In this document: piece by piece, positions 1-42,299 of the stretch
How the letters are laid out: the number at the start of each line of letters is the position of its first letter
How positions within the stretch are numbered: position 1 is the stretch's first letter
IMG/VR virus record: IMGVR_UViG_3300035703_000168
Location: 1 to 42,299 of that record
DNA: 42,299 bases
Reading direction: 5' to 3' (one strand)
Source: a virus
Notes under the pieces: generated by a model
What the model was told of the DNA's origin: nothing
Seen by the model: only the letters and a program-made list of their open reading frames with translations
Databases searched by the model: none
Position numbers and translations under genes: made by a program

Positions 1-3000
1 TACCTGCTGCTGCTAACCAAGGATAAGCAATTGCGTCATTACGCAAGAATGTGCTTAACATCATGTGACTTGGTGGAACAGCAACTAAGTTGCCATTTAG
101 GTCTGATGACAATCCACTTGGATAGAACAGTGCCATATATTGACTACGGAACACTAGACCATCATCGCCTGACTGTAGAACATTTGAACTACCTGCTTGT
201 GCCCATGCAGCAATTGCTGTTGCATCTGTTGGTAATCCCATTGGTGTGTCACCAACGATATATGCTGTAAAGTCTCTTTCAGCGTTAACTTGACCCATAG
301 TCTGTGTCAATTCAACATAGTTAGGGCAAGCCATCAAGTTGAAGTAATTATCTTCATCACGTACTGATTGGTTGCTGACTAATGATGCTCTTAATGCTGA
401 GACGACGATAGCACGTTGTGCCTGACGACCCATGTAAGGTGCACCATTTGCTTTATTACCAGACTGTGTTACCCATGTACTCTTCTCAGCTGGATATGGG
501 CCAGAATCTGGGAAGTTAGTTGCAGATAGATAATTTACTTTCCAAGCCTTAACATTGTATCCTGAACGGCGTGTGTTGAACAACAACATACCTACTGGAT
601 ATAATGACTGTTCTGGAGCATCAATATCAAGATAGTTGCTTGATAGTAATGATACTATGCTTGGAAGTGGATCATCTGCTGGGTTTGTTGTGCCGTTAGT
701 TGCCCAACGTGCATCAGCAAACAAGATACCATCTGGACTTGTCTGATTTGTGTTATCTAGTAGTACCCACTGATCACTACCGTTGACACTCTGCCAACGA
801 TTTACTAGTGGATAATTTTCTAGATCACTTGTGTCGATCCATAGATCACCATAAACTAGTGGTGTTCCATCGCTTTGTGTCTCAGGAGCACTTGAACTGA
901 TGATTGGACCGTTTGGATCAGTTAGACCTGGTGTAGCTGTTGGGCTTGGGAAACCGTTACTATCATAACCTTGGTTTAGATAGCCTTTCCATGCACCATT
1001 ATAATTAATCATAATGTCAACTTGATCTACTGCACTGTAATACCAGTAAGTATCATTTGCAGGAGTTGCTACTGGAGCACCTTCATTTGCATCATAAGTG
1101 AATTTTACCCAGTTACTTAACTGTGTAAACCAAGTAGTATTGCAGCTACCTGATATTAATGTTGCACCTGTTACTGCACCAGCATTAACTTTTGTAACGT
1201 ATACTATTAGATCATTTGCTGGTGATGAACCACCGAGGCTTGTGCCTGGGAAAGTTACATAATCACCAACTTCATAGTCATCACCACCTGCAATGATGTT
1301 GAATGTGTAACGTTGATCAGTTGGGATAACGTTTAATGCTAATCCTGTACCTATACCTGTAGTGCCTGATTGTAGAACACTTAGGAATACTGGACTTGGA
1401 TTGAAGCTATACTTGACACCATTTGTTATATTAGGAACAAATCCTGCAGTAGCTAATACACCGTTTGATGTTCCAGTTACTGCATCGTTAATCAATATTA
1501 CACCACCTTCAGTGTGTGTCAATACGATTGCACCGCTTGGTGATACTGAAGCAGTTGTGTATGGAATATTTGCTAACTGCCATGCTTCAACGAAATCAGT
1601 AGCATCAGTATTGTCTGCTAGTGATACGCCATAGCCAGTTGATAGTGAGCTTGATCCTGGGACAGAAACATATACGTTCATTGCATATGGACCTGCGTTA
1701 AACTGTGGATTTGTATTTGTACCGGTTACAACTGTTGGACCAGTAGCTAATCTCTTCCACAAGTAAACAGGAGCCTCACCAGATGTTGATCCTGAGTTAT
1801 TCCAGTTATACTGTGCATATACAGTGTTTGCAGGGATAGCTTGACCACCAGTTGAATCTAGTGATGCTATTGCAGCCCAGTCACTTACAGATAGTGCTAC
1901 ATTCTTTGGTACCCAATCTGCAACTGTTGAGCTATATTGTGATACTGCTGGTACTAGACCATTACCCTGTGAACCAACCTTGATCCATATTGCACCTGTT
2001 GGGTTAGGATATTGCTGACCTGCTTGCCATAGTGGCTGCTGTGCTGATGTACCATAACGAACATGAGGCTGATAATAAGTACCAGCTGGAATGCCTAGAT
2101 CAGTTAGTACAGTACCTGTACCTGCGGTCACTGCAATTCCATTTTGTGGATAATGTGGCATTACTGTGCAGAATAATTCTAGTCTGCCTGCTGCGTTTTC
2201 AGCAGCACCTAATCCTGCCCAACCTAGTGTATTAATTATGTTTACTATACCACCTACTGTGTTGTTTGGTGCAGCTGGTACGGTGATAGTTACGTCTTGA
2301 TTATTACCTAGACTTAATGTGAATGTATTGCCTGCTACTAGAACAGGATTGCTGTTTGTACCAACAACTGTTGGAACACTTGCTAACCAATCACCTTCTC
2401 CAATTGAAACCCATACATTATCCGCAGTCTTATAGAAGAACTGCTGAGAATCTGCGTCCCATGGTGGAGAGTATGTTTGTGGGCCCTGTACTGGAGTACC
2501 ATCATCTTCTGATGCTATAACAACAGCATAATCACCTACGTTACCTATGCTTGATAATGGAAGATTGTTTGATATCAATGCAGGATTTGTTATTACAATA
2601 GGATCTTGTAAATTAAATGTCTGAGTTGTTGCATTCCATTCATAGATACCCCATGTTGATGTTGAGACATCTTGCCACCAAGTACCATTTGCTGGAGCAC
2701 CTACTGGACGACCTGCTGAACCTTGTAGTTCTGCTAAGTCTACGTCTGCTCTTAGAATGTATGCTGAATTAGTTGCACCTAAAGCGTAATATGCTGCAAG
2801 TAAACCGTATTCGTTTAGTTCGCCGCCCTGTATAGGATTGCCTGAACTGTCTGTTTGGAAGTATGGATTGCCGAAAAGACTTACTAAGTCTCTTTGGCTA
2901 GTTACACGATACAATTTACCAGCGTTTGCTGCTGTAGTACCTTGTGCTACGCCTGTTCCGTTTGGATTTGCCTTGTCCTGCTGTGTAGCGATAAGAACGA

Positions 3001-3085
3001 AGGGAACTGAATTTTGGGCTGCAGGTAGATATTGACTTTGATCAATTATTGTAACTTGCACGCCAGGTGATACTAAATCTGCCAT
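1..3085 (-). CDS. 18: Tail sheath protein (gp18-like), C-terminus cut by window edge
   Basis: The contractile tail sheath subunit forms the outer cylinder of the myovirus tail. The frame is open from ATG at 3085 to the window edge (at least 1028 residues), so the stop codon lies outside. The N-terminus starts MADLVSPGVQVTIIDQSQYL, the usual sheath opening, followed by a conserved block (ELNEYGLLAAYYALG, then YILRADVD). The visible C-terminal part (FTAYIVGDTP, then ALFYPSGL) also looks like sheath core. T4 gp18 is 659 aa, so several hundred residues are extra. The central part holds at least two related Thr/Gly/Val-rich modules, each opening with a PTVV-x(1-2)-GTNxNP motif near residues 238 and 450. 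These are probably surface domains on the sheath. A late promoter box lies at 3142-3149, giving a leader of about 50 nt. The fold call is confident; the role of the inserts is inferred. Confidence 0.9.
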   Translation of the reverse strand, partial: MADLVSPGVQVTIIDQSQYLPAAQNSVPFVLIATQQDKANPNGTGVAQGTTAANAGKLYRVTSQRDLVSLFGNPYFQTDSSGNPIQGGELNEYGLLAAYYALGATNSAYILRADVDLAELQGSAGRPVGAPANGTWWQDVSTSTWGIYEWNATTQTFNLQDPIVITNPALISNNLPLSSIGNVGDYAVVIASEDDGTPVQGPQTYSPPWDADSQQFFYKTADNVWVSIGEGDWLASVPTVVGTNSNPVLVAGNTFTLSLGNNQDVTITVPAAPNNTVGGIVNIINTLGWAGLGAAENAAGRLELFCTVMPHYPQNGIAVTAGTGTVLTDLGIPAGTYYQPHVRYGTSAQQPLWQAGQQYPNPTGAIWIKVGSQGNGLVPAVSQYSSTVADWVPKNVALSVSDWAAIASLDSTGGQAIPANTVYAQYNWNNSGSTSGEAPVYLWKRLATGPTVVTGTNTNPQFNAGPYAMNVYVSVPGSSSLSTGYGVSLADNTDATDFVEAWQLANIPYTTASVSPSGAIVLTHTEGGVILINDAVTGTSNGVLATAGFVPNITNGVKYSFNPSPVFLSVLQSGTTGIGTGLALNVIPTDQRYTFNIIAGGDDYEVGDYVTFPGTSLGGSSPANDLIVYVTKVNAGAVTGATLISGSCNTTWFTQLSNWVKFTYDANEGAPVATPANDTYWYYSAVDQVDIMINYNGAWKGYLNQGYDSNGFPSPTATPGLTDPNGPIISSSAPETQSDGTPLVYGDLWIDTSDLENYPLVNRWQSVNGSDQWVLLDNTNQTSPDGILFADARWATNGTTNPADDPLPSIVSLLSSNYLDIDAPEQSLYPVGMLLFNTRRSGYNVKAWKVNYLSATNFPDSGPYPAEKSTWVTQSGNKANGAPYMGRQAQRAIVVSALRASLVSNQSVRDEDNYFNLMACPNYVELTQTMGQVNAERDFTAYIVGDTPMGLPTDATAIAAWAQAGSSNVLQSGDDGLVFRSQYMALFYPSGLSSDLNGNLVAVPPSHMMLSTFLRNDAIAYPWLAAAG

Positions 3086-3141
3086 TGTTTTATTTCCTAT
3101 GTTGTAATATTTTGAGGGTTACACCCCTGATTGCTTAATAG

Positions 3142-3149
3142 TATTTATA
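3142..3149 (-). promoter_or_regulatory. T4-type late promoter box for the tail sheath gene
   Basis: On the minus strand this reads TATAAATA followed by CTATT, a full match to the T4 gp55-dependent late promoter. With the T4 spacing, initiation would be near 3136, about 50 nt ahead of the sheath ATG. Confidence 0.85.
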
Positions 3150-3196
3150 TAATATGATAAAAAAGTGACGGTTATCATACCTTCGAAGGTTTTCAT

Positions 3197-3204
3197 AATA
3201 AATA
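3197..3204 (+). promoter_or_regulatory. Late promoter box abutting the HNH/zinc protein start
   Basis: Plus-strand AATAAATA matches seven of eight bases of the T4 late box. If its last A is at -6, as in T4, +1 is base 3210, the A of the ATG. No Shine-Dalgarno sequence precedes that ATG, which would fit a leaderless mRNA. Confidence 0.6.
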
Positions 3205-3209
3205 TACGT

Positions 3210-3563
3210 ATGGCTTTGTCAAGACCCTTATGTAAAGCATGTAATAAGCGTCATGCTGCTGTTAACTACATTAAAAATGGAGTTAAACATTATAGATCAC
3301 GTTGTGATGAGTGCGGGGCAAAAAAGAAAAAGCAGCGTCCTAGAACACCCAATTGGGAAAAAGCAGGGTACAAAAAGAAAACAGTTTGTGATAACTGTGG
3401 CTTTAAAAGCCTATACCCAACACAGTTAATTGTGTATTATGTAGACGGTGACCTAGAAAATAATCAAAATACAAACCTTCGTACAGTATGTTTAAACTGT
3501 ACGGAAGTTATTAAAAAGAAAGATATTAACTGGAAGCGCGGTGACTTAACAATTGATTATTGA
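3210..3563 (+). CDS. Small zinc-binding HNH-like protein
   Basis: A 117-residue basic protein with two treble-clef-like cysteine pairs. The first is CKAC near the N-terminus paired with CDEC, the second is CDNC paired with CLNC. The segment VDGDLENNQNTNLRTVCLNC resembles the HNH nuclease core in which an Asp-Gly/Asn-Asn-Leu segment precedes the second zinc knuckle. The usual first His is not obvious, so nuclease activity is uncertain. I chose the ATG at 3210 because PLCKAC follows at once and a late box is placed exactly in front. The frame can be extended to an ATG at 3165. Similar small proteins are common in marine T4-like phages. Its 3' end overlaps the convergent dNMP kinase by 18 bases. 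Confidence 0.65.
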   Translation: MALSRPLCKACNKRHAAVNYIKNGVKHYRSRCDECGAKKKKQRPRTPNWEKAGYKKKTVCDNCGFKSLYPTQLIVYYVDGDLENNQNTNLRTVCLNCTEVIKKKDINWKRGDLTIDY

Positions 3564-4163
3564 GTCGATCTTACGATGTAACTCGTCTACTGTGCCGCTG
3601 TTATCAACATAGTAATCATAATCAAGACCAACACTGCTGTATTCACTAGCATGTACATTATGCTCCTGTAAAGTTATCAGACCGTCTTTATTACCAAAAT
3701 TATAAGCAACCGCAGCATCATACCAGGGAGGATTGTCACCCCTAGTTACTCTAATAGTCAACCCTCCCATTCTTTTGATAGATTTCAATTCATTGGGGAA
3801 TCTGCAATCGCTGAGTACAATGTTGTCCTTTGTAGTACGTAATTGATTTTCAATACTAGCGATCCAAATATCATCATGGAACGCTCTGCGTCCTACTTCT
3901 GTACCCCATTGCTGAAGTACTAAACGAGGTGTAAGGTTAGGTATGTCTAGCCTTTCTGCCCACCAGGGGTCAATAGTATCACGCCATTGACGGCTATACT
4001 TTGTTGTACCCTCAAGCAAATCACGATCCCAACCAAAGATACTTGCTACAGCATCTTTAAGTGGTCCGGCGTAACTCATACGCTTGAACCCCTTGAATGT
4101 AATAAGATAGTCGGCAATAGTATCTTTGCCGCTGCCTATAAAGCCTGCAATTCCTACGATCAT
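3546..4163 (-). CDS. 1: Deoxynucleoside monophosphate kinase (gp1-like)
   Basis: Phosphorylates dNMPs to dNDPs for phage DNA synthesis in the cytoplasm. The P-loop GFIGSGKDT spans residues 7-15. RMSYAGPLKDAV and the motif LVLQQWGTEVGR, followed by DDIWI, are characteristic of the phage gp1/dNMP kinase family. A later DCRFPNEL matches the family's substrate or lid region. At 205 aa it is shorter than T4 gp1 (241 aa) but contains all motif blocks. It starts at ATG 4163, closely downstream of the probable neck gene, and converges on the HNH-like gene with an 18-base overlap. No promoter of its own is evident. Confidence 0.85.
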   Translation of the reverse strand: MIVGIAGFIGSGKDTIADYLITFKGFKRMSYAGPLKDAVASIFGWDRDLLEGTTKYSRQWRDTIDPWWAERLDIPNLTPRLVLQQWGTEVGRRAFHDDIWIASIENQLRTTKDNIVLSDCRFPNELKSIKRMGGLTIRVTRGDNPPWYDAAVAYNFGNKDGLITLQEHNVHASEYSSVGLDYDYYVDNSGTVDELHRKIDSIINC

Positions 4164-4194
4164 TGTGTAATTATATAAGATGTTTAAACTAAAA

Positions 4195-4980
4195 TCAACC
4201 CTGAATCCACGTTAATGGCTGACTATAATCTTGATATTTTCTCAAATCATCAAGCATTCTTTCCATTTCAGCCTTTCCTTCAGATTTCATAGCAGTACCA
4301 TTTAGTGAAGTACCACCGCCTGGACCAGCGATTGAACCATATTTTTCACGGGCTTCACCAATAATAATTTTTAGTTGTGCTAAAATAAAATCAGCTATCC
4401 AAACTCCTGCGCCCGGGTCTTGTAATAGTTCTAGTTCTGGACGTTGAATATCTGCCCATATCAATACACGCTCACCTGTGCCCTTGAAGTCACGCACAGT
4501 ACGTAACACTTTAGTCACAGGATTGAATGTATATGTGACATAACCACCGAACATACGTGCGGCTAATTCAACATATCCAGCATAGAAATCATAAGTTGCC
4601 ATGCCACCTGTATAGTTATAGTTCAATAGATATGTGTTTAGGATAGCACTACTGAATGGGTCAAAACTTGTGCTTGAAGGTCCTGTTTCAAGACCTACTG
4701 TTCTACGGAATATAGCACGAACATTGATAAACTCGCTTGGAAGAGTATACGTATCAATGTTCTTGATAATCGTCATGAGGGTATAACTTTCAACTGTAGC
4801 GTTTTGGGCACGTTGACGATATACCTTTATAGCATAATCATATGCTGCTTCAAAATGTTGCGGATCTAATTCTAAGTCAATGATACCGTCGCCTAAACGA
4901 TAGCGAAGGTTCATGTATAGAGTTTCTTTAAGTTGCTCTAAATTAGCATTTGTTGGTACTGATAGTGGATCCGCTGACAT
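4195..4980 (-). CDS. Probable neck protein (gp13-like)
   Basis: A 261-residue protein whose first half reads NLRYRLGDGIIDLELDP, then AYDYAIKVYRQRAQNA and YTLPSEFINVRAIFRR. A helical N-terminus followed by a segment predicting a LPxEhxxVxxIFRR strand region is typical of T4-like neck or head-completion proteins. I associate this pattern with the gp13 position in environmental T4-like phages, but T4 gp13 similarity is weak by eye. It has its own late promoter (5003-5010), which supports a virion role. If this is gp13, it is separated from gp14 and gp15, which lie on the opposite strand from 7.7 kb. An unnamed structural protein is the alternative. Confidence 0.55.
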   Translation of the reverse strand: MSADPLSVPTNANLEQLKETLYMNLRYRLGDGIIDLELDPQHFEAAYDYAIKVYRQRAQNATVESYTLMTIIKNIDTYTLPSEFINVRAIFRRTVGLETGPSSTSFDPFSSAILNTYLLNYNYTGGMATYDFYAGYVELAARMFGGYVTYTFNPVTKVLRTVRDFKGTGERVLIWADIQRPELELLQDPGAGVWIADFILAQLKIIIGEAREKYGSIAGPGGGTSLNGTAMKSEGKAEMERMLDDLRKYQDYSQPLTWIQG

Positions 4981-4981
4981 G

Positions 4982-5019
4982 TTATATCCCGATTAATAAT
5001 AGTATTTATCGGGATATAA
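4982..5019. repeat. 12-bp perfect inverted repeat enclosing a late promoter
   Basis: Arms 4982-4993 and 5008-5019 are exact reverse complements, separated by 14 bases. The late box of the downstream gene (5003-5010) lies across the loop and one arm. The element could be a terminator-like hairpin for the upstream nuclease transcript, or a regulatory dyad. Confidence 0.8.
5003..5010 (-). promoter_or_regulatory. Late promoter box for probable neck gene
   Basis: Minus-strand GATAAATA followed by CTATTA. Predicted +1 is about 4997, giving a leader of about 17 nt. It is nested in the inverted repeat 4982-5019. Confidence 0.8.
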
Positions 5020-5021
5020 AT

Positions 5022-5648
5022 TTATGTAAACTCAAAAAACTGATCTCTGATAGAAACGTTTGCTGACATGTTCAGCATATTTTCTAATCTATTTGGTCTT
5101 ATTCTAAACTTGAAATTTGTACCGGTATTTGAATATTCCAAAACACCTAAAAATTCTTTAAATTGTTGTGAATCGCTAAAGTTGAACCCCTGCTGACTTA
5201 CATGTTGTGCGAGTTGACTCCTTACACTTTCATAGTACTCAGCGATACGTTCTTGTGCATCGTCATTATCTAAATAAGTTAAATCGATACCAGTAATCTT
5301 AGTTGTATCATGACTAATTGTCAACAAGGCTTGTAACTTACGATAGACAGCACTATTGATATAATCTGTATTGATGATATCAGCAGCAGTCATACTCGCA
5401 ATAGTCCAATTAGTAGTAGATGAATCCTTTTTAGACTTTAATTCAATATCATAATCAGACAGGTCAGGATTACCATTACCTGGATCTATAATTCGTAGTT
5501 GACCTTTAATAAGACTATCAATATATTTTCCATAAGCACCATCATCATTTTCATTCAGATAGCCGGGAAATTGATGCCCTACAAGTTTGTCGAAACTACG
5601 TTCTGCTACTCTAACTTTTGTAATTTTTGGATATTTTTTGTTAGCCAT
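5022..5648 (-). CDS. MutH/Sau3AI-like PD-(D/E)XK nuclease
   Basis: A 208-residue protein of an early-type operon. Residues 61-71 read PDLSDYDIELK: Asp62, then Glu69-x-Lys71. This has the same spacing as the catalytic Asp-x6-Glu-x-Lys of MutH (D70, E77, K79). Upstream, DGAYGKYIDSL (36-46) resembles the MutH segment GxxGxxLE that precedes the active site. After the motif, NWTIASMTAADI would fit the beta-strand following the core. Family knowledge: these enzymes nick or cut DNA at short sites such as GATC. A defence-counter, mismatch-repair or host-DNA degradation role is inference. It begins at an ATG overlapping the MazG stop codon by one base. I do not recognise the second half. Confidence 0.6.
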   Translation of the reverse strand: MANKKYPKITKVRVAERSFDKLVGHQFPGYLNENDDGAYGKYIDSLIKGQLRIIDPGNGNPDLSDYDIELKSKKDSSTTNWTIASMTAADIINTDYINSAVYRKLQALLTISHDTTKITGIDLTYLDNDDAQERIAEYYESVRSQLAQHVSQQGFNFSDSQQFKEFLGVLEYSNTGTNFKFRIRPNRLENMLNMSANVSIRDQFFEFT

Positions 5649-6097
5649 TATAAATCACCTGCCTTGCGATTCTCACTATAATGTACGTCAAACTGTCCGC
5701 CCGGATAACGTGCTTCAAGTTTCTTTACGTTCTCAGCAACTACATCATTTGGATCTAGGTCAAGTGCCCTGCAAGCATTGATCCAGTACCACATGATATC
5801 ACCAAGTTCCCTCTTCATGTGAAAACGTGTTTCTTCAGTTAGGGGCTTACCCTGAAACACCATCTTCTTTACGATTTCTTGAAACTCACCAGTCTCACTA
5901 CCTAGACCAATAGCACCACAAAGCAATAGCGGGACGTTGATATCTGGACCATGCATGTACTCACCGTCTGCACCATATGATTCATAATTAGCATCTAGGC
6001 GATCAAGACGATTCATGAAAAGTGTGAGGTCTTGGCTCTCTTTGCTAGTTACTGCTTCAACGAAATCTTTATACTTGTTTAAGTCAACGTTTTTCAT
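5648..6097 (-). CDS. mazG: MazG-like nucleotide pyrophosphohydrolase
   Basis: Hydrolyses nucleoside triphosphates to monophosphates plus PPi in the cytoplasm. Phage versions are thought to clean up dNTP pools or lower the (p)ppGpp response. The alpha-helical MazG signature is visible: GLGSETGEFQEIVKK gives the ExxE metal site, and FHMKRELGDIMWYW gives the second metal-binding helix (ExxD). At 149 aa it is a single MazG domain rather than the duplicated bacterial MazG. It overlaps the upstream small gene by 4 bases (ATGA type) and the downstream nuclease by 1 base, so translation is probably coupled. Confidence 0.85.
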   Translation of the reverse strand: MKNVDLNKYKDFVEAVTSKESQDLTLFMNRLDRLDANYESYGADGEYMHGPDINVPLLLCGAIGLGSETGEFQEIVKKMVFQGKPLTEETRFHMKRELGDIMWYWINACRALDLDPNDVVAENVKKLEARYPGGQFDVHYSENRKAGDL

Positions 6098-6318
6098 AGT
6101 TTGTTATCCGCTATATCTCTAAAAATTTTCTTTCTCTGTTCTTCACCAATTAATGCATCAAAAATCTGTCTTGATTTATATGCCATAACAGATGCAATCA
6201 TCAATAGTTCTTCTGTTGTTTGTACACTTCGCACAGCCTGCTCGACTGGAGCCATGTATACAGCCATTTTTAATTCTGCCTCTGAGGGCACTTCTGATTT
6301 ATTTTCTTCTTGTGTCAT
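6094..6318 (-). CDS. Small unknown protein, tandem paralog A
   Basis: A 74-residue, mostly helical protein. Its second half (IFDALIGEEQRKKIFRDI) closely matches the end of the gene directly upstream (IFDATIGEEGRKEMFKEL), so the two arose by tandem duplication. The function is not recognised. It has 4-base overlaps with both neighbours, so it is an integral part of the MazG/nuclease operon. Confidence 0.75.
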   Translation of the reverse strand: MTQEENKSEVPSEAELKMAVYMAPVEQAVRSVQTTEELLMIASVMAYKSRQIFDALIGEEQRKKIFRDIADNKL

Positions 6319-6509
6319 ACTAGTTCCTTAAACATTTCTTTTCTACCCTCTTCGCCTATTGTAGCATCAAAAATTTCTTTTGTACGCTGCATCATAGCAC
6401 ATGCTAACATTAACTGATCGTTTCGCGTTTGTAAAGTCAAAATGGTTGTATCGATTACAGTCATTAATGTTTCCATACGCTGTTCAATTGGATCGTAACT
6501 CTTACTCAT
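6315..6509 (-). CDS. Small unknown protein, tandem paralog B
   Basis: A 64-residue helical protein and paralog of the following gene. They share a pattern of an early conserved helix (QTRNDQLMLACAMM here, QTTEELLMIASVMA there) and the C-terminal IFDA-IGEE-RK motif. The function is unknown. Its ATG overlaps the stop of the 376-aa gene by one base. The paralogs may form a hetero-oligomer, which is inference. Confidence 0.75.
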   Translation of the reverse strand: MSKSYDPIEQRMETLMTVIDTTILTLQTRNDQLMLACAMMQRTKEIFDATIGEEGRKEMFKELV

Positions 6510-7639
6510 TAGAATGCCCTCAATATAATCATGTTAGCGTTGAAGCGACCGTTTGGTGCTGCACCAACTGCTTTGATACTGTCAAAGAATTTACGAGCAG
6601 CAGGCTTGCTACCCATAATCTGCTTGATCTGCTCTTCAGGCTTACGCAATGTTTTGATCTGCGATTCCTTAGTACAGAAACCAAGAATAGTATTGCCCTT
6701 GACACCAATGCTCTTAGTGTACTCATCAGCAACATAGTGATGAAGTTTACGCTTCTTAGTATCGTAGACCCACGCTTCGCTGCAACCATGAAGTTTAGTG
6801 GGGCTAATACTCTCAAGTTCAAGTTTCTCCAACTTGAAAGTTTTGAGATACTTGAGTTTGCGTACAACCTTTTCTACCGGTACAGGCTTCTTAGCGCGGG
6901 GCTTCTTGCCTGCTTTCTTCATACCGATATATGCGTTCAAGTCAGCGATAATAGTTTGAATGTTACTGATAATGTTCTTCAACTGAACCTTACCGAAACG
7001 TTCGTATGCCTCATTCAACTGTTCGTCCTTACCTTCGAGGACATCTTCATATTCATTCAACTTACTTTCCCACGCACTCACCAATATAGGTACATGCTGT
7101 GGTAAAATGTTGCGCTGTGACAGCACATCCATTGCTTTGATACCGTCTTTACCAGCACCACTCTTTAGATAGTCATCCCACAATCCCTCAAGTTCACCAC
7201 CAACTTGTAGAGTACGCTCACGCATAATTTCCTGAACGTTGGGGCGATTGCCTACTACAACTTGTTCATCATTAGTCTCTTCGGGTTGCGTTAATGCAAC
7301 AAGACGATCAACTTCATTAGACAACTTATCAAGAGTGTCCTGATCGACATTGCTACCACGAACAATGCAACGTGCTAGCCAACCATACGTGGGCTTAATG
7401 TGACGCTCGTTGACTCGTCGAATAGTTTTGCTTAACTGTTGCTTTCCTGCAACTTCAAGATACTGCGCGATAAAGTCGCGGGCATCCTTCTTATCATAGA
7501 AGTGATTGTACCAATTAAATGCTTTGCTCAAGTCCCATGCATTACTAACAGCCTCGCTGTCGAATTTGGGCTCTGAACCAATATACTTCGCATCGGGATC
7601 GCGTGGATGCAACTCTTTGATTTCAGACTTAGTTTTCAT
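6509..7639 (-). CDS. Conserved phage protein of unknown function, 376 aa
   Basis: First gene of an operon read from the sigma70-like promoter at 7675-7703. The leader has an ACGGAG Shine-Dalgarno sequence before ATG 7639. The N-terminal two thirds is helical and charged, including a likely coiled segment (SAWESKLNEYEDVLEGKDEQ). It is followed by a Lys-rich stretch near residues 240-255 (KKAGKKPRAKK), and a C-terminal beta-rich domain (CSEAWVYDTKKRKLHHYVAD). The basic linker suggests nucleic-acid contact, but no catalytic motif was recognised. Its early-type promoter argues against a virion structural role. Confidence 0.75.
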   Translation of the reverse strand: MKTKSEIKELHPRDPDAKYIGSEPKFDSEAVSNAWDLSKAFNWYNHFYDKKDARDFIAQYLEVAGKQQLSKTIRRVNERHIKPTYGWLARCIVRGSNVDQDTLDKLSNEVDRLVALTQPEETNDEQVVVGNRPNVQEIMRERTLQVGGELEGLWDDYLKSGAGKDGIKAMDVLSQRNILPQHVPILVSAWESKLNEYEDVLEGKDEQLNEAYERFGKVQLKNIISNIQTIIADLNAYIGMKKAGKKPRAKKPVPVEKVVRKLKYLKTFKLEKLELESISPTKLHGCSEAWVYDTKKRKLHHYVADEYTKSIGVKGNTILGFCTKESQIKTLRKPEEQIKQIMGSKPAARKFFDSIKAVGAAPNGRFNANMIILRAF

Positions 7640-7674
7640 TATAAAATAACTCCGTTTCTACGATCAATTTATAC

Positions 7675-7703
7675 ATTTTACTACAGACAGCAGGTAAAGT
7701 CAA
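7675..7703 (-). promoter_or_regulatory. Sigma70-like promoter for the MazG/nuclease operon
   Basis: Minus strand: TTGACT (7698-7703), 17-bp spacer, TAAAAT (7675-7680). It lies in the divergent region with the gp14 gene. The -10 context CTGTAGTAAAAT is shared with the promoter at 31519-31547. Confidence 0.75.
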
Positions 7704-7729
7704 CACCTTTGTAAGTCATTGATTTTAAT

Positions 7730-7737
7730 ACTAAATA
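7730..7737 (+). promoter_or_regulatory. Late promoter box for gp14-gp15-Nudix operon
   Basis: Plus-strand ACTAAATA followed by C, the same variant seen at 18784 and 24328. With the T4 spacing +1 would be 7743, one base before the gp14 ATG at 7744. There is no Shine-Dalgarno sequence. Confidence 0.6.
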
Positions 7738-7743
7738 CAACAT

Positions 7744-9462
7744 ATGCCAAAACTGTCTTTATATACCCCCGTTAAACAAAACGACTATAAGTTTATGGAT
7801 AGAACAATATCCGAAATGTTAACTGTCGGGGGTACCGATTTATACATTCACAAGTATTTGGGTCCAAACGCACAGACTCCTAGCCCTGATTATACACAAC
7901 CTCAGTATGTCAGTCCTAGCCCTACTCAAATACAAGATTTACTATTTTTAGAAAATCGTGATAGAGTATATGACCCAAACATTTATCGTTTGCGTGGTCA
8001 TTACAATGTTCAGAATTTAGATTTCGATCTAAGTCAATTTGGCTTATTTCTAAATAATGACATTATTTTTATAACCGTTCACTACAACGATATGATCGAT
8101 ATCGTTGGTAGAAAATTAATGGTGGGCGACGTTCTTGAGCTACCGCACTTGCTTGATTATAATCCTTTGAGAGAGGATATTCCAGTTGCATTAAAACGTT
8201 TCTATCAAATCACAGATGCTAACTTTGCAAGTGAAGGATTTAGTCAAACTTGGTATCCACACTTATGGCGCATTAAATGCGAACCACTTGTTGATAGCCA
8301 AGAGTTCAGTCAAATATTACAAGAGCCAATTAACCAAGACAATTATCTTGGTCAGTGGGATAAAGATAAAGGTTATCCTCCAGGCTATGTAATTACATAT
8401 GGTGACAAAAATTATATCAGTATTACAGATGTACCACCCGGAGTATTTCCTCCCAACCCTGCATACTGGCAAGAAGATACTGGTCAAAGTCTAAAAGATA
8501 TACTTGCTACTTACAACAAAAATATTGAGATCAATAATGCTCAATTGGAAGAAGCCAAACGTATATTACCTAAGGCAGGTTACGACAATTCAAATCTATA
8601 TGTTGTTCCAACATATGGTATCTATGAAGCAAATGATACATTAAGTAACAAACTTGATCAGCCTGCTCCACCTATTAACGTAGTAACTTACTCAGGCGGA
8701 AGCCCGGGTACTGGAAGCTTCGCTACTGTAGTTTACATGAAGCATCCTAAGTATAAGAAAGCAGCGCCAGCAATTAAAATTTCAAAAGATACATTAAAGT
8801 CTATTTGGGATTTAACTGCGGACATGGATCATATTGACAAACTAGATAAGTTTGTTCAAACTAGTTTGCAGATTGTAGAAGAAGCTCCTGAATTAACAAG
8901 CAGCGGCAGTGGACCATTAGTAGGCAATCAAGTATTAACTGTTCAATCTATGGGTCCAATCACTGGCCCATATGGTACAGCAGACAATACTTACGCAACT
9001 GCTGATGCTGATCTAACACAACCGGGCTTTACAGGCACTGTATCACCTGACATGGACTGGAGAGCGGACTGTATTCCAGGATTCCAGTATATTACAAGAG
9101 CAAGTCCAAGAAGCTTTGGTTATGAAGCAGGCTACTTGACAGGCGACGGTACAGCACCAAACGGTTATCCGACAGGTGCAGGTATCAGCTTCCCACAAAA
9201 TCCACAAGTGGGTGATTACTTCTTACGTATTGACTATGCACCACAGATACTATTCAGATGGAATGGTCAGATGTGGGTTCGTATTAGCGAAAATGTCAGA
9301 ACAGAAACCGGCTTTACACTAGATGATAAATCACAACTATCAGGATTTATAAATGATAATGGTGAGATTTTCCTAAACGCTACACAGGAAGTTGTGCCAG
9401 AAGCACAACCACTTTCATCTGTACTAAGCATAGCGCCCGACAACTTACCCCCATTACCTTAA
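7744..9462 (+). CDS. 14: Neck protein gp14-like with inserted extra domains
   Basis: Head-to-tail connector (neck) protein. The N-terminal part follows the T4-like gp14 order: DRTISEMLTVGGTDLYIHKY, then FDLSQFGLFLNNDIIFITV, then GDVLELPHL, then KRFYQITD and WRIKCEPLVDSQE. At 572 aa it is over twice T4 gp14 (256 aa). The extra length begins at about residue 202 with a module like type 5/12 carbohydrate-binding modules: aromatic-rich, WDKDKGYPPGYVITYGDKNY, ending PPNPAYWQ near residue 242. A further C-terminal block includes GDYFLRIDYAPQILFRWNGQ. The start follows a late box directly. gp15 follows 9 bases after the stop. The neck assignment is from pattern memory; the binding-module call is inference. 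Confidence 0.75.
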   Translation: MPKLSLYTPVKQNDYKFMDRTISEMLTVGGTDLYIHKYLGPNAQTPSPDYTQPQYVSPSPTQIQDLLFLENRDRVYDPNIYRLRGHYNVQNLDFDLSQFGLFLNNDIIFITVHYNDMIDIVGRKLMVGDVLELPHLLDYNPLREDIPVALKRFYQITDANFASEGFSQTWYPHLWRIKCEPLVDSQEFSQILQEPINQDNYLGQWDKDKGYPPGYVITYGDKNYISITDVPPGVFPPNPAYWQEDTGQSLKDILATYNKNIEINNAQLEEAKRILPKAGYDNSNLYVVPTYGIYEANDTLSNKLDQPAPPINVVTYSGGSPGTGSFATVVYMKHPKYKKAAPAIKISKDTLKSIWDLTADMDHIDKLDKFVQTSLQIVEEAPELTSSGSGPLVGNQVLTVQSMGPITGPYGTADNTYATADADLTQPGFTGTVSPDMDWRADCIPGFQYITRASPRSFGYEAGYLTGDGTAPNGYPTGAGISFPQNPQVGDYFLRIDYAPQILFRWNGQMWVRISENVRTETGFTLDDKSQLSGFINDNGEIFLNATQEVVPEAQPLSSVLSIAPDNLPPLP

Positions 9463-9471
9463 GAGTAACAC

Positions 9472-10842
9472 ATGGCACAATTTTTTTACGACAATCAGAT
9501 ACGCAGATTCTTATTACAGTTTGCTAAAATATTTTCAAACTGGTATGTAACAAAAGGTAAGGATCCTAATGGCAATGACATACTTGTACGTGTGCCTATT
9601 ATGTACGGTGATCAGAGCAGACAGGTATCCACTGTAATTGCAAACAACAGTGCAAGCAATTTGCCAAGCGCACCATTGATTACGTACTATATTACAGCAT
9701 TAGAATACGATCAACGTAGAACACAAGTGCCTACATTCGTTGATAAAATAAATGTTCGTCAACGTGCGTACAATACAGAAACACAGAGCTATGAACAAGT
9801 ACAAGGACAAGCATTCTCAATTGATAGATTGATGCCAGTACCATACACATTGCGTGTTCAAGTAGATTTTTGGACTACAAACTATAATCAAAAATTAGAA
9901 TTGATTGAGCAATTAGGTACATTGTTTAATCCTAGTCTTGAAATACAAAGCACAGATAACTTTGTTGACTGGACTTCATTGAGTGTCGTTTATCAAGATG
10001 GATTAACTTTTAGTAGCAGAACGATTCCGCAAGGCACAGGAAATCCTATCGATGTTATGACTTGGAAGTTCTATATGCCTATATGGATCAGCACAAGTTC
10101 TAAACTGAAGAAACTAGGGGTTATCGAAAAAGTTATTGCAAGTATATTCTCAGGCAATGCTATACAAGATATGGCAGATGATGATTTATTATTAGGTACT
10201 CGTCAAAAGATTACTCCGTATGGTTATAAAGTTTTATTAATTGGCAATACACTACAGTTATTACCAAATGCTAGTGCGTTTAATCCTCCAAATACTGATT
10301 TGGATAATCCAACACCGCCTAATACTGACTTGTATTGGCCAAGCTTACTAAACGTATATGGCGCATATAGACCAGGTATTAGTCAGATATGGTTACAAAA
10401 TCCATATATGGATACTGACATTGTGGGTACAATTGTTGTTGATCCTACCGATGCGCGTTATTTGATTTACAATATTGACGTAGACACACTACCTCAAAAT
10501 ACATTAGATCCAGTAAACGCTGTTATTAATCCTCAATTACAAGGACCAAACGCAGGACTGCCAGGACCTATACCAGGTATTAGATATTTGATTGTAGAAG
10601 ATATCGGAGAAGAGGGTGTATCAACTATAGCCTGGGGTAATTTAGTAGCCAAAGCAAATGACATCATACAGTTTACTGGCACAGAATGGATAGTAAGTTT
10701 TGAAGCTGCCGCTGCAACTACAGTTGAGTATGTCACTAACATGACTACTAATATACAATATCGTTATGTAGATGAAGAAGGGCAATGGATGAAATCATAT
10801 GAAGGTTGGTATCAATCGGGTGATTTTAGTATTGTAATTTAA
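9472..10842 (+). CDS. 15: Tail sheath stabiliser gp15-like, enlarged
   Basis: Caps the tail and joins it to the head. The opening FFYDNQIRRFLLQFAKIFSNW parallels T4 gp15 (FYNSSFRRYATLMGDLFSNI). RVPIMYGDQSRQ, then the PxI/MPVPYTLRVQVDFWT block, also match the family. It is 456 aa against 272 in T4. Residues after about 265 form an added region rich in Asn/Pro/Tyr, ending in GNLVAKANDIIQFTG and a Trp/Tyr-rich tail. It lies 9 bases after gp14 and is translated in the same late operon. Confidence 0.85.
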   Translation: MAQFFYDNQIRRFLLQFAKIFSNWYVTKGKDPNGNDILVRVPIMYGDQSRQVSTVIANNSASNLPSAPLITYYITALEYDQRRTQVPTFVDKINVRQRAYNTETQSYEQVQGQAFSIDRLMPVPYTLRVQVDFWTTNYNQKLELIEQLGTLFNPSLEIQSTDNFVDWTSLSVVYQDGLTFSSRTIPQGTGNPIDVMTWKFYMPIWISTSSKLKKLGVIEKVIASIFSGNAIQDMADDDLLLGTRQKITPYGYKVLLIGNTLQLLPNASAFNPPNTDLDNPTPPNTDLYWPSLLNVYGAYRPGISQIWLQNPYMDTDIVGTIVVDPTDARYLIYNIDVDTLPQNTLDPVNAVINPQLQGPNAGLPGPIPGIRYLIVEDIGEEGVSTIAWGNLVAKANDIIQFTGTEWIVSFEAAAATTVEYVTNMTTNIQYRYVDEEGQWMKSYEGWYQSGDFSIVI

Positions 10843-10866
10843 CCATTTAGATGTTACAATTTCTTA

Positions 10867-11274
10867 ATGACTAATACTTCGGCGGGAATATTTTTTTATT
10901 GCACCTCTACAAATAGGTTTCTATTCTTATTAAGAAATGATAAGAATGGAAATACTTGGAGTATTCCTGGCGGTAAGATTGAAAAAGATGAAACTCTTTT
11001 TACGGGACTGGAAAGAGAATGTGCAGAAGAGATAGGATACTTTCCCGAAAATGCAAAATTAATTCCCATACAAAAATTTGTCAATAATACATTTACATAT
11101 CATACATTTTTTTGTGCTGTTACTTCTGAATTCATACCAATACTTAATTACGAACACAGTGGGTATGCATGGGTAGATCAGGGGTTATATCCTAAACCTA
11201 TGCATCCAGGATTATGGAGTACAGTAAACATTGATTTGGTTCAAGAAAAATTACAATCTTTGATTACAAAATAA
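10867..11274 (+). CDS. Nudix hydrolase
   Basis: Hydrolyses a nucleoside diphosphate linked to another moiety; the substrate is unknown. The Nudix box is complete: Gly36-x5-Glu42-x7-Arg50-Glu51-Cys-Ala-Glu54-Glu55-Ile-Gly57, in a 135-residue single-domain protein. The preceding WSIPGG is the normal entry to the box. It is 24 bases after gp15 on the same strand, followed directly by a strong hairpin terminator, so it is probably the last gene of the late plus-strand operon. A role in mRNA decapping or dNTP cleansing is possible, as for T4 NudE. Confidence 0.9.
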   Translation: MTNTSAGIFFYCTSTNRFLFLLRNDKNGNTWSIPGGKIEKDETLFTGLERECAEEIGYFPENAKLIPIQKFVNNTFTYHTFFCAVTSEFIPILNYEHSGYAWVDQGLYPKPMHPGLWSTVNIDLVQEKLQSLITK

Positions 11275-11296
11275 AAACGGGGCCTAAGCCCCGTTT
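11275..11296. terminator. Bidirectional hairpin terminator
   Basis: A 9-bp perfect stem (AAACGGGGC / GCCCCGTTT) with a CTAA loop. It sits between the convergent Nudix gene and the coiled-coil membrane gene. On the minus strand it is followed by a T run; the plus strand has a weaker T tract. Confidence 0.9.
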
Positions 11297-11318
11297 CTAC
11301 TAATCATTACTGATTATT

Positions 11319-11639
11319 TTAGGCTGACAAAAACATTTGAACTGCTTCAAGACCGGTAGCACCTAATATAGCTGCTGCACCCATTAGCATCCATTTTATT
11401 TTTTCCATGGAAGCAAATTTGTCTGATAACTCATCATGAGATGCCTGAGTAGAGTCTTGGAAATGTTTCAATATTTCTTTAGTTTCTACCATATTTCTAT
11501 CCAAGCAATCATGAAGATCCTTTATCTCTGACTTTAAATCATCAATTTTTTCATCCAAATTTTGAACTTGGACTTGTAAAACTGCGATATCAGTTTCTGC
11601 CTTTTCAAATCTTTTAATCTTTGCTGTTGCAGCTGCCAT
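11319..11639 (-). CDS. Coiled-coil protein with C-terminal membrane segment (XhlA-like)
   Basis: A 106-residue protein. Residues 1-80 form a heptad-rich coiled coil (IAVLQVQVQNLDEKIDDLKS), and the C-terminus has one hydrophobic segment, WMLMGAAAILGATGLEAVQM. This architecture is that of the XhlA/hemolysin-like small phage membrane proteins, which associate with holins and lysis. Here it lies downstream of two structural genes rather than an identified endolysin, so a lysis role is only a suggestion. A Shine-Dalgarno-like AGGCAACG precedes the ATG, and a terminator follows. Confidence 0.6.
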   Translation of the reverse strand: MAAATAKIKRFEKAETDIAVLQVQVQNLDEKIDDLKSEIKDLHDCLDRNMVETKEILKHFQDSTQASHDELSDKFASMEKIKWMLMGAAAILGATGLEAVQMFLSA

Positions 11640-11651
11640 GATCGTTGCCTA

Positions 11652-12659
11652 TTAAGCCTTATTAATAGTGACGATTGGATATGGCTGACCACCATAAGTG
11701 TTAGCAGCATAAGCACTATTGAAAGTACCGAATGCTGGGCTACTGTTGTTGATGTTTGCAGTTTCATTTGGCAATGCTGTCTCGCCAGATGTTGATGTAA
11801 AGATTTCAACAGTATGATCACTTAGTGATTGTACCAATGTAGTTGCTGCGTTAGCATATGTAGCAATGATTGACATTGTGTTTGGCAACAATGCTGCGTT
11901 TGCTAAATTTGCTGTATAGCAAGCACCAACTAGCCCTGATGTAGTTCCCTTGACAAGATACTTTTGTTTGCCTTTCTGACGAACAATATATCCTGCTTCG
12001 TTCAATGCATATGAGAATGTACCATTAGTTACATCAACTAGAGCGTTTGCATCTAGTTCTAGTTCTGTTGCGTCTGTTACGCTATCGACGAAACCAATCA
12101 ATTCACCGTCAGCATTTACCAATACTGAACCTGCTGCTAATTGTGTGTCGAATGCTGTACCTACGCCTGTGACAGTTGTGTTACCTGTGTCACAAGTCAA
12201 TGTACCTGTCCCTGCTACACCGATTGATACTCGGCAAAGAACTTGACTACCATAGATTGCTGTGTTACCACCAACTACTGAGTAAGTGTTTGCGTTTGTT
12301 GCTGGATAGCCTGCACCACCATTTGGATTGTTGAAATATGCGTCAACTACACCAACTGATGCTGCTACAGTTACAGGACCTGCTGTACCTAAGTTAAACT
12401 TAGTGTATGTTGGGTTTGCTGATAACTGTGTTGCTGAAACAGTAAATGTGCTATTGTTACCTGCATTCAATACTTCTAATATCCAGTATGTAGTACCGGC
12501 TACTAGATTACCTACGTTAGTTGCAGGAATGAATGGCATACCAGCAATAATACCTAGAGTAGTAAAGTTTGCATTTGTTGTAACAACTTCTGTTGTGCCG
12601 TTTGTTGCTGTGATAGTAATAACGGCTTGCGCTTTTGCGATTTTAAGTGGACGACCCAT
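11652..12659 (-). CDS. Thr/Ala/Gly-rich virion structural protein, unknown
   Basis: A 335-residue, cysteine-poor, beta-predicted protein rich in Thr, Ala, Asn, Gly and Val, the composition usual for fibre, decoration or capsid-surface proteins. Its middle contains GTGTLTCDTGNTTVTGVG followed by FDTQLAAGSVLVNADGELIG, a pattern common in phage appendage proteins. It is under a late box (12746-12753) with a leader of about 80 nt that contains several hairpins. It is not recognised as a specific T4 gene product. Confidence 0.65.
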   Translation of the reverse strand: MGRPLKIAKAQAVITITATNGTTEVVTTNANFTTLGIIAGMPFIPATNVGNLVAGTTYWILEVLNAGNNSTFTVSATQLSANPTYTKFNLGTAGPVTVAASVGVVDAYFNNPNGGAGYPATNANTYSVVGGNTAIYGSQVLCRVSIGVAGTGTLTCDTGNTTVTGVGTAFDTQLAAGSVLVNADGELIGFVDSVTDATELELDANALVDVTNGTFSYALNEAGYIVRQKGKQKYLVKGTTSGLVGACYTANLANAALLPNTMSIIATYANAATTLVQSLSDHTVEIFTSTSGETALPNETANINNSSPAFGTFNSAYAANTYGGQPYPIVTINKA

Positions 12660-12745
12660 TGTTTTGTTCTCCTATATAGCCGGGTTCTAGCCGGTACGCG
12701 GCGGGGACCGCATAAATTCATAACAACAACGTTATGAATATATTA

Positions 12746-12753
12746 TATTTATC
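12746..12753 (-). promoter_or_regulatory. Late promoter box for the 335-aa structural gene
   Basis: Minus-strand GATAAATA followed by TA. Predicted +1 is about 12740, leaving an 80-nt leader. The leader contains an 8-bp hairpin (arms TTCATAAC/GTTATGAA near 12717-12738) and a GC-rich dyad near 12683-12713, unusually long for this genome. Confidence 0.65.
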
Positions 12754-12781
12754 AAAAAATGCTATTTTATTGCGCGGTGTA

Positions 12782-13051
12782 TTATTCGCCGACAGGCGCG
12801 CCGAGTTCTGTTACAGAAAATATACCACTACCACTTACGCTGATATAAGCAATTTTATTGCCTTCACCTACAATAAAACTATTGTTTACTGTATTGGCAG
12901 GAATGATTTCGCAAGCAGTTAGATTAGCTGTTGGATTAGTACCTACTGCTACAGCGATTGCGCTGCTAGTAGTTGAGATACGGACCTTTTCAGTGTTTGA
13001 TGCTGCTGTCTGTTGACTTGATCCGCTAGGTGTGTAAATTGCTGCTGCCAT
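12782..13051 (-). CDS. Small Ser/Thr/Ala-rich structural protein
   Basis: An 89-residue protein (MAAAIYTPSGSSQQTAASNT) with beta-type composition and no Cys-based motif beyond one residue. It is probably a small virion decoration or fibre-associated protein, judged from composition and neighbours. The gene lies between the fibre gene and the 335-aa structural gene. A late box ends six bases before its ATG and there is no Shine-Dalgarno sequence. The function is not recognised. Confidence 0.65.
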   Translation of the reverse strand: MAAAIYTPSGSSQQTAASNTEKVRISTTSSAIAVAVGTNPTANLTACEIIPANTVNNSFIVGEGNKIAYISVSGSGIFSVTELGAPVGE

Positions 13052-13056
13052 GATAT

Positions 13057-13064
13057 TATTTATC
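13057..13064 (-). promoter_or_regulatory. Late promoter box abutting the 89-aa structural gene
   Basis: Minus-strand GATAAATA fills the 13-base gap between two genes. With T4 spacing, +1 is 13051, the A of the ATG. This predicts a leaderless transcript. Confidence 0.5.
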
Positions 13065-14597
13065 TTACAATCTACCGATCACTACTTCGATAACACCTTC
13101 TTCGCCTTCAAAGTTAGCAAGTGATTTACCTATCACTGTACCCATAGCAGGTGCTGTAATTGCTGCTTTAGCATAGCCACCACCAGCACTAATCATCATA
13201 TCACCTTTATGAACTTTGCCTTTTACTTTACATGGTACACGACCTTGTAATGCGATAGCTACGGGGTGTTCGCATTGTATCATGCCGTTCATTACATACG
13301 CAGGGTCGGCTGATACTACGCCAGCAACTTTATTTGTTTCAATACCTGCTAATGTGACTTCTTGTTCACCACCAAAAGCCAAAACTGTACCCACTGGATA
13401 ATTTTTATCACCTGCGTAATACTCAGCTAAGTCAGCATATGTAGCTGTTAATCTTGTGCCGGGTGTTAGTGACCAATTACCAGTAATTGTGCCTGCTGTA
13501 GTATTGGCTCCTGTACTGATGCTAGTTGTTATAACATTGCTTGCGTTCGCAGTACCAACTAGTGTCAAAACACTTGTAGTATTGTTGTATAGGAAATTTG
13601 CACTACCCTGTAATATACCATTAATGTTATACTGTATAGAAGTATTTGCACCTTCTGCTTTTGTAGTTGAACCACTGATTGCACTTAAGCATCTACCACC
13701 CGGGCTATATGCTTCTACGTTAGTAAATGTGGCAGTACCTATGCTTAGTGTGTTGCCTGCTACACCATTTGGTAATAATATATCTGATATTGTTATGTCA
13801 GTACTATTAACAATAGATTTTACATAGTATGCAATGTTAGAAACTAAACCACTGTTTAAAGTATCTACATTTCCTATAAATGTAATAGGTGTGTTAATTG
13901 CAAAAACACTTGAGTCTGCAAGTGTAACCACGCTGCCTGCGCTATTACTATTACTTGCAGTGCTATATGGAAATGCCCCATATCCGCTTGTATTTACTGG
14001 TATGGTTAATGTACTGTCAGTGTAAAGAGAAAAACTGTTTGATGTTAAAACGTTTGCGTAATAAGTGCCACCGTTTAGTTGGGTCATACCTAGTACATTT
14101 GTTATTGTAATTTCACTACCATTAGTAAAGAAATTATCTTCTGTAGTTGTTATGACTCCGGGATTGGCTTGGCTTGCATTTAATATGAAACCAGCAATAG
14201 TACCCTTGGTAGTCCAAGATAAATTACCTGTACCGTCTGTTTCTAGAACATAACCTAATGCACCGCCATCTATCTTAACATTGCCTACGTTACCTAAAGT
14301 AAGTAGACCACCTGCTTCTCCGCCCTTGTTAACCCAATTTTCGCCATCGAAAGCGAGAACTTGACCGTTTTCTATAGTGTCAGCATCTATATCTAGATTA
14401 CCTACACTACCTTCAATTTGACTGAAACTGACGTTTGAATAAGATGTTAAAACTTCGATGTTCTCAGCAGGGTCTTCCTTACCAATGAATAGACGTTTTT
14501 CGTCACTTGCGAAACCAAATTCTGCTTCGTCTAATTGTGGTAGATCGACTAAATCGCCTGATCTCTGCTGTATCTTGGATATCTGTATAATTGCCAT
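13065..14597 (-). CDS. Tail fibre or appendage protein
   Basis: A 510-residue protein with a modular Gly/Asn/Thr-rich beta structure. The N-terminus (IIQISKIQQRSGDLVDLPQL, then EFGFASDEKRLFIGK) is the type used by environmental myophage fibres for attachment to the baseplate. The middle has repeated GNVGNVKIDGG-type segments. The C-terminus (YADLAEYYAGDKNYPVGTVL, then VHKGDMMISAGGGYA) is a conserved tip domain found in many marine phage fibres. It may be related to chaperone or autoprotease tips. A late box at 14623-14630 drives it. Fibre identity is inferred from composition and these end domains. Confidence 0.7.
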   Translation of the reverse strand: MAIIQISKIQQRSGDLVDLPQLDEAEFGFASDEKRLFIGKEDPAENIEVLTSYSNVSFSQIEGSVGNLDIDADTIENGQVLAFDGENWVNKGGEAGGLLTLGNVGNVKIDGGALGYVLETDGTGNLSWTTKGTIAGFILNASQANPGVITTTEDNFFTNGSEITITNVLGMTQLNGGTYYANVLTSNSFSLYTDSTLTIPVNTSGYGAFPYSTASNSNSAGSVVTLADSSVFAINTPITFIGNVDTLNSGLVSNIAYYVKSIVNSTDITISDILLPNGVAGNTLSIGTATFTNVEAYSPGGRCLSAISGSTTKAEGANTSIQYNINGILQGSANFLYNNTTSVLTLVGTANASNVITTSISTGANTTAGTITGNWSLTPGTRLTATYADLAEYYAGDKNYPVGTVLAFGGEQEVTLAGIETNKVAGVVSADPAYVMNGMIQCEHPVAIALQGRVPCKVKGKVHKGDMMISAGGGYAKAAITAPAMGTVIGKSLANFEGEEGVIEVVIGRL

Positions 14598-14623
14598 AGT
14601 TGTACTTTACCGGTAGTACAACT
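14598..14623. repeat. 9-bp inverted repeat in the fibre mRNA leader
   Basis: Arms AGTTGTACT (14598-14606) and AGTACAACT (14615-14623), 8-base loop. It fills most of the 20-nt leader between the late start site and the fibre ATG, so it could hide the ribosome site or protect the 5' end. Confidence 0.7.
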
Positions 14624-14630
14624 ATTTATG
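14623..14630 (-). promoter_or_regulatory. Late promoter box for fibre gene
   Basis: Minus-strand CATAAATA followed by G. Predicted +1 is near 14617, 20 nt before the ATG at 14597. Confidence 0.65.
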
Positions 14631-14638
14631 CAAGTGGG

Positions 14639-15328
14639 CTACAGGAATTGTTTATAATATTCTTCTAATCTGGAGAACCATTTATCCTTATAATAGTCGA
14701 ATTCTTTACCCTCGACTATAAATTCTTGATATTGATTATCAGCACTACACATGAATATTACACCCTTACGTATATTTGTACCCCATACTTCATTGTGTGC
14801 TGTTGCGTATGCTGCTAACTGTAAAAAATAATCATCGATCCATTCACGCTTTTTAGGCTTATTTGTCTGCTTATGGTCCATGATCGCTTCACTATTGTCA
14901 TGCACTCCCACTAAATCAGTAGTTCCTGCATAGACTTCAGGGAAGTATAGACTGACTTCTGTGCCCCAAAATTCCTGACATTTGCTTAAGCCTTGATTGA
15001 TAATCGTCTGTGCCATCTGATGGCTTTGTTTGCTATAAGGATTACTTCCGGGATCACCTGTATTACCAGTCTTGACATGATTCTCAAGCCATTTGTGCAT
15101 ACGTGTACCGCGTCCTGCTGCTTCGGCAGTAATCTGCTTTGCTTTCTCTTCGCCTACACGTTTACGCCATTCACGTAGTGCTTGCTTGGCTTCTTCTGGT
15201 TTTGTTGCATCCAATATTGTGGTGACACTGGGTACTGCGTGACCGTCAGGGGTCATATACTTACGTGAACCATTTATAGTTTCGCGTTTTAATTCTTTAT
15301 AGGGAAATTTATCAGGTATGTAAATCAA
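14639..15328 (-). CDS. PD-(D/E)XK exonuclease of the Cas4/RecB/MGME1 type
   Basis: A 229-residue predicted nuclease. The motif order is that of RecB-family exonucleases: VPSVTTIL near residue 33, GTRMHKWLE (74-82), YAGTTDLVG with Asp138, IMDHKQT with Asp151-x-Lys153, then QLAAYA (170-175). It would process DNA ends on single strands, likely in recombination or replication. Its ATG overlaps the end of the IscA-like gene by 4 bases, so the pair are cotranscribed from the promoter at 15658-15686. Cas4 relatives carry an Fe-S cluster, but I see no conserved four-Cys set here. Confidence 0.8.
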   Translation of the reverse strand: MIYIPDKFPYKELKRETINGSRKYMTPDGHAVPSVTTILDATKPEEAKQALREWRKRVGEEKAKQITAEAAGRGTRMHKWLENHVKTGNTGDPGSNPYSKQSHQMAQTIINQGLSKCQEFWGTEVSLYFPEVYAGTTDLVGVHDNSEAIMDHKQTNKPKKREWIDDYFLQLAAYATAHNEVWGTNIRKGVIFMCSADNQYQEFIVEGKEFDYYKDKWFSRLEEYYKQFL

Positions 15329-15645
15329 ATTGTAAAACTCTCACCGCATCCGCAGCGTCCTGTTTCTTTAGGATTAATGAATTCAAATCGTTCATTTAGT
15401 CCTTGCTTTACGTAATCAACGGTTACGCCATCTAAAAATGATTCTGCTAATGGATCAACAAACACTGTAAATTTATCATAGTGTCTGCTGTAAGCAGATA
15501 TGGGAAGGTCGGCAAACTCAAGGGTATAGGCGTAACCAGAACAGCCTGTTTGTTTCACGCCTATAATGATCCCTATGCCTTTGCCGCGCTGTTCTAGTTG
15601 TTCGGTAAATCTTTTTTGTGCGTTTTCGGTTAAATTTATTAACAT
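15325..15645 (-). CDS. iscA: A-type Fe-S carrier (IscA/SufA/HesB family)
   Basis: Carries and delivers Fe-S clusters to apo-proteins. The 106-residue length is normal for the family. The three conserved cysteines are present: Cys35 in KQTGCSGYAY, and Cys98 and Cys100 in GRCGCGESF at the C-terminus. Such carriers occur as auxiliary metabolic genes in some aquatic phages. The ATG at 15645 follows a sigma70-like promoter, so expression is probably early. It overlaps the nuclease gene downstream by 4 bases. That nuclease has no clear Cys cluster, so the client is more likely a host or other phage enzyme. Confidence 0.9.
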   Translation of the reverse strand: MLINLTENAQKRFTEQLEQRGKGIGIIIGVKQTGCSGYAYTLEFADLPISAYSRHYDKFTVFVDPLAESFLDGVTVDYVKQGLNERFEFINPKETGRCGCGESFTI

Positions 15646-15657
15646 AGTTATTTAATT

Positions 15658-15686
15658 ACTATAATATATTTTTTAAGACATGTCAA
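15658..15686 (-). promoter_or_regulatory. Sigma70-like promoter for IscA-like/exonuclease pair
   Basis: Minus strand: TTGACA (15681-15686), 17-bp AT-rich spacer, TATAGT (15658-15663), 13 bases from the IscA ATG. Confidence 0.75.
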
Positions 15687-15695
15687 AACAAATGG

Positions 15696-16310
15696 TCAAT
15701 ACCATTCATCTAAACGAGAAATAATATAATCAGCAGTCTTTTTATTGCCTAAACTAGTGAAATGTCCTATATGGTTGATGTCGCCTATAGATAATCTATC
15801 CTCTAAAAATATTGTACCTATATCGCCTATCATTCGTGTCATATCAATATCAGTGTCTATATAACCTAATGAAAACATCTCTATTCTACTTAAATTATAG
15901 TACTTTAATAATGTTTGAACTGCTTTAATATATGCGATACTATCTTTGCGCAAAACTTTATCGTTAAAATGGTCTACCATGTATGCTTTGATAAAATCTT
16001 TGTCAAAGTAATTATTTTCAGCGATGTTTATAGGGCGTCCATATCGTCTGTTAAAAATTTCTTTTCTAGTATAATCAGTCCAAACTATCATGACTAATGG
16101 ATTTTTCTTATCTTCTTCCACTATTCTTTGTATATCCGAATATGCTTTTTTAAAAATATATTCGTTACCAGCACCGCCTACACCAAAGTTATGTAATTCT
16201 AAATCATAATGTTTGGCGACTATCTCTGCAAACAAATCTGGTTTAGGAACGTCATCATTAAACGCAAAGCTGTCACCAACAACGTATAAGTAATCGAATT
16301 TTGAACGCAT
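15696..16310 (-). CDS. SGNH/GDSL-like hydrolase, copy 1
   Basis: A 204-residue protein starting MRSKFDYLYVVGDSFAFN. The GDS block (nucleophile Ser14), the block II/III-like NFGVGGAGNEY and a C-terminal INHIGHFTSLG (candidate catalytic His) match the SGNH ester hydrolase order. Possible activity is deacylation or deacetylation of glycan or lipid groups. The substrate is unknown. It follows a small unknown gene with a 6-base gap, in a cluster that includes probable core proteins. It is a distant relative of the tandem pair at 25.8-27.3 kb. Confidence 0.7.
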   Translation of the reverse strand: MRSKFDYLYVVGDSFAFNDDVPKPDLFAEIVAKHYDLELHNFGVGGAGNEYIFKKAYSDIQRIVEEDKKNPLVMIVWTDYTRKEIFNRRYGRPINIAENNYFDKDFIKAYMVDHFNDKVLRKDSIAYIKAVQTLLKYYNLSRIEMFSLGYIDTDIDMTRMIGDIGTIFLEDRLSIGDINHIGHFTSLGNKKTADYIISRLDEWY

Positions 16311-16316
16311 TGTGAA

Positions 16317-16646
16317 TTATTTTAATGCTTTATTAGCCATTTGTTGAACAACTTTTTTGTTGTCTGATGCGGGTGGAGACACGCCCTTAGATTCTTCCTG
16401 ACCTACGAATACAACCTTGTCACCTTGAATATTTTTGATGACTTGATTTAGTGGTGGTTTGCCAACCATATTATATAGATCAGTTTTGTCTAATATAATG
16501 TCGTACTTCTGAAAGTACTGTAGTAAGGTTTCTACATCCCAATCGAAATTAACCTGCTCATCTTCAAGATCAGACTTCAATTGATCTATAGCCACAACAA
16601 TACTACCAACTAATGGCTTAGTATTGTCGAATTCATAAAGACGCAT
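16317..16646 (-). CDS. Unknown 109-aa protein of the late core cluster
   Basis: Begins MRLYEFDNTKPLVGSIVVA, a start I associate with small late proteins of aquatic T4-like phages. It has a helical middle and a charged Ser/Pro/Lys C-terminus (SKGVSPPASDNKKVVQQMAN). It lies 2 bases downstream of the probable scaffold gene and is cotranscribed with it. No domain was recognised. The association suggests a role in prohead assembly. Confidence 0.6.
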   Translation of the reverse strand: MRLYEFDNTKPLVGSIVVAIDQLKSDLEDEQVNFDWDVETLLQYFQKYDIILDKTDLYNMVGKPPLNQVIKNIQGDKVVFVGQEESKGVSPPASDNKKVVQQMANKALK

Positions 16647-16648
16647 TA

Positions 16649-17347
16649 TTATCTCTTAGCGCGACCTACGTCACCGATTGGCTCTTCAGGCTCTTCTGGT
16701 GGTAAGTCTGCTGCGATATCTAGCTCTGCTGTTTCTTCGCCACCTGGAACTTCTTTGGTTGCGATGTCTGTTACAGCCATTTCTTCACCGCCTGGAGGAG
16801 GAGCGCCGAATGCTTCAGAACTACCTACACCAGTTAACTGATTAAGTGCAGTTTGCAATGTAGTCTTGCTTGCACTTAGTGTTTGATTTAGTGTAGTTAA
16901 TGCTTCACTTGCTGATTGGTTGAATGCTGCTGATTCGTTAACACCGATTTCTGATTGGATGCTATCGGTCAATGCTGGAAGTTCTTTAACTAGCATGTCA
17001 TTGACTTCTTCGATCATCTTCTGAACGCTATTAACTAAATCTTGTGCTGCAAGTATAACTTGTGACTTTTCTACTTCTTCGTTTTCTACAACGATGCGTG
17101 GTGTCTTTAATGTCTGATAATGTTCAGTTAAAGCTTGACCCATAAAAACCAACTTCATGTATGTTGGGCTGTTCTGATTCTTGTAGAAATCAGGACTTGA
17201 CTTGGCTTCTTTAATTAAACCAACTACTTGAGAAAGCATTTCTTTAGTAGTCTTGCGATCTAATTTGCTTGCATCGAAATGAAAATCAAAATTTTCTTTT
17301 AATGCTGCTGTTGCTGTGTTTTTACGGTCTAAATCATTAAGTTTCAT
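16649..17347 (-). CDS. Probable prohead core or internal scaffold protein
   Basis: A 232-residue, strongly helical protein with no Cys. It opens MKLNDLDRKNTATAALKENF, continues with long amphipathic helices (VEKSQVILAAQDLVNSVQKM, then EEVNDMLVKELPALTDSI), and ends in an acidic Pro/Glu/Gly-rich tail. Helix-rich, acidic-tailed proteins of this kind are conserved late genes in marine T4-like phages and resemble core or scaffold proteins in character. It has a late box at 17373-17380. T4 gp67/gp68/gp22 homology is not visible by eye, so the role is inferred. Confidence 0.5.
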   Translation of the reverse strand: MKLNDLDRKNTATAALKENFDFHFDASKLDRKTTKEMLSQVVGLIKEAKSSPDFYKNQNSPTYMKLVFMGQALTEHYQTLKTPRIVVENEEVEKSQVILAAQDLVNSVQKMIEEVNDMLVKELPALTDSIQSEIGVNESAAFNQSASEALTTLNQTLSASKTTLQTALNQLTGVGSSEAFGAPPPGGEEMAVTDIATKEVPGGEETAELDIAADLPPEEPEEPIGDVGRAKR

Positions 17348-17372
17348 AAAAATAGTCCCAATATGTGTTATG

Positions 17373-17380
17373 TATTTATC
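17373..17380 (-). promoter_or_regulatory. Late promoter box for the probable scaffold gene
   Basis: Minus-strand GATAAATA followed by CATA. Predicted +1 is near 17367, 20 nt before ATG 17347. A GGGA sequence in the leader may serve as ribosome site. Confidence 0.75.
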
Positions 17381-17392
17381 ACTAATATGTGA

Positions 17393-17851
17393 TTATTTAA
17401 TTTCATTCTCTGCGAACTTCTTGGATTGCATGTATTTAGAAGTAGTGATATATGCTTGTATTTCTTGGCTCAGTTCTTGCTTTTTGCGTTTTTCTTCTAC
17501 TAATTTAGCCATGAATATTTGCTTATCGATTAGGTCGTTTGATTTGGTTAGCAGTCTCTTGTGTTGAGCTATAGCTACATCAATACCGCCTAAAGCTAAG
17601 TCTAATTCTATCAATCTTTTTACTTCTTTATATTTTTTATTCTTGTCAAACACACACCAAGTTACAGCGGTTTTTAAAGATGAAAAACTGTAGTTTACAG
17701 GTTCGTTATCTACTGTAACAGCAAAGCCCGTGCTAGACGGGATGACTTTATATGTACCAAAAAGATTGTAGCTGCCATCATCTTCACGAATGATTAGCAA
17801 ATCTCTAATTTTACTAGCTAAATCTTTATAAATCATATTAATATTTAACAA
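17393..17851 (-). CDS. Unknown 152-aa conserved phage protein
   Basis: Two parts: an N-terminal beta-rich half (REDDGSYNLFGTYKVIPSST, then TAVTWCVFDKNKKYKEVKRL) and a C-terminal helical half (IDKQIFMAKLVEEKRKKQEL). This looks like proteins annotated as hypothetical in marine T4-like phages. It overlaps the upstream 148-aa gene by 14 bases. No catalytic motif is seen. Confidence 0.7.
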   Translation of the reverse strand: MLNINMIYKDLASKIRDLLIIREDDGSYNLFGTYKVIPSSTGFAVTVDNEPVNYSFSSLKTAVTWCVFDKNKKYKEVKRLIELDLALGGIDVAIAQHKRLLTKSNDLIDKQIFMAKLVEEKRKKQELSQEIQAYITTSKYMQSKKFAENEIK

Positions 17852-18284
17852 AATATATGTTTTTATAATCTTTTGTGGTATCTAGGAAAGATCCTAAATT
17901 TGGTAGTTCAGTGCCACATTTTATCATAGGTACAGACTGTATGTCTTTATACAAACATCCTAACTCGTCATCTTCGTCTTGAAATACGCTTGCATGATGT
18001 ACTTCAAAATCGAAATTCCATACATTTACAAAGTCTTTATACTGATTTTTATAAACATTGCCGAACTCTGTATCGTTGATATGTACTAGTTTTTTAGTAG
18101 GAAAATTAATAACTTCAGGTTGACTTCTTAATGATACTGCTTGAAGTATAGTATCAAAATTACATTGTGTGTTTCTTTTAAAAAGCCACTCTTCGTAATC
18201 CTGCTCAGTTGAGGGTCTAGCACGATTTAATACTCCTGTTTGAGTGATATCAAACAATGTGTAACATGCTAGTCTTTGATTCAT
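17838..18284 (-). CDS. Conserved T4-like phage protein, unknown function
   Basis: A 148-residue protein. The opening MNQRLACYTLFDITQTGVLN, the NTQCNFDTILQAVSLRSQPE segment and the VPMIKCG motif form a pattern I recognise from hypothetical proteins of aquatic T4-like phages. It has a mixed alpha/beta appearance, with a run FVNVWNFDFEVHH likely in the core. No known fold was assigned. A terminator hairpin lies directly upstream (18308-18331), so the gene either has its own weak promoter or depends on read-through. Confidence 0.7.
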   Translation of the reverse strand: MNQRLACYTLFDITQTGVLNRARPSTEQDYEEWLFKRNTQCNFDTILQAVSLRSQPEVINFPTKKLVHINDTEFGNVYKNQYKDFVNVWNFDFEVHHASVFQDEDDELGCLYKDIQSVPMIKCGTELPNLGSFLDTTKDYKNIYFVKY

Positions 18285-18307
18285 CCTGTATTTACAGCCA
18301 CAAAAAA

Positions 18308-18331
18308 GCCCGAGAATTTTACTTCTCGGGC
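18308..18331 (-). terminator. Terminator after the 126-aa structural gene
   Basis: A 9-bp perfect stem (GCCCGAGAA / TTCTCGGGC) with a 6-base loop. On the minus strand it is followed by six Ts. It ends the transcript of the gene at 18359-18739. Confidence 0.9.
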
Positions 18332-18358
18332 CTTAATTTTGTTACTTACAAGTAACTA

Positions 18359-18739
18359 TTATGATGCGTCGCCAGTGAATGTTGCACCGACTGTTGCTGT
18401 TACGTTTGCTGATGTCCATGCATTTGCGAATGCTGCATCTAGAGTAGTTGTTGTCCAACCACCAGCTGGGTAAACTGCAATTGCTAGAGTATCGTCTGTA
18501 GCATTGTTATATTCATAGATATGAATAGTTGCTAACTGTTCGATAGTCTGGAAAGTTGCTTGAATGTTATCTAGAATCTGTGAACCGTTACCAGTTAGAG
18601 TGAAAAAGTCTAACTTTGGGCCTTGTGGCTGAACAGTTGCATCTGATGTGATAGCATTGACGCCAGTGTTAGTATATGCTGGTGCGTCTAACCATAGTAC
18701 TTGTTTGTAGTCACCATTGACTCTTGTGAATTGTGCCAT
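18359..18739 (-). CDS. Small virion-type structural protein
   Basis: A 126-residue, Thr/Ala-rich, Cys-free beta protein (MAQFTRVNGDYKQVLWLDAP). It has its own late promoter and its own terminator, so it is a single-gene late transcript. That arrangement is typical for a highly expressed capsid decoration or small tail protein. An AGGAG ribosome site precedes ATG 18739. The specific identity is unknown. Confidence 0.7.
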   Translation of the reverse strand: MAQFTRVNGDYKQVLWLDAPAYTNTGVNAITSDATVQPQGPKLDFFTLTGNGSQILDNIQATFQTIEQLATIHIYEYNNATDDTLAIAVYPAGGWTTTTLDAAFANAWTSANVTATVGATFTGDAS

Positions 18740-18760
18740 TTTAAAATCTCCTAAATGTTG

Positions 18761-18777
18761 TGAGACCTACTGTCTCA
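18761..18777 (-). promoter_or_regulatory. 5'-leader hairpin of the 126-aa gene
   Basis: A 6-bp stem (TGAGAC / GTCTCA) with a 5-base loop. It sits at the very 5' end of the predicted late mRNA (+1 near 18778), where it would protect against decay. Confidence 0.55.
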
Positions 18778-18783
18778 TACTAG

Positions 18784-18791
18784 TATTTAGT
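18784..18791 (-). promoter_or_regulatory. Late promoter box for the 126-aa structural gene
   Basis: Minus-strand ACTAAATA followed by CTAG. Predicted leader is about 39 nt. Confidence 0.75.
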
Positions 18792-18818
18792 CCTGGAGAT
18801 AAAAAATATGGATTTGGA

Positions 18819-19970
18819 CTATCTTTTTGCAGCCAAATTCTGACGGCTGAAGCCCATTCTATCTACAAATTTAACACCCTGACAGACAAATCCTTCTTGG
18901 CTAGGAGTACCGTCTTGTAAATAGCCCTGTACTGGGCTTGATTCTGCTGCTTTATGCAATTGAGAAACGACATCATTTTTAAGATTATATAAACTAATCC
19001 AAATTTTAAATAATCCAGCTAATGACTCTTTATCGCTGTTAATGTAATCAGTAAGTTTTTTACGCATACTTGCAGTCATTGGTCTATTTTCAAAGTAGGT
19101 TATAAAGTCATCATACAGATTATTCAAGTCACCTGATACTATCTTTTTATTAATATATGTTGTGAACAGTTGGCTAAATGCGCTTGCTGCTTGTGGGGCA
19201 TTCTTCATGAATTTGTCTGAGCTAGTTCCATACTTTCTGATAGTACTTTGTGCGTCTTTTAATAACTTCGCATTGACTTTTAATTTTGGAGTGTTTGGCA
19301 TAGCACTAGGAACTATGGCAACATTACTATTGTTTTTTAATTTACCTATCGTACCATTCAATGTTGTTGCTTGATCAGTGCTAACTGCATTTGGATCCAA
19401 GTATTGATGTACTGCTATTCCGGCTGCTTTGTTAGTAAACAGCTTACCAATGTCGCTGTCAGTATCTACTTTATATGTAATACCGTTAGGGTTAGCTTTA
19501 AATGTGTAGGCTCCCTTAACATCCTTTAAGGGTTTATGGAATAGTAAATCGCCCCAGTAATAACCTTTAGCACCTCTAGTTTCAGCATCTAGTCCTGGCC
19601 ATATTTCTTGGATAAGTTCGTGTAGACCGCTACGCTCTACACCTCTATCCATATCATACTTTATAAATTGTTCAGGACTGTATATCTGTCTACCAGCACC
19701 GTCTTTCTTATTGAACATATGTTTGTCCATAATACTAAACTTACCATTGGGACCACGACCAAATATTAATGCTGGATATCCGTCCCATTTAATAGTTACA
19801 TTTTGTGGACTTTTGATACAACTTTGAATTGCGTTAAGTGCTTGATTAGCACCTGTTAAACCTTGAAGAAAAACTAAATCTTCAGGATGATCTAAATGTC
19901 CTTTAGCCTCAGCAAGAACAATTTTTTCTATTTTGGAAGTTAAGCTTCTAAAGCTTTCAGACAAACTCAT
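18819..19970 (-). CDS. KWDG-motif protein, possible nucleotidyltransferase/ligase-like fold
   Basis: A 383-residue protein conserved in aquatic T4-like phages (I associate it with the DUF6267 group). Residues 25-40 carry HLDHPEDLVFLQG. At 58-71 is VTIKWDGYPALIFG, containing Lys61-Trp-Asp63-Gly64. KxDG is motif I of covalent nucleotidyltransferases such as DNA and RNA ligases, where the Lys takes the AMP. Downstream are YYWGDLLF (137-144) and a C-terminal EGFV...VKFVDR that could stand for later motifs, but their order and spacing are not classical. It lies in the late unit starting at 21076. Ligase-like chemistry is a hypothesis. Confidence 0.6.
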   Translation of the reverse strand: MSLSESFRSLTSKIEKIVLAEAKGHLDHPEDLVFLQGLTGANQALNAIQSCIKSPQNVTIKWDGYPALIFGRGPNGKFSIMDKHMFNKKDGAGRQIYSPEQFIKYDMDRGVERSGLHELIQEIWPGLDAETRGAKGYYWGDLLFHKPLKDVKGAYTFKANPNGITYKVDTDSDIGKLFTNKAAGIAVHQYLDPNAVSTDQATTLNGTIGKLKNNSNVAIVPSAMPNTPKLKVNAKLLKDAQSTIRKYGTSSDKFMKNAPQAASAFSQLFTTYINKKIVSGDLNNLYDDFITYFENRPMTASMRKKLTDYINSDKESLAGLFKIWISLYNLKNDVVSQLHKAAESSPVQGYLQDGTPSQEGFVCQGVKFVDRMGFSRQNLAAKR

Positions 19971-19971
19971 A

Positions 19972-20841
19972 TTATGAACCTAATGATTTTATTAAGTCAG
20001 AATAAGTTTTAGGATTTGCTTTCTTTAATTTTTCTAGATAGTCTTGGGCTCTGATTTGATAGATAAGAGCTGCTTCTTTAGGAATACTAGGATCTAATGG
20101 TTTGTCGCCCATAACAACTGGTTGTTCTGGTGGTAACTTAGGTTGTGTCGCTGTAGCAGGGGCAGCAGATGTTGATGCTGCTGGTGCAGATTTTGCTGCT
20201 TGTGCTGCTTGTGGACCTTTTGGTTTCAAACGATATACGCTATAAGCAACATTACCTAATTCAAACATCAAGCGTTGTGTAGCCTTGCTTAGGTGATTAC
20301 CGCCTTTTAATTTACCCATCAATCCTGCTCTGTCATTTTGCATTGACTTAGCAATCTTGTCTGCATATCCTTGTACTTGTGTTTTATACTTTGAGTAATC
20401 ACCGCCGAATGCTCTTACGTACTCGCCAAAAAATTCTTCGATGGCATTCTGTAGTGTGCCTTCATTTTCTTGCTCTGCTATAATTGATTCAAACAAAGCA
20501 TTCAGACGTTCATAAGAACTTTCCTTCATTGGTTGGTTCTTCATTCCTGCTGCTTTGATGTTTGCTTGTTTTTGTAGTTGTGGTTGTATCTTTTGTGCTA
20601 CAGTCTGTCTAGGTGTCGCAGTTGTTGCGGCACTTGGTTGCTGTGCTGTTGGAGACTGAGGTTTTTCAGGTTCTTGCGGGGCTGCTGTTGCAACACCCTT
20701 GTTTAAATCGATAGTGCCGCCGCGAATACCAGCATAGACAGTGGTTACAAGGTCGTTGACAAAATCTTCAAGAAATGCTTTGTAATATTCTTGATCAGTT
20801 ATTCCACTACCTGGACGGGCTTCAGCTATCTTTCGATTCAT
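19972..20841 (-). CDS. Unknown 289-aa protein with Ala/Pro/Gln linkers
   Basis: Three short ordered parts are joined by two low-complexity linkers. These are an N-terminal helix pair (EYYKAFLEDFVNDLVTTVYA), a central helical domain (YERLNALFESIIAEQENEGT through LSKATQRLMFELGNVAYSVY), and a C-terminal helix (AALIYQIRAQDYLEKLKKAN). The linkers, about residues 50-95 and 205-250, are Ala/Pro/Gln/Thr-rich. This architecture suits a flexible virion or assembly adaptor, but no family is recognised. It lies between the KWDG gene and an 84-aa gene, with a 20-base overlap upstream. Confidence 0.7.
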   Translation of the reverse strand: MNRKIAEARPGSGITDQEYYKAFLEDFVNDLVTTVYAGIRGGTIDLNKGVATAAPQEPEKPQSPTAQQPSAATTATPRQTVAQKIQPQLQKQANIKAAGMKNQPMKESSYERLNALFESIIAEQENEGTLQNAIEEFFGEYVRAFGGDYSKYKTQVQGYADKIAKSMQNDRAGLMGKLKGGNHLSKATQRLMFELGNVAYSVYRLKPKGPQAAQAAKSAPAASTSAAPATATQPKLPPEQPVVMGDKPLDPSIPKEAALIYQIRAQDYLEKLKKANPKTYSDLIKSLGS

Positions 20842-21076
20842 TTTTCTTCCTTAAAGACTTACTAAATCTGTGAGGATCCTTACTCTTTACAGAACTTAAT
20901 AATTTCTTCTCAAGAATTTCTGCTTTATCCTTATCATAATGGCGGTTAATCAATTCAATCAAATTGATAGCACTAGTGATGATATTGTTGGCTCTGTTTT
21001 CGATGATATGTGAAATATCACGATTACTACCAATAGCCTCTAATTCCTCTAAAAGACTTTTAGTTCGCTTTTGCAT
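20822..21076 (-). CDS. Conserved 84-aa helical phage protein
   Basis: The segment RANNIITSAINLIELINRHY followed by KAEILEKKLLSSVKSKD is a pattern I recognise from small conserved proteins of aquatic T4-like phages, always of unknown function. It is helical, with a basic C-terminus. It is first in the late unit of the 289-aa and KWDG genes. The 11-nt predicted leader includes an AGGAA ribosome site. Confidence 0.75.
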   Translation of the reverse strand: MQKRTKSLLEELEAIGSNRDISHIIENRANNIITSAINLIELINRHYDKDKAEILEKKLLSSVKSKDPHRFSKSLRKKNESKDS

Positions 21077-21092
21077 GGTCGGTTCCTAATAG

Positions 21093-21100
21093 TATTTATC
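21093..21100 (-). promoter_or_regulatory. Late promoter box for the 84-aa/289-aa/KWDG unit
   Basis: Minus-strand GATAAATA followed by CTATTAGG. Predicted +1 is near 21087. Confidence 0.8.
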
Positions 21101-21106
21101 GGAATT

Positions 21107-22504
21107 TCAGCCTTTCGACTTTAATGAATTTAGCATGTTTCTGAGTTGCGTACTCTGTACGTCTGCTGTAACGTTTTTAGTCAAGGGTTCTATATTTTCT
21201 GTGGGTGCTACTTGATTTACGCCCTTTATTCTAGTCAGAATGTCAGTTCCTGACGGTTGAGCCCTCTGATTAGTATCTTCACCATCATCTGTGATACGTA
21301 GTGTTTCCATATCGAATTTCAATTCAATCTTCTGTCCGACGCCCGAACTACTGCGAGTTTTCATCAACTGGATCTGATACAATCCACGCTCACGCATACT
21401 GCGGCTAGTAAAGATACCAAAAACGTTATCCGCAGTATTAATCTTACTGATACCACCTGAAATGTGACTATGATCGAATTCGATCTCTTCGACCGCGCTG
21501 CGATTCAACTGACTCGCTGTCACAAACAATACGTTCAATTCCTTAGCCAAATTACGCAATTCTTCTGACACATACTTGTCCTTAACGAATAGATCGCTAG
21601 GACTGACCTTTGCGCTAACTGGCATAATCAAATCAAGATAGTCAATACACAAGAAATCACACTTCATGCCAGTTTGTATCTGTAGTTCTTTGACGTATGC
21701 TCTGATATCGTTAACGTTGCTTTGTGCTGGCATGTACTTGATACGTAACTGACCAGCCTTCTTTGCAACCATCTTGACCTTCATTTCAACATTATCAATG
21801 TCTTTGAAGATTTCACGGCTGCTTGTGTCAGTCATCATACTATCAATACGCATACTACACAAGCCTTCACTCAATTCAAGTGTAACATAAACACCGTTGA
21901 GTCCATTCTGTACCCAGTTGACTGCTAGATTTTGCATGATCAAACTCTTACCTGAACCTGATCCACCTGCAAAGATTTGTAGCTCGCCGCGATTGAAACC
22001 ACCATATAGTTTCTGATCAAGTGTTGGCCAGCCTGTGCTGTTCTGTCCGTTGTTTGATTTCAATGCCATCAAACGACCACGAGGATCAGCAAAGTAATCT
22101 GTACCCATGTCCTTCTGTAGAGAAATCTGAACAGCATCTTTGATCAGTTTCTCTACAGGTCCATACTCGCCCTTCTCAAGATGATCAGCACTCTTAAGAA
22201 TAGCCCTCTCAAGTTCTTGTCGTTTAGTAAACTTTTCAAATTCTTCTAGAAACCAATCATAATGACCAGTGTCTAATTCAGGAATCGTATCAATACTTAT
22301 ACTAGTTGTAGCCTTAATTTGAATTGGATCAGGCATAACATTATACTTCTTGCTATGATCCATAATAAACTCTGCAACAGGACGTAACCTACGATCAAAG
22401 TTTTCTGGATTCATGATATTCATAACGCGAGTATATAACTCTGCGTTAGTAACCATCATTTGCAAAAACAATGTTTGTACATCAATGTTGTAGTCGTTTA
22501 TCAA
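21107..22504 (-). CDS. 41: Replicative DNA helicase (gp41/DnaB family)
   Basis: Hexameric 5'-3' helicase that unwinds the fork and recruits the primase. At 465 residues it matches T4 gp41 (475). The N-terminal domain is helical. RecA-type motifs follow: STGWPTLDQKLYGGFNRGEL at the domain entry, Walker A GGSGSGKS near 180-188, Walker B DFLCIDYLDL near 285-294, then FVTASQLNRS (motif 3 with the Gln sensor) and GGISKINTADNVFGI. The start overlaps the 3' end of the primase gene by 23 bases, which keeps primase and helicase stoichiometry coupled. Confidence 0.95.
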   Translation of the reverse strand: MINDYNIDVQTLFLQMMVTNAELYTRVMNIMNPENFDRRLRPVAEFIMDHSKKYNVMPDPIQIKATTSISIDTIPELDTGHYDWFLEEFEKFTKRQELERAILKSADHLEKGEYGPVEKLIKDAVQISLQKDMGTDYFADPRGRLMALKSNNGQNSTGWPTLDQKLYGGFNRGELQIFAGGSGSGKSLIMQNLAVNWVQNGLNGVYVTLELSEGLCSMRIDSMMTDTSSREIFKDIDNVEMKVKMVAKKAGQLRIKYMPAQSNVNDIRAYVKELQIQTGMKCDFLCIDYLDLIMPVSAKVSPSDLFVKDKYVSEELRNLAKELNVLFVTASQLNRSAVEEIEFDHSHISGGISKINTADNVFGIFTSRSMRERGLYQIQLMKTRSSSGVGQKIELKFDMETLRITDDGEDTNQRAQPSGTDILTRIKGVNQVAPTENIEPLTKNVTADVQSTQLRNMLNSLKSKG

Positions 22505-23459
22505 GTTGCTTCCTCTTTATCTCTAACTTAATTTTACTGTTTGTTGCTGATTGCAAAATACTTAGTAATGTTGGCAATTTACCATATTTTATTACTGCAT
22601 CGTTAACATCTTTAATACCATCATCCCAGTTTGGAATGCTGACATAGAATCCATAATCTAATGCTTTGTCGATGATCTCCATACCAGACTTGTCTTGGTC
22701 AGGTACAACGATAATCTTTTTATTCATTTGTTTAAGTATATCGGCTTGCATATCGCTAATTGCGTTTGTAGTTAATGCGCAACCATTGATACACAATGCG
22801 TCAAATATACCTTCTACCACTATACATACTTGCCAGTCTGGCTTTTGTAAATCTACGCCGAATAGATAACCACCCTGCTGTTCGCTAATAAACTTGGGCT
22901 TACGATCATCAAGATATCTGCTTGTGTGTCCTACTATCTTATTTTCATATGTAAATGGAATAATGATACGATTCGCTTGTCTACCTTCCATGTCTGGCGT
23001 ACACATAAAAGGATAATCTTTCACATTAACTTTTCTTTTAGTAATATAATCAACAAATATACTATGCTTTGGATCGTCAACACTAATTAATTCTGCTTCA
23101 GGCAAATGTGTTTCTTTAAATTTTATTTTCTTCTTTTCTTTTCTGACCTTAACAAAATCAAGTAAATCTTTGTGTTGTAAACTTTCAAAACTCCATTTAT
23201 CTACTTGTTCTTTATCAACACCACAATATGAAAATAGTGTTCTTGTATTTCTTGTGATAGATTTGCCAAGTACAAATCCACACTTGAATCCACAATTGAA
23301 ACAATGATAGCTCCAATTATCACCGTCCATACGTATGCCACCGCGACCTCTAGTGTCTGCCTTGTGACCACGATGCTGGCAACAGATAGCATTGAAACTA
23401 TGCCACCCGCTTTGAGTTAACTTTTTCTTGCCAGGAATTACTTGAAGAATATCAAACAC
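22482..23459 (-). CDS. 61: DNA primase (gp61-like)
   Basis: Makes RNA primers for the lagging strand together with gp41. The 325-residue protein has an N-terminal zinc site (Cys26/Cys27, His29, His32 and Cys53/Cys56 in YHCFNCGF) and a Toprim catalytic core: Glu216 in IVVEGIFDAL and Asp254/Asp256 in VVPDQDKSG. The start is GTG at 23459. A TATAAT box lies just upstream, with a weak -35 (23466-23493). Confidence 0.93.
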   Translation of the reverse strand: MFDILQVIPGKKKLTQSGWHSFNAICCQHRGHKADTRGRGGIRMDGDNWSYHCFNCGFKCGFVLGKSITRNTRTLFSYCGVDKEQVDKWSFESLQHKDLLDFVKVRKEKKKIKFKETHLPEAELISVDDPKHSIFVDYITKRKVNVKDYPFMCTPDMEGRQANRIIIPFTYENKIVGHTSRYLDDRKPKFISEQQGGYLFGVDLQKPDWQVCIVVEGIFDALCINGCALTTNAISDMQADILKQMNKKIIVVPDQDKSGMEIIDKALDYGFYVSIPNWDDGIKDVNDAVIKYGKLPTLLSILQSATNSKIKLEIKRKQLDKRLQH

Positions 23460-23465
23460 TCAGTA

Positions 23466-23493
23466 ATTATAACAGAGTGTTGTGTAAAAACAA
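23466..23493 (-). promoter_or_regulatory. Possible sigma70-like promoter for primase-helicase
   Basis: Minus strand: TTGTTT (23488-23493), 16-bp spacer, consensus TATAAT (23466-23471), close to the GTG start. The -35 is poor. Confidence 0.5.
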
Positions 23494-23507
23494 ATAGTAT
23501 TGGTAAC

Positions 23508-24308
23508 TTATCTTGCCAAAATATTTGTTACTGCACCGGTATTGCTTGTGAATACCATGCGTACAAATGGATGAAATCCTTTTACTGTATATCCAAATGT
23601 ATCTGTTACGTTACTATATGTTGCAGTAGTAATTGGATACCAGTCTGTGCCTTGTTGATTGGTTGTTCCTTCAATAGTTACATCGCCATTAAATTCAGTA
23701 TAATGTGCTTGTATAGTTAATATAGGATTATCTTCAGTATTGATTATACTACTATAGTATGTGTTAGCATTCGGTAGCGCGTTATCGATACTGTTATTGC
23801 TGTCTAAGTTCGGGAACGGTTGTCCAGTAGGAATAGTCACAGTTTCGCTAGGAACAAAACTTGGTAATACGCTGTTGACGATATTGATTTGTCCACGGGC
23901 TCCAGCTGCTGGATCTACGAATACCGGGAAATCAAATTCACCTTCTGGAATAGTTAATGAATAATGACACATCTGTGTTTCGATGTTTTCCAATTCTGCT
24001 GCTGTTAAAAACAAATATGATATGCCAGTTGCTGGTAATTCAGGAGTTAATGCTTTAGTAATTAATACTTCAGTACCATCGTAATTAATGATTCTACAAG
24101 TAATAGTTTTACCAGTAATATCAACTTTTTTCTGTTCCTGGTTCAAGAACTGAAACTGAATCTTGTTATCTACACCTTTGTGTAGCATTAGTGTTTTAGC
24201 ATAGTTTGGCATATAGGCCCTCGGACTGTTTCCTGTAAGTAGGACTACAATCTGTCTTTGTGTAAAAAGAAATACTGCTGATGAATAATGTACATTAGTA
24301 ACTGTCAC
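23508..24308 (-). CDS. Late structural protein with BppU-like N-terminal region
   Basis: A 266-residue beta-rich protein. Residues 36-110 (KTLMLHKGVDNKIQFQFLNQ, then DITGKTITCRIINYDGT) resemble the N-terminal beta-sandwich of phage baseplate upper-type proteins. A C-terminal region with GDVTIEGTTNQQGTDWYPIT looks like a second sandwich. The start is GTG at 24308, supported by GAGGAG 8-9 bases upstream inside a 14-nt leader behind a late promoter. The exact location in the virion is inferred only. Confidence 0.6.
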   Translation of the reverse strand: MTVTNVHYSSAVFLFTQRQIVVLLTGNSPRAYMPNYAKTLMLHKGVDNKIQFQFLNQEQKKVDITGKTITCRIINYDGTEVLITKALTPELPATGISYLFLTAAELENIETQMCHYSLTIPEGEFDFPVFVDPAAGARGQINIVNSVLPSFVPSETVTIPTGQPFPNLDSNNSIDNALPNANTYYSSIINTEDNPILTIQAHYTEFNGDVTIEGTTNQQGTDWYPITTATYSNVTDTFGYTVKGFHPFVRMVFTSNTGAVTNILAR

Positions 24309-24327
24309 AGATTGTCGCTCCTCATAG

Positions 24328-24335
24328 TATTTAGT
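24328..24335 (-). promoter_or_regulatory. Late promoter box for the 266-aa structural gene
   Basis: Minus-strand ACTAAATA followed by CTATG. Predicted +1 is near 24322, so the mRNA begins essentially at the GAGGAG ribosome site. Confidence 0.8.
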
Positions 24336-24367
24336 TCATAAAAACTAAAATATTATTATGGGTTAGA

Positions 24368-24775
24368 ATGAGTAAATACTCTGAATTTATTACGATGATA
24401 TCCAAAGACTTTTTCAAAAAACTCAGCGAAAACCATCCGTTTATAACGGTATGCTCGTACGCCAGTCAAGATTATGTAGGTATTATACAGAACAAGGATG
24501 ATACCTATACTAGTTTTTATGATTATGGCTCTATCGTCGATCCAACGGCAAAAGAACAATTTTTAAGACTAGGTGACGTTTGGTGGTGGGAAAGTAATAG
24601 ATTAATTCCTATTAACTTATTTCTTAAAGATGAATGGACTCCATTCAAACCCTATCTAAGAACCTTTAATAATAAAAGTCTTACAATAATGCATGGACCA
24701 GTTGTAAGTTTGTCTGAGTTAAGCAAGCGCCGTAGTAAGCGCAAAAGCATCACACTAGTTAAACGTTTACCTTAA
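24368..24775 (+). CDS. Conserved phage protein of unknown function (plus strand)
   Basis: A 135-residue protein (MSKYSEFITMISKDFFKKLS, then PFITVCSYASQDYVGIIQN, then GDVWWWESNRLIPINLFL) with a basic C-terminus (SKRRSKRKSI). I recognise it as a hypothetical protein conserved in aquatic T4-like phages. The WWWESNR motif and the basic tail suggest binding to nucleic acid or protein, but no fold is known to me. It stands alone on the plus strand and converges on the deformylase gene with a 9-base overlap. Confidence 0.75.
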   Translation: MSKYSEFITMISKDFFKKLSENHPFITVCSYASQDYVGIIQNKDDTYTSFYDYGSIVDPTAKEQFLRLGDVWWWESNRLIPINLFLKDEWTPFKPYLRTFNNKSLTIMHGPVVSLSELSKRRSKRKSITLVKRLP

Positions 24776-25255
24776 TTTCTTTCTTCTACGCTTTTCTTTA
24801 GCTAAGTCTAGTGAGGTTTTACCCACTCTAGTATCAAAACATACACCATCTAGGTGATCATATTCGTGCTGAAACACTCTAGCAGCAAGACCGTCTAATG
24901 TTAATTCGATTGTTTCACCCTTAGTATTCTGATATCTGACATTTACTTTTTCATATCTGTTAACACGTAGCCATAGACCGGGAAAGCTTAAACAACCTTC
25001 CAAATCTTTAACTTCACCTTCTCCTGATATAATTTCAGGATTTATGCAGGCTACTAATTTATCCAAATTACCCATAATAAACAATCGTTTATTAATACCA
25101 CATTGCGGGGCTGCTAGACCTATGCCCTTACTTTCTATCATAAGCACAGCCATTGCAGATACAAGTTCTGTAGGATCTCCGTCTGTTGTAAAATCCCAGG
25201 ATCTACTTACTTCTCGTAAAGATTTAGCATCTTCGTTGATTATTTTAATGTCCAT
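24767..25255 (-). CDS. def: Peptide deformylase
   Basis: Removes the N-formyl group from nascent proteins. All three motifs of an active metalloprotease are present: GIGLAAPQ (44-51), EGCLSF (86-91, Cys ligand) and HEYDH (130-134, two His ligands and the catalytic Glu). At 162 residues it is about the bacterial length. Phage deformylases are known from cyanophages and Vibrio phages and are thought to support fast phage protein synthesis. Its start lies 11 bases inside the upstream gene's end. Confidence 0.95.
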   Translation of the reverse strand: MDIKIINEDAKSLREVSRSWDFTTDGDPTELVSAMAVLMIESKGIGLAAPQCGINKRLFIMGNLDKLVACINPEIISGEGEVKDLEGCLSFPGLWLRVNRYEKVNVRYQNTKGETIELTLDGLAARVFQHEYDHLDGVCFDTRVGKTSLDLAKEKRRRKKLR

Positions 25256-25814
25256 TTTCTTTTAGTAAATTCATATGCACTACCACAAGATGCGCATAAG
25301 CAACTGCGTGTGACTTTTTAAAACTATAAGTTCCTTCTTCTTTTTCCCATATAGTCTTTGCTACTTCTGCCCAGGGTAGTCCTATTAGATGTTTCTTACC
25401 GGGTCTAATCACTGCTAGAAACATTGCTAGTCTTGGTATACTATTTACTACTTCGGGCATCCTCTGTAATGAATTATAGTGATTACCTATGTGTATAAGT
25501 TTTTCTACAATGATAGGGTCATTCAGCATAGACCATTCAGGTTCTTTCATTAGTTCAATTAGATGTTGTTCGTCTCTAACTTGATTGTATACGTGGACAT
25601 TCAATAGATCAAGTTTAAAATAATTTCTATTTTCAGCTTCTTCATAATCTATGCTTGATAACTTGTTGATAGGATCATATGGTATGTTAGTGATATATAC
25701 ACCCGTCTGGTGACGTTTTACCTCATTGTTCTTTCTAATAGAGGCAGGCACATGATCTATTAAAGATAATAGTTTATCTCTGTCTCCTAAATCAATATCA
25801 ATATCACTTTTCAT
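25245..25814 (-). CDS. Compact protein with DNA polymerase III alpha (DnaE/PolC)-type motifs
   Basis: A 189-residue protein whose motifs follow the order of the catalytic region of bacterial PolIII alpha. SDIDIDLGDRDKLL at its N-terminus equals the DnaE PDFDVDF...RD block, which holds two catalytic Asp. RHQTGVYI equals HxxGVVI. NYFKLDLLNVHVYNQV equals the FDFLGLxTL block, which holds the third Asp. SFKKSHAVAYA equals FNKSHAxAYA. No PHP, fingers, tau-binding or OB regions are present; DnaE is about 1160 aa. I chose the ATG at 25814 because the DIDID block follows at once. The frame extends to 25859 inside the upstream gene. It could be a minimal palm, a polymerase relic or a decoy subunit. The motif match is seen; function is inference. 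Confidence 0.65.
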   Translation of the reverse strand: MKSDIDIDLGDRDKLLSLIDHVPASIRKNNEVKRHQTGVYITNIPYDPINKLSSIDYEEAENRNYFKLDLLNVHVYNQVRDEQHLIELMKEPEWSMLNDPIIVEKLIHIGNHYNSLQRMPEVVNSIPRLAMFLAVIRPGKKHLIGLPWAEVAKTIWEKEEGTYSFKKSHAVAYAHLVVVHMNLLKENGH

Positions 25815-26556
25815 TTTTTGCCCAATGATCGAAAAAATATTCACAATGTTTTTCGTCAAAGCTTAGTCTAGCATCTTCTCCAACATTGATCAATGCATTA
25901 GGATTAGATAGGTTTTCTAGAATTATATCTGCTAGTACTCTATTGTTATATGGATTCATATGGCAATGGCGTATGTCGTACACCGTACTAATATATTTTT
26001 TTAGTCTTTTACTATTGTCAAGTTCATTATCCATTATATCAACCAAATTGTGTAATACTGCACCTTTTTGCTTACTAATATTAATTTTAGGTTGTCGTCT
26101 ATCAAAAGCGAGTACGTTAACTAATTGTATTCCATACTTGTCACATAAATGATTTACTTCGTCAAATACATGCTGATAAATGAATAGATTTAAATCGTCA
26201 TTATAAAGAAAAGGATAAACGTCAATCAATTTCTGTGCGTAATCTGAAGTTTCTTTAGGAACCCAACTTATCTGATTAGGTTCTCTGATATGCGCGATAC
26301 TTGTTAACTCGTCTGTAAGACCATTCCATCGTCCATAATGTGTGTATAGGAATACGATTTTTTCAAATCGTTTATAATGTTTTAAGAAATTTTCATAGGA
26401 ATACCATAGTCCGGAACCAGATGCTGCATAACAATGTAATTTTGCGGGAATATCATTAGCCAACCACATTGGCCATGGCAATCGTTTGTCGTTTAAATTA
26501 CGGTGTTCGGCTGGATTAAGATCAGCCCAACTATCTCCAAATACTCCTAGATTCAT
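25804..26556 (-). CDS. SGNH-like protein, tandem copy 2
   Basis: A 250-residue protein with MNLGVFGDSWADLNP (block I GDS), YAASGSGLWYS (block II-like), LYTHYGRWNG, and a C-terminal DIRHCHMNPYNN offering Asp-x-x-His/His for the catalytic pair. It is a clear paralog of the adjacent upstream gene: YNDDLNLFIYQHVFDEVN here, YNDDLNLYLYQKFFDDVN there. It may be an ester hydrolase or deacylase acting on surface sugars, or a non-enzymatic relative. It overlaps the PolIII-like gene by 11 bases and the upstream copy by 4. Confidence 0.7.
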   Translation of the reverse strand: MNLGVFGDSWADLNPAEHRNLNDKRLPWPMWLANDIPAKLHCYAASGSGLWYSYENFLKHYKRFEKIVFLYTHYGRWNGLTDELTSIAHIREPNQISWVPKETSDYAQKLIDVYPFLYNDDLNLFIYQHVFDEVNHLCDKYGIQLVNVLAFDRRQPKINISKQKGAVLHNLVDIMDNELDNSKRLKKYISTVYDIRHCHMNPYNNRVLADIILENLSNPNALINVGEDARLSFDEKHCEYFFDHWAKNEK

Positions 26557-27338
26557 AATATATTTCTTATATATTCAAAATCTTCAACAATATATCTAAA
26601 TCTTGGATCTGTACTTACATCTAAAATATCAATATTATTATATTCTAGTAAACATTCATGTACTAGTGTTCCATAGATCGTATTGTTATATGGGCTTAAA
26701 TGACAGAATCTAGGATCAGGTGATGGTATAGGGAAAACAATCTCACCGAACGGTTCATTTTCTCGCTGACTTACATCGAATAGATTAAGCAAGCAAGGAC
26801 CCTGTCTGTTACTAAGGTCTATAACTTGGCCGTGAGGCACATATCTTTCATCACTCATTAATCTAAAGTTACCCTGACTTAATTCAAAAGGCATTAGATT
26901 GATTAATTTCTTGTTATTCTTTTTGCATATTGCATTAACATCATCAAAAAATTTTTGATACAGATATAAATTTAAATCATCATTATAAAGATATTCACTT
27001 GCTTCTCTAATTGCTTTTGCAGCTTTCTGTAGTGGCTCTGGATAATCAAAGTAGTTGCCAGTGGTTAATTGGCTTAATCCTGAATACTCATCCTTAATAC
27101 CATTCCATCGCGTGTAATGAGAATATGAAAAAATAATTATATCATATTCTTCGTATGTCTGTAAAAACTTATTGAAAGAATACCATAGACTAGTGCTACT
27201 TCGTGCATAATTAGTAATTTTAGTGTTTGATAATTCTTTAAACGTATCCATCCATGGTACTAATCCTTTGCTAGCATCAATAAGATGTGCGGGTGCGCGG
27301 TCAGCAAAACTATCCCCGTATATACCTACATTAACCAT
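26553..27338 (-). CDS. SGNH-like protein, tandem copy 3
   Basis: A paralog of the downstream gene. It has NVGIYGDSFADRAP (block I), YARSSTSLWYSF, YSHYTRWNG, YNDDLNLYLYQKFFDDVN and DPRFCHLSPYNN. I chose the ATG at 27338 because it overlaps the upstream stop codon (TGATG) and directly precedes VNVGIYGDSF. An in-frame ATG at 27347 also exists. Length is 261 residues. The substrate is unknown. Having two adjacent copies plus a distant third (15.7 kb) points to divergence for different substrates. Confidence 0.7.
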   Translation of the reverse strand: MVNVGIYGDSFADRAPAHLIDASKGLVPWMDTFKELSNTKITNYARSSTSLWYSFNKFLQTYEEYDIIIFSYSHYTRWNGIKDEYSGLSQLTTGNYFDYPEPLQKAAKAIREASEYLYNDDLNLYLYQKFFDDVNAICKKNNKKLINLMPFELSQGNFRLMSDERYVPHGQVIDLSNRQGPCLLNLFDVSQRENEPFGEIVFPIPSPDPRFCHLSPYNNTIYGTLVHECLLEYNNIDILDVSTDPRFRYIVEDFEYIRNIL

Positions 27339-27592
27339 CAACTCCACCTCAACAAAAACAATATTTCTTTTTCTTCATCAATAATCTCAACTAAACATTT
27401 AGGCGGCATACCGGCTATTCTAAACACCCAACTCACAGTATCCTTACTACGCCATTCAATAAACTGACTAATAGAACTAGAATTGTATTTCCTGCCATCT
27501 TCATAATAATTTTCTTGTACGTTATCACACAACCATTGTATCATTTGCTGATGGTTTCTGTATGGTAAAACATGTCTACGAACTGCTTTCAC
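27338..27592 (-). CDS. Unknown 84-aa protein
   Basis: A small protein with a basic N-terminus (MKAVRRHVLPYRNHQQMIQW) and Trp-containing helices. ILFLLRW at the end is the only hydrophobic stretch and is too short to be a membrane span. It is translationally coupled to the SGNH copy by TGATG. It lies 8 bases downstream of the DexA-like gene. No family is recognised. Confidence 0.65.
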   Translation of the reverse strand: MKAVRRHVLPYRNHQQMIQWLCDNVQENYYEDGRKYNSSSISQFIEWRSKDTVSWVFRIAGMPPKCLVEIIDEEKEILFLLRWS

Positions 27593-27600
27593 TATTTTAT

Positions 27601-28146
27601 TTACCTAGTTAGTCCAAGCTTTTTGTATGCCTCTTGTACAACAACAGCTTGGCGTTCAGCATCTTCAACTGCTTTGTGTGTAGTTACATGTCCGCCGTCT
27701 TTGAGTTTTACACCAGCGACTTCAAACAACGTACGGGTATCACGTACAGTATAGAATGGCCATGGTATAGGATTAGGTCGTTCGCTAGTCTGGCGCATAC
27801 CTGTTTCACAAGCCACTACGTCAAAGGGAGCACCATGACTCCATACTGCCCTACGATTCCATCCTATCTTATATAATTCTTCCATAGTATCTTTAAATGA
27901 TATGCGCCCATCTTCATTAAATGCTTCATCTAATGCCGCAGGGTTCTGTTGACTCCACCATTTAATAGTATTGTCGCATATGATACGATTATATATCTCT
28001 GTTTGATCTTCGATGGTAGGTTTAAATGTCCATCGTTCAGCAACACCCTGTCCATATGGATCGAACCTTACTACGCCAATAGTAAGTATGACACAATAGG
28101 GGCTTGTGTCAAGGGTTTCCAAATCTATCATCAAATCATTAGCCAT
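27601..28146 (-). CDS. dexA: DexA-like 3'-5' exonuclease (DEDDh)
   Basis: Single-strand 3'-5' DNA exonuclease of the DnaQ/RNase T fold, as T4 exonuclease A. Motifs: Exo I MIDLETLD (Asp8, Glu10), Exo II SHGAPFDVVA, and Exo III HKAVEDAERQ with the His-x4-Asp pair. At 181 residues it is shorter than T4 DexA (227). It starts at ATG 28146, overlapping the upstream gene by 8 bases. A sigma70-like promoter (28154-28182) lies inside the upstream gene. Confidence 0.88.
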   Translation of the reverse strand: MANDLMIDLETLDTSPYCVILTIGVVRFDPYGQGVAERWTFKPTIEDQTEIYNRIICDNTIKWWSQQNPAALDEAFNEDGRISFKDTMEELYKIGWNRRAVWSHGAPFDVVACETGMRQTSERPNPIPWPFYTVRDTRTLFEVAGVKLKDGGHVTTHKAVEDAERQAVVVQEAYKKLGLTR

Positions 28147-28411
28147 ACTTAAGAATATACACTAAAAATTTCTTTTCGTCAAGTATTTCGTAATCATCAC
28201 TTAGCATACCGTCAATGTTTTCAGTAGGTCTGAATCCATATTTCTCTGTTAACCATTTCATATATTCTTTATGGTCTCTGCTACCCGTTTCTTCTCTAAA
28301 TTCTAGTTTGAGATTTTTGAGATTAGTCCAATACTTCCAGCGGTTCTTACGCTTTTCCCAACTTTCGTCATCATCGTCAAAGTCTTGGAAGTCTTTAGGG
28401 ACGTTTACCAT
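28139..28411 (-). CDS. Unknown 90-aa acidic/charged protein
   Basis: The N-terminus is acidic (FQDFDDDDESWEKRKNRWKY) and is followed by a charged alpha/beta region with MKWLTEKYGFRPT. No known domain was seen. It overlaps the 2OG oxygenase gene by 17 bases and DexA by 8, and its 3' part hosts the DexA promoter. Confidence 0.65.
   Translation of the reverse strand: MVNVPKDFQDFDDDDESWEKRKNRWKYWTNLKNLKLEFREETGSRDHKEYMKWLTEKYGFRPTENIDGMLSDDYEILDEKKFLVYILKYG
28154..28182 (-). promoter_or_regulatory. Sigma70-like promoter for DexA-like gene
   Basis: Minus strand: TTGACG (28177-28182), 17-bp spacer, TATATT (28154-28159), inside the 3' end of the 90-aa gene. Confidence 0.6.
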
Positions 28412-29108
28412 TGCTACTCCAGACGTTATCTATTTTACTGACTTCATCAATAACACTTTTATGTAGGTAATTCATTAGTAACGCAGACCTTGCTTTGTCT
28501 GTGTTGTTTGGCATACTACTATGCAGTACTCTACAATTGTACATTAGTAGTGTACCCTTAGGCATGTCATGCTGTTTGCAATTATCAAGAAACCATCTGT
28601 CAAACACACCGGTATAACATTTCATAATTTCAAAATCACGCTTTTGACTGAATGGAACTAATCCAGTAGCAGCATTATCTTTAGTTACATCTTCAAGTGT
28701 AATGATACACTGTATACCTAATAGTCTTTTGTCAAAGTTCCATTTTTCAAATCTGTGCGGAGTATCGACATGAGGGCTTACCCACTGACTACCAGGATTA
28801 ATAGTGACAGTATCAGTAGCATAAAATTCCATGTTTATAAAATTATTTTGTACGACAGGATCAACCAACTTTTTTATTGATTGAAAGGGTTTATAACTGT
28901 CTACAGTTTGGCTCCACCATACGCTGATATCTTCTAGGTTCTTGATATCATCACGCTCGGCATAGACTTTCTTGCTACTGCTAGCACGTACTGGATATAA
29001 TTCATTCAGTATAGTTTTATAATCTGCTATAAGCAATGAAGGTATGAATCCAGGAAGGATTACATATCCTTCACCTGATTCTAATTTTTCTTTTATTTCT
29101 TTACTCAT
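28395..29108 (-). CDS. 2-oxoglutarate/Fe(II) dioxygenase (phytanoyl-CoA hydroxylase-like)
   Basis: A 237-residue protein with a double-stranded beta-helix pattern. The iron triad is visible as His113-x-Asp115 in SPHVDTPH and His196 in RVLHSSMP. Arg207 in TDKARSALL probably binds 2-oxoglutarate. MEFYATDTVTINPGS and GIQCIITLEDVTKDN are standard PhyH strands. Such oxygenases are common auxiliary genes in marine T4-like phages. The substrate, whether protein, nucleotide or lipid, is unknown. It overlaps the 68-aa gene by 4 bases. Confidence 0.85.
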   Translation of the reverse strand: MSKEIKEKLESGEGYVILPGFIPSLLIADYKTILNELYPVRASSSKKVYAERDDIKNLEDISVWWSQTVDSYKPFQSIKKLVDPVVQNNFINMEFYATDTVTINPGSQWVSPHVDTPHRFEKWNFDKRLLGIQCIITLEDVTKDNAATGLVPFSQKRDFEIMKCYTGVFDRWFLDNCKQHDMPKGTLLMYNCRVLHSSMPNNTDKARSALLMNYLHKSVIDEVSKIDNVWSSNGKRP

Positions 29109-29311
29109 TCTACTTTTAAACTAAACCATATCGCATCTGTTTCATCCTTAAAACAGAAATCCATATATTCTTGACAAACGACAGTACTAAATTTATCGCC
29201 GGGCAATCCAAAATACTCAATTGCCGTAGCGCAAATTTCATTCCAATTTTGATTATAACTTTGCCAGTGAATCCTTACACGGTATTTATTATCTTCAATA
29301 ACCACCGGCAT
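29105..29311 (-). CDS. Unknown 68-aa protein
   Basis: A small alpha/beta protein (MPVVIEDNKYRVRIHWQSYN, then FGLPGDKFSTVVCQEYMDFC). The pattern of a strand, helix and DFCFKDETDAIWFSL end is typical of small unknown phage proteins. It overlaps both neighbours. No function is recognised. Confidence 0.65.
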   Translation of the reverse strand: MPVVIEDNKYRVRIHWQSYNQNWNEICATAIEYFGLPGDKFSTVVCQEYMDFCFKDETDAIWFSLKVE

Positions 29312-30008
29312 TTAGTAATTCCTTTATTTCAGATATAATGTTTGATTGACGCTTGAACTTGATTGCCCACTGCTCTGGATTGATATAGTCGAGAATCATC
29401 TTCTGTTGCGTAACATCCAGACTTTCTATAAACTGAATACCGCTCTTACTCTGATATAATATCCAGGGGCTTATTTTACCCTTGACTATCTGATAACATA
29501 TTTTGTTTTTGTTACCATAACGGAATACATCTTTTGTTTGTATCTTGAATTCTTCTGCTAATAAAACAGTAGTCTCTATGCTTCTAGCAATAGCATCTAA
29601 TGGATCTTCTGTCTTTGAATAATCAATGATAAACTTTGTGTAGTTTGAGTCTTGCGCCCAAGTATCAATGCTTATATTATTTTTCAATAACCAATCAGCA
29701 TATCGATTGACATTTAAAACATTAACAGTAGCGCAATAGTTTCCAAACTTTACAAAAGCAATGTAATATGCTGACTTAACAAAGTCATCATAAGTGCGCT
29801 TCTTTTTACTGTTGGAGTTTTTATTATAGAATTGTAACCAAGTTTGAAAACCTATACGGTTTGCCTGCTTATCTTTATCTTGATAGCGTCTTTTATTTTC
29901 ACATACGTGTTTTTCTATGGTAGTTTCTCTGACGAATTCGCGACCACAGAAATCACATTTATGCTTACCAGTTTCCTGATTGCTCTTCATAAATTCTAAT
30001 TTCTTCAT
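29295..30008 (-). CDS. C2HC zinc-finger protein, conserved in T4-like phages
   Basis: A 237-residue protein. One zinc finger lies near the N-terminus: Cys18-x2-Cys21-x12-His34-x-Cys36 (KCDFCGREFVRETTIEKHVC), with a basic extension. It is followed by a helical domain (DFVKSAYYIAFVKFGNYCAT, then NVNRYADWLLKN). It is probably nucleic-acid binding. It lies right after the probable gp62 gene with a 44-base overlap, so a replication or transcription function is likely but unproven. An in-frame ATG at 29990 is an alternative start. Confidence 0.7.
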   Translation of the reverse strand: MKKLEFMKSNQETGKHKCDFCGREFVRETTIEKHVCENKRRYQDKDKQANRIGFQTWLQFYNKNSNSKKKRTYDDFVKSAYYIAFVKFGNYCATVNVLNVNRYADWLLKNNISIDTWAQDSNYTKFIIDYSKTEDPLDAIARSIETTVLLAEEFKIQTKDVFRYGNKNKICYQIVKGKISPWILYQSKSGIQFIESLDVTQQKMILDYINPEQWAIKFKRQSNIISEIKELLNAGGY

Positions 30009-30555
30009 CGGTTACTAACTCATTCAATACTTCAATCTCATCGATTTTTAAGTTAGGGAACTTCTCAGCCAGATACATCTTTCTTTTTTGTTTGGCTACG
30101 AACAGTTCTGATACTTCAGTCAACGCAGCATCATCAGCTTTTGGATAGATTTTTTTATAATAGTCTTTAATCTCTTTTACTTTAGGTAAAGTTTTTAGTT
30201 TTGAAACACCAGCTGGGATATGCGGTATCCACTGATGATACTGTTTACCCATGCCCGGACTTGCAGCACATAACATCAACCATTGTAGTTTAGGATGTTT
30301 TTGTACACTTTCATTGAACATATGTTTGTTAGCATGATAGTCCGTACTTTGCAAATAATAATTCTGTAGGTCATGACTGCCCTTTACAGTACTGACCCAC
30401 ATTAACATCATGTAAGGTACAAACTTTTTCTTTTGCTCTTCAGTTAGACGATCATAATAGTCATAGTCCTTTTTATCAATGGCGGCTATGGCTTCGAACA
30501 AGTCAAAGTCTATTTTGTCAAACTTTTCGTCAGTGGGTGTTTTTGCTTTCGCCAT
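29965..30555 (-). CDS. 62: Probable clamp-loader small subunit (gp62-like)
   Basis: Partner of gp44 in loading the sliding clamp. The segment FDLFEAIAAIDKKDYDYYDR followed by LTEEQKKKFVPYMMLMWVST matches the N-terminal pattern of T4-like gp62 (small helical subunit with a short motif ending in PYxxxxWxS). At 196 aa it matches T4 gp62 (187). gp44 and gp45 are not in this window, so the usual neighbour evidence is missing. An unnamed replication accessory protein is the alternative. Confidence 0.65.
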   Translation of the reverse strand: MAKAKTPTDEKFDKIDFDLFEAIAAIDKKDYDYYDRLTEEQKKKFVPYMMLMWVSTVKGSHDLQNYYLQSTDYHANKHMFNESVQKHPKLQWLMLCAASPGMGKQYHQWIPHIPAGVSKLKTLPKVKEIKDYYKKIYPKADDAALTEVSELFVAKQKRKMYLAEKFPNLKIDEIEVLNELVTDEEIRIYEEQSGNW

Positions 30556-30715
30556 ACTCTTCTACTTTAGCATTACTGCCCCATACATTCAAGGCATATT
30601 CTTCCGCTTCATTACGTGACTCAAATAGCATAGGTTCAAGATGAAACTTGCTATCACCTTGAGTTACCCATAAGAATTCTCCATCAGGGAAAGGAATCTT
30701 TACACCATACTTCAT
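30530..30715 (-). CDS. Unknown 61-aa protein
   Basis: A small protein (MKYGVKIPFPDGEFLWVTQG, then LFESRNEAEEYALNVWG) with a beta-strand pair and a helix, like many SPOR-type or DUF small phage proteins. It overlaps gp62 by 26 bases and the upstream 96-aa gene by 4. The function is unknown. Confidence 0.65.
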   Translation of the reverse strand: MKYGVKIPFPDGEFLWVTQGDSKFHLEPMLFESRNEAEEYALNVWGSNAKVEEYGESKNTH

Positions 30716-31002
30716 GATCGTAGATTAGTGAATGTAATAATCTTGGCGATTTCTTCACCTAAATCTTTATCGTCTGTAACGATATGTAGATGGTGTTCAT
30801 AATGCTCAGTTTTCTTGTGATATGTTCTTTGCTCAATAACATATCCACCATCAGCACGATGAACAGTAAAGTTCATACCATGACCACCTATACCAGAAGT
30901 TTTTGACGATGAAGTGATCATATCGTGTGCTTTTACTTCCATAATCTCTTCATTCAATACTTTTCTAATATTTCTACCTAACCAACGATAAAACCTTTTC
31001 AT
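30712..31002 (-). CDS. Unknown 96-aa conserved protein
   Basis: A basic N-terminal helix (MKRFYRWLGRNIRKVL) is followed by a Gly/His-rich beta region (SGIGGHGMNFTVHRADGGYV, then HHLHIV). It looks like hypothetical proteins conserved in aquatic T4-like phages. The His-rich stretch could bind metal. No function is known. Confidence 0.65.
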   Translation of the reverse strand: MKRFYRWLGRNIRKVLNEEIMEVKAHDMITSSSKTSGIGGHGMNFTVHRADGGYVIEQRTYHKKTEHYEHHLHIVTDDKDLGEEIAKIITFTNLRS

Positions 31003-31011
31003 ATTTTTACC

Positions 31012-31512
31012 TCAGAATACTTGATTGTAATCAACGATTTCGCAATTGCGGCTTATCTCTTTGACGAAATAAACACAGCGCGGCTTCTCACCATCGTCAA
31101 TAGGTACACACAAGAACTGACCATTACGCAATCTAGGAGCATACCATGTAACCTCGTGATAGATATCTACGATTTCGATTGGAAGAAAACTGGGACTAAA
31201 TGAAGTTAGTGGATTATATTCAAATGCACTAAACCCACGATCATTCAAACTGCTCAATGGAAGAGTTTCAAGATCACCATGTTCCTTTTCACCGATTAAT
31301 ATTTGCCAATCTAGTGGCATTTTGATATTACGATCACCTATCTTTAATACTAATGCAGGGGCATTAAAGCTTTCTAAAAAGATCAATGGGATATAATGAT
31401 AATCTACATTTTGAGGATTGCTATTATCCAATATAGCAAAACGCAAATCATCTATTTCGTCTGGGAGTGTTTCTAAATTATAATATTTGTTTTCTAATGT
31501 TAATATACGCAT
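31012..31512 (-). CDS. Conserved T4-like phage protein, unknown function, 166 aa
   Basis: The central block DWQILIGEKEHGDLETLPLS followed by SLNDRGFSAFEYNPL and later RCVYFVKEISRNCEIVDYNQ is a pattern I know from conserved hypothetical proteins in marine cyanophages and relatives. It is beta-rich, about 166 aa. It has its own sigma70-like promoter (31519-31547), whose -35 lies within the end of uvsW. It is likely early. Confidence 0.75.
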   Translation of the reverse strand: MRILTLENKYYNLETLPDEIDDLRFAILDNSNPQNVDYHYIPLIFLESFNAPALVLKIGDRNIKMPLDWQILIGEKEHGDLETLPLSSLNDRGFSAFEYNPLTSFSPSFLPIEIVDIYHEVTWYAPRLRNGQFLCVPIDDGEKPRCVYFVKEISRNCEIVDYNQVF

Positions 31513-31518
31513 GTTGTA

Positions 31519-31547
31519 ATTTTACTACAGTTATTTTTAATAGTCAA
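31519..31547 (-). promoter_or_regulatory. Sigma70-like promoter for the 166-aa gene and downstream operon
   Basis: Minus strand: TTGACT (31542-31547), 17-bp spacer, TAAAAT (31519-31524). The -10 region CTGTAGTAAAAT is the same as at 7675-7686. Confidence 0.8.
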
Positions 31548-32991
31548 GCTTTTCGATGCTAAATGGATATTTTGCTTCCTTATAATATGCCTTACGTTGT
31601 GTCAAGTGACGTTTGGCAAACTTACAATCGCTAGTAATATCCCAAATCATTACGTGATCTTTGTCCTCAGCCTTACGAATGCCTCGACCAATACTCTGAA
31701 TGACACGTACAAATGATTTACCGGGCTCGACCAATACCAAATTGAAGATGCGAGGTATGTTAATACCTACCGCAGCAACACCATATGTTGCTACGATAAT
31801 TTTGTTATCACTAATTTTGACTTCATCGTATTCTTCTTTACGCTCAGTCAGTTTAGTTTCGCCGCTAATGAATACGCTATCTTTCAAACGTGATACAAGT
31901 TCACGACCAGCATTGACACGATCAACAAGTATCAATGTGTTGCCAGTATCCTTGATTTTATCAATGAGTTCTGCGATCTTGTCCAGACGTTTCTCATCTT
32001 CAAGCAAATGTTTTAATTCACTTTGATAGTTGGTAAACTCAACACCGTCCTTCAATTGTACAATATTGACATGACATTGTGCTAGTACACCTTTCTCTTG
32101 TAGTTCAGCAGCACTTAGTTTACCAATGACAGGACCTAGACTTACAAGCAACGATACTTGTTCATAAGGAGCCTTAGGAATAGTTCCAGTCAGTCCCCAA
32201 CGAATAGGAATATGACTGAAAGGTCCAGTCAATAGTGACTTCAATGCATCAGCCTTAGCCATATGCACTTCGTCAACCATGATACAAACAACATCTTCGA
32301 TAAACTCTTTGATGTTGACTTCTGCTTCGCCTGCTTTAGTATTCTTCAATAGATTGTTTAGGCTCTGCCAAGTACAGATTGTATGCTGTTTGTTGTACTC
32401 TTTACGATCACCGAAATATACGCCAACATCTAATCCAAGATTGATATAGTCTGCTTCAGTTTGTACTACAAGACTTTTGTTTGGTACGATAACAATACTG
32501 CGACCATATTGTTCTACTGATTTAGATAGTGCGGCAGTCATAATAGTCTTACCAGCACCCGTTGCGACTTCTTGAATGCATTGCGGGTTCTTCAAAAAGT
32601 TATTGACGATCTCTACCTGATAGTCACGCAACATGATAGGTTTGCCTTCTTCAACGTGACCTTTTGGCCATAATTTGTCACTAAATGAATCTTGGGACAC
32701 TTCAGTAAAACTAAAACTTGTTTGATATTCACGTAAATCTACTAATTCAATATCATAGTCATACTCTTCTAATATTGGTACAATATCTGGAATCAGATTG
32801 ATATAAGTACTACCCGCAAGACTGCAATAACTTACCTTACCGTTCCATCTACCAAGACGGACAGCAGGTAAGTAACGTGCACCGGGTACTTCATGCTCAA
32901 ACTTACGCATGAGTGCCTTGCGGCAGTCTAACTCAAGACCTTCGATCTTGCAGTTGACTTCATCCTTGATTATTATTTTTGCTTCTCTCAT
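31537..32991 (-). CDS. uvsW: UvsW-type recombination helicase/ATPase
   Basis: Superfamily 2 helicase that rewinds and branch-migrates recombination and replication intermediates and controls R-loop origins. At 484 residues it is near T4 UvsW (503). It has an N-terminal non-helicase domain, MLRDYQVEIVNNFL (Q-motif-like), Walker A ATGAGKT (143-149), Walker B DEVH (240-243), WGLTGT (motif III), and motif VI VIQSIGRGIRK. It overlaps the 3' end of the CWC zinc protein by 32 bases. Confidence 0.95.
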   Translation of the reverse strand: MREAKIIIKDEVNCKIEGLELDCRKALMRKFEHEVPGARYLPAVRLGRWNGKVSYCSLAGSTYINLIPDIVPILEEYDYDIELVDLREYQTSFSFTEVSQDSFSDKLWPKGHVEEGKPIMLRDYQVEIVNNFLKNPQCIQEVATGAGKTIMTAALSKSVEQYGRSIVIVPNKSLVVQTEADYINLGLDVGVYFGDRKEYNKQHTICTWQSLNNLLKNTKAGEAEVNIKEFIEDVVCIMVDEVHMAKADALKSLLTGPFSHIPIRWGLTGTIPKAPYEQVSLLVSLGPVIGKLSAAELQEKGVLAQCHVNIVQLKDGVEFTNYQSELKHLLEDEKRLDKIAELIDKIKDTGNTLILVDRVNAGRELVSRLKDSVFISGETKLTERKEEYDEVKISDNKIIVATYGVAAVGINIPRIFNLVLVEPGKSFVRVIQSIGRGIRKAEDKDHVMIWDITSDCKFAKRHLTQRKAYYKEAKYPFSIEKLDY

Positions 32992-33145
32992 TATATAATT
33001 CTATTAAACATTTCTCACATAAGCAATCATTATATTTGTCTGTTTCATCCAATCTTACATATGGTAATTTAAAACACCAACACTCGTTGCCATTACGATT
33101 GCAAGTAAACTCTGTTTGGCAACGTTGACATACTATCTGTCTCAT
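32960..33145 (-). CDS. Cysteine-rich CWC-type zinc protein
   Basis: 61 residues with eight cysteines: Cys6, Cys9, Cys15, Cys22, Cys24, Cys41, Cys43 and Cys46. CxxC-x5-C-x6-CWCFKLP is the signature of the bacterial cysteine-rich CWC family of unknown function. It probably binds one or two zinc ions. It is placed between the HARP-like gene (4-base overlap) and uvsW, so it may be part of the same recombination unit. Confidence 0.75.
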   Translation of the reverse strand: MRQIVCQRCQTEFTCNRNGNECWCFKLPYVRLDETDKYNDCLCEKCLIELYNERSKNNNQG

Positions 33146-34134
33146 CTTATCTTGACTGGTCGACTATTCTTAAGATATATGATCTTACCATAATGATCAC
33201 TAATATTATTAAAACTATTCCAACCTTTATGTGTTTTTAATAAAACGCTGTTTTGCAACATTTTATCCTTTGCTGGGCTGCAAGTAATACCGTTATCTAA
33301 TAATAATAGTTTAACATCGTTGTTAAGTTCTTTACTATATAATAAATCCCTTGCTGTAAAGACATGCTCTACTTTGAGATTCTTCAACCAGATAGCAATA
33401 TTTTCCAAATACTCACTATCAATTTCTGTTACATACTCGGCAGCAAACTTTTTGTAGTCATCTGTTATTAAACTATCATCTATTTTAATACCATACTGAC
33501 TTAACTTGTAAAATGTTTGGGGATCATCGTTTAAATCGATATCCTTGATTGCCTCATACAATGAACTGTTTAGAGAAACGACATACAAGTTATTATTAAT
33601 TTTTACCAGTGTAGGTTCCCAATATTTTACGGTGATATATTGGTTAACAGTATCAAGTATCTCTTTTACCTTATCACAATATACGATAGACTCGTAACAT
33701 TCGTTAACTGTTTCAATAGCAATTTTTAATTGATATGTAGTGAATGGTGCTTCATATACTCTTTTAGTCTTATCCCAGACAAAATCATTTAGTGATAGTT
33801 TACGAAACTTCTGAATGAATTTATTATTGAATGGTGACTTTATAGTAATAATACCATCATTAATGCTAACCTGCGCATACAAATATTCTTGTTTTGTTTC
33901 TACTACGGGCACTCGCCACGGCAACTGATTTAATAAAGTTACATCGTGATTTAATTTAGTCAGTTGACGTTGGTATTTTGCTAGTAACTTATTGAAAAGT
34001 TTATCCTGATTACTAGTAACAGGCTTATCTACTATCGTTTGTTTTATATTATTAAAGAAACCATAATCTTTTTTACTGAGGTGCACATAGCCTGCAACCA
34101 TGTAATTGATAAGTTGATCTTTAGTTTCAAACAT
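33142..34134 (-). CDS. HARP-domain-like protein upstream of uvsW
   Basis: A 330-residue protein. Residues about 95-143 read ITIKSPFNNKFIQKFRKL through FVWDKTKRVYEAPFTTYQ. This matches the HARP domain pattern: a strand, a helix with a basic face, then W/F-D-x-x-x-(K/R)-x-(W/Y)-x-x-P. HARP domains occur in SMARCAL1 annealing helicases, where they read fork structures. Here the domain is on a separate protein beside UvsW. The rest is alpha/beta and is not recognised. An extended -10 element (34142-34150) sits 8 bases upstream. The domain call is by eye only. Confidence 0.55.
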   Translation of the reverse strand: MFETKDQLINYMVAGYVHLSKKDYGFFNNIKQTIVDKPVTSNQDKLFNKLLAKYQRQLTKLNHDVTLLNQLPWRVPVVETKQEYLYAQVSINDGIITIKSPFNNKFIQKFRKLSLNDFVWDKTKRVYEAPFTTYQLKIAIETVNECYESIVYCDKVKEILDTVNQYITVKYWEPTLVKINNNLYVVSLNSSLYEAIKDIDLNDDPQTFYKLSQYGIKIDDSLITDDYKKFAAEYVTEIDSEYLENIAIWLKNLKVEHVFTARDLLYSKELNNDVKLLLLDNGITCSPAKDKMLQNSVLLKTHKGWNSFNNISDHYGKIIYLKNSRPVKIR

Positions 34135-34141
34135 ATCGAAT

Positions 34142-34150
34142 ATTATATCA
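34142..34150 (-). promoter_or_regulatory. Possible extended -10 promoter for HARP-like/uvsW unit
   Basis: Minus strand TGATATAAT: an extended -10 (TGn + TATAAT). The -35 is weak. It lies downstream of a terminator, so the unit needs a promoter here. Confidence 0.5.
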
Positions 34151-34170
34151 CCATGATTAAATCATTAAAA

Positions 34171-34203
34171 GTAAAAAGGAGAGAGGACCTTTTCGGTCCT
34201 CTC
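34171..34203 (-). terminator. Terminator after the AAA+ ATPase gene
   Basis: A 9-bp stem (GAGAGGACC / GGTCCTCTC) with a 5-base loop, 34181-34203. It is followed on the minus strand by a CTTTTTAC-type tract at 34171-34178. Confidence 0.85.
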
Positions 34204-34224
34204 GCCTTAGCGGGTAACGGAGTA

Positions 34225-35259
34225 TCAAGCCCGCTTCATGACAGTACTCTCAGCAAGATTGCGCCAGTTATCAGCACTCACCCTGACCAGATCAGCAATC
34301 TTGAGCGCCATACGCATAGACAACTCACGCAGACGCGACTTGTTGTCCCACATGAATTGGAGCACTTGATCAGCCTCACCATTTTCAAAATGATAGTCGC
34401 GGAACAGACCACCGTCAGTATCACGATGCACCTGCTTGATACGCAACAACTTGTCACGCTCCGTATCAATCGTCAAGTCAAGAAAGTGACAGCGCGACTG
34501 CAACGCCTCAAGATGATCCTGCAACTTCTTAGACTTCAAATTCTCAAACTTAATGTTCGTAATGAAGATGCATGAACCGTTGAAGTCAAACGCATCGGGG
34601 ATGCCCTCTCGTCGCAGCATATTGCTATCGCTGTTCCAGTAGATGCGACGACGCTTACCACTGTCAAGAGCAGCCTTAAGAATGTTGAGTGACAAATCGT
34701 CCATCAACACGCTATCGCAATCGTCAAACACCAGTACGTGATTCTTGTCGCTATGCTTGAACAGACACGCATAGAGACCAAGCGCCGTCATAGCACCCTT
34801 GACAACTTCATATTTGAGATTATTACCAGAAAGACGATCAAACATTGACGCCTTCTCTAACTGCTGCTCAACACCGAACGACTTACCAACGCCCGGGGGA
34901 CCACTGACGATCATTGCGCGAATGCCGCCGTTCGTAGTCGCCTTAGCCATTTCATCAAGAATCGCAAAACGTGTTGCGATACGATTCATAGCCTCATCGT
35001 CAGTCTCAACTGCCGCGACAGTAGCGGGCACTTGTGTAACAACCTCAGTCATATTACCCTCACCAGATGTGAATTCAAAATCATGTTGATCCTCAACCTT
35101 GATACGAATCAAGTGACTCTGATTGGGGAACATATTACCGTTTTCAACAGTAATGAAGTTACCCTTCTTACCACTTTGCAAACCCTTGATCAACTTGAAT
35201 TGCGTATTGATCACAGGAATGTTGCGATACGAACCATTCTTAACAAGAACAACTGACAT
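34225..35259 (-). CDS. AAA+ ATPase of MoxR/CobS-like type
   Basis: A 344-residue protein with a beta-rich N-terminal region (about 1-80) and one AAA+ module. Walker A is GPPGVGKSF near residue 118, Walker B is HVLVFDDCDSVL, and the sensor-1 area is CIFITNIKFENL. It is longer than the gp44 clamp loader and lacks its SRC motif. It is probably a remodelling ATPase acting on a partner protein. The start has an ACGGAG ribosome site, and its own sigma70-like promoter overlaps a dyad (35295-35322). It is a single-gene unit ended by the hairpin at 34181-34203. Confidence 0.85.
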   Translation of the reverse strand: MSVVLVKNGSYRNIPVINTQFKLIKGLQSGKKGNFITVENGNMFPNQSHLIRIKVEDQHDFEFTSGEGNMTEVVTQVPATVAAVETDDEAMNRIATRFAILDEMAKATTNGGIRAMIVSGPPGVGKSFGVEQQLEKASMFDRLSGNNLKYEVVKGAMTALGLYACLFKHSDKNHVLVFDDCDSVLMDDLSLNILKAALDSGKRRRIYWNSDSNMLRREGIPDAFDFNGSCIFITNIKFENLKSKKLQDHLEALQSRCHFLDLTIDTERDKLLRIKQVHRDTDGGLFRDYHFENGEADQVLQFMWDNKSRLRELSMRMALKIADLVRVSADNWRNLAESTVMKRA

Positions 35260-35294
35260 ATATAGACTCCGTTAGTCAATCAATCAATATAACT

Positions 35295-35322
35295 ATTATA
35301 GCAATTTGCAGGAAAATTGCAA
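35295..35322 (-). promoter_or_regulatory. Sigma70-like promoter with operator-like dyad for the AAA+ gene
   Basis: Minus strand: TTGCAA (35317-35322), 16-bp spacer, TATAAT (35295-35300). A 7-bp inverted repeat (GCAATTT / AAATTGC, 35301-35320) fills the spacer, as an operator would. Confidence 0.7.
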
Positions 35323-35342
35323 CAACTAAAAGGCTTTAAGAA

Positions 35343-35546
35343 TCAACGACTTACGATACCAAAAATCTCGTTTTTCAGCTGGGAAACTGTATCGTGCGGA
35401 ACGTAAAAGTCCGTAGTAGGATCCCAGTACTGTCCTGCTTTCGGGTCATAGTACAACACAGCACCTGAGGGGTAGAAGAAAGGACCTTCCAAACCTTTTC
35501 GGGGTTGATACTTCTGCTCACGCTCACTCAGTACACGATATCCCAT
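35343..35546 (-). CDS. Unknown 67-aa protein
   Basis: MGYRVLSEREQKYQPRKGLE, then GPFFYPSGAVLYYDPKAGQY: a Tyr/Pro-rich small protein whose aromatic pattern resembles small binding modules with YDP-x-x-G-x-YWDP repeats (OCRE-like in appearance only). The gene starts 1 base after the upstream stop. Its 3' end is part of a 30-bp imperfect repeat also found at 35836-35866. The function is unknown. Confidence 0.65.
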   Translation of the reverse strand: MGYRVLSEREQKYQPRKGLEGPFFYPSGAVLYYDPKAGQYWDPTTDFYVPHDTVSQLKNEIFGIVSR

Positions 35547-35547
35547 A

Positions 35548-35751
35548 TTAGCCCCAATCCTTGAAAGTACCAGACTCTACTTGTTCCGTAAAACCCGTGT
35601 TATATTCAAGAATTTCCTCGTCGGTCATATCATCTTCAGTGACCAACTCACTAGACCCTGTAGCACCCTTGTAATAGTGGGGCTTGAAGGGGCGACGATA
35701 ATATGCGTCAGCCGATCCACGATCATAAGGGCCGCCATGTCGCTTGTCCAT
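35548..35751 (-). CDS. Conserved small protein with PYDRGSADAYY motif
   Basis: A 67-residue protein starting MDKRHGGPYDRGSADAYYRR, a motif I know from small hypothetical proteins of phages and bacteria. I chose the ATG at 35751 rather than 35772. CGGAG stands seven bases before it, and the family start matches, while the upstream ATG is only a few bases from the predicted transcription start. It is first in the short unit read from the promoter at 35782-35810. Confidence 0.7.
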   Translation of the reverse strand: MDKRHGGPYDRGSADAYYRRPFKPHYYKGATGSSELVTEDDMTDEEILEYNTGFTEQVESGTFKDWG

Positions 35752-35781
35752 CTCGTTTCTCCGTTCGTTCATTATGTAGAT

Positions 35782-35810
35782 AGTATGCGCCCAAACCCAT
35801 ATAAGGTCAA
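35782..35810 (-). promoter_or_regulatory. Sigma70-like promoter for the PYDRGSADAYY gene
   Basis: Minus strand: TTGACC (35805-35810), 17-bp spacer, CATACT (35782-35787). The -35 overlaps the inverted repeat at 35809-35845. Confidence 0.65.
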
Positions 35811-35845
35811 GCCTTTTTCCCGCTTTTTACACAGGAAAAAGGCTT
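35809..35845. repeat. 12-bp inverted repeat
   Basis: Arms AAGCCTTTTTCC (35809-35820) and GGAAAAAGGCTT (35834-35845), 13-base loop. It lies between the 226-aa gene's stop and the next promoter. It may terminate the former or regulate the latter. Confidence 0.8.
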
Positions 35846-35866
35846 TATAAATCAATAACTTACGTA
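35836..35866. repeat. Imperfect direct repeat of 35327-35357
   Basis: Both copies share AAAGGCTTTA, then AATCAA and ACTTACG, with a few substitutions. The copy at 35327-35357 includes the stop and last codons of the 67-aa gene. The copy here lies after the 226-aa gene. This suggests a duplication or recombination scar. Confidence 0.6.
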
Positions 35867-35869
35867 ACC

Positions 35870-36550
35870 TTAGGGTTTTACTACGTTCGAACGGGCTATT
35901 TTTCTTTCATTGTACCAGTCTACATACATTTCTAATGCATCCTGACTGTGCAATGGTAAATTCAAGTGATTATTTAAATTAGTGTATTCTGTTGTAAATG
36001 TATCTTGACCGTAAAATAGATTATCCAAATTGATTACATATGGATTTTTTGTTGCTTTGTAGTTGTCGTATATTGCCTGAAATTCTGGGCTTGGAGTTAT
36101 TCCGACTGGTGTTGGATAACCATGATTGCTTTCTTTAAAATCTTCAATAACGTATTTTAAATTTGGACTTAGTTCGACAATTAAGTAATTTACTTTAGTC
36201 ATAGAACCAATGTGCTTGTTAATTTCAGTCATCATATCGTCATGATTTCTAGGGGTAAGGATGGTTGTATAGTTATCATGTGATGTTGAATTTAAGAAAT
36301 TTTCTATACGCAATCCTTCAGTAAAGACATGATTCTTATATTTCAAGAAGGTAGCGTGGAAATTACCCCAACCACCATTTTTCCAAACTGCATTTTTAAA
36401 TGAGTAACTATCTTTTCTAGAAACGATAGTACTGATATCTACATCAGGGTGATGTATAGGATAAGTTTTACTGTCTAATGATAGTAAAAACTGCAGGAAG
36501 TGACCTGCATGTCCTGGCCAAAAAAGCAAAATATTAAGTGTCTTTTCCAT
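35870..36550 (-). CDS. Sulfotransferase-like P-loop-type protein (tentative)
   Basis: A 226-residue protein opening LNILLFWPGHAGHFLQFLLS, a loop-helix start like small phage sulfotransferase-like proteins, though without a clear GxGxS/T P-loop. The C-terminus VINLDNLFYGQDTFTTEYTN, then MYVDWYNERK, resembles the end of that family. A late box lies directly before the ATG and there is no Shine-Dalgarno sequence. A virion-modifying or surface-modifying enzyme is possible. The family call is uncertain. Confidence 0.45.
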   Translation of the reverse strand: MEKTLNILLFWPGHAGHFLQFLLSLDSKTYPIHHPDVDISTIVSRKDSYSFKNAVWKNGGWGNFHATFLKYKNHVFTEGLRIENFLNSTSHDNYTTILTPRNHDDMMTEINKHIGSMTKVNYLIVELSPNLKYVIEDFKESNHGYPTPVGITPSPEFQAIYDNYKATKNPYVINLDNLFYGQDTFTTEYTNLNNHLNLPLHSQDALEMYVDWYNERKIARSNVVKP

Positions 36551-36555
36551 ACTAG

Positions 36556-36563
36556 TATTTATT
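36556..36563 (-). promoter_or_regulatory. Late promoter box abutting the 226-aa gene
   Basis: Minus-strand AATAAATA followed by CTAGT and then ATG. With T4 spacing +1 is 36550, the A of the ATG: a predicted leaderless late mRNA. Confidence 0.65.
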
Positions 36564-36589
36564 ATTTTTCTAAGAAATTTGCGGATGTA

Positions 36590-36615
36590 AAAAAGCCCCG
36601 TTTCCGGGGCTTTTT
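36590..36615. terminator. Strong hairpin terminator after the 86-aa gene
   Basis: An 11-bp stem with GCCCCG/CGGGGC core and flanking A/T runs, TTTC loop. It gives a T run on either strand and directly follows the stop at 36617. It insulates the late promoter downstream. Confidence 0.9.
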
Positions 36616-36616
36616 A

Positions 36617-36877
36617 TTATTGGCCAGTGATGTCAATATAGATTTCTTTATCTGCTGCCGCACGCCTCAATTTCATGCCGGGCTGACAGAAAATTGCCGT
36701 TTCGACAACTTCTGTTAGCTTATTACTCCAACCACGTTCACCTGCAAATTGTGAGGCAAGACTTTCTAAAAAAGTTTTGTCAACACTAACAGTTAAGCCT
36801 TGCGGAGTTTGATCCTGTTTCAATCTGAAACCCGCTCTAAACAAATCGACCAAATGCCATTGTTTCATATTCAGCAT
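36617..36877 (-). CDS. Unknown 86-aa protein
   Basis: The protein reads MLNMKQWHLVDLFRAGFRLK, then FLESLASQFAGERGWSNKL. The alpha/beta pattern is not recognised. ATG 36877 is supported by AAGGAG six bases upstream. It is second in a two-gene unit with the membrane protein at 36888-37100 and ends at the strong terminator. Confidence 0.65.
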   Translation of the reverse strand: MLNMKQWHLVDLFRAGFRLKQDQTPQGLTVSVDKTFLESLASQFAGERGWSNKLTEVVETAIFCQPGMKLRRAAADKEIYIDITGQ

Positions 36878-36887
36878 AGTTTACTCC

Positions 36888-37100
36888 TTACTTCTTCAAT
36901 TCGTCAACAATACGATTTTGTTCCAATTCTAACATAGATACACGGGCTTGATACATTCCGTATATCATCCAAAGCAACACTCCTGTTAGAAAAATAACAA
37001 TACCGTATTTGGGTGAAAGATAATCAAGAAACATTACAGTTCCTGCACCGGCAGCTAATCCGCCAAAAGTCTGTAAAAACGCTTTAGTACGAACATTCAT
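36888..37100 (-). CDS. Small membrane protein with two transmembrane segments
   Basis: A 70-residue protein with two hydrophobic segments (FGGLAAGAGTVMFLDYL and YGIVIFLTGVLLWMIYGMY) and a charged C-terminal helix (LELEQNRIVDELKK). It acts in the inner membrane, either as a superinfection or host-envelope factor or as a holin-like protein. An early-type promoter argues against a late lysis holin. AAGGAG precedes the ATG. The role is unknown. Confidence 0.65.
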   Translation of the reverse strand: MNVRTKAFLQTFGGLAAGAGTVMFLDYLSPKYGIVIFLTGVLLWMIYGMYQARVSMLELEQNRIVDELKK

Positions 37101-37125
37101 AAAAAATACTCCTTTGATTTATTCA

Positions 37126-37165
37126 ACACAAGATATAGTTTATATGACACAAGATATTGTGTCAA
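37126..37165 (-). promoter_or_regulatory. Sigma70-like promoter with operator-like repeats for the membrane gene
   Basis: Minus strand: TTGACA (37160-37165), 17-bp spacer, TAAACT (37137-37142). An 18-bp dyad GACACAA-GATA-TTGTGTC (37146-37163) overlaps the -35, and an 11-bp direct repeat ACACAAGATAT occurs at 37126-37136 and 37147-37157, 21 bp apart. This looks like a repressor site. Confidence 0.7.
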
Positions 37166-37175
37166 GCCACTATTA

Positions 37176-37400
37176 TCATTTTTGGGTAAACCCGCAAATG
37201 CATACACCATTTACGAATTTATGATCGCATTCATCTTCAATTTGAATTGCTTTGTATAATTCTGGGATTAGTTTTTGTAAGTTTGGATATTTGTTCTGAT
37301 CTACAATTGACATATCTTCTATGCCAACTAAAACTTGTTGAATTAAAGTTCTATGGTCTGACACTGTTAAATGATTCTCCATCATTGTTAACTGTCTCAT
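37176..37400 (-). CDS. Unknown 74-aa protein with C-terminal Cys/His cluster
   Basis: A helical N-terminus is followed by DECDHKFVNGVCICGFTQK, a Cys/His cluster (Cys, His, Cys, Cys) that may bind zinc, as in small zinc-ribbon proteins. It overlaps the cupin gene by 50 bases if started at 37400. In-frame ATGs at 37385 and 37382 shorten the overlap. It has no known function. Confidence 0.65.
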   Translation of the reverse strand: MRQLTMMENHLTVSDHRTLIQQVLVGIEDMSIVDQNKYPNLQKLIPELYKAIQIEDECDHKFVNGVCICGFTQK

Positions 37401-37740
37401 TAGGATTATTAAATCTTTCTCCAGTTACACAAATGAAGTAAAAATTTGTTTGTCCTATATTTCTAACACGATGATAGGTATTTGCAGGTATAGTAACGAC
37501 ACTACCAGGTCTTATTTCATACATCTGCTGATCAAGTTGTATATCACCCTTTCCTAGTATGACATAGTATACCTGATCGTTATCAGGAAAAGTTCTGCCT
37601 TCAAGTTCACATTCTGGCTTAATGCTATATGTTTGTAAAACTGTATTCTTGCCAAAATTGTTTTGAGTTACGGTGTAAAATTCGTTTTGATAAACTACTT
37701 CACCACCTGCATCTAATACATATTTAATGTTATGTTCCAT
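37351..37740 (-). CDS. Single-domain cupin protein
   Basis: A 129-residue beta-barrel protein. VYYVILGKGDIQLDQQMYEI (G-x-G-x2 motif) followed by RPGSVVTIPANTYHRVRNIG is the standard cupin motif pair, with the His of motif 2 kept. Motif 1 lacks the usual HxH, so metal binding may be altered. It may act on a sugar or small metabolite, or be structural. It lies 3 bases downstream of the 88-aa gene. Confidence 0.8.
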   Translation of the reverse strand: MEHNIKYVLDAGGEVVYQNEFYTVTQNNFGKNTVLQTYSIKPECELEGRTFPDNDQVYYVILGKGDIQLDQQMYEIRPGSVVTIPANTYHRVRNIGQTNFYFICVTGERFNNPNETVNNDGESFNSVRP

Positions 37741-37743
37741 ATT

Positions 37744-38010
37744 CTACCTATAGCTAAGTGCAACTAACTTATCGATTTCGTTACGAACAGTACTTATACA
37801 ATCACAAACGCATCCAAATTTACTTCCAGTTTTTATTTCTATAAATTCGGGATTGTGTATGCGAATTTCTACTTCATGTCCGGAGTAACGGAAATAAAGG
37901 CTTCGATATTTAAAATATCTTTTCTCATCCTTTATTTGTATAGTGTTTTCTAGGTAATAACTTTGATTAATGTAAGACGTAATAAGGTCTGTGATGATAT
38001 CTAGTGTCAT
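37744..38010 (-). CDS. Unknown 88-aa protein
   Basis: Begins MTLDIITDLITSYINQSYYL and carries GSKFGCVCDCISTVR with three close cysteines. It is beta-rich in the middle. It starts right at the end of uvsY, with no gap, so it belongs to the uvsX operon. The function is not recognised. Confidence 0.65.
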   Translation of the reverse strand: MTLDIITDLITSYINQSYYLENTIQIKDEKRYFKYRSLYFRYSGHEVEIRIHNPEFIEIKTGSKFGCVCDCISTVRNEIDKLVALSYR

Positions 38011-38469
38011 TTAACTTACCGTGATATCTTCCATGCCGGCTGTGCGTAGACGAACAATATGGCCTAGTTGCCATTGCTTGCTATCAAGACCCTTCATAAT
38101 ACCCAACCACTTGTTACGCAAAAGTGCTACCTCGTTGATTAGTACTTCAAAGTCAATAACTTCATCTTCGCCGTCAACATACTTTTCTGCGTCACGGCTT
38201 GTCAATGCTCTATTATAACCTTCTAGATATTTCTGGAAATACTTGCGTCTCAACTTACGCAATTGTATGTTGAGATAATTTAATACTGCCTCAATCTCTT
38301 GTAGTTGATTAAAACGTTGCTCAGTAATGCCAGGTAAGTTTGAGATATTCTTTTCTACCTTTCCACCTACCCGGCAATCATATTTAGCTTGATCTAACTC
38401 TGCTTCATAATGTGCTATGAAGTCAGGGATTACGCCTAAATCAGTTGTGATTCTGGTATACCAGTTCAT
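38011..38469 (-). CDS. uvsY: UvsY-like recombination mediator
   Basis: Loads UvsX on gp32-coated single strands. At 152 aa it is near T4 UvsY (137). The pattern SNLPGITEQRFNQLQEIEAV, then YNRALTSRDAEKYVDGEDEV, then NKWLGIMKGLDSKQWQLGHI is that of UvsY in environmental T4-like phages. It is helical throughout. The order uvsX, 84-aa acidic gene, uvsY, with gaps of 3-5 bases, supports the call. Confidence 0.88.
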   Translation of the reverse strand: MNWYTRITTDLGVIPDFIAHYEAELDQAKYDCRVGGKVEKNISNLPGITEQRFNQLQEIEAVLNYLNIQLRKLRRKYFQKYLEGYNRALTSRDAEKYVDGEDEVIDFEVLINEVALLRNKWLGIMKGLDSKQWQLGHIVRLRTAGMEDITVS

Positions 38470-38472
38470 TCA

Positions 38473-38727
38473 TCACCAATTGTCGTCATAATCCTCTTCT
38501 TCTTCCTCTTCCTCGTAATCTTCCTCTTCGTCCTCTTGTGATGCAACATAATCTTTCAATGCTTCTATCACAACAGTATCACGACGGAACTCTGCCTTGA
38601 TATCTGCTGCTTCATAGTCGTTGTCAATCAATACATTGATCAATGATTCGGCGGCATAAGGAAGATTGTTTTCATCCATTTCGCTTTTCAATGCACGCCA
38701 TACTTCGGCTACAAGTGTAATACTCAT
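38473..38727 (-). CDS. Acidic-tailed 84-aa protein between uvsX and uvsY
   Basis: A helical N-terminal domain (MSITLVAEVWRALKSEMDEN, then AAESLINVLIDNDYEAADI) is followed by a C-terminal tail of about 20 residues that is almost all Glu/Asp/Tyr. Such tails mimic single-strand DNA, as in the gp32 C-terminus. Its position suggests a role in UvsX filament control, which is inference. It starts 5 bases after uvsX. Confidence 0.75.
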   Translation of the reverse strand: MSITLVAEVWRALKSEMDENNLPYAAESLINVLIDNDYEAADIKAEFRRDTVVIEALKDYVASQEDEEEDYEEEEEEEDYDDNW

Positions 38728-38732
38728 CTGTG

Positions 38733-39791
38733 TTATTCCTCCACAACAGAATTTGTATTACTTATCTTTGTCTGACGATTTTGATATTCTGACATTACTT
38801 TGTCGAGACAACCATCTTCATTGCTTTCCCAACCTTTGCGGAAGAACTTGATAACTTCTCCACTATCAGTTGTATAGACAAGACGATTACCTTCCTTCGT
38901 CAAAATATTTGCCTTCTCAAATAGATCAAGCAAACCACTATATGGGTTCATGCCAGTCTCATAAGGAATCTTGACTTGAACACTTTCAAATGGCTTTGCG
39001 TAACGTGTTTTCATTACCTTACAGGCTGAACGAATACCACGCACTTCGCTGATCTTGTTGCCTTCATCATCTTCCTTGAGTTTGAGTTTCTTCATAGCAA
39101 CAACAATACTTGAAGCATAAATGAAGCCTTGACCACCACTGATCTTGTCATCTGGATCAAACATATCTTGTGATGCATAAGTGTGATTAGTTGCGACTAA
39201 TCCTACGTTATGACTACCAAACATGTTGACACAGTTGCGAACAAGACTAGTGAGTGCTTTAGGCTTACGACCCATGTCACCCTTCATATCACCTGCTTCA
39301 AACTGATTGACATCAGTTGGAGTCAACAACATACCAAGACTGTCAATGATAAACAATACCTTCGGCTTATCATCCGCTGGTAAAAGTTTATAATTTTTCA
39401 TAAACTCACTAATAGTCTTAGCAACGTCATCAATCATTGCCATGTTTAGTTTCAATAGTTTATCTTCACTGGTATCAACACCTAGTGCCTTCAACCAATC
39501 TTCATCAAGTGCGTTTTCAGTATCAACCAATACAACGAAAATGCCTTGCTGTTGTGCGTGACGAACAAGATTGCCAGAACAAATATATGATTTGCCTGAA
39601 CCAGATTCGCCTGCGAACACAGTTACCTTACCTAGCGGGACTCCCTTGTTAAAGTCTCCGCTAATAAGATAATTGAGAGCGTGGTTACCGGTACTGACCC
39701 AATCAGTAGGATCATTGAAACCAATACTGAGACCTTCAATACTTTTTGTAATGTCTTTTCTAAATTTTGATACATCGAATGGTTTCGCCAT
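38733..39791 (-). CDS. uvsX: UvsX recombinase (RecA-like)
   Basis: Forms the presynaptic filament for strand exchange. At 352 residues it is near T4 UvsX (391). Walker A is GESGSGKS (61-68). VVLVDTENALDEDWLKALG (catalytic Glu region), Walker B VLFIIDSLGML, KALTSLVRNCV and GLVATNHTY (motif 4) follow, then a glycine-rich KISGGQGFIYAS. It has been fully retained, with no intein. It is read after the small 65-aa gene from the promoter at 40026-40053. Confidence 0.95.
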   Translation of the reverse strand: MAKPFDVSKFRKDITKSIEGLSIGFNDPTDWVSTGNHALNYLISGDFNKGVPLGKVTVFAGESGSGKSYICSGNLVRHAQQQGIFVVLVDTENALDEDWLKALGVDTSEDKLLKLNMAMIDDVAKTISEFMKNYKLLPADDKPKVLFIIDSLGMLLTPTDVNQFEAGDMKGDMGRKPKALTSLVRNCVNMFGSHNVGLVATNHTYASQDMFDPDDKISGGQGFIYASSIVVAMKKLKLKEDDEGNKISEVRGIRSACKVMKTRYAKPFESVQVKIPYETGMNPYSGLLDLFEKANILTKEGNRLVYTTDSGEVIKFFRKGWESNEDGCLDKVMSEYQNRQTKISNTNSVVEE

Positions 39792-39792
39792 G

Positions 39793-39990
39793 TTACTTTA
39801 CTACCTTTGCTTTGACTTCAATATTATCACGACCAATAGCCTTTAGCCAAGTATTCAATCTTGCCACTACTACTGAATCATCTTTTGGATTATCAAAACC
39901 TAGACTGATATCAGCGATTGTGTCACCGTTACCATTATCTGAACTGCGGTATGTCATACTAAAATTTTCGTTAGTTGTATTTTTAGCCAC
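39793..39990 (-). CDS. Unknown 65-aa protein upstream of uvsX
   Basis: The protein reads MAKNTTNENFSMTYRSSDNG, then ISLGFDNPKDDSVVVARLN. It resembles small hypothetical proteins found in front of uvsX in related environmental phages. It starts after an AAGGAGGC ribosome site and ends 1 base before uvsX. No function is recognised. Confidence 0.7.
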   Translation of the reverse strand: MAKNTTNENFSMTYRSSDNGNGDTIADISLGFDNPKDDSVVVARLNTWLKAIGRDNIEVKAKVVK

Positions 39991-40000
39991 GATGGCCTCC

Positions 40001-40237
40001 TTATTTCAAAATATTTCGTTTTGCTATTCTATCATTGAATGCTATTTTGTCAAGCATATCAGGACAACTGTCCGCGATACGATCAATTTCATAGTCATTT
40101 GGATAGTGTCGCAATGCACCACGCGCACGATCACGAACGATGCTCGGCACCCTGGGCGTCTTGCCCGGATCGCATAATTCCTCAAGTAATTTCTTACCCT
40201 GCTTTAGTGCGCGGTATCTTTCGTCTGGTAGTGTCAT
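40001..40237 (-). CDS. BPSL0761-like small protein
   Basis: A 78-residue protein. MTLPDERYRALKQGKKLLEE, then VRDRARGALRHYPNDYEID, matches a small proteobacterial family (BPSL0761-like) of unknown function. This may be a transferred host gene or a family shared by phage and host. The promoter for the uvsX unit lies inside its 3' end. Confidence 0.6.
   Translation of the reverse strand: MTLPDERYRALKQGKKLLEELCDPGKTPRVPSIVRDRARGALRHYPNDYEIDRIADSCPDMLDKIAFNDRIAKRNILK
40026..40053 (-). promoter_or_regulatory. Sigma70-like promoter for the 65-aa gene and uvsX operon
   Basis: Minus strand: TTGACA (40048-40053), 16-bp spacer, TAGAAT (40026-40031). It has the same -35, -10 and spacer length as the gp32 promoter (41362-41389). 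Confidence 0.8.
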
Positions 40238-40260
40238 GGTAGTTTCCTCAGTTTAGGAGA

Positions 40261-40282
40261 GGGGAGAGTTTTACCTCTCCCC
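40261..40282. terminator. Hairpin downstream of gp32
   Basis: An 8-bp stem (GGGGAGAG / CTCTCCCC) with a 6-base loop, just after the gp32 stop. On the minus strand it lacks a T run, so it may protect the mRNA 3' end rather than terminate. Confidence 0.65.
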
Positions 40283-40290
40283 AGTACTTT

Positions 40291-41274
40291 TTAAGCCTTC
40301 TGTTGACGGGCACGAATCATTGCTAGAATGTCTTGTGCCTTATCACTTGAAGTACTCTTAGGAACAACTACGGGTTCACTTGCCTTAGTCTCTACTTCTT
40401 CGTCCTCAACTACTGGAGCCGACTTTGCTGAAACAGTAATAGTTGATGTTTCAGTAACGGGCTTTTCAGCGCCAGCTGGAGCATCAAGACCATATGGACG
40501 ATAGTATGCGCCCCACTTATCATTATCATAAGGCTTACCATCTACTGAAGCCTCAAACATTTCCTTGATAACACGCAATTCACTTTCGCTTGGCTTCTTG
40601 GGTAAGAAGTCAGCAAGATTGAATAGACCATGTGCATCAATAGCAGCCTGTTCTGCTTCAGTTAGTGGGCTTTCACGGCGTGACCAATTTGATGTAGAAT
40701 AGTCAGCATAACCGCCCTTGCTGGTCTTCTTAATATTGAAGTCAAGACCACGCAAATAATCAGTTGGTAATTCTTGAATTTCGGGATCCATCAAACTTGC
40801 TTTGATGATAGTGAAAATCTGCGGACTGATAACCAATCTACGAATTGGGTTTGCAGGAGTTGCATCGTTACCGATTGGGTTCTGACGAACAAAACCTTGA
40901 AACAAATAACTACGCTTCTTCCAATACTTGTTAGCCATTTCTTTGAGAGTATCATCTTTGTACCAAGGACGAACTTCTGCCAAGATAGGACAATTGTCAC
41001 CATACATTTCTACGCATGGAACTTGTACAACTACTTGCTTGTGTTGTGGATCACCCTTGACACCATTGAATGGCAACTTGATGATCTGACGTTCTACCCA
41101 GAAGAATGTATTCTTATCATCTGCGTCTGGAAGAAAACGAACTGTAGCAGTAGTGCCTTCGTCCATATTCCAGTGTGGATAGATTGCGTTATCTGATTGA
41201 GTACGCTGACCTTGACCTGTTTTCTTACTTTCTTGTGCCGCGATACGGGCACGGATATCTGCTAGACTTGCCAT
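40291..41274 (-). CDS. 32: Single-stranded DNA-binding protein gp32
   Basis: Coats single strands and coordinates replication and recombination. At 327 aa it is near T4 gp32 (301). The N-terminal basic region (DIRARIAAQESKKTGQGQRT) and core WNMDEGTTATVRFLPD, then KYWKKRSYLFQGFVRQNP, match the gp32 fold. His and Cys for zinc (QHKQVVVQVPCVEMYGDNCP) are only partly kept: a His and two Cys, where T4 has His plus three Cys. So zinc may be lost or differently bound. The C-terminus is long, Val/Glu/Ser-rich and ends basic (MIRARQQKA). An AGGAGA ribosome site precedes the ATG. Confidence 0.95.
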   Translation of the reverse strand: MASLADIRARIAAQESKKTGQGQRTQSDNAIYPHWNMDEGTTATVRFLPDADDKNTFFWVERQIIKLPFNGVKGDPQHKQVVVQVPCVEMYGDNCPILAEVRPWYKDDTLKEMANKYWKKRSYLFQGFVRQNPIGNDATPANPIRRLVISPQIFTIIKASLMDPEIQELPTDYLRGLDFNIKKTSKGGYADYSTSNWSRRESPLTEAEQAAIDAHGLFNLADFLPKKPSESELRVIKEMFEASVDGKPYDNDKWGAYYRPYGLDAPAGAEKPVTETSTITVSAKSAPVVEDEEVETKASEPVVVPKSTSSDKAQDILAMIRARQQKA

Positions 41275-41300
41275 ATATAATCTCCTATTGTAAAAATGCC

Positions 41301-41347
41301 TATGTTGAGCCTAAATGTGTTTTATGTTGAGTTGTCTAGGAGACAAC
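41301..41347 (-). promoter_or_regulatory. gp32 mRNA leader: hairpin and repeated CTCAACATA
   Basis: A 7-bp hairpin (41331-41347, loop AGG on the plus strand) and two copies of CTCAACATA in the minus strand (41301-41309, 41323-41331). T4 gene 32 is autoregulated by its leader (pseudoknot plus gp32-binding sequence), so this may be the equivalent site. The function is inferred. Confidence 0.5.
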
Positions 41348-41349
41348 TA

Positions 41350-41389
41350 ACACATACTGATATTCTACACGAATATCAATGTGTGTCAA
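41350..41389 (-). promoter_or_regulatory. Sigma70-like promoter with large dyad for gp32
   Basis: Minus strand: TTGACA (41384-41389), 16-bp spacer, TAGAAT (41362-41367). A dyad with arms ACACAT-AC-TGATATTC and GAATATCA-ATGTGT (41350-41384) overlaps both elements: 14 bp with a 2-base bulge. Confidence 0.75.
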
Positions 41390-41446
41390 TAATACTTATA
41401 CCCTATTGAAGAGTAAAATATATTATTTTATTGTGTAATGGGTAAA

Positions 41447-42299
41447 TTACTTTTTGACAATTCTTAGAATGGCTTCGAGGTCATCTTGTCCCTCTTTGAC
41501 ATCTTTCTTGTGTGCTTTGTCCATTGATTTGTTCAATGCCTTTTCGGCATCTTTAGCAGTATCTTTGCTTTTGGATGGTGTTGCCTTACTACCTTTAGCG
41601 TATGGGTCACCATCTTCACGACTACCCTTATGACCTTCGCTATCCATTTCAGTAATCGCTTCACCTGCTTCGATTGATTCGCTTGCGCCAACTAATTTAC
41701 CACGTAGGTTCTTTTCATTTTTACCTACTGGTTCAGTTGGACCTAATTGACCTGCACGTTTTTGGTTAGCGTCTAAACCTTCGTCAACTTCTTCTATGCT
41801 CAAACGACCAATTACGATTTCTGCAACTTCATCAACGTCTAATTTATGTGGGTTGTCCATCATAGTTTGATATTCAGAAATAGCACGATAAACATCATCT
41901 ATAGTCAAACCTTCTTCACCGCCTATGCTGTCAACGATCTGATCAGCGACTTCTTGACTTGGGCTGAAGCCTTCATCCAAATCAAATGCTTTTAAATTTG
42001 ATTTTTCAGTTGAATCATTGTGCGCTAATGTTTCTGCGCCTGGCGCTTCGTCTAACATTTCTTCAGCAGGTTCTGCTAATGTCTTTGTTGTTTCATCTTC
42101 TACTTCTGTTAGTGAGTCTGCCCATTCTTCTAGTGCTTTTACTTCGCTCATCTCTGTGATATTCTTTGATAGTCTGTTTAATATTGGCAATACACTTTCA
42201 ATGCGTGGGTCTAATTTTTCTTGTACGAACAATTCATTCAATGATGTATTGTCCTCTGATTCTTCATTCAATACAGGTGTATAACTTTCAAAATATTTG
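41447..42299 (-). CDS. Acidic Glu-rich protein, N-terminus cut by window edge
   Basis: The frame remains open to the right edge (KYFESYTPVLNEESED visible), so the real start lies outside. At least 284 residues are Glu/Asp-rich, with helical segments (EEWADSLTEVEDETTKTLAE) and a Lys-rich C-terminus. EGLDANQKRAGQLGPTEPVG followed by LRGKLVGASE is a motif I have seen in structural-region proteins of aquatic T4-like phages. Its role may be in prohead assembly or as a scaffold-like protein; this is not established. Confidence 0.6.
   Translation of the reverse strand, partial: KYFESYTPVLNEESEDNTSLNELFVQEKLDPRIESVLPILNRLSKNITEMSEVKALEEWADSLTEVEDETTKTLAEPAEEMLDEAPGAETLAHNDSTEKSNLKAFDLDEGFSPSQEVADQIVDSIGGEEGLTIDDVYRAISEYQTMMDNPHKLDVDEVAEIVIGRLSIEEVDEGLDANQKRAGQLGPTEPVGKNEKNLRGKLVGASESIEAGEAITEMDSEGHKGSREDGDPYAKGSKATPSKSKDTAKDAEKALNKSMDKAHKKDVKEGQDDLEAILRIVKK

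What the first reader, a model, noticed from the sequence alone, without database searches (positions are those of the whole stretch)
25245..25814. Stand-alone miniature PolIII-alpha-like protein
A protein of about 189 aa contains, in the correct order, four motif blocks of the catalytic region of bacterial DNA polymerase III alpha: DIDIDLGDRDKLL, HxTGVYI, YFKLDLLNV and FKKSHAVAYA. The three Asp that bind catalytic metals in DnaE have counterparts. Everything else of the 1100+ aa enzyme is absent. A phage of this type should have its own B-family polymerase (gp43). A retained palm in an otherwise missing enzyme could be a primer or repair nucleotidyltransferase, a decoy for the host clamp or tau, or a regulatory relic.
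Basis: partly seen in the sequence, partly recalled or inferred. Interest (0 to 1): 0.8.

Follow-up and report, generated by a model that had tools for sequence, protein, structure and literature searches.

The report
Half of a split phage polymerase
This small phage gene is one half of a stripped-down bacterial-type DNA polymerase whose active site is divided between two proteins made from far-apart genes; the arrangement was predicted from sequence in 2021, but I found no report of it being tested.

Summary
Window 25245-25814 (-) encodes 189 aa of PHROG 11778: the catalytic-Asp/fingers half of a C-family (DnaE/PolC) polymerase core. Its predicted structure (pLDDT 92) aligns over 184-185 of 189 residues to PolC and to E. 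coli DnaE 399-780; K67, D69, H35, R137, H169 and D4/D6/D8 are invariant. The GS-motif half of the palm is a separate gene (~175 aa, PHROG 11127) that ends at DnaE ~393, where this protein begins (~396). No intein fits. Every complete genome checked has both halves, 11 to >200 kb apart; the six examined also have a family-B polymerase. Contigs that seemed to lack the C-half lack its whole neighbourhood. In two contigs collinear with the window the partner lies ~15 kb beyond the window's left end. Most likely the two proteins dock into a ~360-aa nucleotidyltransferase serving the T4-type replisome; activity is inferred, not shown. Iyer et al. 2021 (PMC7824862) already described this split minimal Pol III alpha in jumbo phages: a new member of a known, untested kind. 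Added here: exact split site, R390-to-Glu change, thumb loss, strong purifying selection, and a 141.6-kb non-jumbo carrier.

The parts
25245..25814 (-). C-half of the split minimal Pol III alpha (189 aa, PHROG 11778): metal-binding Asp triad D4/D6/D8 + D69, K67, shortened fingers
27601..28146 (-). DnaQ-superfamily 3'-5' exonuclease (PF16473); directly next to the C-half in G026, G036 and G030, here separated by inserted genes; possible but not obligate partner
24368..24775 (+). PHROG 11637, unknown function; convergent neighbour of the C-half, found beside it wherever the C-half locus is present in the contigs tested
22482..23459 (-). DNA primase (T4 gp61-like, Toprim) in the same conserved block
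   Evidence: neighbours
21107..22504 (-). DnaB-like replicative helicase (T4 gp41-like) in the same conserved block
   Evidence: neighbours

Best explanation
The gene encodes the C-terminal unit of a two-protein, minimal C-family (PolIII-alpha-like) polymerase core. The N-terminal unit (~175 aa, PHROG 11127, expected ~15 kb beyond the left end of this fragment) supplies the GRGS segment that in DnaE holds the incoming triphosphate. This protein supplies the metal-binding Asp triad, the lysine two residues before the third Asp, and shortened fingers. The split falls in the loop between DnaE residues ~393 and ~396 with almost nothing lost, so the halves most likely dock non-covalently to rebuild one palm. 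Shown: homology, predicted fold of each half, conservation, split site, co-occurrence, purifying selection. Inferred: physical assembly, catalytic activity, and the job, most likely short-patch DNA synthesis (gap filling, repair or primer extension) beside the phage's own family-B polymerase and gp41/gp61/gp44-type replisome. My sub-probabilities: C-half of a split pair 0.95; the halves bind each other 0.85; the pair catalyses nucleotidyl transfer 0.65.
For: C-half fold: PolC 3f2b Z 9.6 over 185/189 residues, E. coli DnaE 2hnh 399-780 Z 8.4, next unrelated row Z 3.5. N-half fold: M. tuberculosis DnaE Z 11.8, E. coli 278-392. hhalign against DnaE: 95.5% and 96.7%. GRGS invariant in 41/41 N-halves; D69, K67, H35, R137, H169 in 44/44 and D4/D6/D8 in all covered C-halves. 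Split site precise: N-half stops 1 residue after EFL in 31/35, C-half starts 5 residues before the first Asp in 32/43. Both halves in all six complete phages first examined, in 59 of the 60 records listed on each side, in XacN1 and in Slickus01, and in 7 of 8 contigs of 200 kb or more. The six N-only contigs also lack the DnaB helicase and PHROG 11637, so they miss the C-half locus. Purifying selection, dN/dS about 0.05-0.12. C-half lies beside primase and helicase; N-half lies near clamp-loader genes in several phages. The same proposal was made by Iyer et al. 2021 (PMC7824862).
Against: The N-half is not on this 42-kb fragment. E. coli R390, invariant in the DnaE set, is Glu or Asp in every N-half. 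Thumb, PHP, the YQEQ and LRRxxGKK finger segments and the whole C-terminal region are missing, so polymerisation may be weak or altered. No two-chain structure and no activity data were available. The sequence match to any single DnaE is weak.
Confidence: 0.75

Rival explanations
1. The two halves assemble but are no longer a polymerase: a pseudo-polymerase that binds primer-template, nucleotides or the replisome and regulates the B-family polymerase or its handover.
For: R390 replaced by Glu/Asp in all N-halves, loss of thumb and of nucleotide-contacting finger segments; these phages already have a full family-B polymerase.
Against: All metal-binding Asp, K67 and the GRGS motif are invariant; a non-catalytic scaffold would be expected to lose some of them.
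Confidence: 0.22
2. One reading: this protein acts alone, as a primer or repair nucleotidyltransferase, a decoy for the host clamp or tau, or a relic.
For: No N-half on this fragment; the gene is free-standing in every relative read.
Against: It lacks the GS half of the palm; the missing half is a separate gene in every complete carrier checked; the clamp- and tau-binding parts of DnaE are not in the retained segment; dN/dS about 0.05-0.12.
Confidence: 0.02
3. A DnaE split by an intein, as in cyanobacteria: the halves are joined by protein trans-splicing into one chain.
For: Two-gene DnaE joined by a split intein is known in cyanobacteria (established knowledge; literature hits).
Against: The N-half ends 0-7 residues after the EFL block and the C-half starts a few residues before DIDID, leaving no room for intein segments. 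From general knowledge, the cyanobacterial split lies in the fingers, a different place.
Confidence: 0.01

Closest known systems
Split minimal DNA polymerase III alpha of group 2.2 jumbo phages (Iyer et al. 2021, Viruses 13:63, PMC7824862); PHROG 11778 (C unit) and PHROG 11127 (N unit)
   Same: Same protein family and synteny as the carriers RaK2, Atu_ph07, Paride and others; two units from distant genes; family-B polymerase alongside.
   Different: Window is a 42-kb fragment from an uncultured phage without the N unit on it. Carriers are not only jumbo phages: Slickus01 is 141.6 kb, circular.
Bacterial DnaE / PolC (C-family replicative polymerase alpha subunit)
   Same: Palm strands with the Asp triad, K553, H511, E547, R639 and H760 equivalents; fold aligned over DnaE 399-780.
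   Different: About 190 instead of ~1160 aa: no PHP, no GS half, no thumb, shortened fingers, no clamp- or tau-binding region; R390 equivalent is Glu in the partner half.
Cyanobacterial split DnaE (split-intein trans-spliced)
   Same: A C-family polymerase encoded by two genes.
   Different: No intein segments, different split site, minimal core only.
Bacillus phage G DnaE-like polymerase in pieces (gp329, gp331, gp339)
   Same: A phage C-family polymerase annotated as several genes.
   Different: The pieces lie within ~11 kb with a homing endonuclease gene among them; Iyer et al. describe a PHP-containing enzyme there, not a minimal core.

Membership tests
Split minimal Pol III alpha, C-terminal unit (PHROG 11778; Iyer et al. 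2021) | Homology to the Mg2+- and template-binding C-terminal subdomain of the Pol III alpha catalytic core | tested here: met
   PHROG 11778 E 7.2e-60; fold Z 9.6/8.4 to PolC/DnaE; hhalign 95.5%
Split minimal Pol III alpha, C-terminal unit (PHROG 11778; Iyer et al. 2021) | A separate, distantly located gene encodes the N-terminal NTP-binding unit | tested here: inconclusive
   Met in all complete carriers checked and in collinear contigs G026 and G036; absent from the window, which is a fragment ending ~15 kb short of the expected place
Split minimal Pol III alpha, C-terminal unit (PHROG 11778; Iyer et al. 2021) | Accompanied by a family-B DNA polymerase | tested here: inconclusive
   Met in 6/6 complete phages and 9/10 long contigs; not on the window fragment
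Split minimal Pol III alpha, C-terminal unit (PHROG 11778; Iyer et al. 2021) | Genome of a group 2.2 jumbo phage (over 200 kb, T4-like replisome) | tested here: inconclusive
   T4-type primase, helicase, UvsX and SSB genes present in the window, but genome size unknown; Slickus01 shows size over 200 kb is not required
Full-length DnaE/PolC | PHP, complete palm with GS motif, thumb, complete fingers, clamp-binding region in one chain | tested here: not met
   189 aa starting at DnaE ~396; 26 residues replace ~105 between the Asp block and the H511 equivalent
Split-intein DnaE | Intein segments at the C-terminus of the N part and the N-terminus of the C part | tested here: not met
   0-7 residues after EFL in 35 N-halves; C-half starts almost at DIDID
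Catalytically active C-family polymerase | Conserved metal-binding Asp triad and GS motif | tested here: met
   Invariant in the C-half and N-half alignments
Catalytically active C-family polymerase | Conserved R390 of DnaE | tested here: not met
   Glu in 39 and Asp in 2 of 41 N-halves; Arg invariant in the 12-sequence DnaE alignment
Catalytically active C-family polymerase | Template-directed nucleotidyl transfer | not testable with these tools
   Needs biochemistry on the purified pair

The most novel reading that the evidence does not exclude
The two ~180-aa proteins form the smallest natural C-family polymerase, an active two-chain enzyme without a thumb, in which the R390-to-Glu change and the lost finger segment mark a distinct substrate or function (for example a specialised gap-filling or primer-modifying nucleotidyltransferase). 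Its two-piece form may resemble the state before the palm was fused in cellular DnaE, as Iyer et al. suggested, and it extends beyond jumbo phages.
Probability: 0.25. Interest if true: 0.85.

Novelty: new member of a known kind. Interest (0 to 1): 0.5.

Why it matters
A polymerase whose active site is divided between two small proteins from distant genes is unusual among replication enzymes. Here it is conserved across phages of enterobacteria, Pseudomonas, Xanthomonas, rhizobia, Vibrio, Alishewanella and many uncultured phages, although the genomes examined already own a complete family-B replicase. It makes two open questions directly testable with two 20-kDa proteins: whether a thumb-less C-family core can synthesise DNA, and why these phages keep two kinds of polymerase. 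In many records the genes are still called 'hypothetical protein' or 'membrane protein'.

Tried and rejected
Single-sequence searches were uninformative: Pfam no hit, PDB phmmer only a chance hit, PDB hmmsearch with A3 only chance, single E. coli DnaE against A3 only the NKSH block. A more diverse DnaE alignment was needed. The scan of genome contigs with E. coli DnaE returned only close gammaproteobacterial relatives. The PF16473 exonuclease as an obligate third subunit was rejected: no match in 4 of 6 complete phages, although it is next to the C-half in three contigs. N-half contigs that seemed to lack the C-half (G022, G023, G024, G028, G032, G033) were first taken as exceptions; all six also lack the DnaB helicase and the PHROG 11637 neighbour, so they miss that locus. 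The longer ORF in G016 that matched the N-half profile is a different, larger DnaE-like protein, not a fused pair. RNA structure around the start codon: nothing unusual (z -0.08). Bacillus phage G's DnaE in pieces is a different case. Papers: only Iyer et al. describe the split enzyme; no experimental work was found in the held library.

Full report
WHAT IS THERE. The finding's coordinates hold one ORF on the minus strand, ATG at 25814 to stop at 25245, 189 aa. P0001 scores 21.6 bits against an HMM of 12 DnaE sequences, against at most 5.2 for 1000 shuffles; 44 family members have a median of 21.7. It belongs to PHROG 11778 'DNA polymerase' (E 7.2e-60). A viral-contig scan returned 76 relatives and a phage-record search 63. 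The 51 relatives read out are all free-standing genes of similar length.

IT IS A DnaE CORE FRAGMENT. AlphaFold2 on alignment A3 gives mean pLDDT 92.1, pTM 0.80. Against the PDB, the 15 best structural alignments are all C-family polymerases: PolC 3f2b Z 9.6, rmsd 3.2, 185 of 189 residues; E. coli DnaE 2hnh Z 8.4, 184 residues, chain 399-780. The next, unrelated row has Z 3.5. Foldseek alone is weaker but also ranks only DnaE chains at the top, best E 2.6e-3. Profile-profile comparison with a DnaE alignment gives 95.5%, E 1.5e-8. The correspondences, read from the motif alignments, are D4/D6/D8 = D401/D403/D405, H35 = H511, E61 = E547, K67 = K553, D69 = D555, R137 = R639, H169 = H760 (E. coli numbers). 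In 44 aligned relatives D69, K67, H35, R137 and H169 never vary, and D4, D6, D8 never vary where the row covers them (the one uncovered row has DIDID just upstream). Between the first Asp block and H35 this protein has 26 residues where DnaE has about 105, so the thumb is gone. The finger segments with YQEQ and LRRxxGKK are also gone. Distances between the Asp side chains were not measured.

THE OTHER HALF. The triphosphate-binding GS motif of the palm precedes D401 in DnaE and cannot be in a protein that starts at DnaE ~396. A search for PF07733 in six complete carrier phages (Atu_ph07, RaK2, Paride, Phosso, Vibrio 2.275.O, SCTP-2) found in every one a second small gene matching only positions ~18-98 of that family. 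These genes encode 169-181 aa and stop at sequences such as WGVGRGSSVASYVLFLIGIHRVNSITYELDFDEFLN. This is PHROG 11127. Its model (pLDDT 92.3) aligns over residues 78-177 to C-family polymerases only: Z 11.8 to M. tuberculosis DnaE; E. coli 278-392. hhalign gives 96.7%. So the N-half covers DnaE ~278-393 plus ~77 N-terminal residues of unknown origin, and the C-half covers ~396-780. In 31 of 35 N-halves the protein stops one residue after EFL; in 32 of 43 C-halves the last methionine is five residues before the first Asp. The palm is cut in one short loop and nothing is left over for an intein.

THE HALVES GO TOGETHER. tblastn with the RaK2 N-half finds 60 phage records; with P0001, 63. Of the 60 listed for each, 59 are shared. 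The one listed only for N, XacN1, has the C-half. The one listed only for C, PP728206, is 109.5 kb where its relatives are ~350 kb, so it looks partial. Slickus01, a low-ranking C record, is a 141.6-kb circular genome in which a profile search finds the N-half at 79799-80314, E 2.8e-19. One of the 63 records was never displayed and is unchecked. Among eight N-half viral contigs of at least 200 kb, seven have the C-half. The eighth (G024) and five shorter ones lack not only the C-half but also any DnaB helicase and any PHROG 11637 neighbour, so that locus is missing from them. Distances between the halves run from ~11 kb (Slickus01) through ~30-45 kb (RaK2, Paride, Vibrio) to over 100 kb (SCTP-2, G025, Atu_ph07, Phosso).

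THE WINDOW. It is a 42.3-kb viral record without N-half or B-family polymerase. It is collinear with G026 (111 kb) and G036 (76 kb): window 3.5 kb corresponds to 31.4-32.0 kb and 23.4-24.0 kb there, and their N-halves lie at 50.6 and 43.6 kb. The window's N-half is therefore expected ~15 kb beyond its left end. The order C-half, PHROG 11637 on the other strand, ~270-aa gene, gp61 primase, gp41 helicase, small PHROG 11854 protein is shared with RaK2 and largely with Atu_ph07, Paride, Phosso, SCTP-2 and Vibrio 2.275.O. Family-B polymerase genes occur in 6/6 complete phages and 9/10 long contigs.

SELECTION. Pairwise dN/dS among close C-halves is about 0.05-0.12, with synonymous sites near saturation, so the ratios are rough. 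This still argues strongly against a decaying relic.

MECHANISM (inferred). Two ~20-kDa proteins dock across the palm and make one nucleotidyltransferase site: GRGS from the N-half; metals, K67 and short fingers from the C-half. It would serve the T4-type replisome: the N-half sits near clamp-loader genes in several phages, the C-half beside primase and helicase. Because thumb, PHP and clamp-binding parts are missing, short-patch synthesis is more likely than replication of the genome. A caution: E. coli R390, invariant in the DnaE set, is Glu or Asp in every N-half. I recall R390 being placed near the triphosphate in DnaE structures; that is memory, not a test. A catalytically altered or regulatory pair therefore stays possible.

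KNOWN OR NEW. Iyer et al. 2021 (PMC7824862, sections 3.4.1 and 3.5; [quoted passage not shown] Further searches found no later or experimental work in the held library. The window is a new member. Not stated in the passages I read: the exact split site and absence of inteins, the R390 change, the thumb loss mapped on structure, the explained exceptions to co-occurrence, and a non-jumbo carrier.

Noticed in passing
window 24767-25255 (-): Peptide deformylase gene (PF01327, E 1.6e-40) sits between the C-half and its usual neighbour PHROG 11637; it has no match in the collinear stretches of G026, G036 or G025, so it looks like an insertion into a conserved block.
   Followed up: partly
window 25804-27347 (-): Two tandem ORFs (250 and 264 aa, starting ..FGDSWAD.. 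and ..YGDSFAD.., SGNH-hydrolase-like by eye) lie between the exonuclease and the C-half; no PHROG or Pfam match, none in collinear contigs. A third ORF with a similar start (VGDSFAF) lies at 15696-16310.
   Followed up: no
OQ508957 (L304-L306), record positions 68346-68957 and 79799-80314: Alishewanella phage Slickus01, 141.6 kb circular, carries both halves only ~11 kb apart: the pair is not limited to phages over 200 kb.
   Followed up: yes
L187 (start of G016, contig IMGVR_UViG_3300020406_000031): The contig of relative L058 carries the small C-half and also part of a much larger, separate DnaE-like protein (581-aa open frame with its own GS-like, DIDIDF and KIDIL blocks).
   Followed up: partly
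PHROG 13169 (463 positions) and PHROG 12219 (823 positions): The matched profile positions suggest these could be N and C parts of another phage DnaE divided near the same region of the palm; judged only from profile coordinates.
   Followed up: no
N-half residues 1-77 (L107:8001-8231 +): About 77 N-terminal residues of the N-half are confidently folded (pLDDT about 90) but were not covered by the DnaE matches; their origin is unknown.
   Followed up: no
public records of RaK2-like and related phages: The C-half is annotated 'putative membrane protein' or 'hypothetical protein' in many records, which hides the pair.
   Followed up: no
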